From Vagococcus zengguangii (lineage in GTDB: Bacteria > Bacillota > Bacilli > Lactobacillales > Vagococcaceae), in contig NZ_CP039712.1 of NCBI RefSeq assembly GCF_005145005.1, positions 1,594,501 through 1,658,500 on the forward strand: a DNA stretch of 64,000 nucleotides, written 5' to 3'. The position numbers and the translations under genes are program-made. Shown one piece after another: positions 1 to 64,000 of the stretch (position 1 is the stretch's first letter; each line of letters begins with the position of its first letter). The notes below the pieces were generated by a model, which worked only from the letters and a program-made list of their open reading frames with translations, did not search any database and was not told the DNA's origin.

Positions 1-2
1 TT

Positions 3-1241
3 TTCGAAGGTTTAGTATCTGGTGATAAATATGGATCAGCTGTCGGAATTGCTGCATTGATCCTAGTCGTAGGTGGTGCCTTTGGTATTATCATGCGAAC
101 TGGTGCAATCGATGCTGGTATTTATGCCTTCATTAGTAAAACAAAAGGTTTGGAAAAATTCGCTTTACCATTATTATTCTTTGCCTTTTCATTTGGTGGC
201 GCAACTTTCGGAATGGCTGAAGAAGTTATCCCATTCTCTATGGTAATGGTTCCGTTTGTTATTGCCTTAGGTTATAACTCCATTGTTGCCGTAACCGTGA
301 CCTATGTCGCGTCACAAGTCGGGAATGCTGCTTCTTGGATGAGTCCATTTAGTGTGGCAGTTGCCCAAGGTATCGCAGGTGTACCCGTTCTTTCAGGTGC
401 AACTTTCCGTTTAATTATGTGGGTGGTGATTACAGGAGCTGCCGCAGCGTACATGATGATTTACGCTGAAAAAATCCGTAAAAATCCATTAGCTTCAGAA
501 ACTTATGAATCAGATCAACATTTCCGTGATCAAATTCAAAAAACTTCTGATGAACAAAAACCTTTCTTATTAGGGCATAAATTAGTCCTAGTAGAAATGT
601 TAGTCGTATTAGTTTGGATCATCTGGGGCGTAACGCAAAAAGGTTACTACATTCCAGAAATCGCTTCTCAATTCTTTGTTATGGGATTAGTAGCAGGTAT
701 CACTGGTGTCATTTTCAAACTTGACGGTATGGGAATTAACGATATCGCGAAAAGTTTCCAAAATGGTGCTGCTGATTTAGCTGGAACTGCAATTGTTGTA
801 GGGATGGCTAAAGGTATCTTATTAGTATTAGGTGGTTCTGATGCTGCTCAATACTCAGCTTTAAATACAGTCTTACATTCAATTGGTTCAGCATTATCTG
901 GTTTACCAGCTTTACTTGGTGCTTGGTTCATGTATATTTTCCAAAGTTTATTCAACTTAGTGGTAACGTCAAACTCTGGACAAGCGGCATTAACAATGCC
1001 AATTATGGCACCTTTAGCTGACTTACTAAATATCCCAAGACAGATTGCTGTCTTAGCTTACCAATTAGGTGCCGGCTTCATGGATGCCTTCACACCCGTT
1101 TCAGCAAGTTTAATCGGGGTACTTGGTGTAGCACATATCGATTGGGCTAAATGGGCTAAATTCCAAATTAAAATGCAAGCATTCTTATTCGTACTAGGTT
1201 GTATTTTTATTGCCATTGCGATAATGATTGGTTTACAATAA
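3..1241 (+). CDS. YfcC-family membrane transporter, 5' end outside window
   Basis: This is the C-terminal 412 residues of a polytopic membrane transporter. The frame is open to the left edge, so the true start lies upstream; a TTG at 57 is internal. Long hydrophobic helices alternate with short loops. The stretch FGMAEEVIPF matches YGMAEETIPF in the arcD-type protein at 52954-54402, so the two are paralogues of the YfcC group (C4-dicarboxylate anaerobic carrier / basic amino acid antiporter superfamily). The substrate cannot be read from sequence. An isoaspartyl dipeptidase gene follows on the same strand, so export or uptake of an amino acid or dipeptide is a reasonable inference. A strong terminator follows the stop codon. 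Confidence 0.85.
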   Translation, partial: FEGLVSGDKYGSAVGIAALILVVGGAFGIIMRTGAIDAGIYAFISKTKGLEKFALPLLFFAFSFGGATFGMAEEVIPFSMVMVPFVIALGYNSIVAVTVTYVASQVGNAASWMSPFSVAVAQGIAGVPVLSGATFRLIMWVVITGAAAAYMMIYAEKIRKNPLASETYESDQHFRDQIQKTSDEQKPFLLGHKLVLVEMLVVLVWIIWGVTQKGYYIPEIASQFFVMGLVAGITGVIFKLDGMGINDIAKSFQNGAADLAGTAIVVGMAKGILLVLGGSDAAQYSALNTVLHSIGSALSGLPALLGAWFMYIFQSLFNLVVTSNSGQAALTMPIMAPLADLLNIPRQIAVLAYQLGAGFMDAFTPVSASLIGVLGVAHIDWAKWAKFQIKMQAFLFVLGCIFIAIAIMIGLQ

Positions 1242-1253
1242 TTAGAACATTTT

Positions 1254-1283
1254 GAGCTGAAACTTAGGTTTCAGCTCTTTTTT
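1254..1283 (+). terminator. Intrinsic terminator after the YfcC gene
   Basis: A perfect 10-bp stem (GAGCTGAAAC at 1254-1263, GTTTCAGCTC at 1268-1277) with a four-base loop is followed by six T residues. It separates the transporter from the downstream small gene. Confidence 0.9.
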
Positions 1284-1341
1284 ACTATTAATGGGAGCTT
1301 TTTTATCGTAAAATATAGACAAACAATGATGGAGGGCTACA

Positions 1342-1506
1342 ATGAAAGCATTAAAAATTATTACTTACGTTGGTATTTTTTCAAGTATCGTTCTACTAAT
1401 TTCTGGAGTATTTAGCAAAAATTATTACTTAATCGGTGGTGCTGTTCTACTATTCTTAATTTCATTGAGTGACATGAAAAAAGTTAACGATCGTTCTGAC
1501 AACTAA
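1342..1506 (+). CDS. Small membrane protein, 54 residues
   Basis: An ATG at 1342 with GGAGGG at 1331-1336 opens a 54-residue frame. It encodes a short basic N-terminus, two hydrophobic segments (about residues 5-23 and 27-43) and a charged tail ending in VNDRSDN. This is the shape of a two-helix membrane peptide. I do not recognise a family. It lies between the YfcC transporter and the isoaspartyl dipeptidase, on the same strand as both. It could be an accessory peptide of the transporter, but nothing in the sequence proves that. The good ribosome site and clean hydrophobic pattern make it a likely real gene. Confidence 0.6.
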   Translation: MKALKIITYVGIFSSIVLLISGVFSKNYYLIGGAVLLFLISLSDMKKVNDRSDN

Positions 1507-1577
1507 TAAAAATTGTTCAAACGCATTTTCATTACTAATGTTATTGATTTACACTATCACAAAAGGAGTGATTCAAC

Positions 1578-2765
1578 ATGATGAAATTAATTAAAAATGC
1601 CGAAGTTTACACACCTGATTATTTGGGCCGAAAAGATTTGTTATTAGCAAATGATAAAATTATCGCTATCGAGGACCAAATCAACGCTGAAGGATTTCCG
1701 GTGCCAGTCGAAGTAATCGATGTCGCTGGTAATATTGTCACACCTGGTTTTGTAGACTGTCATTTCCACTTAACTGGTGGAGGTGGCGAAGGAGGTTATC
1801 AAAACCGCACACCTGAAGTGACATTATCAAAATTAACAACAGCTGGTGTTACAACTGTTGTGGGATGTTTAGGGACTGACGGTATTGGACGTGATATGGT
1901 GGCGCTAATTAGCAAGGCTCGAGGTCTTGAAGTTGAAGGAATTTCAACTTACTTATATGTTGGTTCGTATCGTTTGCCTGTCAAAACAGTAACTGACTCT
2001 ATTATTAAAGACTTACTAACGATTGATAAAATTATTGGGATTGGTGAAGTGGCAATCGCTGACCACCGCTCTTCTCAACCAAGTTTTGAAGAATTCACTC
2101 GTGCGGCTGCTGATGCACGAGTTGGAGGAATGTTATCTGGTAAAGCCGGGATTATCAATGTCCATCTAGGTGATGGGGCCAACCCATTTGGCTTAATTGA
2201 ACGCACAGTCGATGAAACGGAAATTCCAATTAGTCAGTTTTTACCGACTCACATTAACCGTACCGAAGCAGTTTTTGAAGCGGCAATTGACTATGCTAAG
2301 CGCGGAGGATATGTTGACTTTACTGGTAGTGAAAATCCTGAATTCTGGGAGAAAAGCGATGGCGAAGTGCGCTTTAGTAAAGGTCTAAAACGACTGTTAG
2401 CAGAAGGTATCTCAATTGACCAAATCACAATGACTTCTGACGGACAAGGAAGCTTGCCTTATTTCGATGAGGATAATCAATTTCTTGGTTTAGGAGTTGG
2501 AAGTGCTAAATCATTATTAGTTGGCATTAAAGATGCCGTTCTAAACGAAGAAATTCCATTAGAAACAGCAATCCGAACCATTACTAAGAATCCGGCAACG
2601 ATTTTAAAATTGGAACATAAAGGGAGCTTAGATGTTGGAAAAGATGCAGATATCTGTGTCTTAAATCCTGAAACACTAGACTTAGAAACAGTAATTGCTA
2701 AAGGAAAAATTATGGTTCAAAACCAAGAAGTTAAAGTTTGGGGAACATTCGAACAAAACTATTAG
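1578..2765 (+). CDS. iadA: Beta-aspartyl (isoaspartyl) dipeptidase
   Basis: A 395-residue amidohydrolase that removes N-terminal isoaspartyl residues from dipeptides made by protein damage. The metal-site motifs stand in family order: HFH (His62, His64), VHLGDG, PTHINR and TSDGQGS with the catalytic Asp. The segment GIGEVAIADHR has Glu157 where, from memory, the E. coli enzyme has the carbamylated bridging Lys162. The ribosome site AGGAG (1563-1567) precedes two adjacent ATGs (1578 and 1581), and either could start. A strong terminator follows. The nearby YfcC transporter is on the same strand but behind its own terminator, so co-regulation is not certain. Confidence 0.9.
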   Translation: MMKLIKNAEVYTPDYLGRKDLLLANDKIIAIEDQINAEGFPVPVEVIDVAGNIVTPGFVDCHFHLTGGGGEGGYQNRTPEVTLSKLTTAGVTTVVGCLGTDGIGRDMVALISKARGLEVEGISTYLYVGSYRLPVKTVTDSIIKDLLTIDKIIGIGEVAIADHRSSQPSFEEFTRAAADARVGGMLSGKAGIINVHLGDGANPFGLIERTVDETEIPISQFLPTHINRTEAVFEAAIDYAKRGGYVDFTGSENPEFWEKSDGEVRFSKGLKRLLAEGISIDQITMTSDGQGSLPYFDEDNQFLGLGVGSAKSLLVGIKDAVLNEEIPLETAIRTITKNPATILKLEHKGSLDVGKDADICVLNPETLDLETVIAKGKIMVQNQEVKVWGTFEQNY

Positions 2766-2774
2766 AATAACCAA

Positions 2775-2811
2775 AAGGAGCGATACCAAATTGGTATCGC
2801 TCCTTTTTTAG
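2775..2811. terminator. Bidirectional terminator after iadA
   Basis: A perfect 15-bp inverted repeat (AAGGAGCGATACCAA at 2775-2789 and its complement at 2791-2805) is followed by Ts on the plus strand. It ends the iadA transcript. On the minus strand it would stop any read-through from the operon to its right. Confidence 0.85.
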
Positions 2812-2820
2812 TCTAGGCTT

Positions 2821-3101
2821 CTTATATTGCTCAAAAGTCCAAGCACTCGCAAGCACTTTATTTAATCCGGCTTTTGGGTGCTGCTTTTTCGACAATATGC
2901 TGTGACTCTCAATAATTGTTACACAATTTTCGTCGTCCCACGCATATTGCTCAAAAGCAACCCGTACCCGCAAGCACTTTTATTTAATCCGGCTTTTGGC
3001 ATCAGCGTCTGCGGTAATATGATGAAGTTCTCAAAAGGATTTTTAATCCTTTCGTCACTTCATGCATATTACTTGAAGCTAAACGATGCCTCAAGCACTT
3101 T
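2821..3101. repeat. Tandem ~120-bp repeats folding into long hairpins
   Basis: Two full units and one partial unit repeat with a period of 120-122 bp. Shared anchors are GCAAGCACTTT (2849 and 2970; a variant at 3091), AATCCGGCTTTTGG (2864 and 2986) and TATTGCTCAAAAG (2825 and 2945; a diverged form at 3067). Between the anchors each full unit folds into one long hairpin, at 2876-2963 and 2998-3090. The paired arms differ in sequence between units but keep pairing: GTAATATG/CATATTAC against CAATATGC/GCATATTG, and GGCATC/GATGCC against GGGT/ACCC. The unpaired motifs TCTCA and CGTC stay constant. No convincing protein frame runs through. The block lies just 3' of the ABC-transporter operon (minus strand). 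Confidence 0.8.
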
Positions 3102-3921
3102 ATTTTACCAAACGGTCTTCGCCAAACCATTTCTCGCTGATGGTTTTAGCTTGGCCATTTTCAATTAGGTTGTTGATAGCTTCATTTACTTTATCTGCTA
3201 AATCTGTTTCACCTTTTCTAAAACCAATCGCATAGTCTTCTTCTGGAAATTCAGTTGCTAACATTTTGAAGTCATCTTTGTTAGTTTTTTGAGCTAAATA
3301 ATAATCAGCAAAAATCTTATCAATTAATAAGCCATCTATACGACCTGCTTCTAAGTCCATAAAGGCTTCTGTATAAGCTGGGTAAGAAATTGCTTCCTGG
3401 TCTTTAACAAAGTCCTTTAACAGTTCAGGATTATTATTAAATGCGTCTTCTCCGCTAGAACCTTCTTGTAGTCCAACAACTTTTCCATCTAAATCATTTG
3501 GTGTTCTCATTTTATTTTTTTTCAATGTTACGACTACTTGATCGTTTTTCAAATAAGTTTGACTGAATGTCACTTGCGCTTGACGTTCTGAGGTAATCGT
3601 ATAACCATTCCAAATCGCATCAATGGTGCCATTTTTCAATTCTGTTTCTTTCATTGACCAATCAATTGGTTGAAATTCAACAGATAAACCTAGCTCTTCC
3701 CCAACTTTGTCGGCAAGTTCAATATCAAAACCTGTCAATTCTCCCTTGTCGTCACGGAATCCCATTGGTACGAAACTATCGTCTAAGCCAACTACTAACT
3801 TGCCTCTCTCCTGATAATCAACAAATGTACGCTCTTCTTCTTTTTGAGCGTTACAAGCGGTTAAACTCACGCCTAATCCAATTAAACAGGCTCCTAATAA
3901 TACTGATACAGCTGCTTTCAT
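3100..3921 (-). CDS. Amino-acid ABC transporter substrate-binding lipoprotein
   Basis: A 273-residue extracellular solute-binding protein of family 3. The signal peptide ends in a lipobox, SLTAC, with Cys23 as the lipid anchor. The body has the typical start GKLVVGLDDSFVPMGF and the segment FDIELADKVGEELG. ITSERQAQ holds the Arg that normally binds the ligand carboxylate. It is the third gene of the operon, 12 bp after the ATPase, with AGGAGG before the ATG. The operon sits behind two T-box leaders whose specifiers read as CAC (His). A histidine transporter like the HisXYZ systems described for Firmicutes is therefore the best guess. The ligand is inferred. Confidence 0.9.
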   Translation of the reverse strand: MKAAVSVLLGACLIGLGVSLTACNAQKEEERTFVDYQERGKLVVGLDDSFVPMGFRDDKGELTGFDIELADKVGEELGLSVEFQPIDWSMKETELKNGTIDAIWNGYTITSERQAQVTFSQTYLKNDQVVVTLKKNKMRTPNDLDGKVVGLQEGSSGEDAFNNNPELLKDFVKDQEAISYPAYTEAFMDLEAGRIDGLLIDKIFADYYLAQKTNKDDFKMLATEFPEEDYAIGFRKGETDLADKVNEAINNLIENGQAKTISEKWFGEDRLVK

Positions 3922-3933
3922 AATAAATTCCTC

Positions 3934-4554
3934 CTAATATTTTACATTCACTTCATAAATTTTATCGGCAATTGTTTGAGCAAAGGTATGATCATGCGTC
4001 ACTACAATCTGAGTAATGCCGTTTTCTTTTAAATTCAATAGCATAGCGCCCACACTATCACGTAATTGTGGATCAAGAGCGCTCGTTGGTTCGTCATAGC
4101 ATATCACTTCTGGTGTTAGCATTAAGGCTCTCGCAATCGCTACCCGTTGTTTTTGTCCACCTGAAAGCTCATACGGATAATGATTCACTTGTTCTCCCAA
4201 CTCAAATTGCTCAAGCAAGCCTTGTGCTTGTGCCGTCAACTTTTCTACTGATTGACTACTTTTTAATTTAGGGGCTAGTAACAAGTTTTCTAAAACCGTC
4301 ATATGCGGAAATAAATGATAATCTTGGAACACAACGCCAATTTTGTTCCGTTGCGTTGATATTGGTTGATTATCTAGTAAAATCTCACCTTCTTCAAAAT
4401 GTTCTAACCCGCTTATACAACGTAGCAGCGTTGTCTTACCTCCACCAGACGGGCCTACCAAACAAATTAATTGGCCTTTCGGAATTTCTAGTGATAAGTT
4501 ATCAATAATCGTTTTATTCTGAAACTTCTTGGTTAAATTTTTAATCGTTAACAT
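3934..4554 (-). CDS. Amino-acid ABC transporter ATP-binding protein
   Basis: A 206-residue ATPase of the polar amino-acid uptake class. It has Walker A (GPSGGGKTT), a Q-loop (VVFQDYHLFPHMTV), the signature LSGGQKQRVAIARAL, Walker B ending in CYDEP, and the switch histidine in VVTHDH. At about 206 residues it is shorter than the usual 240, missing part of the C-terminal end, but all catalytic motifs are present. It lies between the permease (11 bp upstream) and the binding-protein gene (12 bp downstream). It would form the motor of the transporter on the cytoplasmic face. Confidence 0.9.
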   Translation of the reverse strand: MLTIKNLTKKFQNKTIIDNLSLEIPKGQLICLVGPSGGGKTTLLRCISGLEHFEEGEILLDNQPISTQRNKIGVVFQDYHLFPHMTVLENLLLAPKLKSSQSVEKLTAQAQGLLEQFELGEQVNHYPYELSGGQKQRVAIARALMLTPEVICYDEPTSALDPQLRDSVGAMLLNLKENGITQIVVTHDHTFAQTIADKIYEVNVKY

Positions 4555-4565
4555 CTACGAACTCC

Positions 4566-5216
4566 TTATTGATAATAATTTATTTTTTTCTCACCATATT
4601 TAAGTATTAAGGTCATCACACCTGTTAAAACTAAGTAAATAATAGCAACATCGATAAGTGGAATAATACTAACCTCACGCTGCATAGCAATACGTCCTGC
4701 TTTCATCAATTCACTTAAACCTAATGCATAAACTAATGAAGTATCCTTTACTAACGTGATGACTTCGTTCCCAACTGAAGGATAAACAACTTTGAATACT
4801 TGTGGAATAATGACTTTCTTCAACGTTTCCAACTTTGTTAAGCCTAGCACTTGAGCCGCTTCGTATTGTCCTTTAGGAATCGCTTGAATGCCTCCTCTAA
4901 AAATTTCAGCAAAATAAGCCGAATAATTAATGACAAATGCAAGTAAAACTGCGGCTAAACGATTTTCAATGACCATCCCTAGTAATGGAAATCCGTAGAA
5001 AACGAAGATCATTTGTAATAACAAGGGTGTTCCACGAATCATCCAAACTAAACCATTCAACAAATAACTGAGCCACTTTATTTTGGTTTTTAATAATAAT
5101 CCTAAGATTAAGCCAAGTGGTAACGATAATAATAATGTCAGAAAAAACACTTCAAGTGTCATTTTAGTTCCTTCAACAAGTGAAGGGAAAACTTTTAATG
5201 CGATATCCATCTTCAT
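4566..5216 (-). CDS. Amino-acid ABC transporter permease
   Basis: A 216-residue membrane protein of the HisM/GlnP permease family. The EAA loop that docks to the ATPase is visible as YEAAQVLGLTKLETLKKVIIP (about residues 118-138). Several membrane helices flank it. It is the first gene of the three-gene operon and starts just after the terminator of the proximal T-box leader, with GGAGAG before the ATG. A single permease gene suggests a homodimer. The substrate is inferred from the T-box specifier, not from the protein. Confidence 0.9.
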   Translation of the reverse strand: MKMDIALKVFPSLVEGTKMTLEVFFLTLLLSLPLGLILGLLLKTKIKWLSYLLNGLVWMIRGTPLLLQMIFVFYGFPLLGMVIENRLAAVLLAFVINYSAYFAEIFRGGIQAIPKGQYEAAQVLGLTKLETLKKVIIPQVFKVVYPSVGNEVITLVKDTSLVYALGLSELMKAGRIAMQREVSIIPLIDVAIIYLVLTGVMTLILKYGEKKINYYQ

Positions 5217-5235
5217 CTCTCCTTTAAAATAAAAA

Positions 5236-5520
5236 AAATCCTCTTAGCCTAATAGCTAAGAGGACGTATATTCATACGTGGTGCCACCTCAATACGTTCT
5301 CACTTCACAGTAAGAACCTCATGCAGTCAATAAATGACTGACAAGCAGTAACGAGCTCAATCGGTTAAAACTAATAAATCCATCTCAATCACTTGATGAA
5401 TCTTTCATTTTAACAACTCATAGGTGTGTGTTCAATCCGTTTACTTACTCCGTTTTCAGCTACCGGGAGCTCTCTTTAAGTAGGGACGCATTTACTTGGC
5501 CTAATCATTGTTTTTGCGTT
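5236..5520 (-). promoter_or_regulatory. T-box riboswitch, proximal copy (His specifier)
   Basis: On the minus strand the conserved T-box AGGTGGCACCACG lies at 5289-5277. It is followed by a terminator hairpin (CCTCTTAGC/GCTAAGAGG, 5240-5263) and a run of eight Ts. Upstream are the Stem I marks AGAGAGCTCC and GGTAGCTGAAAACGG. The specifier region reads GAACACACACCTATGAG. The CCTA pairs back with TAGG near the leader start, which places the trinucleotide CAC (His) in the specifier position with the usual A after it. ACA (Thr) is the main alternative. Uncharged tRNA would favour read-through into the permease gene. Confidence 0.88.
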
Positions 5521-5529
5521 ATTAAAAAA

Positions 5530-5817
5530 TAAAAAAGTCCTCATGACCGCAGTCATGAGGACGAATAATTACTATACGTGGTGCCACCTCTAATTTTTCT
5601 TTATCTCACAATAAAGAACTTAGTTAGTCAATCTATATTGACTAAAAGCGGTAACGGGCTTAACGAAACTTCTTACTTAATACGTGTTCAGAAGTTTAAC
5701 TCATAGGTGTGTTTCGATTCATGTTCTTACTCTGTTCTCAGCTACCCAGAGCTCTCTATCAAGAAGGGATTTATCTACTTGTCCTAATCAATGTTTGTTA
5801 CTTTGTTTATTTTTAAT
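5530..5817 (-). promoter_or_regulatory. T-box riboswitch, distal copy (His specifier)
   Basis: This is a second complete T-box leader directly upstream of the first. The T-box AGGTGGCACCACG is at 5589-5577. The terminator stem GTCCTCATGAC/GTCATGAGGAC is at 5537-5562, with Ts following. The Stem I mark AGAGAGCTCTGGGTAGCTGAG is visible (5757-5737). The specifier region GAAACACACCTATGAG aligns with the proximal copy so that CAC falls in the same place. The two copies are clearly paralogous but differ in the terminator and antiterminator arms, so the duplication is not very recent. Confidence 0.88.
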
Positions 5818-5846
5818 ACTTTACCATACAAATTCTTATCTGACAA
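5818..5846 (-). promoter_or_regulatory. Promoter of the T-box/ABC transporter operon
   Basis: On the minus strand TTGTCA (5846-5841) and TAAAGT (5823-5818) are 17 bp apart, a good sigma-A match. They sit immediately upstream of the distal T-box leader, so both leaders would be in one transcript. Confidence 0.7.
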
Positions 5847-5875
5847 ATATTTTTGACTGTTTTTTTTGTGATTAT

Positions 5876-5927
5876 ATCAAAAAAGCACTAAAACAGTCCG
5901 TTTATCACGACTGTTTCAATGCTTAAA
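5876..5927 (-). terminator. Terminator after the DUF4811 gene
   Basis: An imperfect hairpin pairs AAACAGTC (5891-5898) with GACTGTTT (5909-5916) and AAGCA with TGCTT further out. A run of Ts follows on the minus strand. It ends the MFS-DUF4811 transcript. Confidence 0.75.
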
Positions 5928-5930
5928 AAA

Positions 5931-6638
5931 TTATTTTTTAATTTCGGCTAAAATATCAGCCACAACTTTTTGCTGGAATTCGCCTGTTAACTTTTCAGTT
6001 AATTTAGCAATAGCATCTTTATCCATACTTGGGTCTTTGGCCATAGCCGCTTGAATGCCTGCTTGTACGAAGGCTTTCGCGTCTTCTTCCATTGTTGCTT
6101 GTTTTTCTTTCATTAACTTACCAAATTGTTCTAATTGGTCAGTGCTTAACACTTGCCAACCGTTGGCAACGTAAAATTCATTTTTCTCAGAAATAAATTC
6201 TTTCTTATTATTTCCATAGTTGAATAAAACTTTCATTACTTTATTTTTTGGTACCCAATACGTTTTAGATTGGACCCATTTAGCTTCTGAACTGTTTTCA
6301 ATCACTTTGTTGGTAGTATTCGTAGTACCAGTTGCTTTAGGTTCTTTTTGGTCCTCTGAACTTTTCACTAAGTAAATTTCTTCTGACCCGTCGCCTAAAC
6401 TTTGATACATTAAAATGTTCATACCGTTCATATCACCGCTTGAGACTAGCGCATGTTCTTTTACAACGGTTTCTTTTTTCATGCCGAAATGCTCACTACC
6501 ATTAGCAATCATCGCAATTGTTGACGCGACAAATAATAACCCAAAAATGGTTGGCAACGCAATATGGCGTTTATCTGTTGCTTTAATTGAGAAATAGGTA
6601 AATAATAGCGCACTAATCGCTGAAATCAATAACATCAT
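5931..6638 (-). CDS. DUF4811 domain protein, partner of MFS exporter
   Basis: A 235-residue protein with two N-terminal membrane helices (about residues 2-18 and 27-46) followed by a soluble domain with a Lys/Glu-rich end. It matches what I know of DUF4811 proteins, which in lactobacilli and enterococci are encoded next to EmrB/QacA-type exporters. Its start ATG overlaps the stop codon of the MFS gene (TAATG), so translation is probably coupled. A second ATG follows directly. The function is unknown; a stabilising or accessory role for the exporter is an inference from the constant pairing. Confidence 0.8.
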   Translation of the reverse strand: MMLLISAISALLFTYFSIKATDKRHIALPTIFGLLFVASTIAMIANGSEHFGMKKETVVKEHALVSSGDMNGMNILMYQSLGDGSEEIYLVKSSEDQKEPKATGTTNTTNKVIENSSEAKWVQSKTYWVPKNKVMKVLFNYGNNKKEFISEKNEFYVANGWQVLSTDQLEQFGKLMKEKQATMEEDAKAFVQAGIQAAMAKDPSMDKDAIAKLTEKLTGEFQQKVVADILAEIKK

Positions 6639-8104
6639 TACGCCTTACCTCCTACCGCAGTTTGTTTTTTAGCTTTTAACATAAACGCTAATAGACATCC
6701 AATAATCGCGAAAATTACTGCGACATAGAAAGCTGAATGATAACCTGATAATAACGCCTCAATTACTTGATCTTTATAAGCAAGTGGTGTTTTATCAACT
6801 AGACTTTCTTTTGGCATGTTGTTAGTTGTGACATTTGATAATACACTGATTAAAATAGCTGTTCCGATTGAACTTGCTACTTGGCGGAAGGTACTGTTAA
6901 CTGCAGTACCGTGACTCACTTGATGATGTGGTAAAGCATTCAATCCTTCAGTTGTTAATGGCATCATCGCCATTGAGATAGCGAACATACGAATACCATA
7001 TAACACAATAATATAAATTAATGGTGTTTCAGAGGTTAAGAAGGCAAATGGTAAAGTCGCCACTGCTAAAATAAACATTCCTAAAATCGTTAAGCGTTTT
7101 GCCCCTTGCTTATCAAAAATCTTACCCGTAATTGGCATCATGAATCCCATCACTAACGCACCAGGTAATAGCATTAAACCTGAGTTGAATGCTGATTCAC
7201 CGCGAATATTTTGGATATACATTGGTAAAACCATTTCGGCACCAATCATCGCCATCATCACTAAACCAGATAAAATAGTTGAGACTGTAAATGTTTTTGA
7301 TTTGAACACACGTAATTCTAAGAATGGCTCGTCCATTTTTAATTGACGTAAGCTAAATAACGCTAAGAATACAGCACCGATTACAATACATGCAATAACT
7401 AAACTGTCGCCCCATCCTCTTGAACCAACTGATGAAAAACCATACAACATCGTACCAAACGCGATACAAGATAAAATGACTGAAGCAAAGTCGATTTTTG
7501 GTTTCGAAACTTCTAATACATTTTTCATTAAGAAGAATGACAAGAATACTACAATCACACTAATCGGTAACATCATACCGAAAAGTACACGCCAGCTGTA
7601 ATGGTCAACAATCCAACCAGATAAAGTTGGGCCAATCGCTGGAGCTAGTCCGATAACAATTCCAGACATCCCCATAGCGGCCCCACGTTTTTCAGGAGGG
7701 AAAATTGAGAACATAATGTTTTGTTGCAATGGCATAGAAATCCCTACACCCATCGCTTGAATCAAACGTCCTATCAGTAAGATAGTAAAATTAGGTGCTG
7801 CAAAACAAGCAAATGTTCCGATTAAGAAAATAATCATCGCTGCTAAATATAGGTTCTTAGATGGGAATCGGCTAATTAACCAGCCAGTAATTGGAATCAT
7901 CATCCCATTGATTAATAAAAAGCCTGTTGTTAACCATTGTACGTCGTTAGCTCCTATGCTAAACGCGTCCATTAGTTTAGGTGTCGCTGTTGCTAGTAAT
8001 GTTTGGTTTAATACGGTACAGAATGAACCGATTAATAACACAGCAACTAGCCAACCGCGTTTATACGGTTTGCCATGAATATCAAGTGTTTCTTGTTTAC
8101 TCAT
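6638..8104 (-). CDS. DHA2-family (EmrB/QacA) multidrug MFS exporter
   Basis: A 488-residue proton-driven exporter with about 14 membrane segments. The antiporter motif C is seen as GLAPAIGPTLSG (about residues 150-161), followed by DHYSWR. The length and motif fit the 14-helix DHA2 drug-efflux group (LmrB/EmrB type). The drug is unknown. It is divergent from a MerR-type regulator, and the two promoters flank a perfect inverted repeat. This suggests inducible control by that regulator. The DUF4811 gene overlaps its stop codon. Confidence 0.9.
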   Translation of the reverse strand: MSKQETLDIHGKPYKRGWLVAVLLIGSFCTVLNQTLLATATPKLMDAFSIGANDVQWLTTGFLLINGMMIPITGWLISRFPSKNLYLAAMIIFLIGTFACFAAPNFTILLIGRLIQAMGVGISMPLQQNIMFSIFPPEKRGAAMGMSGIVIGLAPAIGPTLSGWIVDHYSWRVLFGMMLPISVIVVFLSFFLMKNVLEVSKPKIDFASVILSCIAFGTMLYGFSSVGSRGWGDSLVIACIVIGAVFLALFSLRQLKMDEPFLELRVFKSKTFTVSTILSGLVMMAMIGAEMVLPMYIQNIRGESAFNSGLMLLPGALVMGFMMPITGKIFDKQGAKRLTILGMFILAVATLPFAFLTSETPLIYIIVLYGIRMFAISMAMMPLTTEGLNALPHHQVSHGTAVNSTFRQVASSIGTAILISVLSNVTTNNMPKESLVDKTPLAYKDQVIEALLSGYHSAFYVAVIFAIIGCLLAFMLKAKKQTAVGGKA

Positions 8105-8147
8105 TAAATAATTTCTCCTTTATTCTTTTTAATTTTTCACCTACATT

Positions 8148-8209
8148 ACTTTATAAGGTTTCGCTTTCTTTATCAAGAAAGTTGACATATTTGTTAAAGG
8201 AAGTATAAT
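8148..8209. promoter_or_regulatory. Divergent promoters with palindromic operator
   Basis: On the plus strand TTGACA (8182-8187) and TATAAT (8204-8209) are 16 bp apart and would drive the MerR gene. On the minus strand TTGATA (8176-8171) and TAAAGT (8153-8148) are 17 bp apart and would drive the MFS gene. A perfect dyad, CTTTCTT-TATC-AAGAAAG (8164-8181), overlaps the minus -35 and abuts the plus -35. It is a good candidate for the regulator's binding site. Confidence 0.7.
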
Positions 8210-8240
8210 GAAAGTTAACTAATGAACAAGGAGTAAGTAC

Positions 8241-8714
8241 ATGATTGGAGCAAATGTTAGGCACTTATTGGATAATAATCACCTAGTTATCGGGATTGGA
8301 GAACTCGCTGAAATGACTGGTGTCACAACACGTCAACTACGATATTGGGAGAGTAAAGAATTTATAGAATCGATTCAGAACGAGCATCACGCTGCCCGTA
8401 GTTTTAACCTCGTCAATATCTTGAAAGTTGAATTAATTAAAGGCTATTTAGACGAAGGTTTCACCCTAAAAAAAGCGGTAGAAAAGGCTCAAAACCAAAT
8501 GATTTTAATAGCGAATGCAAAAAAAATATTTAATGATTCCTTTAAATCCGTCAATATTTTTGAAGAGTCTCACACTGTCATTTCACTAGGAAATTTTGAA
8601 ACACAAGCTGAAACGATTTATTTAATACGCGAAAATAAAACAGGAAAATCCTATTATCATATCCAAGCAAACGATGAACGTTTCAATTTGACTAAAGCTT
8701 TAGCTAATAAATAA
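8241..8714 (+). CDS. MerR-family transcriptional regulator
   Basis: A 157-residue regulator. The MerR winged-helix region is at about residues 15-80, with GELAEMTGVTTRQLRYWESK giving the helix-turn-helix. A helical linker (KAVEKAQNQMILIANAKKIF) leads to a short C-terminal part with no cysteine cluster, so a metal sensor is unlikely. It is divergent from the MFS exporter, and a palindrome lies between the two starts. The likely job is control of the exporter and of itself. The inducer cannot be read from sequence. Confidence 0.88.
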   Translation: MIGANVRHLLDNNHLVIGIGELAEMTGVTTRQLRYWESKEFIESIQNEHHAARSFNLVNILKVELIKGYLDEGFTLKKAVEKAQNQMILIANAKKIFNDSFKSVNIFEESHTVISLGNFETQAETIYLIRENKTGKSYYHIQANDERFNLTKALANK

Positions 8715-8718
8715 CAAT

Positions 8719-8756
8719 AAAGGAGGGGACTGTATCTAGTCCGCTCCTTTTCTTTT
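8719..8756 (+). terminator. Terminator after the MerR gene
   Basis: GGAG/CTCC and GGACT/AGTCC pair around a short loop (8722-8747), followed by a T-rich tract. Confidence 0.8.
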
Positions 8757-8788
8757 TTACAATATAATTATATTTTTCACAATGGTTT

Positions 8789-8948
8789 TTACACTTTGTT
8801 TTTCAAGAAAATCAAACGATTAAAACTAACATCACTCTCATTGATTCTTGATTCAATCACTTTTGTAATCAATTGGGATTTCAGTGGCTCATCATTTTTC
8901 CATCACGACTTTAGAAATCACTTTCCTAAACTCTTCTATCAAATTCAT
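8789..8948 (-). pseudogene. Possible broken small reading frame
   Basis: On the minus strand an ATG at 8948 opens MNLIEEFRKVISKVVME and stops after one more codon in an A-run (GAAAAATGATG). Removing one A joins it to a second frame, NDEPLKSQLITKVIESRIN and onward to a TAA at 8789. Together this gives about 52 residues. It lies downstream of the frameshifted ABC gene on the same strand. I do not recognise a family, and a stretch this short could be chance. Apart from this the 8757-9033 interval holds only AT-rich sequence. Confidence 0.25.
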
Positions 8949-9033
8949 TTACTCACTTAATTGAACGATGAACCAAATGATAAGAAATAAACACTAAACA
9001 AGCGCTTTACTTTCTGATTTTATCCACCTTATT

Positions 9034-10622
9034 TTATTTGCTGAATGAGTAAATCCGTTCAAAATAATGACTTAAGCTACTATTTAAATGATGGGTTACA
9101 AAAATCACGGTTAAATCTGGCTCAGCTAATATTGTCTCTTCTATCAATTGAGCAGTTTTAGGATCCAAGCCACTCGTTCCTTCGTCAATTATTAGTAAAT
9201 CTTGAGTATGTAACAAAGCCCGACCTAATTCGACACGTTGTGCTTGTCCTCCTGAGATATTAGCACCTTGCACCCCAAGCGCCTGTTGCTTGTCAAAACT
9301 AACTTCGTTTAAAATCATATCCCTCATAACCTTAGTGAGTCTATCATCATCAACATCTTCTTCTAACGTGAGATTAGCGACTAAACTCAAATCAAAGATA
9401 GTTGCTTTTTGCGATACATAAGCCCAATGATATTTTAGTTCATCATCATCGATTCTTTGTAACGATTGGTTATCAACTTGAATAACACCTGTAAAATCAC
9501 GATAATTTTTCATCAAAATATTTAAAAATGTTGATTTACCTGAACCACTTTTCCCGACAATCGCATATTTCTTCCCTTTTTCAAATACCATATCAGGAAT
9601 TTTAACCGTTACTTCAGGAAACTGATAGCTCACATCCGTAACAGTAATTTTTCGAGTAAACGAATAATCTTGATTAGCTTTAATCGTAACTTCATCATAA
9701 ATAAGTGCTTCATCGATTTTATCCGAAATCTTTAGAGCAGAGATAAAGTTAGTCACTTCATCAATAAAAAAACTGGTATTGCCAAAAAAATTGCCCGTCA
9801 AATCACCAATTGCAAAAATTGTTCCAGCAGATAATTTTTTAGCTAAAATCATTAATCCAGTTACTAATATAATAGCATATTGGGCGATTACCGAGCTCGA
9901 ACGAATCGCGGTATACATCATTCCTTGCGTTTTCTTTAAGCGCTGCTTCTCCTCCTTAACCCCAATAATCACGCCAGCTAATTTCTGACTTAACAGTTGC
10001 GTGTGATTGTAGTGATAAAGCGTATCAAAGCCTTTAAACCATTCATCAATTGTCGCCGTATATTTTTCGAATGATTTCGACATTCTTGCTGTATTGCCCT
10101 CTAACGCCTGTTTAAATAACTTAGGAATTAACATCATCAGAACCGATAAAACCAGTGAAACGGCTAATAATAGCCAATGAAACTTAAATATCGCAATGGC
10201 AGAAAGCAATAATAGGGTCGCACTTGAAATGGCTCGGTAAAAATTTGCAAAGCCTTGTTCTTCAATTAAATTAATATCATTCGTTAACCACGAACTATAC
10301 TCATTCGTATTACGCTCATGAAATTGTTCATAGGACAACTGTTCAATTCTTTCAATCACGCTCTTTTTAAAAGTAACTAATTGCTTTTGTTTAATATTCT
10401 CGACATATAACAAACGTATTAATCCAATGACTAGTGCAATAGCCCAGGCCCCTCCCGAAATTAAAAATGAAGAGAAAATAACGCACGCTCACTAGCAATT
10501 AAACTATTCATAATTTTTGCTAAATAAACCGTTGATAAAATAATCGCTCCTGATTCAATCATTGTTAATATCACTGCCCAAAAATTTTCTCGCCAATATT
10601 GCTTAATTATCGTTGCTAACAT
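9034..10622 (-). pseudogene. ABC exporter (fused membrane and ATPase domains), frameshifted
   Basis: Read from the ATG at 10622, the N-terminal part MLATIIKQYWRENFWAVILT continues to SERALFSLHF and then hits a stop near 10463. The downstream part continues in another frame (FSSFLISGGAWAIALVIGLI) to 9034. Removing one CT from TCTCTT at about 10470-10474 restores a single protein of 528 residues. It has a transmembrane domain (to about residue 310) and an ATPase with Walker A GKSGSGKST, signature ISGGQAQRVELGRALL, Walker B LLIIDEG and switch VTHH. This is the usual exporter type for peptides or lipids. The downstream part alone would lack the first helices. It is either a young pseudogene or a sequencing or phase-variation site. 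Confidence 0.8.
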
Positions 10623-10651
10623 CTAAACTCCTTTCCTTGTTACAGACTATT

Positions 10652-10822
10652 TTAGCTTTTATTTTGTCCCTTATAGTAAAAAATAACTATGACAACGATG
10701 GATAATGAATAAAACAGGTTATCTGTTGTTAATAACTCTAAATGTAATAAATTGTTAGCGAGTAACATCGTTAACACACAAATAACTAACATAAAGCATA
10801 TTAAACTAATTATTTTCTTCAT
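10652..10822 (-). CDS. Small two-helix membrane protein, 56 residues
   Basis: An ATG at 10822 with GGATGAGG before it opens a 56-residue frame. The first part (ISLICFMLVICVLTMLLA) and a second hydrophobic stretch (NLFYSLSIVVIVIFYY) are separated by a short polar loop. The tail is KGQNKS. It ends 29 bp before the start of the frameshifted ABC exporter and is on the same strand. Small membrane peptides next to ABC exporters are often immunity or accessory peptides, but I see no motif that proves this here. Confidence 0.5.
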   Translation of the reverse strand: MKKIISLICFMLVICVLTMLLANNLLHLELLTTDNLFYSLSIVVIVIFYYKGQNKS

Positions 10823-10876
10823 TAGATTGACCTCATCCCTTTTTGTTTAAATTATATACCATAAACAAAAAAAGAC

Positions 10877-10908
10877 ACAAAAAAAGAGAGGTGCATAGCA
10901 CCTCTCTT
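10877..10908 (-). terminator. Terminator of the pdh operon
   Basis: A perfect 11-bp stem (AAGAGAGGTGC at 10884-10894, complement at 10898-10908) with a three-base loop has a T-run on the minus strand. It lies just after the lpdA stop codon. Confidence 0.9.
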
Positions 10909-10924
10909 AGTGTTTAATCATTAA

Positions 10925-12331
10925 TTACGCGTGAATTGGTAATCCTAACGCGATTTCAGCTGCGTCCATAGCCGCTTCTGATAATGATGGATGTGAGTGG
11001 ATTGTTAACGCGATGTCGTCAGCGTTCATACCAGCTTCAATTGCTAAACCTAATTCAGCAATAATATCACTAGCACTGATACCAGCAACTTGCGCTCCAA
11101 CTAACACATTACCTTCTTTAGTTGTTACTAAACGTACGAAACCTTCAGTTTGGTTTAATGATAAAGCACGACCATTACCTGCTAGAGGGAATTTGATAAC
11201 TTTAACATCTAAGCCAGCTTCTTTAGCTTCTTTTTCAGTGTAACCAACTGTTGCTAATTCAGGATCTGTGAACGCTACAGCAGGCATACCAATGTAATCA
11301 ATTGCAACAGGTTTACCAGCGATTGCTTCAGCAGCAATTTTCGCTTCGTAGCTAGCTTTATGAGCTAGAGCAGCACCTGGAGTAATATCACCAATCGCAA
11401 AGATTGATTTAACGTTTGTACGTCCTTGGTTGTCAACTTTAACTAAACCACGTTCAGTCATTTCAACACCAGCCACTTCTAAACCTAATTCATCAGTGTT
11501 TGGACGACGACCAACTGTTACCATTACGTAGTCAGCTTCAACTGTTTCAGCTTTACCATCTACTTCATAAGTAACTGTTACTGAGTCACCATTGTCAACG
11601 GCTTCTTTAGCCATTGCGTTAGTAACGATTTGAATACCTTTTTTGTCGAATTCTTTTTCGACAAGTTTAACCATGTCTTTTTCAAACGTTGGTAAAATTT
11701 GTGGAGAACCTTCAAGGATTGTTACTTCAGCTCCTAGGTTAGCATAAGCGCCACCTAATTCAGAACCGATAACCCCACCACCAACGATGACAAGTTTTTT
11801 AGGTACTTCAGTTAAGTTTAAACCACCAGTTGAATCGATAACGCGTCCGCCGAATTTGAATCCTTTGATTTCGATTGGACGGCTACCAGTTGCAACGATA
11901 GCATTGTTGAATGAGTAAGTTTGAGCGTTGTCACCGTTGATAACACGTAATGTGTGCTCATCTACGAAGAACGCTTCACCTTCGATTACTTCAACTTTAT
12001 TTTTCTTTAATAGACCTTTAACGCCACCTGTAAGTTTAGCTACAACACCGTTGTTTTTCCACTCTTGAGTTTTAGCGAAGTCTAATTTAACGCCTTCAGT
12101 TGTTACACCAAAGATTTCAGAATCTAAAGCTTCTTGATATTTGTGTCCAGCGCTAATTAATGCTTTTGAAGGGATACATCCAACGTTTAAACAAACGCCT
12201 CCGATGTATTCACGTTCGATAATTGCAACTTTTTGTCCCATTTGAGAAGCACGAATTGCTGCTACGTATCCACCAGGGCCTGCTCCAATTACGACTGTAT
12301 CTAATTCTAAAGCGAAATCTCCTACTACCAT
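10925..12331 (-). CDS. pdhD: Dihydrolipoamide dehydrogenase (E3)
   Basis: A 468-residue flavoprotein that reoxidises the dihydrolipoyl arms of the pyruvate dehydrogenase complex and passes electrons to NAD. The N-terminal FAD fold has GAGPGGY (residues 16-22). The redox disulfide is [13 protein letters not shown] with Cys47 and Cys52. A second nucleotide-binding motif is [11 protein letters not shown]. The C-terminal HSHPSLSEA holds the His-Glu catalytic pair. It is the last gene of the pdh operon, 12 bp after pdhC. The terminator is directly downstream. Confidence 0.96.
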
Positions 12332-12343
12332 ATTTCTTTCACC

Positions 12344-13948
12344 TTATCCTTCCATTAATAATAATTCTGGATCTGCTAATAAACGTTTGATATTGTTCAT
12401 AGCTTTTTGAGCTGTTGCGCCATCGACGATACGGTGGTCGAAGCTTAATGATAATTTCATTACGCGACCTACTGCTAATTCGCCTTCAGCGTTAACGATT
12501 GGTTCTTGTTTGATTGTACCAACACCTAAAATAGCAACTTCAGGGTAGTTGATTACTGGTGTGAACCATTGTCCACCAACTGAACCAATGTTAGAGATTG
12601 TAACAGTACCGTTACGCATATCTTGAGCTGTTAATTTACCTTCATGAGCTAAAGCAGCTTTAGAGTTAATTTCATCAGCGATATCGAACATGCTCTTCAT
12701 GTCTGCATGTTTAACGTTTGGTACATATAAACCATGATCAGTATCTGTTGCAATACCGATGTTGTAGTAGTTTTTGTAAACTACTTCGTTTGTAGCGTCA
12801 TCGATTGAAGCGTTTAATACTGGGTATTGTTTCATAGTTGCTACTAATGCTTTCACAACGTATGGTAAGAATGTTAATTTAGTGTTGCGAGCTGCTGCAA
12901 CATCTTTAAATTTCTTACGGTGATCCCATAAGTTAGAAACTTCAACATCATCATGTAATGTAACATGAGGTGCTGTATGTTTGCTGTTAACCATTGCTTT
13001 AGCGATAGCTTTACGAGTTGGGCTCATTGCTACACGTTCTTCTTGTTCTGGAAGACCTGCAAATGGTGTAGCTGCTTTAGCTGGAGCTGCTTTTTCAGCT
13101 TTAGCTTCTGCTGTTGGAGCTGCTGCCGCTTCTGTAGCTGCTGGAGCTGTAGCGCCACCGTTAGCAAATGCATCGATATCTTCACGAACGACACGTCCAG
13201 CTTTACCAGTTGGTACTACTAATGTAATATCAACACCTTTTTCACGTGCATATTGACGTACTGAAGGCATTGCTAAAACGCGTTTAGATGGTTGACCAGT
13301 TGCTTCACCTGTTGAAGATGATTTAGCTGGAGTAGCTTCTGCTGCAGGTGCTGCCGCTTCTGTAGCTGCTGGAGCTGAAACTGCAGTGTTGTGACCCGGA
13401 GCGTCGATTTCGATTAATACGTCACCAACGTTTGCTACTGTTCCTTCTGAAACAACGATTTTTACAACTTTACCTGTTACAGGTGATGGAATTTCTTCGA
13501 CTGATTTGTCGTTTTGAACTTCTAACATTGTATCGTCTTCGTTGATTGTATCGCCTTCTTTAACGAACCATTTTACGATTTCACCTTCTGCAATACCTTC
13601 ACCGATATCTGGTAATTTGAATTGGAATACTGCTTGACCTGCTGGAGCTGGAGCCGCTGCTGGAGCTGCTTCTGCTGCAGGTGCTGCTGTTTCTTCTTCG
13701 CCTTCGTGACCAGGAGCGTCGATTTCGATTAATACGTCACCAACGTTTGCTACTGTTCCTTCTGAAACAACGATTTTTAATACTTTACCTGTTACAGGTG
13801 ATGGAATTTCTTCCACAGATTTATCATTTTGTACTTCTAACATTGTATCGTCTTCATTGATTGTATCGCCTTCTTTAACGAACCATTTTACGATTTCGCC
13901 TTCTGCAATACCTTCACCGATATCCGGTAATTTAAATTTAAAAGCCAT
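12344..13948 (-). CDS. pdhC: Dihydrolipoamide acetyltransferase (E2), two lipoyl domains
   Basis: A 534-residue core of the pyruvate dehydrogenase complex. Two lipoyl domains lie at about residues 2-80 and 107-185. Each has the lipoylated lysine in VQNDKSVEE (Lys43 and Lys148). Ala/Pro-rich linkers join them to a peripheral-subunit-binding domain ([15 protein letters not shown], about residue 225) and then to the catalytic acetyltransferase domain. The active-site motif is FDHRIVDG near the C-terminus. The two lipoyl domains are almost identical, also at DNA level. It lies between pdhB and pdhD. Lipoyl transfer would depend on enzymes such as the LipL encoded at 25553. Confidence 0.96.
13399..13945 (-). 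repeat. Near-identical DNA repeat encoding the two lipoyl domains
   Basis: The DNA at about 13399-13632 and 13714-13945 is nearly the same, offset by 315 bp. It codes for lipoyl domains 2 and 1 of PdhC. Long runs match without change even at third codon positions, which suggests recent duplication or ongoing gene conversion. Confidence 0.85.
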
Positions 13949-13980
13949 GTTATTACTCTCCTTTGTAAGTTATCCTACTA

Positions 13981-14958
13981 TTAGAATTCGTATACTTCTC
14001 TAACTTTTGCTTCGATGTCTGATGCGTTTGGTAACCATGCGCTTTCAGCTTGACCGAATGGGAAGATTGTATCAGGAGCTGCAACACGTCCGATAGGTGC
14101 TTCCAATGAAAGAACTGCACGTTCAGAGATTTCAGCAATAACTTGTGCTGATACACCAGCTTGTTTTTGAGCTTCTTGAACGACAACAACGCGACCAGTT
14201 TTTTCAACTGAAGCGATGATTGTTTCAACATCTAAAGGAGCTACTGTACGTAAGTCAATGATTTCTACATTGATTCCGTCTTTTTCTAAAGCTTCAGCGG
14301 CTTTTAATGATTCACGAACCATTGCACCGTAAGTAATGATAGATACGTCAGTACCTTCTTTAGTTACTGCAGCTTTATCTAAAGGAACAGTGTATTCACC
14401 TTCTGGAACTTCTTCACGGAATGAACGGTATAATTTCATGTGCTCTAAGAAGATAACTGGGTCGTTATCACGAATAGCTGAAATTAATAATCCTTTAGCG
14501 TCATATGGGTTTGATGGAATTACCACACGGATACCAGGAGATTGTGCAATTAAACCTTCTAAGTTATCAGCATGTAATTCAGGTGTATGTACACCACCAC
14601 CGAAAGGCGCGCGGATTGTGATAGGCATGTTACGTGTGTTTCCTAAACGGTAACGAGTACGTGCCATTTGAGCTACTACTTCATCCATAACTTCGAAGAT
14701 GAATCCGAAGAATTGGATTTCAGGTACTGGACGGTAACCTTCTAAAGCTAAACCGAAAGCTAAACCACCGATTCCTGATTCTGCTAATGGAGCATCGAAT
14801 ACACGATCTTCACCAAATTTTGCTTGTAGGCCTTCAGTAGCACGGAATACCCCACCATTGTTACCTACGTCTTCACCGAAGATTAAAACATTTTCGTCTT
14901 TTTCAAGTTCGATTGCTAATGCGTCAGTAATCGCTTGAATCATTGTTTTTTGTGCCAT
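13981..14958 (-). CDS. pdhB: Pyruvate dehydrogenase E1 beta subunit
   Basis: A 325-residue transketolase-like subunit that pairs with E1 alpha to decarboxylate pyruvate on thiamine diphosphate. The family marks include [25 protein letters not shown] (with the glutamate that activates the cofactor), and [16 protein letters not shown]. The length is normal. It starts 2 bp after pdhA, so translation is probably coupled, and is followed by pdhC after 32 bp. Confidence 0.96.
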
Positions 14959-14960
14959 GC

Positions 14961-16097
<1,137 letters not shown>

Positions 16098-16139
16098 TTA
16101 TTGTATTGTTTTTAGACTTTCAAAACTCAACAGACATTC

Positions 16140-16475
16140 AAAACTGTATCATATTTCTGTCCTTACTGTCATAATTTAACACGCAAACAAATTAAATGCA
16201 AGCAAGATGCGCTTATCACTTTACATTAATTTGTCTAATAAAAACGCTTGGTTACGCATTTGTGAATGTCGTAACTTTACCTAAATTCCCAACGCTAATC
16301 TTCCCTAATATTTAGTGTGATTAGTACAACCAAAAAAACTGTATCATTTTCATTACAAGAGCGTTATATCAATTTTTCAGGGACTTTCATTGAAAACGCT
16401 TCGTTTCTAACCTTAATCTCTCTTTATTTATCATTTAATTTTTCCTTTGTTTATGAAAATTTAATGATACAGTTT
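16140..16475. repeat. Three copies of AAACTGTATCAT upstream of pdhA
   Basis: AAAACTGTATCAT occurs at 16140-16152 and 16335-16347, and the inverted form ATGATACAGTTT at 16464-16475. The last two are outer ends of a loose inverted repeat that continues with TTTCAT. The first copy lies in the predicted pdhA leader. The rest of the 16202-16490 interval is AT-rich and holds no convincing gene. The motif could be an operator or the end of a small element. Confidence 0.55.
16173..16201 (-). promoter_or_regulatory. Likely pdh operon promoter
   Basis: On the minus strand TTGCAT (16201-16196) and TAAATT (16178-16173) are exactly 17 bp apart. They lie about 100 bp upstream of the pdhA start. The start site was not determined. 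Confidence 0.55.
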
Positions 16476-16493
16476 GTGCAAAATTCACAATAC

Positions 16494-16529
16494 AAAAAAA
16501 GAATCTATTTTCCTTAGATTCTTTTTTTG
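16494..16529. terminator. Terminator after the aldo/keto reductase gene
   Basis: GAATCTA (16501-16507) pairs with TAGATTC (16515-16521). A-runs before and T-runs after let it work in both directions. It ends the long minus-strand operon from 22271. Confidence 0.85.
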
Positions 16530-16550
16530 TACAATTTTGTTTTATTTTAC

Positions 16551-17480
16551 TTAAGGTAAAATGTTACCTGCCGCACGATATAAAGCATACCAATCTTCTC
16601 TAGATAGGGTAATATCACTTGCTTGTGCCACTTCATTGACGCGTTCAAAATTCATTGTCCCAATTAATGTTTGAATGTTTGCTGGATGACGAGAAATCCA
16701 AGCAATTGCCAGACCTGTTTTAGTTACCCCATATTTTTTTGCTAACTCAGACAATGCCTTATTTAATTCAGGGAATTTAGGATTATCGACGAATGGTCCT
16801 TCGAAAAATCCATATTGGAATGGTGACCATGCTTGAATGGTCATATCATTCAAGCGACTGTATTCAATTAATGAACCATCTCGCATTACGCCTGCTTCAT
16901 TTTGCATATTCACGTTGAAGCCATGATTAAGCATTGGCGTGAACATCAAGCTCATTTGTAACTGGTTGACTAATAACTCAATACCAGCAGGTGTTAATGA
17001 TTTTTTTAGTAACTCAATTTGCATTGGATTTTGATTGCTCACTCCAAAGTGACGAACTTTACCAGCTGTTCTTAATTGAGTGAAAGCTTCTGTCACTTCT
17101 TCAGGTTCAACTAGTGTATCTGGACGATGCAAGGCTAGCACGTCTAAGTATTCCACATCTAAACGCTGTAGAATTTGATCAACTGATTGAATAATATGCT
17201 CTTTAGAAAAATCAAAAAAGCCCTGGCGAATGCCACATTTCGATTGAATGATAATGTCTTCACGTTTAAAACTCGTTTGTTTTAATGCTTTGCCAAAAAT
17301 AGTTTCACATGCCCCTTGACCATAAATATCGGCATGATCATAGAAATTAATCCCTTGTGCATGGGCATTTTCTAAATAGTTTACCACTTCTGTTTCGCTT
17401 AATTGTGCCATCCGCATACAGCCAATGCCCACTTGTGATACTTCTAACTCCGGTTTGTTACCTAAAAAAATTGACTTCAT
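16551..17480 (-). CDS. Aldo/keto reductase (YdhF-like)
   Basis: A 309-residue NADPH-dependent oxidoreductase with a TIM-barrel fold. The catalytic tetrad is visible as Asp48, Tyr53, Lys82 and His119 (FYDHADIYGQG, IQSKCG, LALHRPD). The end GTMNFERVNE with the preceding IAWISRHP is like the YdhF subgroup. The substrate is unknown. It starts 9 bp after the GntR regulator and is the last gene of the operon. Confidence 0.88.
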   Translation of the reverse strand: MKSIFLGNKPELEVSQVGIGCMRMAQLSETEVVNYLENAHAQGINFYDHADIYGQGACETIFGKALKQTSFKREDIIIQSKCGIRQGFFDFSKEHIIQSVDQILQRLDVEYLDVLALHRPDTLVEPEEVTEAFTQLRTAGKVRHFGVSNQNPMQIELLKKSLTPAGIELLVNQLQMSLMFTPMLNHGFNVNMQNEAGVMRDGSLIEYSRLNDMTIQAWSPFQYGFFEGPFVDNPKFPELNKALSELAKKYGVTKTGLAIAWISRHPANIQTLIGTMNFERVNEVAQASDITLSREDWYALYRAAGNILP

Positions 17481-17489
17481 AACATCCTC

Positions 17490-18158
17490 CTAAAACAGGT
17501 ATTTTTCTTCATGTATTTCTTGGTTATCAATCACATCTAATGAGATAGCATTAACAAATACTCGAACTTGTTTTCTGGCTGCCGCATATTGATGGGTTTG
17601 CACTTTTTCAAATAAAGATAAGAATAGTTGGGTAAATAGGATGGCAAGTTCTCTTAGACTAAACTGCGAACTTGTTTCAGAATAAACTAATACCTCTTTA
17701 ATAATCGTTTTGAAGCTATCGGTTAAATAGGCATTTTTTTGAAAATCAAAAAAAGTACTCTGTAATTCATTTAGTTCTTGGCTATCAATCTCTTTTTTGT
17801 CATTAAATGATTCGAAGAAAACGACTGAATCAGCTGGAAATTGATATTCCCATTGCTCCATACCAACCAATGTATGAATTAATAATAACTCAAACATTTG
17901 CATTCTATCAACAAATTCCTTGGTTGATAGCTGTTTAGGCGTGATATACGCCCCCTTGTTCGGAATTAACCTGACAACGTTTTCTTTTTCTAGTTTTTTA
18001 AGAGCCGCTCTAACTGGAGAACGGCTAATATTTAATTCTTTGGCAATATCTTCTTCTACTAATTTCATATTTGGCAAAAATTTTTGCGATGCAATATTTT
18101 GCTTAATATATAGGCGGACTTTCTCTTCCGCTTTCATCTTCTTTTTAATGTTAATCAC
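17490..18158 (-). CDS. GntR-family transcriptional regulator
   Basis: A 222-residue regulator. The winged helix-turn-helix is at about residues 10-75 (EEDIAKELNISRSPVRAALK, NKGAYITP). A helical C-terminal effector domain follows, of the FadR/FCD type by position but with weak metal-site conservation. The given start is a GTG at 18158, overlapping the ATP-grasp gene by 8 bp. An ATG at 18137 is the alternative, and the ribosome sites do not decide. It probably controls its own operon. The ligand is unknown. Confidence 0.82.
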   Translation of the reverse strand: MINIKKKMKAEEKVRLYIKQNIASQKFLPNMKLVEEDIAKELNISRSPVRAALKKLEKENVVRLIPNKGAYITPKQLSTKEFVDRMQMFELLLIHTLVGMEQWEYQFPADSVVFFESFNDKKEIDSQELNELQSTFFDFQKNAYLTDSFKTIIKEVLVYSETSSQFSLRELAILFTQLFLSLFEKVQTHQYAAARKQVRVFVNAISLDVIDNQEIHEEKYLF

Positions 18159-19296
18159 TCCATATTTGTGAACCTATAGCATCACTGTATGCTTCCGATA
18201 GTTGTTCAACAGGAATCGCCACAAAACCAGCACCTGCTCTACTATCTTTAATCATCGAAACATTTGCTCCAAAAACCTGTATTTGCCAATTCTTTTGATA
18301 AGGTAATTGACCAATCAACTGTGGGTAATGATGTTTATCTACTTCAATGGTCAACCACTGTTCCTCTCGGGCTTCAAGTGACAACGGCCAACCACAGGCT
18401 GCTCTAACCAATGCATCTGTTTGTGACAATGTACAAGCATATTCGGTAAAATAGCCATCTGATGTTGGAACACCTGAAATTGTATTAACATAGATAATTC
18501 CCATATCGTTGATGAACATCTCAATTGTCAAAACACCTTTAACACGAAGCGTTAAGGTTAAGATTTCAGCAATTCGGTATATTTCTTGTTCCAATTCCTC
18601 TAATAGATGAATTGGGCCTACCGAACCTTCTAATGATTTATGAATTTTAGCTTTTTCTGAAATTGGGAAAAAGACTGGTTTATCCACGCCATTATTAGCA
18701 ACCATCACGGATATTTCTTTTGTCTTAGGAATCAAGGACTCTACAATACAAGGACCATGTGCCATCATATCAGCACATTTACTAATATCTTCCATACCTT
18801 CAATAATAACAACATTCGGTTGATTAACTAATGGTTTGGCTGATTTGATAATACATGGATAACCCAAATATTCAACCGCATCATAAACATCAACCATCAC
18901 ATGTGCCACACGATACGGTGCAATATTGACATTACAATTCTCTAAAAACGCACGCTCTTCTATGCGATTTTTTGATAGCTCGACTAAAACTTTACCTTGT
19001 GGCAATATTGTTACTTCTGATAAAGCTAGTAAATCAGATAATTTAATTTGCTCATCGTCATAGAGAACCATATCCACTTTGTTAGCAAATTCAACTAGTT
19101 TCTTTGTGTCACTAACTGCTCCAATAATTTGCCAATCTGCTACATCAGAGGCTAAATTTTTAGGATTTTCATCAATAATTCCAATCCTCATCCCCATTTT
19201 CTTTGCGGACAAACAGATCATACGAGCAGTTTTTCCACCACCTATGATCCCAATCGTTTGACCTGGAATTAATAAGTTTGTCATACCTTCACCCAT
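18151..19296 (-). CDS. PurK-like ATP-grasp protein with altered signature
   Basis: A 381-residue ATP-grasp enzyme that resembles PurK (N5-carboxyaminoimidazole ribonucleotide synthase). The start is IGIIGGGKTARMICLSAKK, close to the PurK dinucleotide-like motif. The C-terminal end is CGWPLSLE. However, the PurK active-site signature of the form NEIAPRPHNSGH is replaced by VNTISGVPTSDGY. No purine genes are near. The gene lies 9 bp after a glucosaminidase gene and overlaps a GntR regulator. It may be a divergent PurK or an ATP-dependent ligase with another substrate. Starts at 19296 and 19284 are both possible. Confidence 0.75.
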   Translation of the reverse strand: MGEGMTNLLIPGQTIGIIGGGKTARMICLSAKKMGMRIGIIDENPKNLASDVADWQIIGAVSDTKKLVEFANKVDMVLYDDEQIKLSDLLALSEVTILPQGKVLVELSKNRIEERAFLENCNVNIAPYRVAHVMVDVYDAVEYLGYPCIIKSAKPLVNQPNVVIIEGMEDISKCADMMAHGPCIVESLIPKTKEISVMVANNGVDKPVFFPISEKAKIHKSLEGSVGPIHLLEELEQEIYRIAEILTLTLRVKGVLTIEMFINDMGIIYVNTISGVPTSDGYFTEYACTLSQTDALVRAACGWPLSLEAREEQWLTIEVDKHHYPQLIGQLPYQKNWQIQVFGANVSMIKDSRAGAGFVAIPVEQLSEAYSDAIGSQIWSD

Positions 19297-19305
19297 CTTC
19301 TATTT

Positions 19306-19941
19306 TTAAAAATTATTGTCGTACTTAGATAAATCATAAGTTTCAATCACATTAATTATTTTACTTGCATAATCCGGATCTGTCGCATAACCTGCTTGCT
19401 GTAAGGCTTGAGCTGCTTCAACATAATTTTTAGATGCTAATACTTGGTGATACAATTGTGTATTCCACGAAACCCCTTCATTAAATAAACGATTATGATC
19501 AATAATCGCCGCTTCAACTGTTGGATAGACTTTAAAGTACGCATTGACTGTCGCCCACTGATTATCGACAAACTCTTGTGTTGGGAATAATACTTTATCC
19601 TCATGTTCGCCTGCTTTAACACCAAACAAATTATTATAAGAAGCTAGTTCACTTCTTCCCCAATCCGACTCTAAAATCGCTTGTCCAAGAACGATGCTTG
19701 GTAATACACGATATTGCGAATAGTTACGCTGAGCAATGGGTGCGATTTCTTGAATAAATTCTTGCTTATGCTCTTGATCTAAGACGCCATAATTGACTGT
19801 GTTGGTAAGAATATTTTTTACAAACAACATACCTGTTCCGACCATTAAGATCATCACCAACCCTAACAGCATCACAACAAACGATAAAAAATAATTTTTC
19901 TTTCGTTTACGATTAATTCTTTTCTTTTTGTATTTTTTCAA
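19306..19941 (-). CDS. Membrane-anchored glucosaminidase (GH73)
   Basis: A 211-residue cell-wall hydrolase. A very basic N-terminus (KKYKKKRINRKRKKN) and one membrane helix (about residues 18-42) anchor it outside the cell. The GH73 domain (about residues 60-205) has the catalytic glutamate in LGQAILESDWGRSEL. The segment YNNLFGVKA is also typical. It would cleave N-acetylglucosaminyl bonds in peptidoglycan. It lacks wall-binding repeats, so it probably acts close to the membrane. Its start overlaps the carboxypeptidase gene by 29 bp. Confidence 0.9.
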   Translation of the reverse strand: MKKYKKKRINRKRKKNYFLSFVVMLLGLVMILMVGTGMLFVKNILTNTVNYGVLDQEHKQEFIQEIAPIAQRNYSQYRVLPSIVLGQAILESDWGRSELASYNNLFGVKAGEHEDKVLFPTQEFVDNQWATVNAYFKVYPTVEAAIIDHNRLFNEGVSWNTQLYHQVLASKNYVEAAQALQQAGYATDPDYASKIINVIETYDLSKYDNNF

Positions 19942-20743
19942 CTAATTCAACAAACTCCTCTAAAGTTAACTGATTTCCTGTTATATACTTAGCATTTTCC
20001 ACGCCAACATAGCGGATATGCCATGGTTCGTAATTGATATTGGTAATCTCTTCCTTACCTTTTGGAAAACGAATAATGAAACCAAATTCGGCACAATGTT
20101 CATCAATCCATTTACCAGCTGCAGTCTCAATAAATTCTGGGACCAATCCTTTACCAGCATCTAGCCATAGCTGATCAACTAAGTCGATAGCCAAACCGGT
20201 ATGATGTTCACTTTTACCAGGTTCAGCAACATAAACAGCCGTTTCTTCTTCAGCTTCTTGTTGACTCATACCTGCATTGATATTATCACTTATAGATTGC
20301 TCATAAACTTGTTCTTGATATGACACTGAGCGATAAGTCGAAACCACACGCAGACTTATGCCATCTGCTGCTGCAGCCTCTTTCATCTTTTGATATGGCG
20401 TGACTAAATCTGCATGTACTTGATAATTACTGTCTATAATCCCTGTTACAGCTGGTAATTGTTCATCACTGAATGCGTGAGAATCATTGACTAAAATTAA
20501 ATCATAACGAGATAAATCAACCTGTTCTAAAAACTTTTTATCAGTTGATGTCGTTTGCTCATTATCACTTGTAGTGTCTATTGACTGATTACTGGCCCCT
20601 TTGTTGTTACTTACTTCCTTAGTTTGTTCTTGTTTAACAGACACTGTCTTATTGTCATGTTCTTGACTCATCGCTTCTTTACGATTAATAATCAACATGA
20701 CAGCCATCAATAAGGCCAATGATACTAATATTTTCTTTGACAT
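19913..20743 (-). CDS. D-alanyl-D-alanine carboxypeptidase, VanY/M15B type
   Basis: A 276-residue wall enzyme that removes the last D-Ala from peptidoglycan stems. The signal anchor is residues 4-20, followed by a Ser/Thr/Glu-rich spacer to about residue 70. The M15B zinc site is SEHHTGLAIDL (His180, Asp187) and EPWHIRYVG (Glu239 catalytic, His242). RVVSTYRS is a family mark. No vancomycin-resistance genes are near, so this is a housekeeping trimming enzyme. It starts 6 bp after the preceding gene and overlaps the glucosaminidase gene. Confidence 0.92.
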   Translation of the reverse strand: MSKKILVSLALLMAVMLIINRKEAMSQEHDNKTVSVKQEQTKEVSNNKGASNQSIDTTSDNEQTTSTDKKFLEQVDLSRYDLILVNDSHAFSDEQLPAVTGIIDSNYQVHADLVTPYQKMKEAAAADGISLRVVSTYRSVSYQEQVYEQSISDNINAGMSQQEAEEETAVYVAEPGKSEHHTGLAIDLVDQLWLDAGKGLVPEFIETAAGKWIDEHCAEFGFIIRFPKGKEEITNINYEPWHIRYVGVENAKYITGNQLTLEEFVELVEKIQKEKN

Positions 20744-20749
20744 CTAATT

Positions 20750-21310
20750 TCAATCCTCTTGGTTTGTTTCCAAATAACTTTCTGTTAAGTTTTCATTTAC
20801 CCAATCAAGTAAATCAACTGGTGAACTTTCAATTTGTTGCTGAATAACTGCTGGTAAATGAAAAATTAGAATATCATCCATTCCCCAAATGCCATATTCA
20901 AGCGACACACGTATTTCAAAGCGACTACTTGGATTTTTCGGGTTTTTATCTCTAATTGAATGACTCTTTTGGGTAATTAATTCGATTTTTGCTTCATCGG
21001 TTTGCAACCACTTCTGAGCAATTAATGATTTTAGTCGCTTATATTCAGACACGACATAATTTCTTTTTTCCGGGAAAAGAGCAGCTTGCCTAATTAATTT
21101 TTGAATAAGCATCCACTCGTAATCAGAAAATAAATTTTTTATTTTTTGGTTATTTTCAGCGCTTAATGTCACCTCACCTATTTTCCAACCTTGCCACGTT
21201 TCGGGTTCAACCTGTAAATACTCTTCATAAAACAACTTTTCAGTAATGTATTGACTTTTTACACGATCGACAACAATTTGTACAAATGATTGATGCATCT
21301 CTTCCGCCAC
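20750..21310 (-). CDS. Protein of unknown function, 186 residues
   Basis: A soluble protein without signal peptide or membrane helix. It is rich in Glu, Lys and aromatic residues, with two long helical stretches (about residues 5-30 and 70-105). A final part has EIRVSLEYGIWGMDDILIF. The given start is a GTG at 21310; an ATG four codons on (21298), with AAGGTGG before it, is equally possible. It lies 19 bp after an ArAE membrane protein and 6 bp before the carboxypeptidase. I do not recognise the family. The context suggests a role in the envelope operon. Confidence 0.7.
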   Translation of the reverse strand: MAEEMHQSFVQIVVDRVKSQYITEKLFYEEYLQVEPETWQGWKIGEVTLSAENNQKIKNLFSDYEWMLIQKLIRQAALFPEKRNYVVSEYKRLKSLIAQKWLQTDEAKIELITQKSHSIRDKNPKNPSSRFEIRVSLEYGIWGMDDILIFHLPAVIQQQIESSPVDLLDWVNENLTESYLETNQED

Positions 21311-21329
21311 CTTTACATAAACATATTAC

Positions 21330-22271
21330 TTAAGATAAAAAGCTTTTTTTTATTTCTAAAAAATGCTCAAACTCTTGAAGAAAATGAAATAAACTCGCAC
21401 GATCCTCAAATTCTTGACGATTAATCGGTAGAGCCGTCTGACGATAGTAATAGTAGACTTTCTGTAACTTATCTAACAATAGTTTACCATCATTTGCTTC
21501 CGAAAACTCGCTAGCTGTTTCCTCTAAAATGTGCGCAATTTCTAATCCCTTGTTATCTACTCGTTCAATTTCTTGTAAAATAACTTCCATTCTCTCTAAC
21601 GATTGAATTTGTAGTTCACGCATCGAGAAATATGATTGAAAGTAACTTTCATCACTAAAAAAATGATTTTCTGTATGTGTTTTAGACCACTTCCTCGCAG
21701 CTGATAATTCGTCTTTAACAGCGACTATTTCAGCTTGTGCACTAGGAACTTGTTGCTTCATTAACTCAGTCGCCATTTTGTGTAAAATACGCTTAATGCC
21801 TTCATCAATATTTGCTTGTTTAGAGCGTAGTGTTTTTGATAAATCAGGCATATAAAGATTAGCTAATAATGCACACCCAACACCTAATATCATTAAAAAA
21901 TAGGCATTAAGGACGTTAGACACGGTCATTTCTTTATAAGTTATAAATTGTGAAATCAAAACTGAATTAACCGCAATGCCTTCATTTAATTTGAACTGAT
22001 TAGATAACGTAATGAACACAAGTAAAAACAAGCCAAAACTAAGAGCATTGTACCCCACTAAATGATAAACCACAAAAGCAATCACCAACGCTAAGGTTAA
22101 CGATAATAACCGTTCAAATCCAACTTTTAATGTAGAACGCTTGGTAGAAGTCAGGCTCAAAATCGCAATGATTCCCGCTGAAGCTGGATTTAGTAACCCT
22201 ATTTGTTGCGCAATAAAGATTGCAATAGGTGCACTTATTGCTGTTTTCACCGTTCGTAAACCTATTTTCAC
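21330..22271 (-). CDS. Aromatic acid exporter family (ArAE_1) membrane protein
   Basis: A 313-residue protein. The N-terminal half has about four to six membrane helices in the FUSC/ArAE_1 pattern (GLRTVKTAISAPIAIFIAQQ at the start). The C-terminal half (from about residue 150) is a long helical cytoplasmic domain of the ArAE_1_C type, rich in Glu and Gln. The family is linked to export of aromatic acids in other bacteria, but here the substrate is unknown. It is the first gene of the minus-strand operon and is divergent from a shorter paralogue at 22423. Confidence 0.85.
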   Translation of the reverse strand: MKIGLRTVKTAISAPIAIFIAQQIGLLNPASAGIIAILSLTSTKRSTLKVGFERLLSLTLALVIAFVVYHLVGYNALSFGLFLLVFITLSNQFKLNEGIAVNSVLISQFITYKEMTVSNVLNAYFLMILGVGCALLANLYMPDLSKTLRSKQANIDEGIKRILHKMATELMKQQVPSAQAEIVAVKDELSAARKWSKTHTENHFFSDESYFQSYFSMRELQIQSLERMEVILQEIERVDNKGLEIAHILEETASEFSEANDGKLLLDKLQKVYYYYRQTALPINRQEFEDRASLFHFLQEFEHFLEIKKSFLS

Positions 22272-22422
22272 ATTTTCACCTTCTTTTCTTTATCTTATCA
22301 CATTTTTTATAGCAAGCGATAATGCAACATAATATTAATTAATATTTAAAATCTAAAGCGCTTCATCAGATGATTTCTTTGTTATAATGTATTAATAAGG
22401 AAATAAGAAAGGGAGCGACACT

Positions 22423-23046
22423 ATGACAATCGGACAATTTCGTCTAGGCTATCGAACCCTAAAAACTGCGCTTTCGGTAGCTATCTGTATATTAATTTTT
22501 AGTTTTTTTGATAACCACACACCTGTTATTGCTTGTTTATCAGCAATTGTCGCATTACGTGAGGATATGAGCCAAACCTATTCGTTTGGTGGACTACGTG
22601 TACTAGGGACTATTATTGGTAGTCTTGCAGCCGTTCTCTATTATTTCATGCAACAACCTATTCAAAACAAAGACTTAGCAACCTTCATATTAATTCCAAT
22701 ATTCGTTGGACTGCTAATTATTGTTAGCGACGGGCTTAATTTGAATAAAGGAATCGTTGCAAGTGAAGCCACCTTTTTAATTATTATCTTTACTATTCCA
22801 CAAAGTCAGGCCTTACTTTATATTTTTGAGCGAACGTTTGATTCATTTATCGGTGTGTTTATCGCCTTAACAATTAATCGTTTAATTAAACCACCTGCTG
22901 ATGCAACTGAAGAAGAGGTAAATGAAGTCGTTGAGGAACTTGTGAACGAATCACCTGATCCTCAAACACGTATTAGCGAATTAGAACAGGAATTGGCTGA
23001 ATTACGAAAAAAAATTACCAACAAAACGACTGACAGCGACAAATAG
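22423..23046 (+). CDS. Aromatic acid exporter family protein, short form
   Basis: A 207-residue paralogue of the divergent gene at 21330-22271. It shares the N-terminal pattern (FRLGYRTLKTALSVAICILI) and the membrane half. Instead of the long C-terminal domain it has a short acidic tail, and residues about 180-200 (ISELEQELAELRKKI) look like a coiled coil. A good ribosome site (GGGAG) precedes the ATG, and TATAAT lies at 22383-22388. Its function is not known. The pair may form a mixed complex, which is inference. Confidence 0.82.
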   Translation: MTIGQFRLGYRTLKTALSVAICILIFSFFDNHTPVIACLSAIVALREDMSQTYSFGGLRVLGTIIGSLAAVLYYFMQQPIQNKDLATFILIPIFVGLLIIVSDGLNLNKGIVASEATFLIIIFTIPQSQALLYIFERTFDSFIGVFIALTINRLIKPPADATEEEVNEVVEELVNESPDPQTRISELEQELAELRKKITNKTTDSDK

Positions 23047-23138
23047 AATGAAAACGACCAATTAAACGACGAATCACTTTATCTCAGTCGCTATCTTGCG
23101 TATAATGAAAAAGGAATTCAATAGAAAGTAGTGACAAA

Positions 23139-23813
23139 ATGAGTAATAAAAAATCTAAAAACGCCTATAAGAAAACCAAATGGTATTCGTGGGGGGCAAT
23201 TATTGTTTTAATTTTAAGTTTTTTAGGCGTTAATGTCCCAGGTGTTATCACCGATTTTTTTGAGGTGAATAATGGAACAGCCAAACAAACAGAAGTGAGT
23301 AACCAAACCAGTAACGTTCCTAAAGAAAGTGGGAAATCTGAGTTCAACACTAAGGAATTGGAACAATCATCAAAAGGTTGGATTACGTACCAAGCCCTAG
23401 ATCATCTAAAACGTCCAACTGGCGCCGATGCGTTATTAACTAATGACATGATTGGGACCGGTTCAAAAGCCAACAAGGACATTAAACCACCGGGCTTCAT
23501 CTCAGGACTTTCACCTTATGGTCATTCACGCGGCCATTTAATCGGGAATCAATTTGGTGGTAGTGGGAATGAAAAAAAGAATCTGGTGACGATTTATCAA
23601 AATCCGGTTAATAGTCCCTATATGACAACCTATGAAGGAAAAATTCGCGATGTCTTGAATCGCGGTGGTATTGTGCGCTATCGTGTGACACCTTTGTATG
23701 ATGGTAACACGTTAATGCCAGCTGCCATTGAAATCCAAGCCAAAAGCATCCAAGGAAAAGCTTTAGACTTCAAAGTCGTGATTCCTAATCAAACCGAAGA
23801 AGGAGTCAAATAA
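23139..23813 (+). CDS. Membrane-anchored DNA/RNA non-specific endonuclease
   Basis: A 224-residue nuclease of the beta-beta-alpha metal (NUC1/EndA) family. A basic start and one membrane helix (about residues 17-37) anchor it, and a Ser/Thr/Lys spacer leads to the nuclease domain from about residue 80. The catalytic motif is HSRGHLIGNQFGG, with His133 as the base. The metal-binding asparagines are in YQNPVNSPYM. It resembles EndA, the surface DNA-entry nuclease of streptococci. The gene ends 3 bp before a 126-residue gene, probably in one transcript. Confidence 0.88.
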   Translation: MSNKKSKNAYKKTKWYSWGAIIVLILSFLGVNVPGVITDFFEVNNGTAKQTEVSNQTSNVPKESGKSEFNTKELEQSSKGWITYQALDHLKRPTGADALLTNDMIGTGSKANKDIKPPGFISGLSPYGHSRGHLIGNQFGGSGNEKKNLVTIYQNPVNSPYMTTYEGKIRDVLNRGGIVRYRVTPLYDGNTLMPAAIEIQAKSIQGKALDFKVVIPNQTEEGVK

Positions 23814-23816
23814 ACA

Positions 23817-24197
23817 ATGAATGAATGGCAAATTGATAGTTTAGCAAGTTTAGATGGTAGCGTCTCGGCCTTTAAGGACTTCGTCACTAGTCAAGCAATC
23901 TACGAAATTGACGGCTATTTTATTTTAGAGTATCCTCGGATTGAACGGTTGTTTCAACAATCCATTACCCAACTAGCAGATACTGCGCATATCACTCCTG
24001 ACTTTCTCATCGAGAATCAGGCAAGCGTCATTGCCATGACTATCGATGGTGACTTTATTATCGCTAATGATCAACATACTTGGGTGCTAGAACGTTCTCT
24101 TTATAAAGAAGATTGCGAATGTTTTACCTTGCCAATTAACTTATGGTGGCAGGCTTACTTTGATGGCGAAATCATATCCAGAATTTTAGCTTTATAA
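23817..24197 (+). CDS. Small protein of unknown function paired with nuclease
   Basis: A 126-residue soluble, acidic protein with several tryptophans. It starts 3 bp after the stop of the nuclease gene, with GAAGGAG upstream, so the two are surely co-translated. The central part (ASVIAMTIDGDFIIANDQHT) has a look seen in SUKH/SMI1-type proteins, but the match is weak. An inhibitor or immunity role is possible by analogy with B. subtilis NucA and its inhibitor. That is inference from position only. Confidence 0.7.
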   Translation: MNEWQIDSLASLDGSVSAFKDFVTSQAIYEIDGYFILEYPRIERLFQQSITQLADTAHITPDFLIENQASVIAMTIDGDFIIANDQHTWVLERSLYKEDCECFTLPINLWWQAYFDGEIISRILAL

Positions 24198-24201
24198 CAA
24201 C

Positions 24202-24235
24202 AAAAAGAGGTGGCCAAAGCGGCTCACCTCTTTTT
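24202..24235. terminator. Bidirectional terminator between nuclease operon and rpoE
   Basis: GAGGTGGCC pairs with GGC-T-CACCTC (24207-24230), with As before and Ts after. It serves the plus-strand nuclease operon and the minus-strand rpoE. Confidence 0.85.
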
Positions 24236-24260
24236 GTTAACAATTCTTACGAAAAGTTAA

Positions 24261-24875
24261 TTATAATTCTTCTTCATCTTCTTCGTCTTCATAGTCAAGA
24301 TCGCTGTCTAAATCATCTTCATCCACAATCGTTAACTCATCTTCAACGCCTTCTGGAATATCATCGTCATCCGAGATATCATCAGCGCCTAATTCTGATA
24401 AGTCTTTGTTGTATTCAGCGATTTCTTCATCTTCGTCTTCATCATCGATATAATCATCATCGTCATCGATTGTTAAGTCACTATCTTCTGGATCATCATC
24501 ATTGTAATCAATCGCATCTTCATCGCTATCGATAAAGGCATTAACGCGTTTACGTTTCTTACGTACTGGACGATCTTCGTCTTCATCATCTTGGAAGTTC
24601 GACACTTCTTCGTCGATAGAATCGATTGGATACCATGAACGTAAGCCCCAACGATTTTCTCCTAAAGAAATAAAACTACCATCAATGTTTAAATCTGTAT
24701 AAAACTGTGATAATTCTTCACGAATCATGCTATCAGATTTACCTAAATAATTTTGGATTTGGTTAACTAGATCTGAAAAATCAATAATATCTCCACGCTT
24801 TTCTAAAATCGCATGTGCTACTTCAATCATTGATAATTCTTCTCTATTGACACCTTCAAACGCTTTAATCTCCAA
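24261..24875 (-). CDS. rpoE: RNA polymerase delta subunit
   Basis: A 204-residue subunit of Gram-positive RNA polymerase. The N-terminal folded domain (about residues 1-90) has the RpoE winged-helix pattern ([20 protein letters not shown]). The C-terminal half is a very acidic, disordered tail of Asp and Glu, as in B. subtilis delta. It speeds up RNA release and polymerase recycling. The length is typical. It stands alone, and the DUF1934 gene upstream is on the same strand. Confidence 0.95.
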
Positions 24876-24950
24876 ATCGTTACACGTCCTTTCAAAGTCT
24901 ACTGTTTATCATACAATATTTTGGTACTAAAAATCAATCATAAATCTCGA

Positions 24951-25397
24951 TTATGCTGTAAATTGTAGGCGTAAATGATAAACACCTAACTTATCCTGAC
25001 CCGCATGTAATTCATAGTCAATCTCGACATTGCCAGAAACGGGTTTATCTTTCAATGTCACACGCAAATTATTAGTGACTGTTCTAATCGGAATAATCCC
25101 GTAAGGCGTATGATAGTTAGCCTCAAATTCTTGCTGATAAGCAAATCTTAGGCGCATACGTTGATAATCAGCTCGAATTAAATGTACCGTGCCATCTGGT
25201 TCAATTTTAATGGTCACATTAATTGGTTCTGCTGTTGGTTCCTCAGAATTAATCGGTTCTTGGTAGCGAATATATAGATTATCCCCTACTTGGACAAATT
25301 GTCCTAACACATCAAAAAAGTGTTCGTCCATCTGCTCATTTTGATAAATTTCTGTTCTTAATTGAATGGAAATTGGCAAACCATTTCGTTCCGTCAT
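24951..25397 (-). CDS. DUF1934 (YwiB-like) beta-barrel protein
   Basis: A 148-residue protein of the DUF1934 family, recognised by its all-beta pattern and by the ends IQLRTEIYQNEQ and DYELHAGQDKLGVYHLRL. Members have a lipocalin-like barrel and unknown function. No signal peptide is present. Next to rpoE is a usual place for it in Firmicutes. It is divergent from lipL. Confidence 0.8.
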   Translation of the reverse strand: MTERNGLPISIQLRTEIYQNEQMDEHFFDVLGQFVQVGDNLYIRYQEPINSEEPTAEPINVTIKIEPDGTVHLIRADYQRMRLRFAYQQEFEANYHTPYGIIPIRTVTNNLRVTLKDKPVSGNVEIDYELHAGQDKLGVYHLRLQFTA

Positions 25398-25552
25398 TTT
25401 AACACCTGCTTATTCATTAATGTCTATAGTGTATCAAATTTTAAAGCGTTTGTCTTTTTTGGTCAATCTTTTATGAATGTTATTCGCCAAACCTTACTTT
25501 TTAGTTGTTTTCCTATATAATAGTAACTAGAGAAAACAAAGGAGCGTTTTGA

Positions 25553-26437
25553 ATGCTAAGCAATTATTATCAATTTTTATCAACTTTATTTCCACTTTGT
25601 TATGATCAAGTGGTGATTGCCTCTGAAAATCAATTCACCCCATTTGCTTATACCGATATGTTAACAAGTCAAATGACTAAAACAAGTCAGCCGGTGTTAC
25701 ATTTCTGGCAGTTAGAACAATCAGTGATTCTAGGTATGAAGGATTCGCGCGTTCCCCACTTTAAACCAGCCTTAACAGAATTAGCCTCACAAGGTTATCA
25801 TGTGATGTTAAGAAATTCAGGCGGACTTGGTATTGTCGCGGATAAAGGTATTTTGAATATTTCCTTTATTATTCCTAACCCTGAAATTGCCTCACTTAGT
25901 ATTTCAGATGCCTATCAATTAGTCATGAGTATCATTCAAACGGCTTTTAGTGATTTTCCACAAGTAGTTGAGGCAAAAGAAATTATCGATTCATATTGCC
26001 CTGGCGATTATGATTTAAGTATTCATAATCGTAAATTTGCAGGAATCGCCCAACGTCGTATTAAAGAAGGCATTAGTGTCATGATATACTTGAGTGTTAA
26101 CGGCAATCAAGCAAAGCGTGGCCAGTTAATGCGCCAGTTTTATACAACCGGTTTGGCAGAACAATTTGGGACAAATGGTTATCCACCCGTTAAGCCTGAA
26201 TCAATGGCTAATCTTGAAGAATTATTAGATACAACTTTAACCATTTCGGAAGTAAAAGAACGTGTCACTTCAGCTTACGCTAAACTCTTTACCACACCGC
26301 TTACTATCTTAACAGATGAAGCGTTAACTGGTAATATTGAAACGCAACAAGCACTTGCTAGACAAATCGAACGCATGAGTGATCGTAACGAAGTGATTAC
26401 GGATAGTTTAGGAGGTAGCAATGGAAATACCCTATAA
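25553..26437 (+). CDS. lipL: Lipoyl/octanoyl amidotransferase (LipL type)
   Basis: A 294-residue member of the lipoate ligase fold. The motifs are LRNSGGLGIVADKGILNIS and SYCPGDYDLSIHNRKFAGI, where the cysteine in SYCPG is the acyl-thioester residue of LipL. In Bacillus this enzyme moves octanoyl or lipoyl groups from GcvH to E2 proteins. It would serve the lipoyl domains of PdhC in this window. The downstream HD gene overlaps it by 17 bp. Confidence 0.85.
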   Translation: MLSNYYQFLSTLFPLCYDQVVIASENQFTPFAYTDMLTSQMTKTSQPVLHFWQLEQSVILGMKDSRVPHFKPALTELASQGYHVMLRNSGGLGIVADKGILNISFIIPNPEIASLSISDAYQLVMSIIQTAFSDFPQVVEAKEIIDSYCPGDYDLSIHNRKFAGIAQRRIKEGISVMIYLSVNGNQAKRGQLMRQFYTTGLAEQFGTNGYPPVKPESMANLEELLDTTLTISEVKERVTSAYAKLFTTPLTILTDEALTGNIETQQALARQIERMSDRNEVITDSLGGSNGNTL

Positions 26438-27776
26438 GTTACAAACGTTACCGATTGAAAAAGTCTTTAAAGATCCCATTCATAATGATATCCAAGTTGA
26501 ACATCAAGTGATACTGGATTTAATTAATGCAAAAGAGTTTCAGCGACTACGACGTATTAAACAACTAGGCACTTCTTCCTTCACTTTTCACGGTGGGGAA
26601 CACAGTCGCTTTTCTCATTCGCTTGGGGTTTACGAAATAACCCGCCGTATTTGCGATATTTTCGCTCGTAATTTTTCAATTGAAAAAGATCCTGTTCATG
26701 GTTGGAACGATGATGAACGCCTGGTTGCTTTATGTGCAGCTTTACTACATGACGTTGGTCACGGACCTTATTCTCATACGTTTGAATCAATTTTTGGGAC
26801 GAACCACGAGCAATTTACAGTCGACATCATCACCTCGCCTTTTACCGAAATTTATCAAATTTTGAATAAGGTCGAAGATGGCTTCCCACAAAAAGTGGCA
26901 AGCGTCATTACGAAACAATATCCAAATAAACAAGTCGTTCAAATGATTTCTAGTCAAATCGATGCCGATCGCATGGACTACTTGTTACGTGATGCTTACT
27001 TTACTGGTACGGAATATGGGACATTCGATTTAACACGAATTTTACGAGTAATTCGCCCCTACAACAATGGGATTTGCTTTACCACCAACGGCATGCATGC
27101 GGTAGAAGATTACATTGTTAGTCGCTACCAAATGTATATGCAAGTCTATTTCCACCCTGTTTCGCGCGGTATGGAAGTCGTTTTAGACCATCTTTTGAAA
27201 TACGCTGGTAAGCTTTATCAAGACAGCCCAGCTTTTTTTGAAAGAACATCCCCTTGCTTAGTCCCGTTTTTTGAGAAGAATGAAACATTAGAGGACTATT
27301 TAAAATTAGATGATAACGTCTTAACGAGCTACTTCCTAGTATGGAGTGATCATCCGGATGAAACGTTGAGCGATCTAGCCCAACGTTTCTTAAACCGCAA
27401 GCCACTCAAGTCAGTCAAATTTGTCGCTGAACAAGATGAGCCGCTGATTGAAGAAATGAAGCAACTTATTGAAAAAATTGGCTATGATGCGGAGGTCTAT
27501 ACGGCTATTAATACGAGTTTTGATTTGCCGTATGATTTTTATCGCCCAGATTCTGTTTCATCTCGCACGCAAATCGAGCTGATGGAATATGACGGGACGC
27601 TGATTGAATTATCGCAACAGAGTTCATTAGTCCGTGCCTTAGCTGGTGAAATTCATGGCGATGAGCGTTTCTACTTTCCAAAAGAAATGCTGACGACCGA
27701 GGACAATTTATTCAGCGATATTTATCAACAATTCCAACGCTACATTCGTAACGGAAAAATAAATAAGCACAATTAA
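26421..27776 (+). CDS. HD-domain nucleotide triphosphohydrolase (YwfO-like)
   Basis: A 451-residue protein. The HD metal site is seen in GGEHSRFSHSLG and LLHDVGHGPYSHTFE, with the third part in SQIDADRMDYLLRD. The family includes the Enterococcus faecalis EF1143 dNTP triphosphohydrolase, to which this is similar in length and motif order. It probably breaks down dNTPs or a related nucleotide. Its ATG lies inside lipL, with AGGAGG just before, so the two genes are coupled. The HAD gene follows 12 bp later. Confidence 0.9.
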   Translation: MEIPYKLQTLPIEKVFKDPIHNDIQVEHQVILDLINAKEFQRLRRIKQLGTSSFTFHGGEHSRFSHSLGVYEITRRICDIFARNFSIEKDPVHGWNDDERLVALCAALLHDVGHGPYSHTFESIFGTNHEQFTVDIITSPFTEIYQILNKVEDGFPQKVASVITKQYPNKQVVQMISSQIDADRMDYLLRDAYFTGTEYGTFDLTRILRVIRPYNNGICFTTNGMHAVEDYIVSRYQMYMQVYFHPVSRGMEVVLDHLLKYAGKLYQDSPAFFERTSPCLVPFFEKNETLEDYLKLDDNVLTSYFLVWSDHPDETLSDLAQRFLNRKPLKSVKFVAEQDEPLIEEMKQLIEKIGYDAEVYTAINTSFDLPYDFYRPDSVSSRTQIELMEYDGTLIELSQQSSLVRALAGEIHGDERFYFPKEMLTTEDNLFSDIYQQFQRYIRNGKINKHN

Positions 27777-27788
27777 GGAGAGAACACA

Positions 27789-28598
27789 TTGAGTATTAAA
27801 CTAGTCGCAATTGATATTGATGGGACATTAATCAATTCAAACCACCAATTAACCGAAAAAACAATCGAAGTCATTAAACAAAAGTCAGCCGAAGGAATGA
27901 AAATCGTGATTTGTTCTGGCCGTCCGCTAGTTGGGATGTTAGACGTTGTGAATCAACTAGGCTTAACAACTGACCAGGATTATATTATTAGCTACAACGG
28001 TGCCTTAGCTGTTAATGCAGCGACTCATCAACCCTTTGTAGAGCATTCATTAACATACGATGATTTAGCGAGTCTTCATCAACTAAGTTTAGACGTTAAC
28101 GCTCACTATCACTATGCGGATTTAGAGGCAATTTATACCCCTCATCGTCGCATTAACCCTTATTCAGTTCATGAAGTAACTTTAACTGGTATGCCATTAG
28201 AACACTTACCATTCGAAGAAGTGAACAAAGACAACAGCATTTGTAAATTAATGTTTATTGATCCGGAAGAAGAAATCACACGTATTATGGATGAAATTCC
28301 TGAACAATTTTATGAACAATATAATATCGTTAGAAGCGCACCTTTCTTCTTAGAGTTCTTGAATAAAGACGCTAGTAAAGGTTTAACCCTTAAAAATTTA
28401 GCAGACAAGCTAGGTATTGATGCAAGCGAGGTCATGGCGATTGGTGATAACGAAAATGACATTTCAATGTTAGAATATGCAGGTGTTGGAGTAGCAATGG
28501 GTAATGCTACTGAAAAAACTAAAGAATATGCACAAAAAATCACCTTATCTAACGATGAAGACGGTGTTGCTTACGCACTAGAGAATTTCACGAACTAA
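27789..28598 (+). CDS. Cof-type HAD phosphatase
   Basis: A 269-residue hydrolase of the Cof/YidA subfamily. Motif I is AIDIDGTLINS, motif II is CSGRP and the end motif is AIGDNENDISMLEYAG. A type IIB cap lies between. It dephosphorylates sugar phosphates or similar small molecules; the substrate cannot be told. It starts with TTG at 27789 after a good AAGGAGAG site. It is the last gene of the lipL-HD-HAD operon. Confidence 0.9.
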   Translation: MSIKLVAIDIDGTLINSNHQLTEKTIEVIKQKSAEGMKIVICSGRPLVGMLDVVNQLGLTTDQDYIISYNGALAVNAATHQPFVEHSLTYDDLASLHQLSLDVNAHYHYADLEAIYTPHRRINPYSVHEVTLTGMPLEHLPFEEVNKDNSICKLMFIDPEEEITRIMDEIPEQFYEQYNIVRSAPFFLEFLNKDASKGLTLKNLADKLGIDASEVMAIGDNENDISMLEYAGVGVAMGNATEKTKEYAQKITLSNDEDGVAYALENFTN

Positions 28599-28681
28599 CT
28601 GAATAAATAAGCACTTCACTTTATAAACTTCTTAATAATTGATAGAATGATGACAGATGTAATTTTGAGGAGGAAACTATT

Positions 28682-29059
28682 ATGAAAATGGCACATACTT
28701 GTGTACGTGTAAAAGATTTAGAAGCATCAATTGAATTTTATGAAAAAGCATTTGGGTTTGAAGTTAGCCGTCGTCGCGAATTTCCAGAGCACAAATTTAC
28801 GTTGGTTTATATGACGTTACCGGGTGATGACTACGAGTTAGAATTAACTTATAACTATGATCACGAAGCTTATGACTTAGGAAACGGATTTGGACACATT
28901 GCAATTGCAACAGATGATTTAGAAGGGTTACACGCTAAGCAAACAGAACAAGGTTTAGACGTAACACCACTTAAAAACTTACCTGGTGTTCCCCCTTCAT
29001 ACTACTTCGTTATGGATCCAGATGGCTACAAAGTTGAAGTGGTTCGTTTCAAAAAATAA
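28682..29059 (+). CDS. gloA: Lactoylglutathione lyase (glyoxalase I)
   Basis: A 125-residue VOC-fold enzyme that detoxifies methylglyoxal as its thiol adduct. Two beta-alpha-beta-beta-beta units are clear. The metal ligands are in AHTCVRV, DYELELTYN, GHIAIATDD and DGYKVEVV. It has its own ribosome site (GAGGAGG) and a strong terminator, so it is a single-gene unit. The thiol cofactor in this organism is not known. Confidence 0.92.
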   Translation: MKMAHTCVRVKDLEASIEFYEKAFGFEVSRRREFPEHKFTLVYMTLPGDDYELELTYNYDHEAYDLGNGFGHIAIATDDLEGLHAKQTEQGLDVTPLKNLPGVPPSYYFVMDPDGYKVEVVRFKK

Positions 29060-29069
29060 GTTCTTAATT

Positions 29070-29103
29070 AGAAGTTATGACAAAAAAGTCATAACTTCTT
29101 TTT
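29070..29103 (+). terminator. Terminator after gloA
   Basis: A perfect 12-bp stem (AGAAGTTATGAC and its complement, 29070-29099) with a six-A loop is followed by Ts. Confidence 0.9.
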
Positions 29104-29163
29104 AATTTCGCTCTTTTTCTGTTAAAATAAAAGTAGATAATACTTAAAACAGGAGGCTTAATT

Positions 29164-29988
29164 ATGAAACCCTTTAAAAATAGTTTAGAAGAAAAACACT
29201 ATTTTGAAACAGAAGCCACTGAGCAAGAATTTTTAGCTTGGTACAATCGCCAAGAACAACCTAAATACGAAAAACCTTCTGTCACCGTCGATAATGTCTT
29301 ATTTAGTTACGACAAGACGTCTGAAGATTTAAAAATATTACTGATTCAACGTAATACTCACCCTTATCGCCTATCTTGGGCTTTACCGGGAGGCTTTGTG
29401 AATCCCAATGAATCAACTGATGACAGTTGCATTCGCGAAACAAAAGAAGAAACCAACGTCTCTATCACTAAAGATAACATTGAACAATTACATACCTTTA
29501 GTACCCCACACCGCGACCCACGTGGCTGGGTGATTACGGTGAGTTATTTAGCCTTTATCGGTGAAGAACCGCTAGTTGCCGGTGATGATGCCAAAGCTGC
29601 CTTCTGGTTCTCACTAGTTAGAGATGGCGACTTGCTTTATTTAAGACACGACAAACAAGAACCCATTATTCTCGATTTAATAACCGAAGAATCAATCGGT
29701 AAAAATAAACTAGCATTTGATCACACGCAAATCATCTTGAAAGCTTTTAAACGGGTTGAGAATAAAATGTACCATGAGCCTCGTATTTTGCAGGTACTCG
29801 GAAAAGATTTCTCAATTACCGATGCTAGAAAAGTATTTTCTAAATTTTTAGGTGGTACTTACCGTGATATTGACCATTCTAACTTCAAAAAATCACTACT
29901 ACCTTATTTACATGAAGTGGGCGAACGTCCTACGGGTATCGGACGTCCCTCTAAGTTTTATGAACTAAATTTAACTGAAACAGACTAA
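29164..29988 (+). CDS. NrtR-like Nudix-domain transcriptional regulator
   Basis: A 274-residue protein with an N-terminal Nudix domain (about residues 38-170) and a C-terminal winged helix (about residues 190-270, ending in TGIGRPSKFYEL). The Nudix box is GFVNPNE then RETKEETNV, so a Thr and an Asn replace the usual hydrophobic residue and Gly. This fits NrtR regulators of NAD metabolism, in which catalysis is often lost and ADP-ribose is sensed. No NAD genes are near, so the target genes are unknown. Confidence 0.82.
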   Translation: MKPFKNSLEEKHYFETEATEQEFLAWYNRQEQPKYEKPSVTVDNVLFSYDKTSEDLKILLIQRNTHPYRLSWALPGGFVNPNESTDDSCIRETKEETNVSITKDNIEQLHTFSTPHRDPRGWVITVSYLAFIGEEPLVAGDDAKAAFWFSLVRDGDLLYLRHDKQEPIILDLITEESIGKNKLAFDHTQIILKAFKRVENKMYHEPRILQVLGKDFSITDARKVFSKFLGGTYRDIDHSNFKKSLLPYLHEVGERPTGIGRPSKFYELNLTETD

Positions 29989-29993
29989 CAAAA

Positions 29994-30027
29994 ATTGCCC
30001 TGTCGCATCGACAAGGCGATTTTTTTA
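29994..30027 (+). terminator. Terminator after the Nudix regulator
   Basis: ATTGCC-C-TGTCG pairs with CGACA-A-GGCGAT around CAT (29994-30020), followed by Ts that run into the end of the facing antiporter gene. Confidence 0.8.
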
Positions 30028-31440
30028 TAATTGAACTAGCGTCTTAAAGTTGATAAGACCATACACAAATAACGCGATAAACAAGATGAAAATGACTTTT
30101 TCATAGTTTTTAAATATTGTCTCGCCATTTTTGCGTTTAACGTAAATGTACATGATACTTCCAGGTAATAACGCCATTACTGTTAATACGAGATACATGG
30201 ATCCAGAAGCATAGAGTACCCAGAACATATAAATGGACGCAATAATCCCAACTAGCCAATTTTTAATCCGCTTGTCTTTGGTCGAAGCGGTTAATTTTAC
30301 TTGGAATAGCGCGACACACGTATAAGGTAATAAAATAGTTGAGGAGGATAATTTGGATAACATCGTGTAGGCTTCATCTGTTACTAAAAATGACAGCAAT
30401 AAGAATTGCACAATTAAGTTTGTAATAATCACTGAGTTAATCGGTATATCATTTTTATTTTCTTTCGTAAACAGTTTTGGAAATAGTTCACGTGTCCCCG
30501 CTTGATAGGCTACTTCTTCAGCTAATAACGTATTGGCCATCCATGAACCAAAAATCGAAATAATAACTCCCAAATTAACAATAATCGCCCCTGGTTTACC
30601 AATCAGACTTTCTAGAACATACGCCATCGCTGGATTGGGTAAACTTTTTAATTCTGCTTGGCTCATTACCCCGTATGAGAAGACCGTCACAATGGCATAA
30701 ATGATTGTGACTGAAGCAAACCCCAAAATCGTTGCTTTCCCGACATCACTACGTTTTTTGGCACGTCCAGAAAAGACAACCGCTCCTTCGACCCCAATAA
30801 AGACCCAAACTGTTACTAAAACAGTCCCTTTTAACTGTTCCAAAATACTTGTTTCAAGTTGGCCATTACTCTTGAGGTTTCCCCAAAAATCAGTCGTAAA
30901 AACATCTAACTTAAAGCCCGCAATGACACAGACAATAAAAATAGCAATCGGTACCATTTTGGCAATCATTACACTGGTATTTAATAGTGTGGCCTTATCC
31001 AACCCTCTTAAAATTAAGAAGTGCATCAACCATAAAATAATGGACGCCCCAATGATTGACGGTATATTTTGACCATCCTCAAATACGGGAAAAAAATAAC
31101 CTAACGCACTAAATAATAACGTCCCAAATGCCACGTTTCCAATAATAACCGAAATCCAATACCCCCAGACCGAGTTGAACCCCATGAATTCACCAAAACC
31201 TTCTTGGGCGTAACTAAAAATACCCGAATCTAAGTCGGGCCGTTTACTGTTTAGATTTTCTAAACAAAACGCGAGTGACCCCATCCCAACACCAGCAATC
31301 ACCCAACCTAATATCGTCACACCGGCTGATGCTGTGTTGGCCATTTCCTTCATTAAGCTAAAAATACCAGCACCAACAATGGCGCTAATAATAATCCCAA
31401 TTAATGAAAACAGACCGATTTTCTTTTCCGTATTTTCCAT
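30025..31440 (-). CDS. Basic amino acid antiporter (APC superfamily)
   Basis: A 471-residue transporter with about 12 membrane helices. The start IGLFSLIGIIISAIVGAGIFSL has the GAGIF substrate loop of the APC superfamily. It resembles arginine/ornithine or lysine antiporters (ArcD/LysI type). It lies downstream of a DDAH-like hydrolase on the same strand, with a terminator between. An antiporter for arginine or methylarginine against citrulline or ornithine would fit. The substrate is inferred. Confidence 0.82.
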   Translation of the reverse strand: MENTEKKIGLFSLIGIIISAIVGAGIFSLMKEMANTASAGVTILGWVIAGVGMGSLAFCLENLNSKRPDLDSGIFSYAQEGFGEFMGFNSVWGYWISVIIGNVAFGTLLFSALGYFFPVFEDGQNIPSIIGASIILWLMHFLILRGLDKATLLNTSVMIAKMVPIAIFIVCVIAGFKLDVFTTDFWGNLKSNGQLETSILEQLKGTVLVTVWVFIGVEGAVVFSGRAKKRSDVGKATILGFASVTIIYAIVTVFSYGVMSQAELKSLPNPAMAYVLESLIGKPGAIIVNLGVIISIFGSWMANTLLAEEVAYQAGTRELFPKLFTKENKNDIPINSVIITNLIVQFLLLSFLVTDEAYTMLSKLSSSTILLPYTCVALFQVKLTASTKDKRIKNWLVGIIASIYMFWVLYASGSMYLVLTVMALLPGSIMYIYVKRKNGETIFKNYEKVIFILFIALFVYGLINFKTLVQL

Positions 31441-31453
31441 CCAATCCCCCCTA

Positions 31454-31487
31454 ACAAAAAAGAGATAAGCTACTAGCTTATCCCTCT
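31454..31487 (-). terminator. Terminator between DDAH-like gene and antiporter
   Basis: GATAAGCTA and TAGCTTATC (31464-31482) form a perfect 9-bp stem around one base, with a T-run on the minus strand. It sits just before the antiporter start, so it may cut expression of the antiporter relative to the hydrolase. Confidence 0.8.
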
Positions 31488-31511
31488 TCTAGATACTCGT
31501 CACTAGATATC

Positions 31512-32279
31512 TTAAAATCTAAGAGATAGGCAACTTAGACCACCATCAATTTTTCTAAACTCTGATGTATCAACCACTAACACTTTGTATCCCAACTCTT
31601 CGATTTTCTTTTGTACAACTGGATAGCCTTCTGGTACAATCACATAATCATTAATCCAAATACAGTTTGCACCGTAAGCTTCTTCCATATCAATTTCAAT
31701 TTTATTGAATTTTTCAAACTCAGGCGCTTGTTTAAATTCACCTGCTACAAGTAAATTATTATTTTCTAAATAAGCCAATCCTGTTTTTAAATGTAACATT
31801 TCTTTCATTTCGACCATTTGACCAGACAAACCATATTTTTCTAAAATTTCAATCATTTGTTTTGCCCCTTCTTCATTGGTACGAGCCGATAAACCAATGT
31901 AGAAATGATCGCCAACCATCATAATATCGCCCGCTTCAACTGTCCCAGGATCTTTAATATATTCAATATTTTCATAAAATTTTTCTAAAGCGGCAATCAT
32001 ATCTGGTAACGCTGCTTCTTTACGGCGACTCAATGCCCCAGGGCGTGTCACAATCGCACATTTACTCGTACATAAAGCTACATCTTCGACAAAACATGAA
32101 TCAGGAAAATCATCTTGCGGTTCTAATACTGTCACATTCACGCCAGTTTTAGTCAAAGCGCTTACATAATTTTCGTGTTGCATTAAGGCTTTGCTATAAA
32201 TTGGTTTCCCTTCATTTGCACTCGTTAAACCTTCTGAAATACTGCTTGATGGCACACGAACAATAACATTTTTGAACAT
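31512..32279 (-). CDS. Dimethylarginine dimethylaminohydrolase-like protein
   Basis: A 255-residue enzyme of the guanidino-group-modifying superfamily, like DDAH. The motifs are PDSCFVEDVAL, EAGDIM, LHLKTGLAYL with the catalytic His, and the C-terminal GGLSCLSLRF with Cys250. DDAH makes citrulline and dimethylamine from methylated arginine. It is much shorter than the arginine deiminase at 57307, so it is not a second ArcA. It may also act on another guanidino compound. A basic amino-acid antiporter follows. Confidence 0.85.
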   Translation of the reverse strand: MFKNVIVRVPSSSISEGLTSANEGKPIYSKALMQHENYVSALTKTGVNVTVLEPQDDFPDSCFVEDVALCTSKCAIVTRPGALSRRKEAALPDMIAALEKFYENIEYIKDPGTVEAGDIMMVGDHFYIGLSARTNEEGAKQMIEILEKYGLSGQMVEMKEMLHLKTGLAYLENNNLLVAGEFKQAPEFEKFNKIEIDMEEAYGANCIWINDYVIVPEGYPVVQKKIEELGYKVLVVDTSEFRKIDGGLSCLSLRF

Positions 32280-32320
32280 ACATTTTTCCCTCTTTCTTCT
32301 AATTTATTCTTACAACTTCA

Positions 32321-32349
32321 ATTATAACCTCCTTTTTATGAAAACTCAA
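32321..32349 (-). promoter_or_regulatory. Likely promoter of the DDAH-like gene
   Basis: On the minus strand TTGAGT (32349-32344) and TATAAT (32326-32321) are 17 bp apart, about 40 bp before the ATG. The stretch 32350-32427 holds only AT-rich sequence. Confidence 0.6.
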
Positions 32350-32420
32350 AGACTTTAAGGATTAAAAACATTCAATAACTGAACTAATATTATACTCAAA
32401 TAAACTTTTTTTGATAAATT

Positions 32421-32455
32421 AAAAAAAAAAACGACTCTCTTACGAGAATCGTTTT
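32421..32455 (-). terminator. Terminator after rpmE2
   Basis: ACGA-C-TCTC pairs with GAGA-A-TCGT (32431-32452) around TTAC. Ten or so Ts follow on the minus strand. Confidence 0.85.
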
Positions 32456-32472
32456 TGGCTTCATTAAAAATA

Positions 32473-32712
32473 TTACATACCGTATTTTTTGTTGAAGCGA
32501 TCCACACGTCCGTCTGCTTGAGTGAACTTTTGACGTCCTGTGTAGAATGGGTGAGAATCAGAAGTAACCTCAACACGGATCATTGGGTAAGTGTTACCTT
32601 CAAATTCAACAGTTTCTTCAGAGTACTTAGTAGAACCTGATAAAAACTTGAACCCTGTAGTAGTATCCATGAATACTACTTGTCTGTAATCTGGATGAAT
32701 TCCTTGTTTCAT
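32473..32712 (-). CDS. rpmE2: 50S ribosomal protein L31 type B
   Basis: A 79-residue ribosomal protein. It has the type B length and the motif [11 protein letters not shown] at the start and [13 protein letters not shown] near the end, and it has no cysteines. The lack of zinc ligands marks the zinc-independent form, which in Bacillus replaces type A when zinc is low. Here it stands alone, with its own promoter and terminator, so it is probably the main L31. No other L31 gene is in the window. Confidence 0.96.
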
Positions 32713-32771
32713 GTGTTTTCTCTCCTTTGCCCTGAATCATTTGCTGAATCAGAGTTATTATTGTCTTCACA

Positions 32772-32800
32772 ACATTACTATATTAGCATGATTGTGTCAA
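32772..32800 (-). promoter_or_regulatory. Promoter of rpmE2
   Basis: On the minus strand TTGACA (32800-32795) and TAATGT (32777-32772) are 17 bp apart, about 60 bp before the rpmE2 ATG. Confidence 0.65.
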
Positions 32801-32821
32801 ATCTGCAATAAATTTTGTCGA

Positions 32822-34102
32822 TTAACGGCGACCTTTATTATTAAAGGTCACGTCTTTAAAGGCTTTGTATAAGTCTTCATTCGTCTTAGTTTTTCTTAAG
32901 AAATTAAGCAATTGTTCGGTGTATTCTAAGGAATCACCTTTCATATTGCGACGAATGTGCCAAATCTCATCTAGTTTTTCTTGTGGAATTAATAATTCTT
33001 CGCGACGTGTGCCTGATTTTTTCACATCAATTGCTGGGAAGATACGACGTTCAGCTAGCTCACGAGATAAATGTAATTCCATGTTCCCTGTTCCTTTGAA
33101 CTCTTCATAGATAACATCATCCATACGACTACCTGTATCGACTAAAGCAGTTGACAGAATCGTTAAGCTACCGCCTTCTTCGATATTACGTGCCGCCCCA
33201 AAAAACTTCTTCGGACGATAAAATGCAGCAGGATCAATCCCCCCACTTAAGGTACGGCCACTAGGTGGAATAACCAAGTTATAGGCACGTGCTAAGCGCG
33301 TAATATTATCCATTAAAATCACCACGTCGCGTTTGTCTTCAACTAAACGCATTGCACGTTCTAACACTAATTCCGAAATACGCGTATGATTTTGCGGTTG
33401 TTGATCAAACGTCGATGACACGACATCCGCTTTGACACTACGCTCAATATCCGTCACCTCTTCAGGACGTTCGTCTAATAGTAATACAATTAATTCAACT
33501 TCCGGATAATTGGTCGTAATACCATTGGCGATTTCTTTAATCAATGACGTTTTCCCCGCTTTAGGAGGTGCCACAACTAGCCCGCGTTGACCAAAACCAA
33601 CCGGTGAAAAAATATCAATCATGCGTGTGCCTAAGCGACCCGCTGTGGTTTCCAATTTCAATTGACGATCTGGATATGTCGCTGTTAAAGCCGGAAAATG
33701 CGGACGCTCTTTGGCTTCTTCTGGATTTTTGCCGTTAACTGTTTCAACATGCATCAACCCATAATAACGTTCACTCTCTTTAGGAGGACGCGCTTTCCCA
33801 CTAACTTTGTCACCATTTCTCAATCCAAAACGACGAATTTGTGAGGCTGAGATATAAATATCTTCCGCACTTGGTGAATAGTTAATCGGACGTAAAAAAC
33901 CATAGCCATCTTGTGAAACAATATCAAGAATTCCTTCCATCATAAAGAAACCTTGTTTTTCAGCTTGCGCTCGAATAACCGCTAAAGACAATTCTTTTTT
34001 ATTCATCTGGCTGTAGTATGGAATTTTATATTGTCGAGCATATTCATAGATTTCTTTCAGAGTACTATTATCTAGTTCCCCCATTGTTAAATAATCTTTC
34101 AA
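32822..34102 (-). CDS. rho: Transcription termination factor Rho
   Basis: A 426-residue hexameric RNA helicase. The N-terminal Rho domain is followed by the RNA-binding OB fold (about residues 50-120, [11 protein letters not shown]). The ATPase has Walker A in [10 protein letters not shown], Walker B in [15 protein letters not shown] and a lysine-rich end. The Q/R loop [20 protein letters not shown] is clear. It ends transcription at unstructured C-rich RNA. It follows murA by 16 bp in one operon, a usual order in Lactobacillales. Confidence 0.96.
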
Positions 34103-34118
34103 TATGTTACCTACTTTC

Positions 34119-35381
34119 TTAATCTTCTTCGATTAATTGAATATCAGCTCCTAAAGCAGTTAATTTTTCAATAAAACGGTCATAACCACGTAAAATATGG
34201 CCAATGTTTGACACTTTTGTTTCACCTTGAGCCATAATACCAGCAATCACCAGACACGCTCCTGCACGTAAATCACTCGCTGCTACTTCGGCACCATTCA
34301 ATTCATTTGGCCCATTCAAGACAATCATATTACCTTCAACTTGTGCTTTAGCCCCCATGCGTGCTAACTCTGGAATATGGTTGACACGTTGTTGATAAAT
34401 CGTATCCTCAATAATACTTTCGCCAGTTGCTTTTAATAATAATGGTGTAATGGGTTGTTGTAAATCAGTCGCAAATCCTGGATAAGGATACGTTTTAACA
34501 TTAGTCGGTTTCAATTCAGTTGTTGGATGAACGAAGATACTTTCCTCGTTCATATCCATCTTAACGCCCATTTCTTCAAGTTTTAAAATAAAACTATCTA
34601 AATGCTCACGAATCACATTTTTAACTAAGATCCCTTCACCAGCAGCTGCTGCTAAAGATAAATACGTTCCCGCTTCAATACGGTCAGGAATAATTGAGTG
34701 ACGACAGCCACCTAATGTTTCAACTCCATCAATTCTGATTTCGTCAGTCCCTGCACCACGAATTTTAGCCCCCATATTATTTAACAATGTCGCCACATCA
34801 ATAATTTCAGGTTCACGTGCAGCATTTTCAATCACGGTACGACCTTTAGCCGTTGTCGCTGCTAACATCACGTTAATCGTTGCACCAATTGATACTACAT
34901 CCATAAAGATACGCGTACCTTTTAATCCTTCAGCTGGTGCTTTTAAATACATTGCCCCGTGTTCTGACTTAACTTCTGCGCCTAATGCTTCAAAGCCTTT
35001 AATATGTAAATCAATTGGACGTGGCCCTAAGAAACAACCACCCGGCAAACCAACTACTGCTTCACCATACTTAGCTAATAACGCGCCCATAAAATAATAA
35101 GACGCTCTTAAGCTATTAATTTTACCACTCGGCATCGGGATAGATACCATGTTAGTCGGATCAATGGTCATCGTGTTATCTTCAAAGGTAACACCTACAC
35201 CCATAATTTCTAAAATCTCTTTTAACGAATAAACATCGGCAATATCCGGTACACCTTCTAAAACAACAGGTGAATCTGCCATAATAGCTGCCGGAATTAA
35301 TGCCACGGTACTGTTTTTAGCCCCATTGATGGTCACTTCGCCTTTAAGCTTAGTACCACCATTTATCAAAAATTTTTTCAT
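34119..35381 (-). CDS. murA: UDP-N-acetylglucosamine 1-carboxyvinyltransferase
   Basis: A 420-residue enzyme that starts peptidoglycan synthesis by adding enolpyruvate to UDP-GlcNAc. The active-site cysteine is in [13 protein letters not shown]. The start [17 protein letters not shown] is the family mark. I chose the ATG at 35381 because AGAAGGAA lies at the right distance; a longer frame to 35447 has no good site. Many Gram-positives have two murA genes. The rho-linked one is often called murA2 or murAB, so this may be the second copy. Confidence 0.94.
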
Positions 35382-35513
35382 TGCTATATTCATTCCTTCT
35401 ATTTCGTTTTTATCTCGAATACTGTGCAGTTTAAGTGCAATCTTCATTATTTTAACATATCACTAGGTAATTCTAAAGTTATTATTACCTATGCTTAATT
35501 AAAAAACAAAAAT

Positions 35514-35565
35514 AGAAAAAGAAGAAATCAACTGAGCGAGATAGCTGATTTCTTCTTTTCTTTTT
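35514..35565 (-). terminator. Terminator after the VOC-domain gene
   Basis: A 13-bp stem (AAAGAAGAAATCA at 35518-35530, complement at 35546-35558) with a 15-base loop lies just past the stop of the VOC gene on the minus strand. Confidence 0.75.
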
Positions 35566-35580
35566 AAACGTGATTAGTTA

Positions 35581-36450
35581 TTAATTAATTGGTGCTTCGA
35601 CAACCCTAAACCAAATATGAATACCATCGGGATCGTCGACGTTTAAAATCTTTTTACCTTTATTGTAAAAATAATCAATACCCATTTCATCCAGATGCTC
35701 TTTAAGATGTTGCATCGCTTGGTCATGTTGTAAATGGAAGGTTACATAATCTAACCCCATATGTTCATCGTCAGGCTTATCTAATTCTAAAATTTGTGAG
35801 TGACGCAATGACACATGATGATGATAGTCATTTCCCGATAGGTAACGAACACTACGATAATCAGTGTTTCTTAGTTTAAACCCTAACACATCTTTATAGA
35901 ATGCTTCACTTTTCTCTATATCAGAGACATTCAACTGCACATGTCCTACGACTGTTTTAGAATCCAACTCAAGCAATGTCTCAGTTGAGACTTTCTTTAA
36001 ATCTTCAACATCTAATGGACGATTTTCTGGAGTGAAGTTTTCAATTCCTATTTCACGATCCCAATATATTTTTACAACATTAAATTCAGGATCTTTAATA
36101 ACTAAAACTTCCGCAAATCCATAATCTAACGTTTCCAATACTGGATAGTTAATACTTTCTAAATAATTTAAAAATTCAGCTAACTGTTGACGCGTTTTAA
36201 CTTTAATCCCAATGTGATTTAAGCCATTATGTGTATATGGACTTGGCAACGCTCCTGGTTCTTCTAATAACGCGATTAATGGTGATTTACGGCCTCTAGT
36301 CCCTAAGAAAGCCATATCATTTTCTTCATTTAAAATAGCTAATTTCAATACATCTGTGTAAAAAGCCAATTGCTTTTCCATGTCTCTAACCTTCAATGCC
36401 ACAGAACCAATAAATGTTTCTTGGTCTATTAAAAACTTTTGCATGAACAT
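35581..36450 (-). CDS. VOC-domain protein, CatE-like double glyoxalase fold
   Basis: A 289-residue protein with two VOC domains (about residues 10-130 and 165-285), like the extradiol dioxygenase-like CatE/YfiE group. Metal-ligand positions are seen in GLNHIGIKV, VVGHVQLNV, and HIWFRVVE. The substrate is unknown. The start is ATG at 36450 or the ATG two codons on (MQKFLID). It is a single-gene unit with a terminator. Confidence 0.8.
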   Translation of the reverse strand: MFMQKFLIDQETFIGSVALKVRDMEKQLAFYTDVLKLAILNEENDMAFLGTRGRKSPLIALLEEPGALPSPYTHNGLNHIGIKVKTRQQLAEFLNYLESINYPVLETLDYGFAEVLVIKDPEFNVVKIYWDREIGIENFTPENRPLDVEDLKKVSTETLLELDSKTVVGHVQLNVSDIEKSEAFYKDVLGFKLRNTDYRSVRYLSGNDYHHHVSLRHSQILELDKPDDEHMGLDYVTFHLQHDQAMQHLKEHLDEMGIDYFYNKGKKILNVDDPDGIHIWFRVVEAPIN

Positions 36451-36540
36451 TTACCACTCTTTCTATATTAAATAACTAACGATAGTGTAACATTAAATAA
36501 AAAAAAACAGAAGAAATATCCCTTAAAAAAAATTCCCTAT

Positions 36541-37152
36541 CTAACTTCTCACTTCATAAGCTAGTTGATAAAGCGGAACTAGCGCTTGATACGTAGCTAT
36601 CATATACGCTAACTGTGCTTGCGGCTGTAAGATTTTTTCATCCTCTTTTTGAATGATACGTCCAACCATGAACTCCCCTTTTTTAACATCACGCCACCTT
36701 ATTAAGCCTTGTTCCAGGTCCATTTCAGACAATTTTAAAACAGTTGGCTGCGTATGATCAAGGGACACAACAAAGTCATCTCCCAAAGATTTAATCAATG
36801 ATTGATGTTCAATAAAGGTAGTGGCCATTTCTTTTTCAAATTCAGGATTATCAATAAAACTTAACCACATACCAATGTACTCGTCATTAATTGTCAATTC
36901 AAAATGAGGGAAGCGTTTATAGCCACGTTTGTTCCCTCCAAAAGCAGCCCACGTACTTTCTGGTGCATAAGTTGTACGACGACGATGTTGTGCAATATGA
37001 ATTAATAGCTCCTCACCTAATTCGGGTGCTAAGGCCGTCACCACTTCTTCACCAATTGCTTGAAAAGTTGGTTGAATCTCCGCTCTAATCGCGTTCATAC
37101 GCGCGTCTAAACCGTCGATTTCAAAAATTTTAAAGCTTGCTTCATTAAACAT
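36541..37152 (-). CDS. DUF1054 (YktB-like) protein
   Basis: A 203-residue protein recognised as DUF1054 from HRRRTTYAPESTWAAFGGN and KRGYKRFPHFELTI. The family is widespread in Firmicutes and has unknown function. The fold has no signal or membrane part. A good GGAGGAATG site precedes the ATG. It lies alone between the VOC gene and an acetyltransferase, all on the minus strand. Confidence 0.88.
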   Translation of the reverse strand: MFNEASFKIFEIDGLDARMNAIRAEIQPTFQAIGEEVVTALAPELGEELLIHIAQHRRRTTYAPESTWAAFGGNKRGYKRFPHFELTINDEYIGMWLSFIDNPEFEKEMATTFIEHQSLIKSLGDDFVVSLDHTQPTVLKLSEMDLEQGLIRWRDVKKGEFMVGRIIQKEDEKILQPQAQLAYMIATYQALVPLYQLAYEVRS

Positions 37153-37199
37153 TTCATTCCTCCTTATTTACTCTATATATTCTTAGAATGATTAGTCCT

Positions 37200-37730
37200 C
37201 TAATCATTAGTATTAATTAATTTTTGCCACTGGCTTCTAGAAATTGCATAGACAGATGACACCGTATTGATTGGGTCAGAATACTCTTTAATTTTTGTCA
37301 TCCCAATCGCCAACGCTGTTTGATAAGACGCGACATTCGTATATTTCATATAAGAATAAATCGTGTCGTAATGTGTATGTACGAAAAACCAATCACGAAC
37401 CGCACTGGCGGCTTCTTTGGCGTATCCCTGTTTCCAATAGTTTTTGTTAATATGATAGCCAATTTCTGGCACATAGTCACCATCAATCGTCTGCATCGTC
37501 ACGCCACAATCCCCAATAAATTCACCAGTTTCTTTTAAAATAATCGCCCACAAACCAAAACCGTCACGTTGATAATTGGCAAGATTCCAATCAATCCAAC
37601 GCTTTGTTCGTTCTTTATCAAAAGGTGCTGGATAATGTTGCATGGTTTCTTCATCTGAGAGGATTTCGTATAACTCTTCAAAATCATCCTGTGTATAAGC
37701 TCTTATAATTAAGCGTGATGTCTCAATCAC
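37200..37730 (-). CDS. GNAT acetyltransferase, RimJ/RimL type
   Basis: A 176-residue N-acetyltransferase. It begins VIETSRLIIRAYTQDD and has the acetyl-CoA site in YHINKNYWKQGYAKEA with the Q/RxxGxG-like pattern changed to KQGYAKEA. The NVASYQTALAIGMTKIKE end is typical. I chose the GTG at 37730 because AGAGGTGAG is 5 bp before it; the frame stays open to 37811. The target protein or small molecule is unknown. Confidence 0.82.
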   Translation of the reverse strand: MIETSRLIIRAYTQDDFEELYEILSDEETMQHYPAPFDKERTKRWIDWNLANYQRDGFGLWAIILKETGEFIGDCGVTMQTIDGDYVPEIGYHINKNYWKQGYAKEAASAVRDWFFVHTHYDTIYSYMKYTNVASYQTALAIGMTKIKEYSDPINTVSSVYAISRSQWQKLINTND

Positions 37731-37828
37731 TCGTCTCTCACCTCTTTTAATTAACTCATTTATGTTCATCGTTTGTTTCAGACACTTTATTATACCAAGA
37801 AAACATGACAAAATATGGCATAAAAAAT

Positions 37829-37859
37829 AAAAAAAGACGCTTCTTTTTAAGAAACGTCT
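37829..37859 (-). terminator. Terminator after rlmD
   Basis: AGACG-C-TTCTT pairs with AAGAA-A-CGTCT (37835-37859) around TTT, with Ts following on the minus strand. Confidence 0.85.
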
Positions 37860-37869
37860 AAGTGACTGA

Positions 37870-39234
37870 TTAGTTCATCTTAGTTAATAATCCGACCACT
37901 TCAACATGTGGTGTTTGTGGGAACATATCAACTGGTTGAACTTTATCTAATTGGTAGCCTAAACCAGCATAGATTTTCACATCACGGGCAAAGGTACTTG
38001 GGTTACATGATACATAAACGATTTTTTCAGGTTGCATCGCTGCTGATGTTTCGATAAAGCTTTCTTTCAAGCCTTTACGAGGAGGATCGACGATGATAAC
38101 ATCGGCTTCAATCCCTTTTTCTTGCCATTCCGGTAAGACATATTCAGCTGCCCCAACTTGGAATGTTACATTTTCAACATCATTGATTTCTTGGTTACGT
38201 TTAGCATCCTTAATCGCTTCAGGAACAATTTCCATACCGTAAACATGTTCCACTTTATCTGCAATTGTTAAACCAATCGTACCAGTTCCACAGTAAGCAT
38301 CAATGACCGTATCAGTTGCTTGTAAGTCTGCAAAATCAATGGCTACTTGATATAAAACTTCTGCTTGTTTCGTGTTAACTTGGAAGAATGATTTAGCTGA
38401 AATTTCATAACGTTTACCTAACAACTCATCCACAATCACGTCTTTACCATAAAGCGTTCTTGTCCATTCACCTAAAATAACGTTTGTTTGATCACCATTA
38501 ATATTTTGAATAATTGACGTGACATTTGGTAAAGCTTTAACAATTTCAGCGACTACTTTGTCACCTTGGAAAATTTTACCAACACGTGTTACTAAGACCA
38601 CCATTAATTCGCCTGTGTAATGACCATGACGGACAATAATATGACGGATTAAACCAGTATTTTCTTCTTCGTTGTATGGTTTGATATTAAATTGACGTAG
38701 CACATCACGTACCGCGATTACTGCTTTATCAATCACTTCATCTTGAATGTAGAATGATTCAATCGGCACTAAATCATGGCTATTACGACGGTAGAAACCA
38801 GTTTCTAGTTCACCTTCAATTTTTCTAACAGGAATTTGGGCTTTATTACGGTAGTGAGTAGGATCTTCCATCCCCATTGTTGGTAACACTTCGATTTCAG
38901 GCATTTTAGCCACTTTACGCATCACGTTTTCAACTTGTTTTTGTTTGAAGTCTAATTGTGCTTCGTAACTCATGTGTTGTAACGGCGCAATACCGGTACG
39001 AATTAAAGTTTCATCTTCTAACGCCACACGGCTTTCTGATTCTGTTAAAATTTCTAACACTTTAGCAAAGGCAAATTTTTTGCCGACTTTCATCACGTGA
39101 ATTTTTACTTGTTCGCCTGGTAAGGCATTTTCGATAAAAATTGGGTAGCCGTCTACTTTGGCAACACCGCGTCCTTCATGGGTCAAATCGATAATATCCA
39201 CTACTAAGCGGTCATTTTTACTTACTGGTAACAT
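37870..39234 (-). CDS. rlmD: 23S rRNA (uracil-C5)-methyltransferase, RlmD/RlmCD type
   Basis: A 454-residue SAM-dependent methyltransferase. The N-terminal TRAM domain (about residues 1-60) binds RNA. The catalytic part has VIDAYCGTGTIGL, IIVDPPRKGL and the nucleophile in VSCNPSTFARD. The iron-sulfur cysteines of the E. coli enzyme, which lie before QLQHM, are absent here (IRTGIAPLQHMSYE). The pneumococcal RlmCD, which acts on two uridines, also lacks the cluster, so dual action is possible. It lies downstream of dagK, as in enterococci, but with hairpins between. Confidence 0.9.
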   Translation of the reverse strand: MLPVSKNDRLVVDIIDLTHEGRGVAKVDGYPIFIENALPGEQVKIHVMKVGKKFAFAKVLEILTESESRVALEDETLIRTGIAPLQHMSYEAQLDFKQKQVENVMRKVAKMPEIEVLPTMGMEDPTHYRNKAQIPVRKIEGELETGFYRRNSHDLVPIESFYIQDEVIDKAVIAVRDVLRQFNIKPYNEEENTGLIRHIIVRHGHYTGELMVVLVTRVGKIFQGDKVVAEIVKALPNVTSIIQNINGDQTNVILGEWTRTLYGKDVIVDELLGKRYEISAKSFFQVNTKQAEVLYQVAIDFADLQATDTVIDAYCGTGTIGLTIADKVEHVYGMEIVPEAIKDAKRNQEINDVENVTFQVGAAEYVLPEWQEKGIEADVIIVDPPRKGLKESFIETSAAMQPEKIVYVSCNPSTFARDVKIYAGLGYQLDKVQPVDMFPQTPHVEVVGLLTKMN

Positions 39235-39278
39235 TGTACACTCTCTCTTTCTTGTTTAAACCATTGATACATAACAAA

Positions 39279-39364
39279 GGGAACTAAGACTTAGTGTCTC
39301 AGTCCCCTAAAACATTTCTAATTACAACGATGAATACTTCTTTATTACTGTATAGTATTCATCG
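39279..39364. terminator. Two hairpins between dagK and rlmD
   Basis: GGG-A-ACT-A-AGAC pairs with GTCT-C-AGT-C-CCC at 39279-39307. A perfect 11-bp repeat, CGATGAATACT (39328-39338) with AGTATTCATCG (39354-39364), lies 20 bp away. On the minus strand they follow dagK. Neither has a long T-run, so terminator or RNA-processing roles are both possible. Confidence 0.6.
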
Positions 39365-39387
39365 CTTAAAAGCAACTTTTTTCGTGC

Positions 39388-40407
39388 TTAACTAATTTTA
39401 CCATCTTCATTTAAATCTTCTTGCGTTAAGACTTCCATCTCTTTAACAAACGCATCGCTGACTTCACGCATCTCATTATCACCAGCGTATGAATCTTCAG
39501 AAATTTCATCTAAGTTCACATAAAATTCAATGTGTTGAGGGAGTGCTTTAAATGTCATCGGAGCATCACCACCATATTCGCCATCTAAATTCATCATCAA
39601 GCGGACGTCATCATCCATCGGTGCTACCTCTAAGTGTGAGGTTTTTGTGTAAATAATCCCCGGATCATTCACATGCTTACCACCATTTAATAATTTTACA
39701 ATTAAACGTAAAATTTCGACTAAGTTTGCTGTTTTAACGATGATTAGCGAGAATTTACCGTCATCTAACTGCGCATCAGGGACAATCGTTTCGAAACCAC
39801 CGACTGAATTAGTCAAGCCGACAAAGAACATAGACGCTTCACCTTCGTATACTCCATCATCATACGCTAGACGCATGTTGATAGGTTTAACTCGCGGCAA
39901 CATTTCGGCTCCCTTAACGATGTACGCTAAATATCCAAAAATACTTTTCAATTGTGATGGAACTTCATAAGTTAACTCGGTTAAGTAACCACCTGCCCCA
40001 ATATTGATGAAGTAATGGTCATCTGCTTGACCAACATCAATTTTTAGCGTTTGTTTTTTTAACATCACACGGGCTGCTTCTAAGACATCGTTGCGCGGAA
40101 TTTTTAACGCACGAGCATAGTCATTTGTTGTTCCACCAGGAATGATACCAATTCTAGGACGCTTTTCTAAGGGCGCAATCCCATTAATAACTTGGTTAAT
40201 CGTGCCGTCTCCACCAGCTGCTACGACTAAATCAAACCCAGCAATCGCCGCGCGACGTGCTTCTTGTTCTGCTGAATCCGGTTCAGGTGTTGTAGCGTAA
40301 GCACTGGCTTCATAGCCAGCTTCTTCTAAAATAGCTAGAATATCTGGTAAATGGCGTTTCATTAACTCTTTTCCTGAAGTCGGATTGTAAATCACTCTTG
40401 CTCTCAT
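39388..40407 (-). CDS. dagK: Diacylglycerol kinase, DagK type
   Basis: A 339-residue lipid kinase with the DAGK catalytic domain (YNPTSGKELMKRHLP at the start; AAGGDGTINQVINGI with the GGDGT nucleotide motif). It returns diacylglycerol from lipoteichoic acid synthesis to phosphatidic acid. It is the last gene of the pcrA-ligA-camS-gatCAB-dagK operon, starting 17 bp after gatB. The length is slightly above B. subtilis DagK because of an acidic end. Confidence 0.93.
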   Translation of the reverse strand: MRARVIYNPTSGKELMKRHLPDILAILEEAGYEASAYATTPEPDSAEQEARRAAIAGFDLVVAAGGDGTINQVINGIAPLEKRPRIGIIPGGTTNDYARALKIPRNDVLEAARVMLKKQTLKIDVGQADDHYFINIGAGGYLTELTYEVPSQLKSIFGYLAYIVKGAEMLPRVKPINMRLAYDDGVYEGEASMFFVGLTNSVGGFETIVPDAQLDDGKFSLIIVKTANLVEILRLIVKLLNGGKHVNDPGIIYTKTSHLEVAPMDDDVRLMMNLDGEYGGDAPMTFKALPQHIEFYVNLDEISEDSYAGDNEMREVSDAFVKEMEVLTQEDLNEDGKIS

Positions 40408-40424
40408 GTTACTTCCTCCACTTG

Positions 40425-41855
40425 TTAACGTTTCGCAAGCTCTTCCATTAATAATTTATTAACGATACCAGGATTCGCTTGACCTTTAGTTGCTTTCATC
40501 GTTTGACCTACTAAGAAACCAACCGCGCGATCTTTTCCGTTTTTGTAATCCTCAATTGATTGCGCATTGTTATCTAAAATCTCCGTAATAATCGGTAATA
40601 ATTGACTTGGATCTGACAGTTGAACTAACCCTTTAGCTTCAACGACTTGTTTTGCATCGCCGCCATTTTCAATTAATTCTTTGAAGACCTTTTTGGCCAT
40701 CTTAGAACTAATTGTACCGTCATCTATTAATTGAATCATACCCGCCAAGTTGTCAGGTGTCAATTTTGTCTCATGTAATTCTAATTGCTCACTATTCAAA
40801 TGTGCAGAAACTTCACCCATCAACCAGTTAGAAGCCGCTTTAGCATCGACCTTATTAGCAATGGTTGCTTCAAAGAAGTCTGACATTTCTTTAGATAGCG
40901 TTAAGACCATCGCATCGTATTCTGGTAACCCTAATTCAGAAACGTAACGGGCACGACGCGCTTTTGGCATTTCTGGAATTTGACTACGTAAATCTTCCAC
41001 CCATTCACGAGAAATTTCTAAAACAGGAATATCTGGTTCTGGGAAATAACGGTAGTCACTTGCCCCTTCTTTCACACGCATTAAGATTGTTTCACCAGTT
41101 GAATCATCAAAACGACGAGTTTCTTGTTGAATAATACCACCAGATAGCAAGACTTTCTCTTGACGTTTTACTTCATATTCAAGACCTTTTTTCACATTAC
41201 TAATCGAGTTAATGTTTTTGATTTCCGTTTTTGTTCCAAATTTTTCTTGACCGTAAGGACGTAATGAAATATTGGCATCGCAACGCATTGAGCCTTCTTC
41301 CATTTTCACATCACTCACGCCTGAGAATTGAATCATTGAGCGAACGGCATCTAAATAAGCATAGGCTTCTTCAGGCGAACGCATATCAGCTTCTGATACA
41401 ATCTCAATCAACGGTGTGCCTTGACGGTTTAAGTCAACATAAGAATAGCCATCTGTTCCATGAATATTTTTACCTGCATCTTCTTCTAAATGAACACGTT
41501 CGATACGAATTTTTTTCATTTCGCCGTTCACTTCAATCTCAATCCAGCCATTTGCGCCAACAGGGTAATCTGCTTGCGATATTTGGTAAGCTTTAGGATT
41601 GTCCGGATAGAAATAATTTTTACGGTCAAAGTGCGTGTATTCAGCAATTTCACAGTTTAACGCTAGCGCAGCTTTAATACCATACTCTAATGCACCTTTA
41701 TTTAATACTGGTAAAACACCAGGGTAACTAAAATCAATCTCATTCGTGTTAACGTTTGGGTCTGCCCCAAAGTGAGCAGGTGATGGAGAAAAGATTTTAG
41801 AATCAGTTTTTAATTCAACGTGGATTTCTAATCCGATAACTGTTTCAAAGTTCAT
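40425..41855 (-). CDS. gatB: Asp/Glu-tRNA amidotransferase subunit B
   Basis: A 476-residue subunit of GatCAB. It binds the tRNA and phosphorylates the misacylated Glu or Asp. The marks are [25 protein letters not shown] and the long C-terminal YqeY-like helical tail ([20 protein letters not shown]). It directly follows gatA by 1 bp. With GatA and GatC it makes Gln-tRNA(Gln) when no GlnRS is present. Confidence 0.96.
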
Positions 41856-41856
41856 A

Positions 41857-43323
41857 TTAATTTCCTCCTAATATAACTGGTAATTTTTTGTGATGATCAG
41901 TTGCTTGCTCAAAAGCATGCGCAGCTTGATACATCGTTGCTTCACCAAATGGTTTACCAATTATCTGCAAGCCGACTGGTAAGCCTTGAGAGAAACCACA
42001 TGGAATCGACATTCCTGGTAAACCGGCCATGTTAGTTGGAATGGTTAACACGTCTGACATGTACATTGTAATTGGATCATCAATATTTTCACCTAAACCA
42101 AACGCGACTGTTGGCGTTGTTGGTGCCATAATCAAGTCATATTCAGCAAAGACGTTTTCAAAATCTTGAATCATTAGCGTTCTTGCTTTACCGGCTTTGC
42201 GGAAGTAAGCATCATAAGAGCCAGCACTTAATGAGAACGTTCCTAACATGATACGACGTTTGACTTCTTCACCAAAACCTTCTGAACGAGATTTCACGTA
42301 AACTTCTTCTAAGTTTTTTGCTTCAGGTGAACGGTAACCATAACGAATACCATCAAAGCGTTGTAGGTTTGATGAAGCTTCAGCTGAGGCAATGATATAG
42401 TAAGCGGCCACGCCGTATTTAGTATGTGGTAAGCTAACTTCTTCAACGATAGCACCTAATTTTTCATATGTTTTAACGGCTTCTTTAACAGCAGTCGCAA
42501 CTTCTGGGTCAACCCCTTGTGCGAAGTATTCTTTGGGAACGGCAATTTTCATCCCTTTAACGCCTTCGTTAATGGTAGCAGTAAAATCTGGTACCTCTAA
42601 TTGAGCGCTTGTGCTATCTTTAACGTCATGTCCACTAATTGCGTTTAAAACTAAGGCATTGTCTTTAACGGTACGTGTCATTGGTCCGATTTGATCTAAG
42701 CTTGATGAAAAAGCGATTAAACCATAACGAGAAATACGACCGTAAGTAGGTTTCATCCCAACAATCCCGTTGAATGCTGCAGGCTGACGGATACTACCCC
42801 CTGTATCAGAGCCTAGTGAAACAGGAATTTGACCAGCCGCTACTGCAGCAGCCGAACCACCTGAAGAACCACCTGGTACTTTCGTTTCATCCCAAGCATT
42901 TTTAGTTTTTTTGTAGTAAGATGTTTCCGTACTTCCACCCATGGCAAACTCGTCCATGTTTAACTTACCGATACTGATAAAGCCTGCTTCATTCACTTTA
43001 TCAACAACTGTCGCGTCATAGACAGACATGAAGTTTTCTAAAATTTTGCTGGCAGCTGTTGTTGGCATCTCTTTGGTTACAATGTTATCTTTGATCCCAA
43101 TTGGAATACCTGCTAAGACGTTGCCTTCGGCGATTCCAGCGTTATCTAATTCTGTTGCACGCGCGATGGCGTTTTCTTTATTTAAGGCTAAGAATGCTTC
43201 AACTTTTGGTTCAGTTGCTTCAATTCTTGCGAATGTTTGCTCGGTTAATTCTTTAGCCGATAATTCTTTTGATACTAATAATTGATGTAGCTCTTCGATA
43301 TTTTTTTGGAATAATTCAGTCAT
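41857..43323 (-). CDS. gatA: Asp/Glu-tRNA amidotransferase subunit A
   Basis: A 488-residue amidase that frees ammonia from glutamine for GatB. The Ser-cisSer-Lys triad is seen in [13 protein letters not shown] (Lys), [15 protein letters not shown] and [13 protein letters not shown]. The length is normal. Its start overlaps the stop of gatC by one base, so translation is coupled. Confidence 0.96.
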
Positions 43324-43628
43324 TATGCGCCTGCCTCCCCATCATCCATAATTGCTGGTACTTTGATATAGCCGTCGCCTGTTTCAGGAACACGTGCTAA
43401 TAATTCCTCTTTCAGATTAGACTGAACCGCAATATCTTCACGGTAAACTGAACGGTTATGAGCAACCGTAAATGTTGCGTCAACACCCTCACCATCAATT
43501 TCTTCTAGTAATTCAACCATCTTGATGACTGATTGTAATTTTTGCGTAAATACTTCTGATTCAGCGTTAGATAATTCAAGTTTTGATAAACCTGCGACTT
43601 TGTTAACTTCTTCTGCACTAATTGGCAT
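43323..43628 (-). CDS. gatC: Asp/Glu-tRNA amidotransferase subunit C
   Basis: A 101-residue small subunit that stabilises the GatA-GatB pair. It has the typical start [19 protein letters not shown] and the end with [12 protein letters not shown]. It follows camS by 24 bp and is coupled to gatA. Confidence 0.95.
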
Positions 43629-43652
43629 TTTACGACACTCCTTTATTTGTTA

Positions 43653-44738
43653 TTATTGAAACACTTGAGCTGTAATTTCTGATTTGCCAGCTGGCTTAAT
43701 TACAACGGCCTTCGTATTATTTAATTGATTAATTTGGACAGTAACACCTGCTTCTATTTTGAAAATGGAAGATAGGCTACTGCCAACAAATTGTGTAAAA
43801 CTTTCTAACTCTGAGACACTATAGTAGTTTGATTCAATCACAATACTTAATTGTTGTAACTCATCATTACGGTAATAAGCTGTCCCTGAAAAACCACTTA
43901 GATTAGGAAAGAATCCTTGAACATTGGTCTTAAAATCATTAAACTTCGTTTCTATCCCATCGTCAAGTGCTTCGCTATTATTTGTTGATAAAGAAATATA
44001 CTTCTCGTTGACGTCTTCCCAGTCATCTAACTTATCACCTTTTTTACTTGTGGCAACCGCAAAATAATTACCTCCTGCCACACTCGTTTTAGACGCTTGT
44101 TTGAATAGTCCAATTTTGATAGGGATATTTTTGCCGACACCTTCAATTTTGCGCACACGTTTTATCACTTCTTCAGCGATTTTTTTTCCTTGTGTTTTAA
44201 TTGTCTCATCACTAATGTCTGTTGCCGGATCCGTTGAATAATCGACACTATTTAAAGCAATTCCTAAGCTGATGCCTGATAATTTTTGCGTATCCATTTT
44301 TAAGAAATTTTTCTCAATGATTTGTTGTAAAACAAGTGGTTCTTTCTCGTTTTTTGGATTCAGCCCTAACTCATTGGTATCTGTTTTACGGCTTATCCAG
44401 CTTTTTAGATCATCTGTTTTTAAATACTGACCTTCTTGTAAGTAGTAATCTTTGGTTTTAAAACTTTCTTTTGATAGCTCAATTAAACCGCGATCAAAAT
44501 TTTCTAAGTTATAGTTACTATTTAAACGGTTTGCTGCCATGGTCCGCGCAACACTCGTTTTATAGGTGCCATCGACTAATAGCGCCTGATAACTATCTTT
44601 ACTAACGCCACCCGTCGTGACCACTTTATCATTTGATGTTTTTTGGGTAGTGACTTTGCCACCACTTTCTTCTAAATTCCCACAAGCACTCAATAATAAA
44701 ACACTTGTAGCTAAAAGACCCACTAAATATTTTTTCAT
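43653..44738 (-). CDS. camS: CamS-family sex pheromone lipoprotein
   Basis: A 361-residue surface lipoprotein. The signal peptide is MKKYLVGLLATSVLLLSAC, with Cys19 as the anchor. In Enterococcus faecalis, processing of the CamS signal peptide releases the heptapeptide pheromone cAM373. Here the corresponding end, SVLLLSA, is hydrophobic and of the same kind but different in sequence. The mature part (two repeats of a mixed fold) has unknown function. It lies 3 bp after ligA in the conserved operon. Confidence 0.92.
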   Translation of the reverse strand: MKKYLVGLLATSVLLLSACGNLEESGGKVTTQKTSNDKVVTTGGVSKDSYQALLVDGTYKTSVARTMAANRLNSNYNLENFDRGLIELSKESFKTKDYYLQEGQYLKTDDLKSWISRKTDTNELGLNPKNEKEPLVLQQIIEKNFLKMDTQKLSGISLGIALNSVDYSTDPATDISDETIKTQGKKIAEEVIKRVRKIEGVGKNIPIKIGLFKQASKTSVAGGNYFAVATSKKGDKLDDWEDVNEKYISLSTNNSEALDDGIETKFNDFKTNVQGFFPNLSGFSGTAYYRNDELQQLSIVIESNYYSVSELESFTQFVGSSLSSIFKIEAGVTVQINQLNNTKAVVIKPAGKSEITAQVFQ

Positions 44739-44741
44739 TTC

Positions 44742-49068
<4,327 letters not shown>

Positions 49069-49186
49069 TGACAACGTCCTCTCTGAATTTACAATCTTTC
49101 TTATTATATCAAAAAATCGATAAAACTTCTCTTCCGATTCACTACTATTTATGCTTTTTTTAGATAAACGCCTGGCAAATAAAAAA

Positions 49187-49217
49187 GTCACAAATTAATA
49201 TGACATTAATCCGTGAC
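49187..49217 (-). terminator. Hairpin after the 98-residue membrane protein gene
   Basis: GTCAC-AA-ATTAAT pairs with ATTAAT-CC-GTGAC (49187-49217), followed by a T-run on the minus strand. It separates the small gene from pcrA. Confidence 0.7.
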
Positions 49218-49227
49218 AACTAGTATT

Positions 49228-49524
49228 TTATCTATTTGGTTTTTTTAATAATTTTATACGATAATAAAGAATACTAAACACATGAACCACACATATAAAC
49301 GCCACTTTCACAAAAAAGGCCGTAATTAATTTCTTGACCGTAATGCCACTCGTCTGACAATAAAACAGATAAACGGCGAAGCTCAACAAGTAACAACTAA
49401 AAGTCACTTGACTAGCATATGACAAGACTTTTTCAGCTTCTTTCTTACGTTTTAATTTTCCTAGTAAAATTAAATAACCTACACTACTACCTAAAATTAT
49501 CAAACTACAAATTATTTGTACCAT
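49228..49524 (-). CDS. Small membrane protein, 98 residues
   Basis: A 98-residue protein with three likely membrane helices (about residues 2-22, 37-57 and 66-87). The first loop is rich in Lys and Arg (KLKRKKEAEK) and the tail is KLLKKPNR. I do not recognise a family. A ribosome site (AAAGGAACGG) precedes the ATG. It lies between uvrC and pcrA on the same strand, with its own terminator. It may be a lineage-specific protein. Confidence 0.55.
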   Translation of the reverse strand: MVQIICSLIILGSSVGYLILLGKLKRKKEAEKVLSYASQVTFSCYLLSFAVYLFYCQTSGITVKKLITAFFVKVAFICVVHVFSILYYRIKLLKKPNR

Positions 49525-49752
49525 AACCGTTCCTTTTCTTTCATTATCAATCGCTTTTTATTTGAATGATTATAGCACACTTATGTTGATGTGTCACTAA
49601 ACGCTGAATTTATTAACGTTTGTATTTGGCACATATTCCAACTGGATTTGTGATTGCTACATTAAGTTTTAAAAAACTTAACAACACTAATGTTAACAAA
49701 TAAAAAACATCCTTAAGCGCCAAATCAACTTGCTAATAATCAATACAAACAT

Positions 49753-49795
49753 AACGAGCATAGAAATTTGAAAATTTGAAAATTCTTTGCTCGTT
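49753..49795 (-). other. Hairpin after uvrC
   Basis: AACGAGCA (49753-49760) and TGCTCGTT (49788-49795) form an 8-bp stem with a long AT-rich loop that carries AATTTTCAA repeats. It lies just after uvrC but lacks a clear T-run. The rest of 49525-49750 is AT-rich without a gene. Confidence 0.5.
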
Positions 49796-49801
49796 ACCTT
49801 T

Positions 49802-51589
49802 TTATTCATCTTGTAATGTTTCCACCACAGCTTGAGCAACTTTTAATGGCAGTCCAAGCTGATTCAACTCTTCAATTGTTGCTTTCTTTATATTTTTGAC
49901 AGATTTATAATGTTTCAATAACATCTGTTTACGTTTAGGGCCTAAACCTTCGATGCCATCTAGTTTAGACGAGAAACTATTTTTACTTCTCACTTGACGG
50001 TGGAAAGTAATCGCAAAACGATGGACCTCCTCTTGAATACGTTGTAGCAAGAAAAATTCGTTGGATTGACGTTTTAACGGAACTGCTTCAAGTGGTTGAC
50101 CATAGAGCAATTCACTCGTCTTATGTTGATCATTTTTGGCTAGTCCTGCAATTGGAATATCTAAACCTAATTGGTTCTCTAAAACGTCACGCGCTGCTTC
50201 GATTTGGCCTTTTCCTCCATCAATTAATATCAAATCAGGAAACGGCAAGTTATCTTTAAGAACTTTGGCGTAACGACGATAAACCACTTCTTTCATTGTC
50301 GCATAGTCATCCGGGCCCTCAACCGTTTTTATTTTATATTTGCGGTATTCACCTTTAGCCGGTTGACCATTTAAAAAGACGACCATCGCAGACACCGGAC
50401 TTGTTCCCATAATATTGGAATTATCAAAGGCTTCGATACGGATAGGGACCGGAATATTTAGCGCATCGCCTAGACCTTCAACAGCACCCATTGTTCGTTC
50501 GGTTTTACGTTCAATTAGTTCAAATTTTTGTTCGAGCGATACACGCGCGTTTTTATTTGCCAACTCGACTAACTGTTTCTTTTCTCCAATTTTTGGCTGA
50601 ATCACTTTGGTTTGTAGTAACACTTGCGCACTCTCTTTATCTATCGAATCCGGGATAAAAATTTCTTTCGGTTTAAAATGTTGATTTTCTAGATAGAACT
50701 GTCCTAAATACGTTAGAAAATCTTCTTCCGCCTCATTATAAAATGGAAAAATCGACACATCTCGCTGAATCATCTTGCCTTGACGAATAAAGAACACTTG
50801 CACACACATCCAGCCTTTATCTACATGGTACCCAAAAATATCACGGTCAATAAAATCTGTTAGCGTCATTTTTTGTTTTTCCATAACACCTTTAATCGCT
50901 GTAATTTGATCACGTAATTCGGCCGCACGTTCAAATTCCATTTTTTCAGCTGACTCATGCATAAACCCTTCTAATTCACGAACCACATCTTTATAACCGT
51001 CACCTTTTAGAAAATGTTTAATTTCCTGGATCATACCTTCATAAACTTTCGGACTAACGTCATAGACACATGGTGCCAAACATTGTCCCAGATGATAATA
51101 CAGACAAACTTCCTTTGGTAATTTTTGACACTTTCTTAACGGATACAGTTTATCCAAAATTTTCTTTGTTTCATTTGCAGAGCGCACATCGGGATACGGA
51201 CCAAAATATAACGCTTTGTCCTTCTTAACTTTACGGGTAATCAGTAAACGAGGGTAACGTTCGCTCGTCACTTTAATAAAAGGATAATACTTATCGTCCT
51301 TGAGCATAATGTTATATTTGGGTTTATTTTGTTGAATTAAATTTATTTCTAACACTAGCGCTTCAGTATTCGACTCCGTCACTATATATTCAAAGTCAAC
51401 AATTTCACTGACTAAACGCTCAGTCTTCGTATCATGGCCCCCACGAAAATATGAACGCACGCGATTTCTTAAATTTTTTGCTTTCCCAACATAAATAATC
51501 GTGCCATGCTTATCTTTCATCAAATAACAACCAGAATTCGTTGGCAAAAGCGATAATTTATGTTCGATTGTTTCGTTCATAAAACTCAC
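49802..51589 (-). CDS. uvrC: Excinuclease ABC subunit C
   Basis: A 595-residue repair nuclease. The N-terminal GIY-YIG domain ([21 protein letters not shown]) makes the 3' cut. A UvrB-binding UVR part is seen around [12 protein letters not shown]. The C-terminal RNase H-like domain ([32 protein letters not shown]) makes the 5' cut, and a helix-hairpin-helix pair ends it ([19 protein letters not shown]). The length is normal. It stands alone, divergent from a prepilin peptidase gene. Confidence 0.96.
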
Positions 51590-51693
51590 CTCTTTACTCC
51601 TTTAGTATACATGAAAAAAGATAATAAAAACAAAAATGACTCCAGCAATTAATCACGTAACTATTATTAGCAACTATATAGGAGTTGAATGAT

Positions 51694-52263
51694 ATGTTAT
51701 TTACCAGCTTATGCTTAGTGCTGAACTTTTTACCTGCTTGGTTAATACCTAAAGAATTTCCAAATGAAACAATAACACAGGTCATGACTGATGCTTTATT
51801 AGTAAAGATAATACTAGCTTTTACTATAAGTGTTAACATGATCATCCCTATAACAATCACTCTACCATGGATGATTTTAATTGCCTTAACTTATGCACAA
51901 GCTCTTGCTGATATACGTTATCAACTCATTTCACCTTTACTCCTAATATGTCAGTTAGTGTTAAGTGTTGGCTGGTTAAATCATTCCTTACATAAACTAT
52001 TTCTTTGTATTCTTTGCTATTATTTTTTCAAACTCATCACTAGCTTCTGCTCTAAAACGATGTTTGGACTCGGAGATGTTAAGCTACTACTTATGTATTA
52101 CTACATCCTTCCTCTTATTAACTTTTGCCTTTTAATCATGATTGCTACTTTTTTAGCACTTATGTATGTTTTTTTATTATATTGGGTGACAAAACGACCT
52201 CTCAGTCAACCTTTACCTTTCGTCCCATTCATCTATATAGGGCTTATTATTTGTTGTATCTAA
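51694..52263 (+). CDS. Prepilin peptidase (ComC type), short form
   Basis: A 189-residue polytopic membrane protein of the type IV prepilin peptidase family (A24). The two catalytic aspartates are seen in ALADIRYQLIS and FGLGDVKLLL. The cysteine-rich N-terminal methylase domain of larger members is missing. I chose the ATG at 51694, with GGAG at 51681-51684; a TTG at 51685 is possible. It would process ComG-type pseudopilins for DNA uptake, but no com genes are near. It ends a little before argR, on the same strand. Confidence 0.75.
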   Translation: MLFTSLCLVLNFLPAWLIPKEFPNETITQVMTDALLVKIILAFTISVNMIIPITITLPWMILIALTYAQALADIRYQLISPLLLICQLVLSVGWLNHSLHKLFLCILCYYFFKLITSFCSKTMFGLGDVKLLLMYYYILPLINFCLLIMIATFLALMYVFLLYWVTKRPLSQPLPFVPFIYIGLIICCI

Positions 52264-52367
52264 AATAAAAAGCTCTATAAAACGGTTACATTTTTTACAC
52301 CTTTTCTTAATATTGATTTTACCTTCATCTATTTTGTTGGTATAATGGACTAAAGGAGTGAACGTAA

Positions 52368-52838
52368 TTGAGAAAAGCTGACAGACATAATATTATCAAA
52401 AAAGTCATCACTGAGAACAACATTGAAAATCAACAACAACTAGTTGAATTTTTGGAAAAAGAAAATGTAGCGATTACGCAAGCCACTATTTCAAGAGATA
52501 TCCGTGAATTAAACATCGTCAAAAGCCATAACAACGACGGTAAATCGTATTACCGCATCATTAGTACAGCCACAAAAGGTAAGAAAAAAATATCAGATGA
52601 AGAAAAACTAATTAATATCTTATCTGAATCTGCCACAAGTATTACGCAAGTTGAATTCTTAAACATTATCACGGCTTTTCCTGGTAATGGTCAAATTATT
52701 GGCGTTCTAATCGATAGCCTACGCTCGATTTTCAAAGAAATCGTCGCGTGTGTAGCTGGCGATGACACCGTATTAATTATTTCGAAAAACAAAGAAGATG
52801 CTGAAATTGTTAACGAGTATTTCAAACAATATATTTAA
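52368..52838 (+). CDS. argR: ArgR-family arginine repressor
   Basis: A 156-residue regulator. The N-terminal winged helix (ENQQQLVEFLEKENVAITQ, then ATISRDIRELNIVKS) binds DNA. The C-terminal domain binds arginine and makes the hexamer (FLNIITAFPGNGQIIGVLID, close to the usual PGNAQ). It starts with TTG after AAAGGAGTG. It faces the arc operon and probably controls it, as ArgR-type regulators do in enterococci and lactococci. A strong terminator follows. Confidence 0.93.
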   Translation: MRKADRHNIIKKVITENNIENQQQLVEFLEKENVAITQATISRDIRELNIVKSHNNDGKSYYRIISTATKGKKKISDEEKLINILSESATSITQVEFLNIITAFPGNGQIIGVLIDSLRSIFKEIVACVAGDDTVLIISKNKEDAEIVNEYFKQYI

Positions 52839-52857
52839 TCACCACCGCTAAACATAT

Positions 52858-52884
52858 AGCTCAAGCAAATGCTTGAGCTTTTTT
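52858..52884 (+). terminator. Terminator after argR
   Basis: A perfect 10-bp stem (AGCTCAAGCA, TGCTTGAGCT) around AA is followed by five Ts. Confidence 0.92.
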
Positions 52885-52907
52885 GTATCATACTTTAAAT
52901 ATATAGC

Positions 52908-52938
52908 AAAAAAGAGGGGGCTCACGCCACCCTCTTTT
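52908..52938 (-). terminator. Terminator of the arc operon
   Basis: AAAGAGGGGGC pairs with GCC-A-CCCTCTTT (52911-52937) around TCAC, with Ts on the minus strand just after arcD. Confidence 0.88.
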
Positions 52939-52953
52939 TCATTTTTTTCGATT

Positions 52954-54402
52954 TTATGCCATTAACATTGCAGCAATTAACACTAGTAAGTTCATTACTG
53001 TAATGACAATGATGTGTTTGAATACAAATTTTGTCCAAGTAGTATAGTTAACTTTAGAAACTTCTAAACCACCCATTACTACCCCTGAAGTCGGTGTAAT
53101 TAAGTTAACCACACCACAAGCAGATACGAAGATCATAATCATTACATCTGCACTTAAACCAACTTTGTCAGCTAACGCACCCATTACTGGGATAGAAACA
53201 TAAGCTAAACCTGAAGTTGATGGGATTAAGAATGATAATAAGACATAGATAATGTAAGCACCGATTACAAACAAGATTGGTGATAATCCTTGTAATAGGT
53301 TAGCTGATTTATCTAAGATATACATATCTAAATGAGTAGTCGCCATTAATACTGAAGCGCCACGCGCTACAACGATGATTAATACAACCGATAAGATATC
53401 TTTTGCACCATCGATAAATGTGTCAATAATATCACTTTCTGACATTTTAGCGATTAACGCAATGATAATCCCCATGATGAAGAACCACATTGCTAAGTCA
53501 CCAAAGTACCAAGCACCAAATGGTTCGCCTGTTAAGAAAGTTGTCCAGCTATCAAAGAAAGTTACACCAAAGTCTCCCCATGGAATAAGTGACACAATCA
53601 TAACCAAGAAAGTAATCGCAAAAATAGTTAAAATCATTTTGTGTTTGCCAGTGAAAACAACTTTATCATCAAAACCTTTAGCAAAATGTTCTTCCATATC
53701 ATTTTGTTCTTGCAGTGATAAAATAGTTGAACCTTTATCAGCTTTCACTTTTTTCGCATAACTCATTACAACAAAGATTGCGTAAGCAGTAGTTAAAGCC
53801 CATAATACTAAACCAATTAACATGATCAAACCAGTTTTTGGTTGAATGCTAATTCCTTTTAAAGCATCCATTGCTACTCCTGTTGCGAATGGGTTAACAG
53901 TTGAACCAATTACCCCTGCACCCGCACCAAGCATGACGGTACCAACTGAAACAATCGTATCAAAACCAGCTGCCACCATTGTCATTCCTAATAAACCGTA
54001 GAATGGAATGGTTTCTTCGGCCATCCCATATGTTGAACCACCAATTGAGAATAAGAACATTAAGATTGGAATAATAACTAATTCATTACCTTTTAATTTC
54101 TTCACGACATTTTGAATACCTGCTTCTAAAGCCCCTGTTTTGGTTACGATATTCAAGAAGCCACCTAATACTAAGATAAAGATACAAATATCAATCGCAT
54201 CTTTGAAACCATAGAACGGTGACATCACCACATCTGATAACTTCGCACCGACTACTTGACTAACTGTTTCACCAGTATCACGTAATTCCATTGGTGAAAA
54301 TTTAGCCCCATCTAAAAATTTGGTTATAATACCCAAGACGATAATAATAATAAATAAAATACTAAAAGACGAAAGCGATTTACGTTGTTTTTTCTCTTCC
54401 AT
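52954..54402 (-). CDS. arcD: Arginine/ornithine antiporter of YfcC type
   Basis: A 482-residue transporter with about 12 membrane helices. It has the YfcC-type signature STYGMAEETIPFYGLLGMTM and is a paralogue of the gene at 3-1241. It is the last gene of the arc operon, so it most likely swaps arginine for ornithine. The name follows function, since classical ArcD belongs to a different family than this one. Its translation start is peculiar: the ribosome site is 30 bases before the ATG, with a perfect hairpin between. Confidence 0.85.
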   Translation of the reverse strand: MEEKKQRKSLSSFSILFIIIIVLGIITKFLDGAKFSPMELRDTGETVSQVVGAKLSDVVMSPFYGFKDAIDICIFILVLGGFLNIVTKTGALEAGIQNVVKKLKGNELVIIPILMFLFSIGGSTYGMAEETIPFYGLLGMTMVAAGFDTIVSVGTVMLGAGAGVIGSTVNPFATGVAMDALKGISIQPKTGLIMLIGLVLWALTTAYAIFVVMSYAKKVKADKGSTILSLQEQNDMEEHFAKGFDDKVVFTGKHKMILTIFAITFLVMIVSLIPWGDFGVTFFDSWTTFLTGEPFGAWYFGDLAMWFFIMGIIIALIAKMSESDIIDTFIDGAKDILSVVLIIVVARGASVLMATTHLDMYILDKSANLLQGLSPILFVIGAYIIYVLLSFLIPSTSGLAYVSIPVMGALADKVGLSADVMIMIFVSACGVVNLITPTSGVVMGGLEVSKVNYTTWTKFVFKHIIVITVMNLLVLIAAMLMA

Positions 54403-54440
54403 TATTATTTTGGCACTAACTCGATAGTGCCACTCCTCTC
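54400..54440 (-). promoter_or_regulatory. Ribosome site, hairpin and ATG of arcD
   Basis: On the minus strand the site GAGAGGAG (54440-54433) is followed directly by a perfect hairpin, TGGCACTA-TCGAGT-TAGTGCCA (54432-54411), then by eight bases and the ATG at 54402. The linear gap is 30 bases, too long for initiation. With the hairpin folded the gap is eight bases, which is normal. Confidence 0.7.
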
Positions 54441-54447
54441 TTATTTA

Positions 54448-55143
54448 TTAATCGTTAAGATAATCCATAAAATAGTCTGTATCTAAAAAGATTAATTGTT
54501 TTTTATGATATTTAATTTTGCCCTGACACTCTAATTGTTTAATCATAGAACTAGCTGTTTCTCTTGTTGTACCAGCTAATTTAGCTAAATCATTAATGGT
54601 GATTGGAAATTTAATTTCATATCCCCCTTCATAACTCACCATGCCAAAATCGTGTAGAATCACCGCAAGTGAAAAAGAAATCCGATGAATCGCATTATTC
54701 GTAGTTCCTTTTTGAACTTTCAACATTTGGCGTTTCAAACTTTCCGATTGACTACGAATAAAATTCATTAGTTGAAGGTTATTTTGTTTAACTAAACGTT
54801 CATAGATGTCTTTTGGTAAATAATAAACTTCAATATCGGTGTACGCACTAGCAGAGAAATAATAATCCTCATCAAATAAGAAACCTATTTTAGGAAACAT
54901 GGTACCTGGATTCAAGAAATCGATATACTCAAATTCACCCGTAAAGTCAGTTTTTTCAATTTTAACAACGCCTGACTTAAGTAAATAGACGCGATTTCTT
55001 TCATCGGCAGCATCAAATAAGACCTGTCCTTTTTTATATGATCTAAAATAAGTATGTTCTTCAATTTCTGCGAATTCTTCCTCATTAAAGTAACAAAAGT
55101 CTTTATATCTTTTTAAAAAGGTAATCTCTCTGCTTTTTTGCAT
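54448..55143 (-). CDS. Crp/Fnr-family regulator of the arc operon
   Basis: A 231-residue regulator. The cyclic-nucleotide-like sensor domain spans about residues 15-130. The DNA-binding helix is in NDLAKLAGTTRETASSMIK. It lacks the cysteine cluster of Fnr, so it does not sense oxygen by an iron-sulfur center. Similar proteins (ArcR) act on arc operons in related bacteria. It lies between arcC and arcD in the operon, 18 bp after arcC. Confidence 0.88.
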   Translation of the reverse strand: MQKSREITFLKRYKDFCYFNEEEFAEIEEHTYFRSYKKGQVLFDAADERNRVYLLKSGVVKIEKTDFTGEFEYIDFLNPGTMFPKIGFLFDEDYYFSASAYTDIEVYYLPKDIYERLVKQNNLQLMNFIRSQSESLKRQMLKVQKGTTNNAIHRISFSLAVILHDFGMVSYEGGYEIKFPITINDLAKLAGTTRETASSMIKQLECQGKIKYHKKQLIFLDTDYFMDYLND

Positions 55144-55161
55144 ACTAACACCCCTGATCTA

Positions 55162-56094
55162 TTATTTGCTAATAATGGTCCCTACCCCTTCGTTGCCCAA
55201 AAACTCTAAGTTTTCTAAAGAAGTGATAACCGCTTGGCTACTTGGATTATTGTTTACGTAATCAATCGCCGCTTCGATTTTTGGTAACATGCTGCCTGGG
55301 GCAAAATGACCTTCTGCTTTGTATTTTTCTAACTGAGAAACAGAAACATTGGTTAAACTTTCTTGATTTTCTTTTCCAAAGTTAATCGCAACATTATCCA
55401 CACCTGTTAAAATAATTAATTGATCAGCATGAACTAATTCTGCTAATTTAGCTGAAGCATAATCTTTATCAATCACTGCTTCAACCCCACGCAACTCTTC
55501 ACCAACAACAGGAATACCACCACCACCAGCTGAAATAGTGATCACATCTTCTTCAACTAATCGGTTAATAACCTTGTATTCAACAATGCTTTCTGGTTTT
55601 GGACTTGCCACAACTTTACGCCAACCACGGCCAGCATCTTCCTTAAAGGTTGCGCCAGTCGCATTCATTTGTGCTTTAGCCTCTTCTTCTGATAAGAATG
55701 GACCAATTGGCTTCGTTGGATTAGCAAATGCTGGATCATTTTCATCGACTACCACTTGAGTGACAACGGTTACAACTTCTTTGTCGATACCAGCTACTTT
55801 TAATTCTTGAATCATCGCATTTGTTAACCAATAACCAATACTTCCTTGTGTCATCGCAACACAGGTGTCTAGTGGCATCGCTGGGTTCTTTTCTGAGTCA
55901 GCCGCTTGTTGTTGTAATAATAAATTACCAACTTGAGGCCCGTTACCATGTGAAATAATTAATTGGTTGCCTTTTTTTACTAATTCAACTAATTGTTTTG
56001 CTGTTTTTACTAATGCATCTTGTTGAGATTTTGCGCTAGCATTATCTGACAAAATCGCATTTCCACCTAAAGCTACAACGATTTTTTTGCTCAT
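55162..56094 (-). CDS. arcC: Carbamate kinase
   Basis: A 310-residue enzyme of the amino acid kinase fold. It makes ATP from carbamoyl phosphate in the last step of the arginine deiminase pathway. The marks are [28 protein letters not shown] and [13 protein letters not shown] chose the ATG at 56094 (MSKKIVV), with AAAGAGGAC before it; the frame stays open to 56193 without a site. It follows arcB after a terminator-like hairpin. Confidence 0.95.
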
Positions 56095-56177
56095 GCTATG
56101 TCCTCTTTCCTTAATTATATCTGATTTATTTTTCATTATTAGTAAAATGAGTTTTTTATCATTTCCACTAATTGATA

Positions 56178-56214
56178 AAAATAAAGGCAACATGAAAATT
56201 TATTCATGCTGCCT
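56178..56214 (-). terminator. Terminator between arcB and arcC
   Basis: AGGCA-A-CATGAA pairs with TTCATG-C-TGCCT (56185-56214), with a partly T-rich tail on the minus strand. It probably reduces expression of arcC-crp-arcD relative to arcAB, or an extra promoter restarts transcription. Confidence 0.75.
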
Positions 56215-56236
56215 ATTTCCCACTAACTACTAATCA

Positions 56237-57259
56237 TTATGTACGTGGAATAAATAAATTACCTAATGTAGCAGCCATGATTGCTTTGATTGAATGCATT
56301 CTATTTTCTGCTTCTTCGAACTGACGACCATATTTACTTCTGAATACTTCGTCAGTAATTTCCATTTCTTTCACACCAAATTGTTCTTCAACCATTTTTC
56401 CGTATTCAGTGTTAGTGTCATGGAAGGCTGGTAAACAGTGTAATACGATTAAGTTATCAGTATCTTGGTTGCCAGTCTTATTAATCATATCCATATTTAA
56501 TTGATAAGGTTGTAACATATTTACACGTTCTTCGAATTTATCTTCTTCACCCATAGATACCCATACATCTGTATATAATACGTTAGCGCCTTTAACCCCT
56601 TCGTCAACATTGTCAGTAATCATTAATTCTGCACCTGATTCAGCTGCGAATTTGTTAGCATAGTCAATAACTTCTTGTTCTGGGAATAAAGCTTCTGGTG
56701 CACAGATTCGTACATTAACACCTAAGATAGCTCCTGTCACTAGTAAGCTGTTTGCCATGTTGTTACGGCCGTCCCCAACATATACTAACGTAATGTTTTC
56801 TAATGAACCGAAGTTTTCTTTGATTGTCATGAAGTCAGCAATCATTTGTGTTGGATGCCATTCATCAGTTAAACCGTTCCACACTGGCACACCAGAGAAT
56901 TCTGCTAATTCTTCAACCATTTTTTGGCTGAATCCACGGAATTCGATACCATCAAACATGCTACCTAATACTTTCGCTGTATCTTCAGTTGTTTCTTTTT
57001 TACCTAATTGAATATCGTTTGCTCCAAGGTATTCAGGATGCGCTCCTAAATCAACAGCTGCTGTTGTAAATGCCGCACGTGTTCTTGTTGAAGTTTTTTC
57101 GAATAATAACGCAATGTTTTTACCTTCTAAGTAACGATGTGGGATATTGCGTTTTTTCAAATCTTTTAAATGAATACTGAAATCGATTAAATATTCTAAC
57201 TCTGAACGAGTGAAGTCTTTCTCTGCTAATAAACTACGTCCTTGAAATACTGATGTCAT
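56237..57259 (-). CDS. arcB: Ornithine carbamoyltransferase (catabolic)
   Basis: A 340-residue enzyme that splits citrulline into ornithine and carbamoyl phosphate. The carbamoyl phosphate site is [12 protein letters not shown], then [12 protein letters not shown]. The ornithine site is DVWVSMGEE, with HCLPAFHD near the end. The operon place marks it as the catabolic form. It starts 47 bp after arcA. Confidence 0.96.
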
Positions 57260-57306
57260 AATTGAATCTCTCCATTTCTATTTTTTTATTATTAAATAAA
57301 AAGTAT

Positions 57307-58530
57307 TTAGATATCTTCACGATAAATTGGCATACTCATGCAACGTGGGCCCCCACGACCGCGAACCAATTCACTTCCGCGTAATTTATGTAATTTTAAC
57401 CCTGCTTTTTCAAGTAATTCATTCGTTACCACGTTACGGTCATAAACTACTACTTCACCTGGTGCGATTGTTAAAGTATTTGATCCGTCATTCCATTGTT
57501 CACGAGCTGCTGCTGCAACATCGCCACCACCACAGCGAATTAATTGAACACTTTCGACACCTAAATATTTAGCTAAAATACTTTCTAATTGGTCAACTTC
57601 TTTCTTAATCACTAAATCTTTTTCACCTTTAGTGATTGAGTAAACAGTTAAGTCCCCTTCAATTTCTGGGTGAATCGTGAATTTATCATAATCAACCATT
57701 GTAAATACTGTATCTAAATGCATGAATTTACGATATTCACCAATATCAAAGGCTAAAACTGTTTCGAAGCTCATGTTTTCTTTGAAGATATTGCGCGCTA
57801 ATTTTTCAATTGCTTTAGCATCTGTACGTTGAGAAATACCAACTGCCAATACTTTACTTGAAAGTACTAATTCGTCTCCACCTTCGATACGATGTTCTTC
57901 ATTACGACAATATAAACGTGGAATATCTTGATCTTTGAATCTTGGATGATTATCAAAGATATATTTTGCATAAATTGTTTCTCTATTTCTTGTTTCAGAG
58001 TACATGTGATTTAATGAGATACCATTTCCAATTGTTGCGAAGTTGTCGCGTGTAAAATACAGATTTGGCATTGGATCAATAGCAAATGGATAATCATTAC
58101 CCATTAAGTCAACTAAACTATTTTTATCATGTTCAGGTAGTTCAGTTACTTGCATACCAGCCATTGTCTTATCAACTAGTTCACGTTTGTCTTCAATTGC
58201 CATTAACATTTCTTTAATAGTAGCAACTGTTTCATCACTCTCAATATTCGCTTCAGATAAATACTCATCAATAAACGCTTCTTTTACTTCATCAGACACT
58301 AATGACTCAGCCATTAAATCTTCCAAATATAACACTTCAACGCCATTGTCAGTTAAGATTTTAGCAAATTGATCATGCTCAGCTTGGGCATCTTGTAAGA
58401 AAGGAATATCATCAAATAATAATCTTTCTAAATAGTCAGGCATTAAGTTTTCTAACTCTTTTCCCGGACGATGCAGTAAAACCGTTTTCAATTTCCCGAT
58501 TTCAGAATACACATTGATAGGACCATTCAT
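57307..58530 (-). CDS. arcA: Arginine deiminase
   Basis: A 407-residue enzyme that turns arginine into citrulline and ammonia. The catalytic marks are [36 protein letters not shown] and the end [12 protein letters not shown] with Cys397 as nucleophile. In the first motif Asn stands where most relatives have Pro (TRDPFA), a mild change. The length is normal. It is the first gene of the operon, and its promoter region has several regulator-like sites. Confidence 0.96.
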
Positions 58531-58615
58531 AATTCATTTCCTCCTCATTACTTTTGATTACATGTATATCTTAACAAAGGCAAAAAATAAAAAAGCTAAA
58601 TCTTCGATGTTTAAA

Positions 58616-58673
58616 ATGCTAAATATTAATCATTAATTGTGAAAAATTCAACAATATTATGTAAGCGTTTTAT
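58616..58673 (-). promoter_or_regulatory. arcA promoter with cre-like and Fnr-box-like sites
   Basis: On the minus strand TTGAAT (58651-58646) and TAATAT (58628-58623) are 17 bp apart. An imperfect palindrome, TTGTGAAAAATTCAACAA (58637-58654), covers the -35 and resembles Crp/Fnr and ARG boxes. A cre-like site, TGTAAGCGTTTTAT (58660-58673), lies just upstream. Together they suggest control by the arc regulators and by CcpA. Nothing else is seen in the AT-rich 58674-58810 interval. Confidence 0.55.
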
Positions 58674-58810
58674 TCTCGTTGTTTTTATGCTCCTTTTTTA
58701 TTCAAAAAAAGAAAAAAAATGCAAAAATATTTTTTCGTTTTTTTGATTTTCTCTCATTTTATTCTAATATAAACCTAGAAATAGCAAGACTTTTAGAATA
58801 TCTACCAAAC

Positions 58811-58845
58811 AAAAAAAGACGATTGAGTGAAAATCGTCTTTTTCT
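58811..58845 (-). terminator. Terminator after proS
   Basis: AAGACGATT (58816-58824) pairs with AATCGTCTT (58832-58840) around a seven-base loop, with T-runs on both strands. It ends the uppS-cdsA-rseP-proS transcript. Confidence 0.85.
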
Positions 58846-58895
58846 TCATGTTATTTACTATGAATTATTTAAATTATTTAATTTTGCCAAATAAT

Positions 58896-60605
58896 CTACA
58901 TAATAGAATTTTTCAGAATTTCAATCGTCGGTATCAACTCATCTTTTCTAACTTCTATCGACTCTCCAGACTCTCTTAGTTTAATTTCAACAACATTTTC
59001 AACAGCTTTTTTCCCTACTGTTACACGCAGTGGTATTCCGATTAAGTCGGCATCATTAAACTTAACACCCGCGCTTTCTTTACGATCATCAATTAATATT
59101 TCATAGCTAGATTCCTTTAATAGACTAGCAATCTCAGCTGTCAATTTATTTTGATTTTCATCGCGGACGTTCATTGTTAACAGATGAATGTCAAATGGTG
59201 CAATAGCTTTGGGCCAAATTAAACCATTCTCATCAGATGTTTGCTCAACAATTGCCGCCATTAGGGTAGACGTGATTAATTCATAAGCTGCCATAATTAA
59301 CGGTTGAGGTTTCCCATCTGAATCAATCAGCTGAGCGTTCATCATTTCACTAAGTGTGGTACCCATCGTTTCCAAATACCCTACGACTATCCCTTTAGAA
59401 AATATTAACGCTCCTTCACCATCAGGAGAGGGATCACCTTCTTTAACAATTCTTATATCAGCAAACTGACTAGGCTTAATATCACGCTCTAAGTTAACAT
59501 GTCTCAAATGATAATTTTTTTTATTCGCCCCTACGATAGCATTATCCATATCTTGAACGTATTCATCCGCAATAATTACTACCTCTTCAGGCAATCCAAT
59601 TGGGCCAATGTAGCCACTTTCTGAATGTGTGAGTTGTCGAATCTCTTCTTCAGTTGCTGGTAAGAGGTGTTTACTCCCCAGCAGTTTTTTTAATTTTAGT
59701 TCATTAACTTCATAATCACCACGAATTAGAGCTAAAACGGGTTGTCCATCACTCATAAATAAAAAGGATTTTATGATTTTTTCTTCAGGAACATCTAAAT
59801 ACTCTGAAACTTCCTTTATCGTCTTAACATTTGGCGTCTCGATTTCTTCTAATTCTAAAAAAACATCACGCTTAAGCTTTGGTGTATACAAACTAGTTGC
59901 TAACTCTAGTTGTGCAACATAATCACTTTCTGTTGAAAAACAAACCGTTTGTTCTCCGACTTCCGATAATGCAATAAATTGTTTACCGTCAATGCCTGCT
60001 TCATCTGTAAAGCGACTTACTAACGTACGAAACTCCAAGCCAAACCGCTCTAAAATACGACTATACGCTGATTCTAATTGACGGTAAGTTTCAAGTAAAC
60101 TCTCTGACGTTTCGTGAAATGAATAAGCACTGTGAGCGATTAACTCACGACTTTTTAACAACCCATAACGTGGACGTTCTTCATCAATAAAATGCGTTTG
60201 CATCGTATATAGCGTTAAAGGTAATTTTTTATATGAAATAGCTTCGGTAGTAAATAAACTTAATATTGCCTCTTGATAACACGGTGATAAAATAAACGCG
60301 TGTTCGTTTTGATCATTCAAGCGAAACACATTCTCTTCAGTGCGTTCTGTCGTTCCTGCCGACTCTAGCACACGCTCAGGCAACAAATAGGGTAAATGCA
60401 TCTCAATCGCTGCCACTTTTTCTAACTCTTCACGAATTATTTGATTCATTCGGTCCATTACTCGTTTGGCCAGTGGTAAATAACTATAAATACCACTAGC
60501 CATTTGACGAATGTAACCCGCTCTTAATAATAAACGATGACTTAACACTTCAGCTTCACTTGGATTTTCTCTTAATGTTGGTAGAAATATATTCGACTGT
60601 TTCAT
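58896..60605 (-). CDS. proS: Prolyl-tRNA synthetase, bacterial type
   Basis: A 569-residue class II synthetase. Motif 1 and 2 are in the N-terminal part (GIYSYLPLAKRVMDR, RYGLLKSRELI, with the TxE loop GTTERTEE). The insertion domain (about residues 225-385) edits Ala-tRNA(Pro). The C-terminal anticodon domain ends the protein. It is in one operon with uppS, cdsA and rseP, starting 23 bp after rseP, a usual order in Firmicutes. Confidence 0.96.
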   Translation of the reverse strand: MKQSNIFLPTLRENPSEAEVLSHRLLLRAGYIRQMASGIYSYLPLAKRVMDRMNQIIREELEKVAAIEMHLPYLLPERVLESAGTTERTEENVFRLNDQNEHAFILSPCYQEAILSLFTTEAISYKKLPLTLYTMQTHFIDEERPRYGLLKSRELIAHSAYSFHETSESLLETYRQLESAYSRILERFGLEFRTLVSRFTDEAGIDGKQFIALSEVGEQTVCFSTESDYVAQLELATSLYTPKLKRDVFLELEEIETPNVKTIKEVSEYLDVPEEKIIKSFLFMSDGQPVLALIRGDYEVNELKLKKLLGSKHLLPATEEEIRQLTHSESGYIGPIGLPEEVVIIADEYVQDMDNAIVGANKKNYHLRHVNLERDIKPSQFADIRIVKEGDPSPDGEGALIFSKGIVVGYLETMGTTLSEMMNAQLIDSDGKPQPLIMAAYELITSTLMAAIVEQTSDENGLIWPKAIAPFDIHLLTMNVRDENQNKLTAEIASLLKESSYEILIDDRKESAGVKFNDADLIGIPLRVTVGKKAVENVVEIKLRESGESIEVRKDELIPTIEILKNSIM

Positions 60606-60628
60606 CTGTCATCCCCCAGTTTGAAATA

Positions 60629-61915
60629 CTAGCGTCCCAAAAATCTCATAATATCATTCCACGTAACTAACACAATTAAACCAATTAATAACACAGCACT
60701 TGCTAGCGTAATCTTCATTTCAATTTCTTGATTTAAAGGCTTACGGCGAATACCTTCGACAATGTTGAATAAAAGTTTTCCACCATCTAACATCGGAATT
60801 GGCAGTAAATTCATGATACCTAAGTTAACACTTAACATCGCAATAAAACTTAGAATAGTCACTAAGCTTTGATTAGATAATTCAGATGAAGCTTGATAAA
60901 TCATAACCGGTCCACCTAATTTATCTAAACTAAAGCCACCTATCAAATCTTTTAAGGCATTAAAGATTGTCAAGGCACTTGCTTTGGTTTGCAACGCTGC
61001 TACCTTGAACTTCTCACCAAATGATAATTTCTTCAAAATTGTCCCTGGAGAAACACCAATCATATAACGTTCATTGCCATCTTCAGTGACTTTTTCAGGC
61101 GTTATATTTAAGGTTTGTTCTTGATTATCACGTTGAATGACTACCTCTAGTGCTTTATCTTTTGTTTCTGCGATGACCTCGCCGATTTCAGTAAACTCAG
61201 CAACTTTGACACCATCAATTGACAGAATACGGTCGTCCGGTTTAAGTCCGGCTTTATCAGCAGGACTATCCACTTGCACCGATCCTATAGTACTTGACGG
61301 ATCCGACGACATCGCTCCACCTTGCATAAAAATCACTAATAGGAACAATGCAAAGGTCAAAATAAAGTTAAATAACGGTCCAGCAAAGTTCGTTAACATG
61401 CGTTGATATAATTTAGCCGATTGGAACTGCACATCTAGTGGTGCAATACGCACTTCAGTTCCATCTTCTTCAATAATCGTCGCATCATGATCAACAACGT
61501 AAGTCGTTTCTTGTTCACCGTTAACATAACCTTTAATAAATAACTTATCTTCTAAATCAGCTTCTAATAGCTCCATCGGAATACCATTAGTCAACGTCAC
61601 TTTCGAACTCGTATTAATCCTTGCAACATGACCTTCTGCATTTAATTCCACTGACAACGGTTTTCCAGGTGGTAAATCAACCTCTTCTTCCCCCATGCCA
61701 GCCATGCGGACATAACCACCCATGGGTAAAATTCTAATTGTATACAATGTCCCAGATTTATCACGATGACTAAAAATCTTTGGGCCCATTCCAATCGCAA
61801 ACTCACGTACCAAGATACCTGAGCGTTTAGCAAAAATAAAATGACCCAACTCGTGAATCACCACAATCAACCCGAAAACAAAAATAAACACTAATAATGT
61901 TTTCATATGCAACAT
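60629..61915 (-). CDS. rseP: Intramembrane site-2 zinc protease RseP
   Basis: A 428-residue membrane protease. The zinc motif is VVIHELGHFIF near the N-terminus. A PDZ domain lies in the middle (SPADKAGLKPDDRILSIDGV), and the second metal part is LLPIPMLDGGKLLF. About four membrane helices are seen. In Enterococcus its homologue Eep also cuts signal peptides to make sex pheromones, so it may process the CamS signal peptide in this window. The start is the ATG at 61915 or three codons on. Confidence 0.95.
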   Translation of the reverse strand: MLHMKTLLVFIFVFGLIVVIHELGHFIFAKRSGILVREFAIGMGPKIFSHRDKSGTLYTIRILPMGGYVRMAGMGEEEVDLPPGKPLSVELNAEGHVARINTSSKVTLTNGIPMELLEADLEDKLFIKGYVNGEQETTYVVDHDATIIEEDGTEVRIAPLDVQFQSAKLYQRMLTNFAGPLFNFILTFALFLLVIFMQGGAMSSDPSSTIGSVQVDSPADKAGLKPDDRILSIDGVKVAEFTEIGEVIAETKDKALEVVIQRDNQEQTLNITPEKVTEDGNERYMIGVSPGTILKKLSFGEKFKVAALQTKASALTIFNALKDLIGGFSLDKLGGPVMIYQASSELSNQSLVTILSFIAMLSVNLGIMNLLPIPMLDGGKLLFNIVEGIRRKPLNQEIEMKITLASAVLLIGLIVLVTWNDIMRFLGR

Positions 61916-61946
61916 CCTTTCTTTTTATACAGTAAGAGGGTTATTT

Positions 61947-62756
61947 TTAAGAAAATAACCCTAGAATATACATTAATGGAAAAACAAATAACAAACTGTC
62001 AAAACGGTCTAATATCCCACCGTGCCCTGGTAATAACTTACCAGAATCTTTGACACCATAAAAACGTTTAAACGCTGATTCAACTAAATCACCCATTTGA
62101 CCAGCAATCGATAAAACAATCGTAATTGGAATCATTACCGGCCAACTATAAGTTAATGTTGTTGCGCTAGGATTCAAGGTGATCACAAGTAGCGCTGCTA
62201 CAATGGCACAAATAATCCCACCAATTGAGCCTTCAATTGTTTTATTAGGTGAAATATGTGGGGCTAATTTATTTTTTCCTAATTTACGACCTACCATATA
62301 CGCGCCAATATCAGTACTCCAAACCACTGCTAACCCATAAATAATAAATAAAAATTGTGAATCATTGCCACGAGCTAACACAAAATGTTGGAAACCGACC
62401 CCGACATACAGACTAGTTAAAATCGGAAACGCCACGTCTTCAAAACTAAATTCATTTTTTGAAAAAACAGTCACACATAATAGCAACATCATCATGACAA
62501 TAAACAAATGAAAATTATTAATATTATAGGGTAAAAATTCAAACCAATTTTGTCTTGGCAAGATTAACGAAACTACCGCCAAGGCTGATAAAACGCCCGG
62601 CACGCTTAACATAGATAAACCTTTCATTTTAAATAACTCATATACCCCTACGACTCCCATTAACGCCACCACTAATTGAAAGACGGGACCACCGTACCAA
62701 ACAACTGGCACGAAAAACAGCAACGCAATGATCGCTGTAATAACACGTTGTTTCAT
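61947..62756 (-). CDS. cdsA: Phosphatidate cytidylyltransferase
   Basis: A 269-residue membrane enzyme that makes CDP-diacylglycerol for phospholipids. It has about eight helices and the family signature at the C-terminus, from SAFKRFYGVKDSGKLLPGHG through GGILDRFDSL. It directly follows uppS without a gap and is followed by rseP after 31 bp. Confidence 0.95.
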   Translation of the reverse strand: MKQRVITAIIALLFFVPVVWYGGPVFQLVVALMGVVGVYELFKMKGLSMLSVPGVLSALAVVSLILPRQNWFEFLPYNINNFHLFIVMMMLLLCVTVFSKNEFSFEDVAFPILTSLYVGVGFQHFVLARGNDSQFLFIIYGLAVVWSTDIGAYMVGRKLGKNKLAPHISPNKTIEGSIGGIICAIVAALLVITLNPSATTLTYSWPVMIPITIVLSIAGQMGDLVESAFKRFYGVKDSGKLLPGHGGILDRFDSLLFVFPLMYILGLFS

Positions 62757-63557
62757 TTATTTACTCTCCTTTGTCTCATTTAAACCACCAAAACGGCGAT
62801 TACGCGCTTGGAAACTACCAAACGCTTCTTCTAAGTGACTTTCGCTAAAGTCTGGCCAATAGACTTTAGAAAAGTATAACTCACTATAAGCAATTTGCCA
62901 TAATAAAAAGTTACTGATACGTTCTTCACCGCTTGTACGAATGACTAAATCAGGATCTTGATAATCTTCTGGTAAAATCGCTGTCATCAAGTGTTTTGAA
63001 AACATGTCTTCAGTAACCTCTTCAGTTAACTCACCACTTTTTGCCTCCTCAACTAGTTGATTAACCGCCGTCAACATCTCCGCACGACTACCGTAGTTAA
63101 GGGCAAAGTTTAGAATCATCCCGGTACAATGCGCCGTTTGTTCAATCGCAGAATCTACTGCCTGTTTAGTATGTTCCGGTAAAGCATCGGTATAACCAAT
63201 GACTTGAACTTTAACATTTTCTTGAATTAACTCAGGCACAAATGTATCAAAAAAATCAACCGGCAATTGCATCAAAAAGCTCACTTCGTCGTTCGGACGA
63301 CGCCAATTTTCAGTAGAAAAAGCGTATAACGTCAATACTTTCACACCCATTTGACTCGCTTTTTTTGTTATTTTTTTGACATTATTCATGCCTTCTTTAT
63401 GTCCCGCAACACGTGGTAAACGTCGATTATTTGCCCAACGTCCATTCCCATCCATGATAATCGCAATATGATTAGGAACTGGCAAATCCCGATTAAACAC
63501 GTTGGGGATTTCTTCTATATGATATTTATTTTTTTGAGGAAAAAAACGGAACATCAC
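62757..63557 (-). CDS. uppS: Undecaprenyl diphosphate synthase
   Basis: A 266-residue cis-prenyltransferase that makes the C55 lipid carrier for cell-wall and teichoic acid synthesis. The catalytic motif is HIAIIMDGNGRWANNR, followed by GHKEGMNNVKK, and FSTENWRRP. The C-terminal RTSGEERISNFLLWQIAYSE is the family signature. It is the first gene of the uppS-cdsA-rseP-proS operon. The start is ATG at 63557 or the next codon. Confidence 0.96.
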   Translation of the reverse strand: MMFRFFPQKNKYHIEEIPNVFNRDLPVPNHIAIIMDGNGRWANNRRLPRVAGHKEGMNNVKKITKKASQMGVKVLTLYAFSTENWRRPNDEVSFLMQLPVDFFDTFVPELIQENVKVQVIGYTDALPEHTKQAVDSAIEQTAHCTGMILNFALNYGSRAEMLTAVNQLVEEAKSGELTEEVTEDMFSKHLMTAILPEDYQDPDLVIRTSGEERISNFLLWQIAYSELYFSKVYWPDFSESHLEEAFGSFQARNRRFGGLNETKESK

Positions 63558-63692
63558 TCAACATCCTTCCTTTAATTACTATCCCTCTTATTGTAGCAAA
63601 AAACAAGGAAAAAACCTATATAAAGTAAAGAATCAATAAACATATGGTCTAGTATTTAATAAAAGATTAATGTTTTGTTTATTAAAAGACAA

Positions 63693-63723
63693 AAAGAGAT
63701 CTAGCCAGATGCTAAATCTCTTT
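63693..63723 (-). terminator. Terminator after the WxL-type gene
   Basis: AAAGAGAT and ATCTCTTT with inner AGC/GCT (63693-63723) form a hairpin just after the stop codon on the minus strand. Confidence 0.75.
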
Positions 63724-63728
63724 AATAA

Positions 63729-64000
63729 TTAAACTGAAGTTTCTAATTCCCAAGTAATTGTCCCTGAGTATTCAGTGTTATTTGTGACAGTATTACGAGG
63801 AATTTCAATTCTAACACCATTCGTTATATCATATGTTACATCTTCTAATACTGAAGCATCTTCTTGAGTTGGTAATTGTGTTGTAAATTCTTTAACATTA
63901 CCTAAAGCCATTGACCATTGACCAGCACCAGTTTCAGCAGTAGTGTTCGCTAGAACTTGCTTCCCAGCACTAATGTTCTTATCTCCTTGAACAGCTTGAG
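63729..64000 (-). CDS. WxL-domain surface protein, C-terminal end only
   Basis: The last 89 or so residues of a surface protein; the frame runs off the right edge. The segment GAGQWSMALG and the ending EYSGTITWELETSV give the two Trp-x-Leu-like motifs of WxL domains, which attach proteins to peptidoglycan in enterococci and lactobacilli. The segment between is beta-rich. Such proteins usually occur in clusters with DUF916 membrane partners, which would lie outside the window. Confidence 0.7.
   Translation of the reverse strand, partial: QAVQGDKNISAGKQVLANTTAETGAGQWSMALGNVKEFTTQLPTQEDASVLEDVTYDITNGVRIEIPRNTVTNNTEYSGTITWELETSV

Follow-up and report, generated by a model that had tools for sequence, protein, structure and literature searches.

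The closest described counterparts of the array studied here are dispersed palindromic repeats, beginning with EFAR and Efa-1. EFAR, described by Venditti et al. in 2007, is reportedly mostly 170 bp long with two stem-loops, and is said to integrate into stem-loop targets and to show a variable assembly of sequence types. According to an excerpt of PMC2267715, Efa-1 of Enterococcus faecalis is 163 nt long, occurs in 65 copies and forms two stem-loops side by side. Our analysis concerns a 64,000-nt stretch of the Vagococcus zengguangii genome (contig NZ_CP039712.1, positions 1,594,501 to 1,658,500), hereafter the window, which carries a tandem array of hairpin units. Like Efa-1 and EFAR, the family of this array is intergenic, dispersed and palindromic, and its E. 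faecalis members combine a long and a short adjacent hairpin over about 170 nt. Unlike them, the units of the window's genome consist of the long hairpin only, in several sequence types and with the second hairpin absent; the window's genome has tandem units with a pitch of ~121 nt, a truncated last copy and a tie to stop codons; and matches extend to 23 of the 74 genera sampled. The two-hairpin anatomy is not found in the window, where each full unit is followed by another or a truncated unit and the terminator comes after the array. Unit types are variably assembled at sites shared between V. zengguangii and a sister species (genome G003).

The E. faecalis record NZ_CP143580.1 contains nine sense units and one weak partial match (E 1.5e-4, unaligned). 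For eight of these the alignment extends over about 170 nt, and we read it as the long hairpin with another, terminator-like one behind it; locus L255 has no linker, and its second part has diverged. By simple ORF calls, five units start 4–15 nt behind a same-strand stop codon, while for the other four the nearest upstream ORF lies on the opposite strand. These members and Efa-1/EFAR are taken to be one family, matched by size and anatomy and not by letters. The record itself, 747 kb and labelled as an E. faecalis plasmid, holds PTS genes together with the nine family units and may be chromosomal sequence.

REP palindromes go together with the RAYT (Y1) transposase. They are extragenic palindromes near gene ends, and the GTAG REPs often give the neighbouring ORF its stop codon (excerpt of PMC3733652). 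The family resembles them in the placement of its palindromes near gene ends and in units that supply a stop codon, but REPs are 20–40 nt long with a GTAG/CGTC foot, whereas the present units measure about 114 nt and carry no such foot tag; the CGTC pointed out in an earlier, sequence-only reading of this DNA lies inside an internal loop and not at the foot. The Y1 transposase (PF01797) gave no match in the V. zengguangii genome (G000), and identity with the REP/RAYT system was rejected on this result. The domain occurs in 25 of 60 genomes overall; among the 13 that bear units it is present in six (G003, G008, G010, G038, G051 and G058) and absent from seven (G000, G006, G022, G024, G025, G027 and G044).

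Other comparisons were made by description only. Among the enterobacterial RU elements, RU-1 is the same as ERIC, and we know of neither stop-codon anchoring nor such tandem arrays in this group. RU elements are 127, 168 and 103 bp long (excerpt of PMC2759123), and ERIC forms one long stem-loop (excerpt of PMC2267715). The family is of similar size and likewise intergenic and MITE-like, but RU elements belong to another phylum. BOX units, which are modular, and RUP are pneumococcal repeats. Both are tabulated in an excerpt of PMC2267715, and the family shares with them the character of dispersed stem-loop repeats in Lactobacillales.

A known RNA family was rejected: the array has no Rfam match at the gathering score, and a search of 12 loci at E up to 0.1 returned two matches only, both far below that score. 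The sequence-only reading had recognized no named family, which agrees with Rfam but is too strong a statement, since the E. faecalis members fit Efa-1 as excerpted from PMC2267715. In the open-licence PMC literature, we found no description of the family beyond the Efa-1/EFAR comparisons cited here.

The array behind a substrate-binding protein gene

Direct repeats spaced by 121–122 nt lie at 2821–3101 of the window, between two convergent genes. The earlier reading had described two full and one partial hairpin repeat in this place, and the arms that it named are all present; its hairpins stood, and the extents of the units were corrected to those listed below, on the minus strand, where the third piece is a unit head. 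Matches are to model R1, built from 27 units of the genome (alignment A1).

3100–3921, minus strand: ABC-transporter substrate-binding protein gene (ORF list; named by reading the translation)
2986–3098, minus strand: full unit 1, with stem 1 of the GGCATC/GATGCC type (R1 match, 117.4 bits, E 9.2e-28; genome C1:1597486–1597598; among the units used to build R1)
3053–3056, minus strand: GACG, followed by A, the opposite conserved loop side of unit 1 (from the sequence)
3029–3033, minus strand: TGAGA, a conserved internal-loop side of unit 1 (from the sequence)
2864–2977, minus strand: full unit 2, with other stem sequences and the same architecture (R1 match, 118.8 bits, E 3.7e-28; genome C1:1597364–1597477; also among the units used to build R1)
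2824–2856, minus strand: truncated third unit, 5' head only (GTGCTTGCGAGTGC...; repeat families D1 and D3)
2773–2807, no strand assigned: perfect inverted repeat resembling a terminator, which separates the array from the convergent gene (inverted repeat I1)
1578–2765, plus strand: convergent neighbour gene, dihydroorotase/amidohydrolase-like (named by reading the translation)

The minus strand is the orientation in which the array's position makes sense. Along it, the stop codon of the binding-protein ORF is followed, after one base, by unit 1, a linker, unit 2, a linker, the cut-off third unit, whose head ends before the inverted repeat, and then the terminator-like inverted repeat itself. 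Folded as the plus strand, unit 2 reaches -37.5 kcal/mol (z -5.5) and unit 1 -41.5 kcal/mol (z -7.0), and none of 200 shuffles folded as well as either full unit; the minus-strand stretches of the two units gave z values of -5.4 and -5.0. Two ORFs cross the array (2731–2973 minus, 2878–3168 plus), and coding DNA was rejected as an explanation on the impression that the units share no reading frame.

Two tandem T-box leaders (5257–5517 and 5554–5800, minus strand) stand upstream of the ABC-transporter genes that bear the array at their 3' end. Elsewhere in the window, an L31-Firmicutes ribosomal protein leader lies at 32722–32754 on the minus strand.

Dispersal and structure of the units in the genome

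With the array as BLAST query, the 2.19-Mb genome returned 30 matches at E below 0.01, several of them within one array. R1 found 51 matches, of which 43 were sense matches at E<1e-6, the E-values of the model searches being rough; the remaining eight were weak, and five of these were the antisense of known units. Model R2, built from nine units of other types (alignment A2), contributes one extra unit, at 61420. The total of 44 units in 25 arrays of one to three units, two of the units being incomplete (84 and 72 nt), bears out the interspersed repeat family that the sequence-only reading had listed among its options. Units are 109–114 nt long with the foot GTG[C/A]TTGA..GAAA[G/T]CC, and by our own sorting they fall into at least five hairpin types that have their ends and architecture in common and little stem sequence. 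A mosaic unit (L007:1517–1626, genome 1435717–1435829) joins outer stems of the GGCATC type to a core of another type, a hint of exchange between units.

A structured 3' UTR had been another of those options, and the arrays do occupy such a position. By simple ORF calls, 22 of the 25 arrays have a first unit that starts 0–7 nt after the stop of an ORF on the same strand or overlaps that stop, including the unit at 2098026, which provides the TGA of a 316-codon frame. Outside these 22, the unit at 2177136 provides the TGA of a 72-codon frame, so that 23 of 25 arrays stand directly behind a same-strand stop codon, overlap it or supply it. The two exceptions, at 1776753 and 807748, are antisense and lie beyond the 5' ends of opposite-strand ORFs. 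Dispersed repeats seldom keep so strictly to one position, and some targeting rule is needed to account for it.

Truncated copies like that of the window recur in the genome. In 22 of 25 arrays the last unit is followed at 5–8 nt by a unit head, defined by at least six of the eight letters of GTG[C/A]TTGA, and in 17 of 25 by a head with at least seven letters; seven of eight letters would be expected by chance within the 23 scanned positions at ~0.02 per array, by an arithmetic that assumes even base use. At sites S2, S3 and S5 of G003, the head equals the first 26–49 nt of a full unit in the same array, and in V. zengguangii its best match is often a unit in another array. Lone heads were seen at 1448944, at 1902485 as a chimera, and in genome G025. 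Solo heads as pre-existing landing sites were considered and rejected: among the 30 pattern loci L031–L060 (62 other pattern places were left out), 12 lie within arrays, and at the other 18 (L036, L042–L056, L059 and L060) no further head behind a stop codon was seen by eye. Given this outcome and the single heads seen, we read the heads as cut-off last copies. The terminator behind a unit often seems to resemble the unit's first arm in both Enterococcus and Vagococcus (e.g., E. raffinosus, L187), and from one species to the next the two sequences seem to vary in step; the terminator hairpins at L187, L183, L094 and L122 resemble the first arm of the unit of the same species.

Each unit of ~114 nt is one long interrupted hairpin. 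Above the foot G(T)GCTT..AAGCCG, a GTTTA-like bulge separates stem 1 from stem 2, and an RA/CGA internal loop separates stem 2 from stem 3; the apical stem on top bears a second purine loop in one unit type. The compensatory changes that the sequence-only reading had noticed between two units extend to the family as strong covariation. In A1, which was not fitted to a structure, 96.1% of cells are paired, 27 of 38 pairs show double changes, and the covariation score is 0.516 against 0.176 for shuffles that ignore relatedness (none of 500 as high), with slid versions at 0.149 or below. Model R3 was built from 102 cross-genus matches (alignment A4, 88 distinct rows); here 92.7% of cells are paired, 36 of 38 pairs show double changes, and the score is 0.569 against 0.177 shuffled, with slid versions at 0.088 or below, pair and GU counts leaning to the R1 structure to which A4 was fitted.

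The unpaired motifs, which the earlier reading had taken to be constant, are largely so: by hand count, TGAGA is kept in 26 and GACGA in 21 of the 27 A1 rows. In a kink-turn, two helices are joined by a 3-nt bulge and, next to it, tandem sheared G-A pairs; the GACGA/TGAGA of most A1 units can be read in this way, but also, with RNAalifold, as a 2x3 GA/AGA loop that a C-G and a G-U pair close. In A4, the G of the GTTTA-like bulge (G17) is constant in 88 of 88 rows, the A of the RA loop (A29) in 95%, C127 and G128 of the CGA loop in 86% each, and the G of the terminal CCG in 95%. Over all A4 columns, unpaired positions are no more conserved than stems (mean majority 0.68 vs 0.73). The unpaired residues that stay constant across genera suggest selection at some level.

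GU and AC cells, counted in pairs with at least 60% Watson-Crick cells, number 32 to 19 in A1 (p 0.09), 2 to 6 in A2 and 99 to 38 in A4; with one A4 row per cluster, the counts are 58 to 27 (51 clusters), 45 to 12 (30) and 28 to 8 (20). Since GU mostly exceeds AC, folding as sense-strand RNA is favored on balance, with the caveat given for A4.

Occurrence and turnover in related genomes

Further copies, which the sequence-only reading had proposed to seek by a model search, are found well beyond the genome. R1 is positive in 13 of 60 relatives and R3 in 64 of 295 genomes of the order, V. zengguangii included in both, with 23 of 74 genera represented and only a single match in some of the 64 genomes; both scans used stricter filters and scored at most 62 (relatives) and 12 (order) candidates per genome, so that the numbers of matches within a genome are lower bounds. 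Carriers identified by a pattern scan and an R1 match include Vagococcus fluvialis and V. silagei, and Enterococcus devriesei, E. raffinosus, E. thailandicus, E. termitis, E. lactis, E. hulanensis and E. sp. 10A9; in E. phoeniculicola, R1 matched the pattern-scan locus weakly (E 3e-4). Units of the relatives G024, G022 and G027 agree, in score and in coordinates relative to their flanks, with units of V. fluvialis DSM 5731, V. fluvialis bH819 and V. silagei, and we take these genomes to belong to those species. Among the 50 pattern-scan loci, those of Flavobacterium, SAR86, Verrucomicrobia, Coxiellaceae, Methylotenera, Sphingobium, Opitutia and "uncultured bacterium" were discarded as chance hits, since R1 did not match them at E 0.01. 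The Vagococcus/Enterococcaceae loci L120, L134 and L151 also had no R1 match at E 0.01.

Among 72,556 plasmid records, 72 contain a match, including 61 of Enterococcus and six of Lactiplantibacillus; the window's array itself gave none in this collection. Of eight plasmid sites inspected, six have a same-strand annotated gene end at most 140 nt upstream; a seventh has a small same-strand hypothetical gene at about 140 nt, and the eighth (NZ_CP034945.1) no close gene in an incomplete gene table. Unit 1 of the window gave no match in the phage collection. Among the matches listed there are records of Listeria phage LM 4-.. and Enterococcus phage Efs/IME without annotation, and five inspected phage-labelled records are marked UNVERIFIED. 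The matching contigs look like host DNA, and no phage occurrence was counted from them. OR846588.1, OR846953.1 and PQ520241.1, for example, are unannotated contigs labelled as Listeria or Enterococcus phage that carry Enterococcus-type units.

The position rule is looser outside V. zengguangii. We merged 70 of 94 R1 matches into 59 arrays, three of them from G003, leaving out V. zengguangii units, copies of one place and weak matches. By simple ORF calls, 29 of the 59 begin at most 30 nt from a same-strand stop codon or overlap it, and by our own counts the nearest upstream ORF is on the same strand for 43, on the opposite strand for 15 and absent for one.

Sister species have arrays at the same orthologous gene ends, but the unit types there often differ. 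Seven of ten G003 stretches around units match V. zengguangii loci with arrays or remnants, the long flank matches being mostly 76–89% identical; the stretches L197, L198 and L200 had no match among the V. zengguangii loci given. In our own reading of the shared sites S1–S7, S3 has the same pair of unit types in both genomes, S4–S6 have one unit in common and otherwise differ, and S1, S2 and S7 differ in type. G003 lacks an array at the window's orthologous site, where the stop codon leads into a brief terminator-bearing stretch; the aligned gene ends lie 87 nt apart there, against 339 nt in V. zengguangii, and no clear target stem is kept at the empty site. The best match in G001, of the same genus, likewise has no unit at this site. 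One Vagococcus gene end (L119:4191) shows three states in three genomes: an A-type unit in DSM 5731, a truncated head only in G025, and in G022 (L236/L234) a truncated head plus a unit GGTGGCATAAAAATCG... of the same architecture with unrelated-looking stems, perhaps a further subfamily missed by R1. Empty counterparts were absent for the plasmid LacI site among the eight listed of nine records covering at least 80% of the query, plus one partial record (47 records matched), and for the aspT site among 40 of 168 records listed; no target-site duplication was recognized by eye.

Four orthologous unit pairs of V. zengguangii and G003, a small hand-picked sample, contain 16 changed base pairs, of which 10 are broken, four are exchanges between GU and Watson-Crick pairs and two are double changes; the base pairs were defined on the V. 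zengguangii sequence, which tends to favor the counting of breaks in the other genome. Recent selection on pairing thus looks weak, and a predominance of broken pairs is the pattern expected if copies start out as well-paired hairpins and decay afterwards. A fifth pair, left out of this count, is the unit at S6 (2183886–2184001 in V. zengguangii, G003:C1:28481–28596), which is letter-identical between flanking genes of 86–89% identity and hints at conversion or recent copying.

Origin and role of the units

We hold, with moderate confidence, that the array is an EFAR-like, non-autonomous mobile palindrome, Lactobacillales-wide, tied to the 3' ends of genes and in all probability part of the transcribed 3' UTR. 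The units are dispersed, nearly all arrays stand in sense behind a stop codon and consist mostly of whole copies with a cut-off last one, and the corresponding gene ends of a sister species carry different types or numbers of units, or none. New units would arrive, or be copied, as complete hairpins at the 3' ends of genes, through a helper or through template switching between units; they would turn over in place and be transcribed as part of the 3' UTR. They may persist because an insertion just after a stop codon does no harm and the mRNA tolerates a terminal hairpin at its 3' end or is mildly protected by it. Any helper would not be a Y1 transposase of the unit-bearing genome itself, because seven of 13 unit-bearing genomes lack one and six have it; our search for a helper enzyme, which covered the Y1 class, found none. 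Further points against a mobile palindrome are that GU outnumbers AC in most sets (45 to 12 at 30 clusters), which a DNA-only element does not predict, and that unpaired residues are constant across genera. A more specific proposal, of low probability in our judgment, is an order-wide mobile class of hairpins that would enter genomes by recognizing the stop codon, for instance via the mRNA or the terminating ribosome, so that copies would be born as 3' UTRs whose constant purine loops would bind a putative host protein for mobility and 3'-end control.

A rival is a functional 3'-UTR RNA kept by selection gene by gene, which would block 3'-to-5' exonucleases, be cut by RNase III or present its purine loops to a protein, and so set expression of the upstream gene at the mRNA level. 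Sense orientation, stop-codon anchoring, the constant unpaired G17, A29, C127 and G128 in the 88 A4 rows, and the sense-strand GU excess in A4 and its clusters agree with it, as does the fact that the sense strand is the one rich in purines and hence able to form sheared G-A pairs. We nevertheless regard it as unlikely, though worth keeping in view: the GU excess is weak in A1, which was aligned without structure, and reversed in A2, the changed pairs of orthologous units are mostly broken, unit number and type vary between sister species down to the empty window site in G003, and 231 of 295 genomes of the order have no R3 match under strict filters. Paired changes with fixed loops had been offered by the sequence-only reading as what a selected RNA shows, and they lose that force here, given the broken pairs and since unit-wise palindrome copying or template-switch correction would look alike. 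Mutation of this kind could by itself produce the covariation if template switching between arms (quasi-palindrome correction) or gene conversion between units rewrote both arms. Double changes far exceed one-sided, pair-keeping changes (178 vs 34 cells in A1, the latter summed by hand), and the mosaic unit and the identical S6 unit fit such rewriting; internal loops, however, stay mismatched and constant across genera instead of being corrected, and GU exceeds AC in A4, which leaves this a marginal candidate. Head-to-tail hairpins with unpaired stem bases and constant ends, in a constant slot with exchangeable contents, also recall attC-like sites, folded as single strands, of an integron-like or other site-specific recombination system, but there are no gene cassettes between the units and one genome carries arrays at 25 places, and we consider this very improbable.

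The mobile palindrome that we prefer links an apparent species-level repeat of E. faecalis to one structured family across Lactobacillales that has no Rfam match. If the family is mobile, it has a helper still to be discovered; if it is functional, it would set the 3' ends of many mRNAs, including those of Enterococcus and food bacteria. With the covariance model, both mobility and function become testable from existing RNA-seq data and strain collections.
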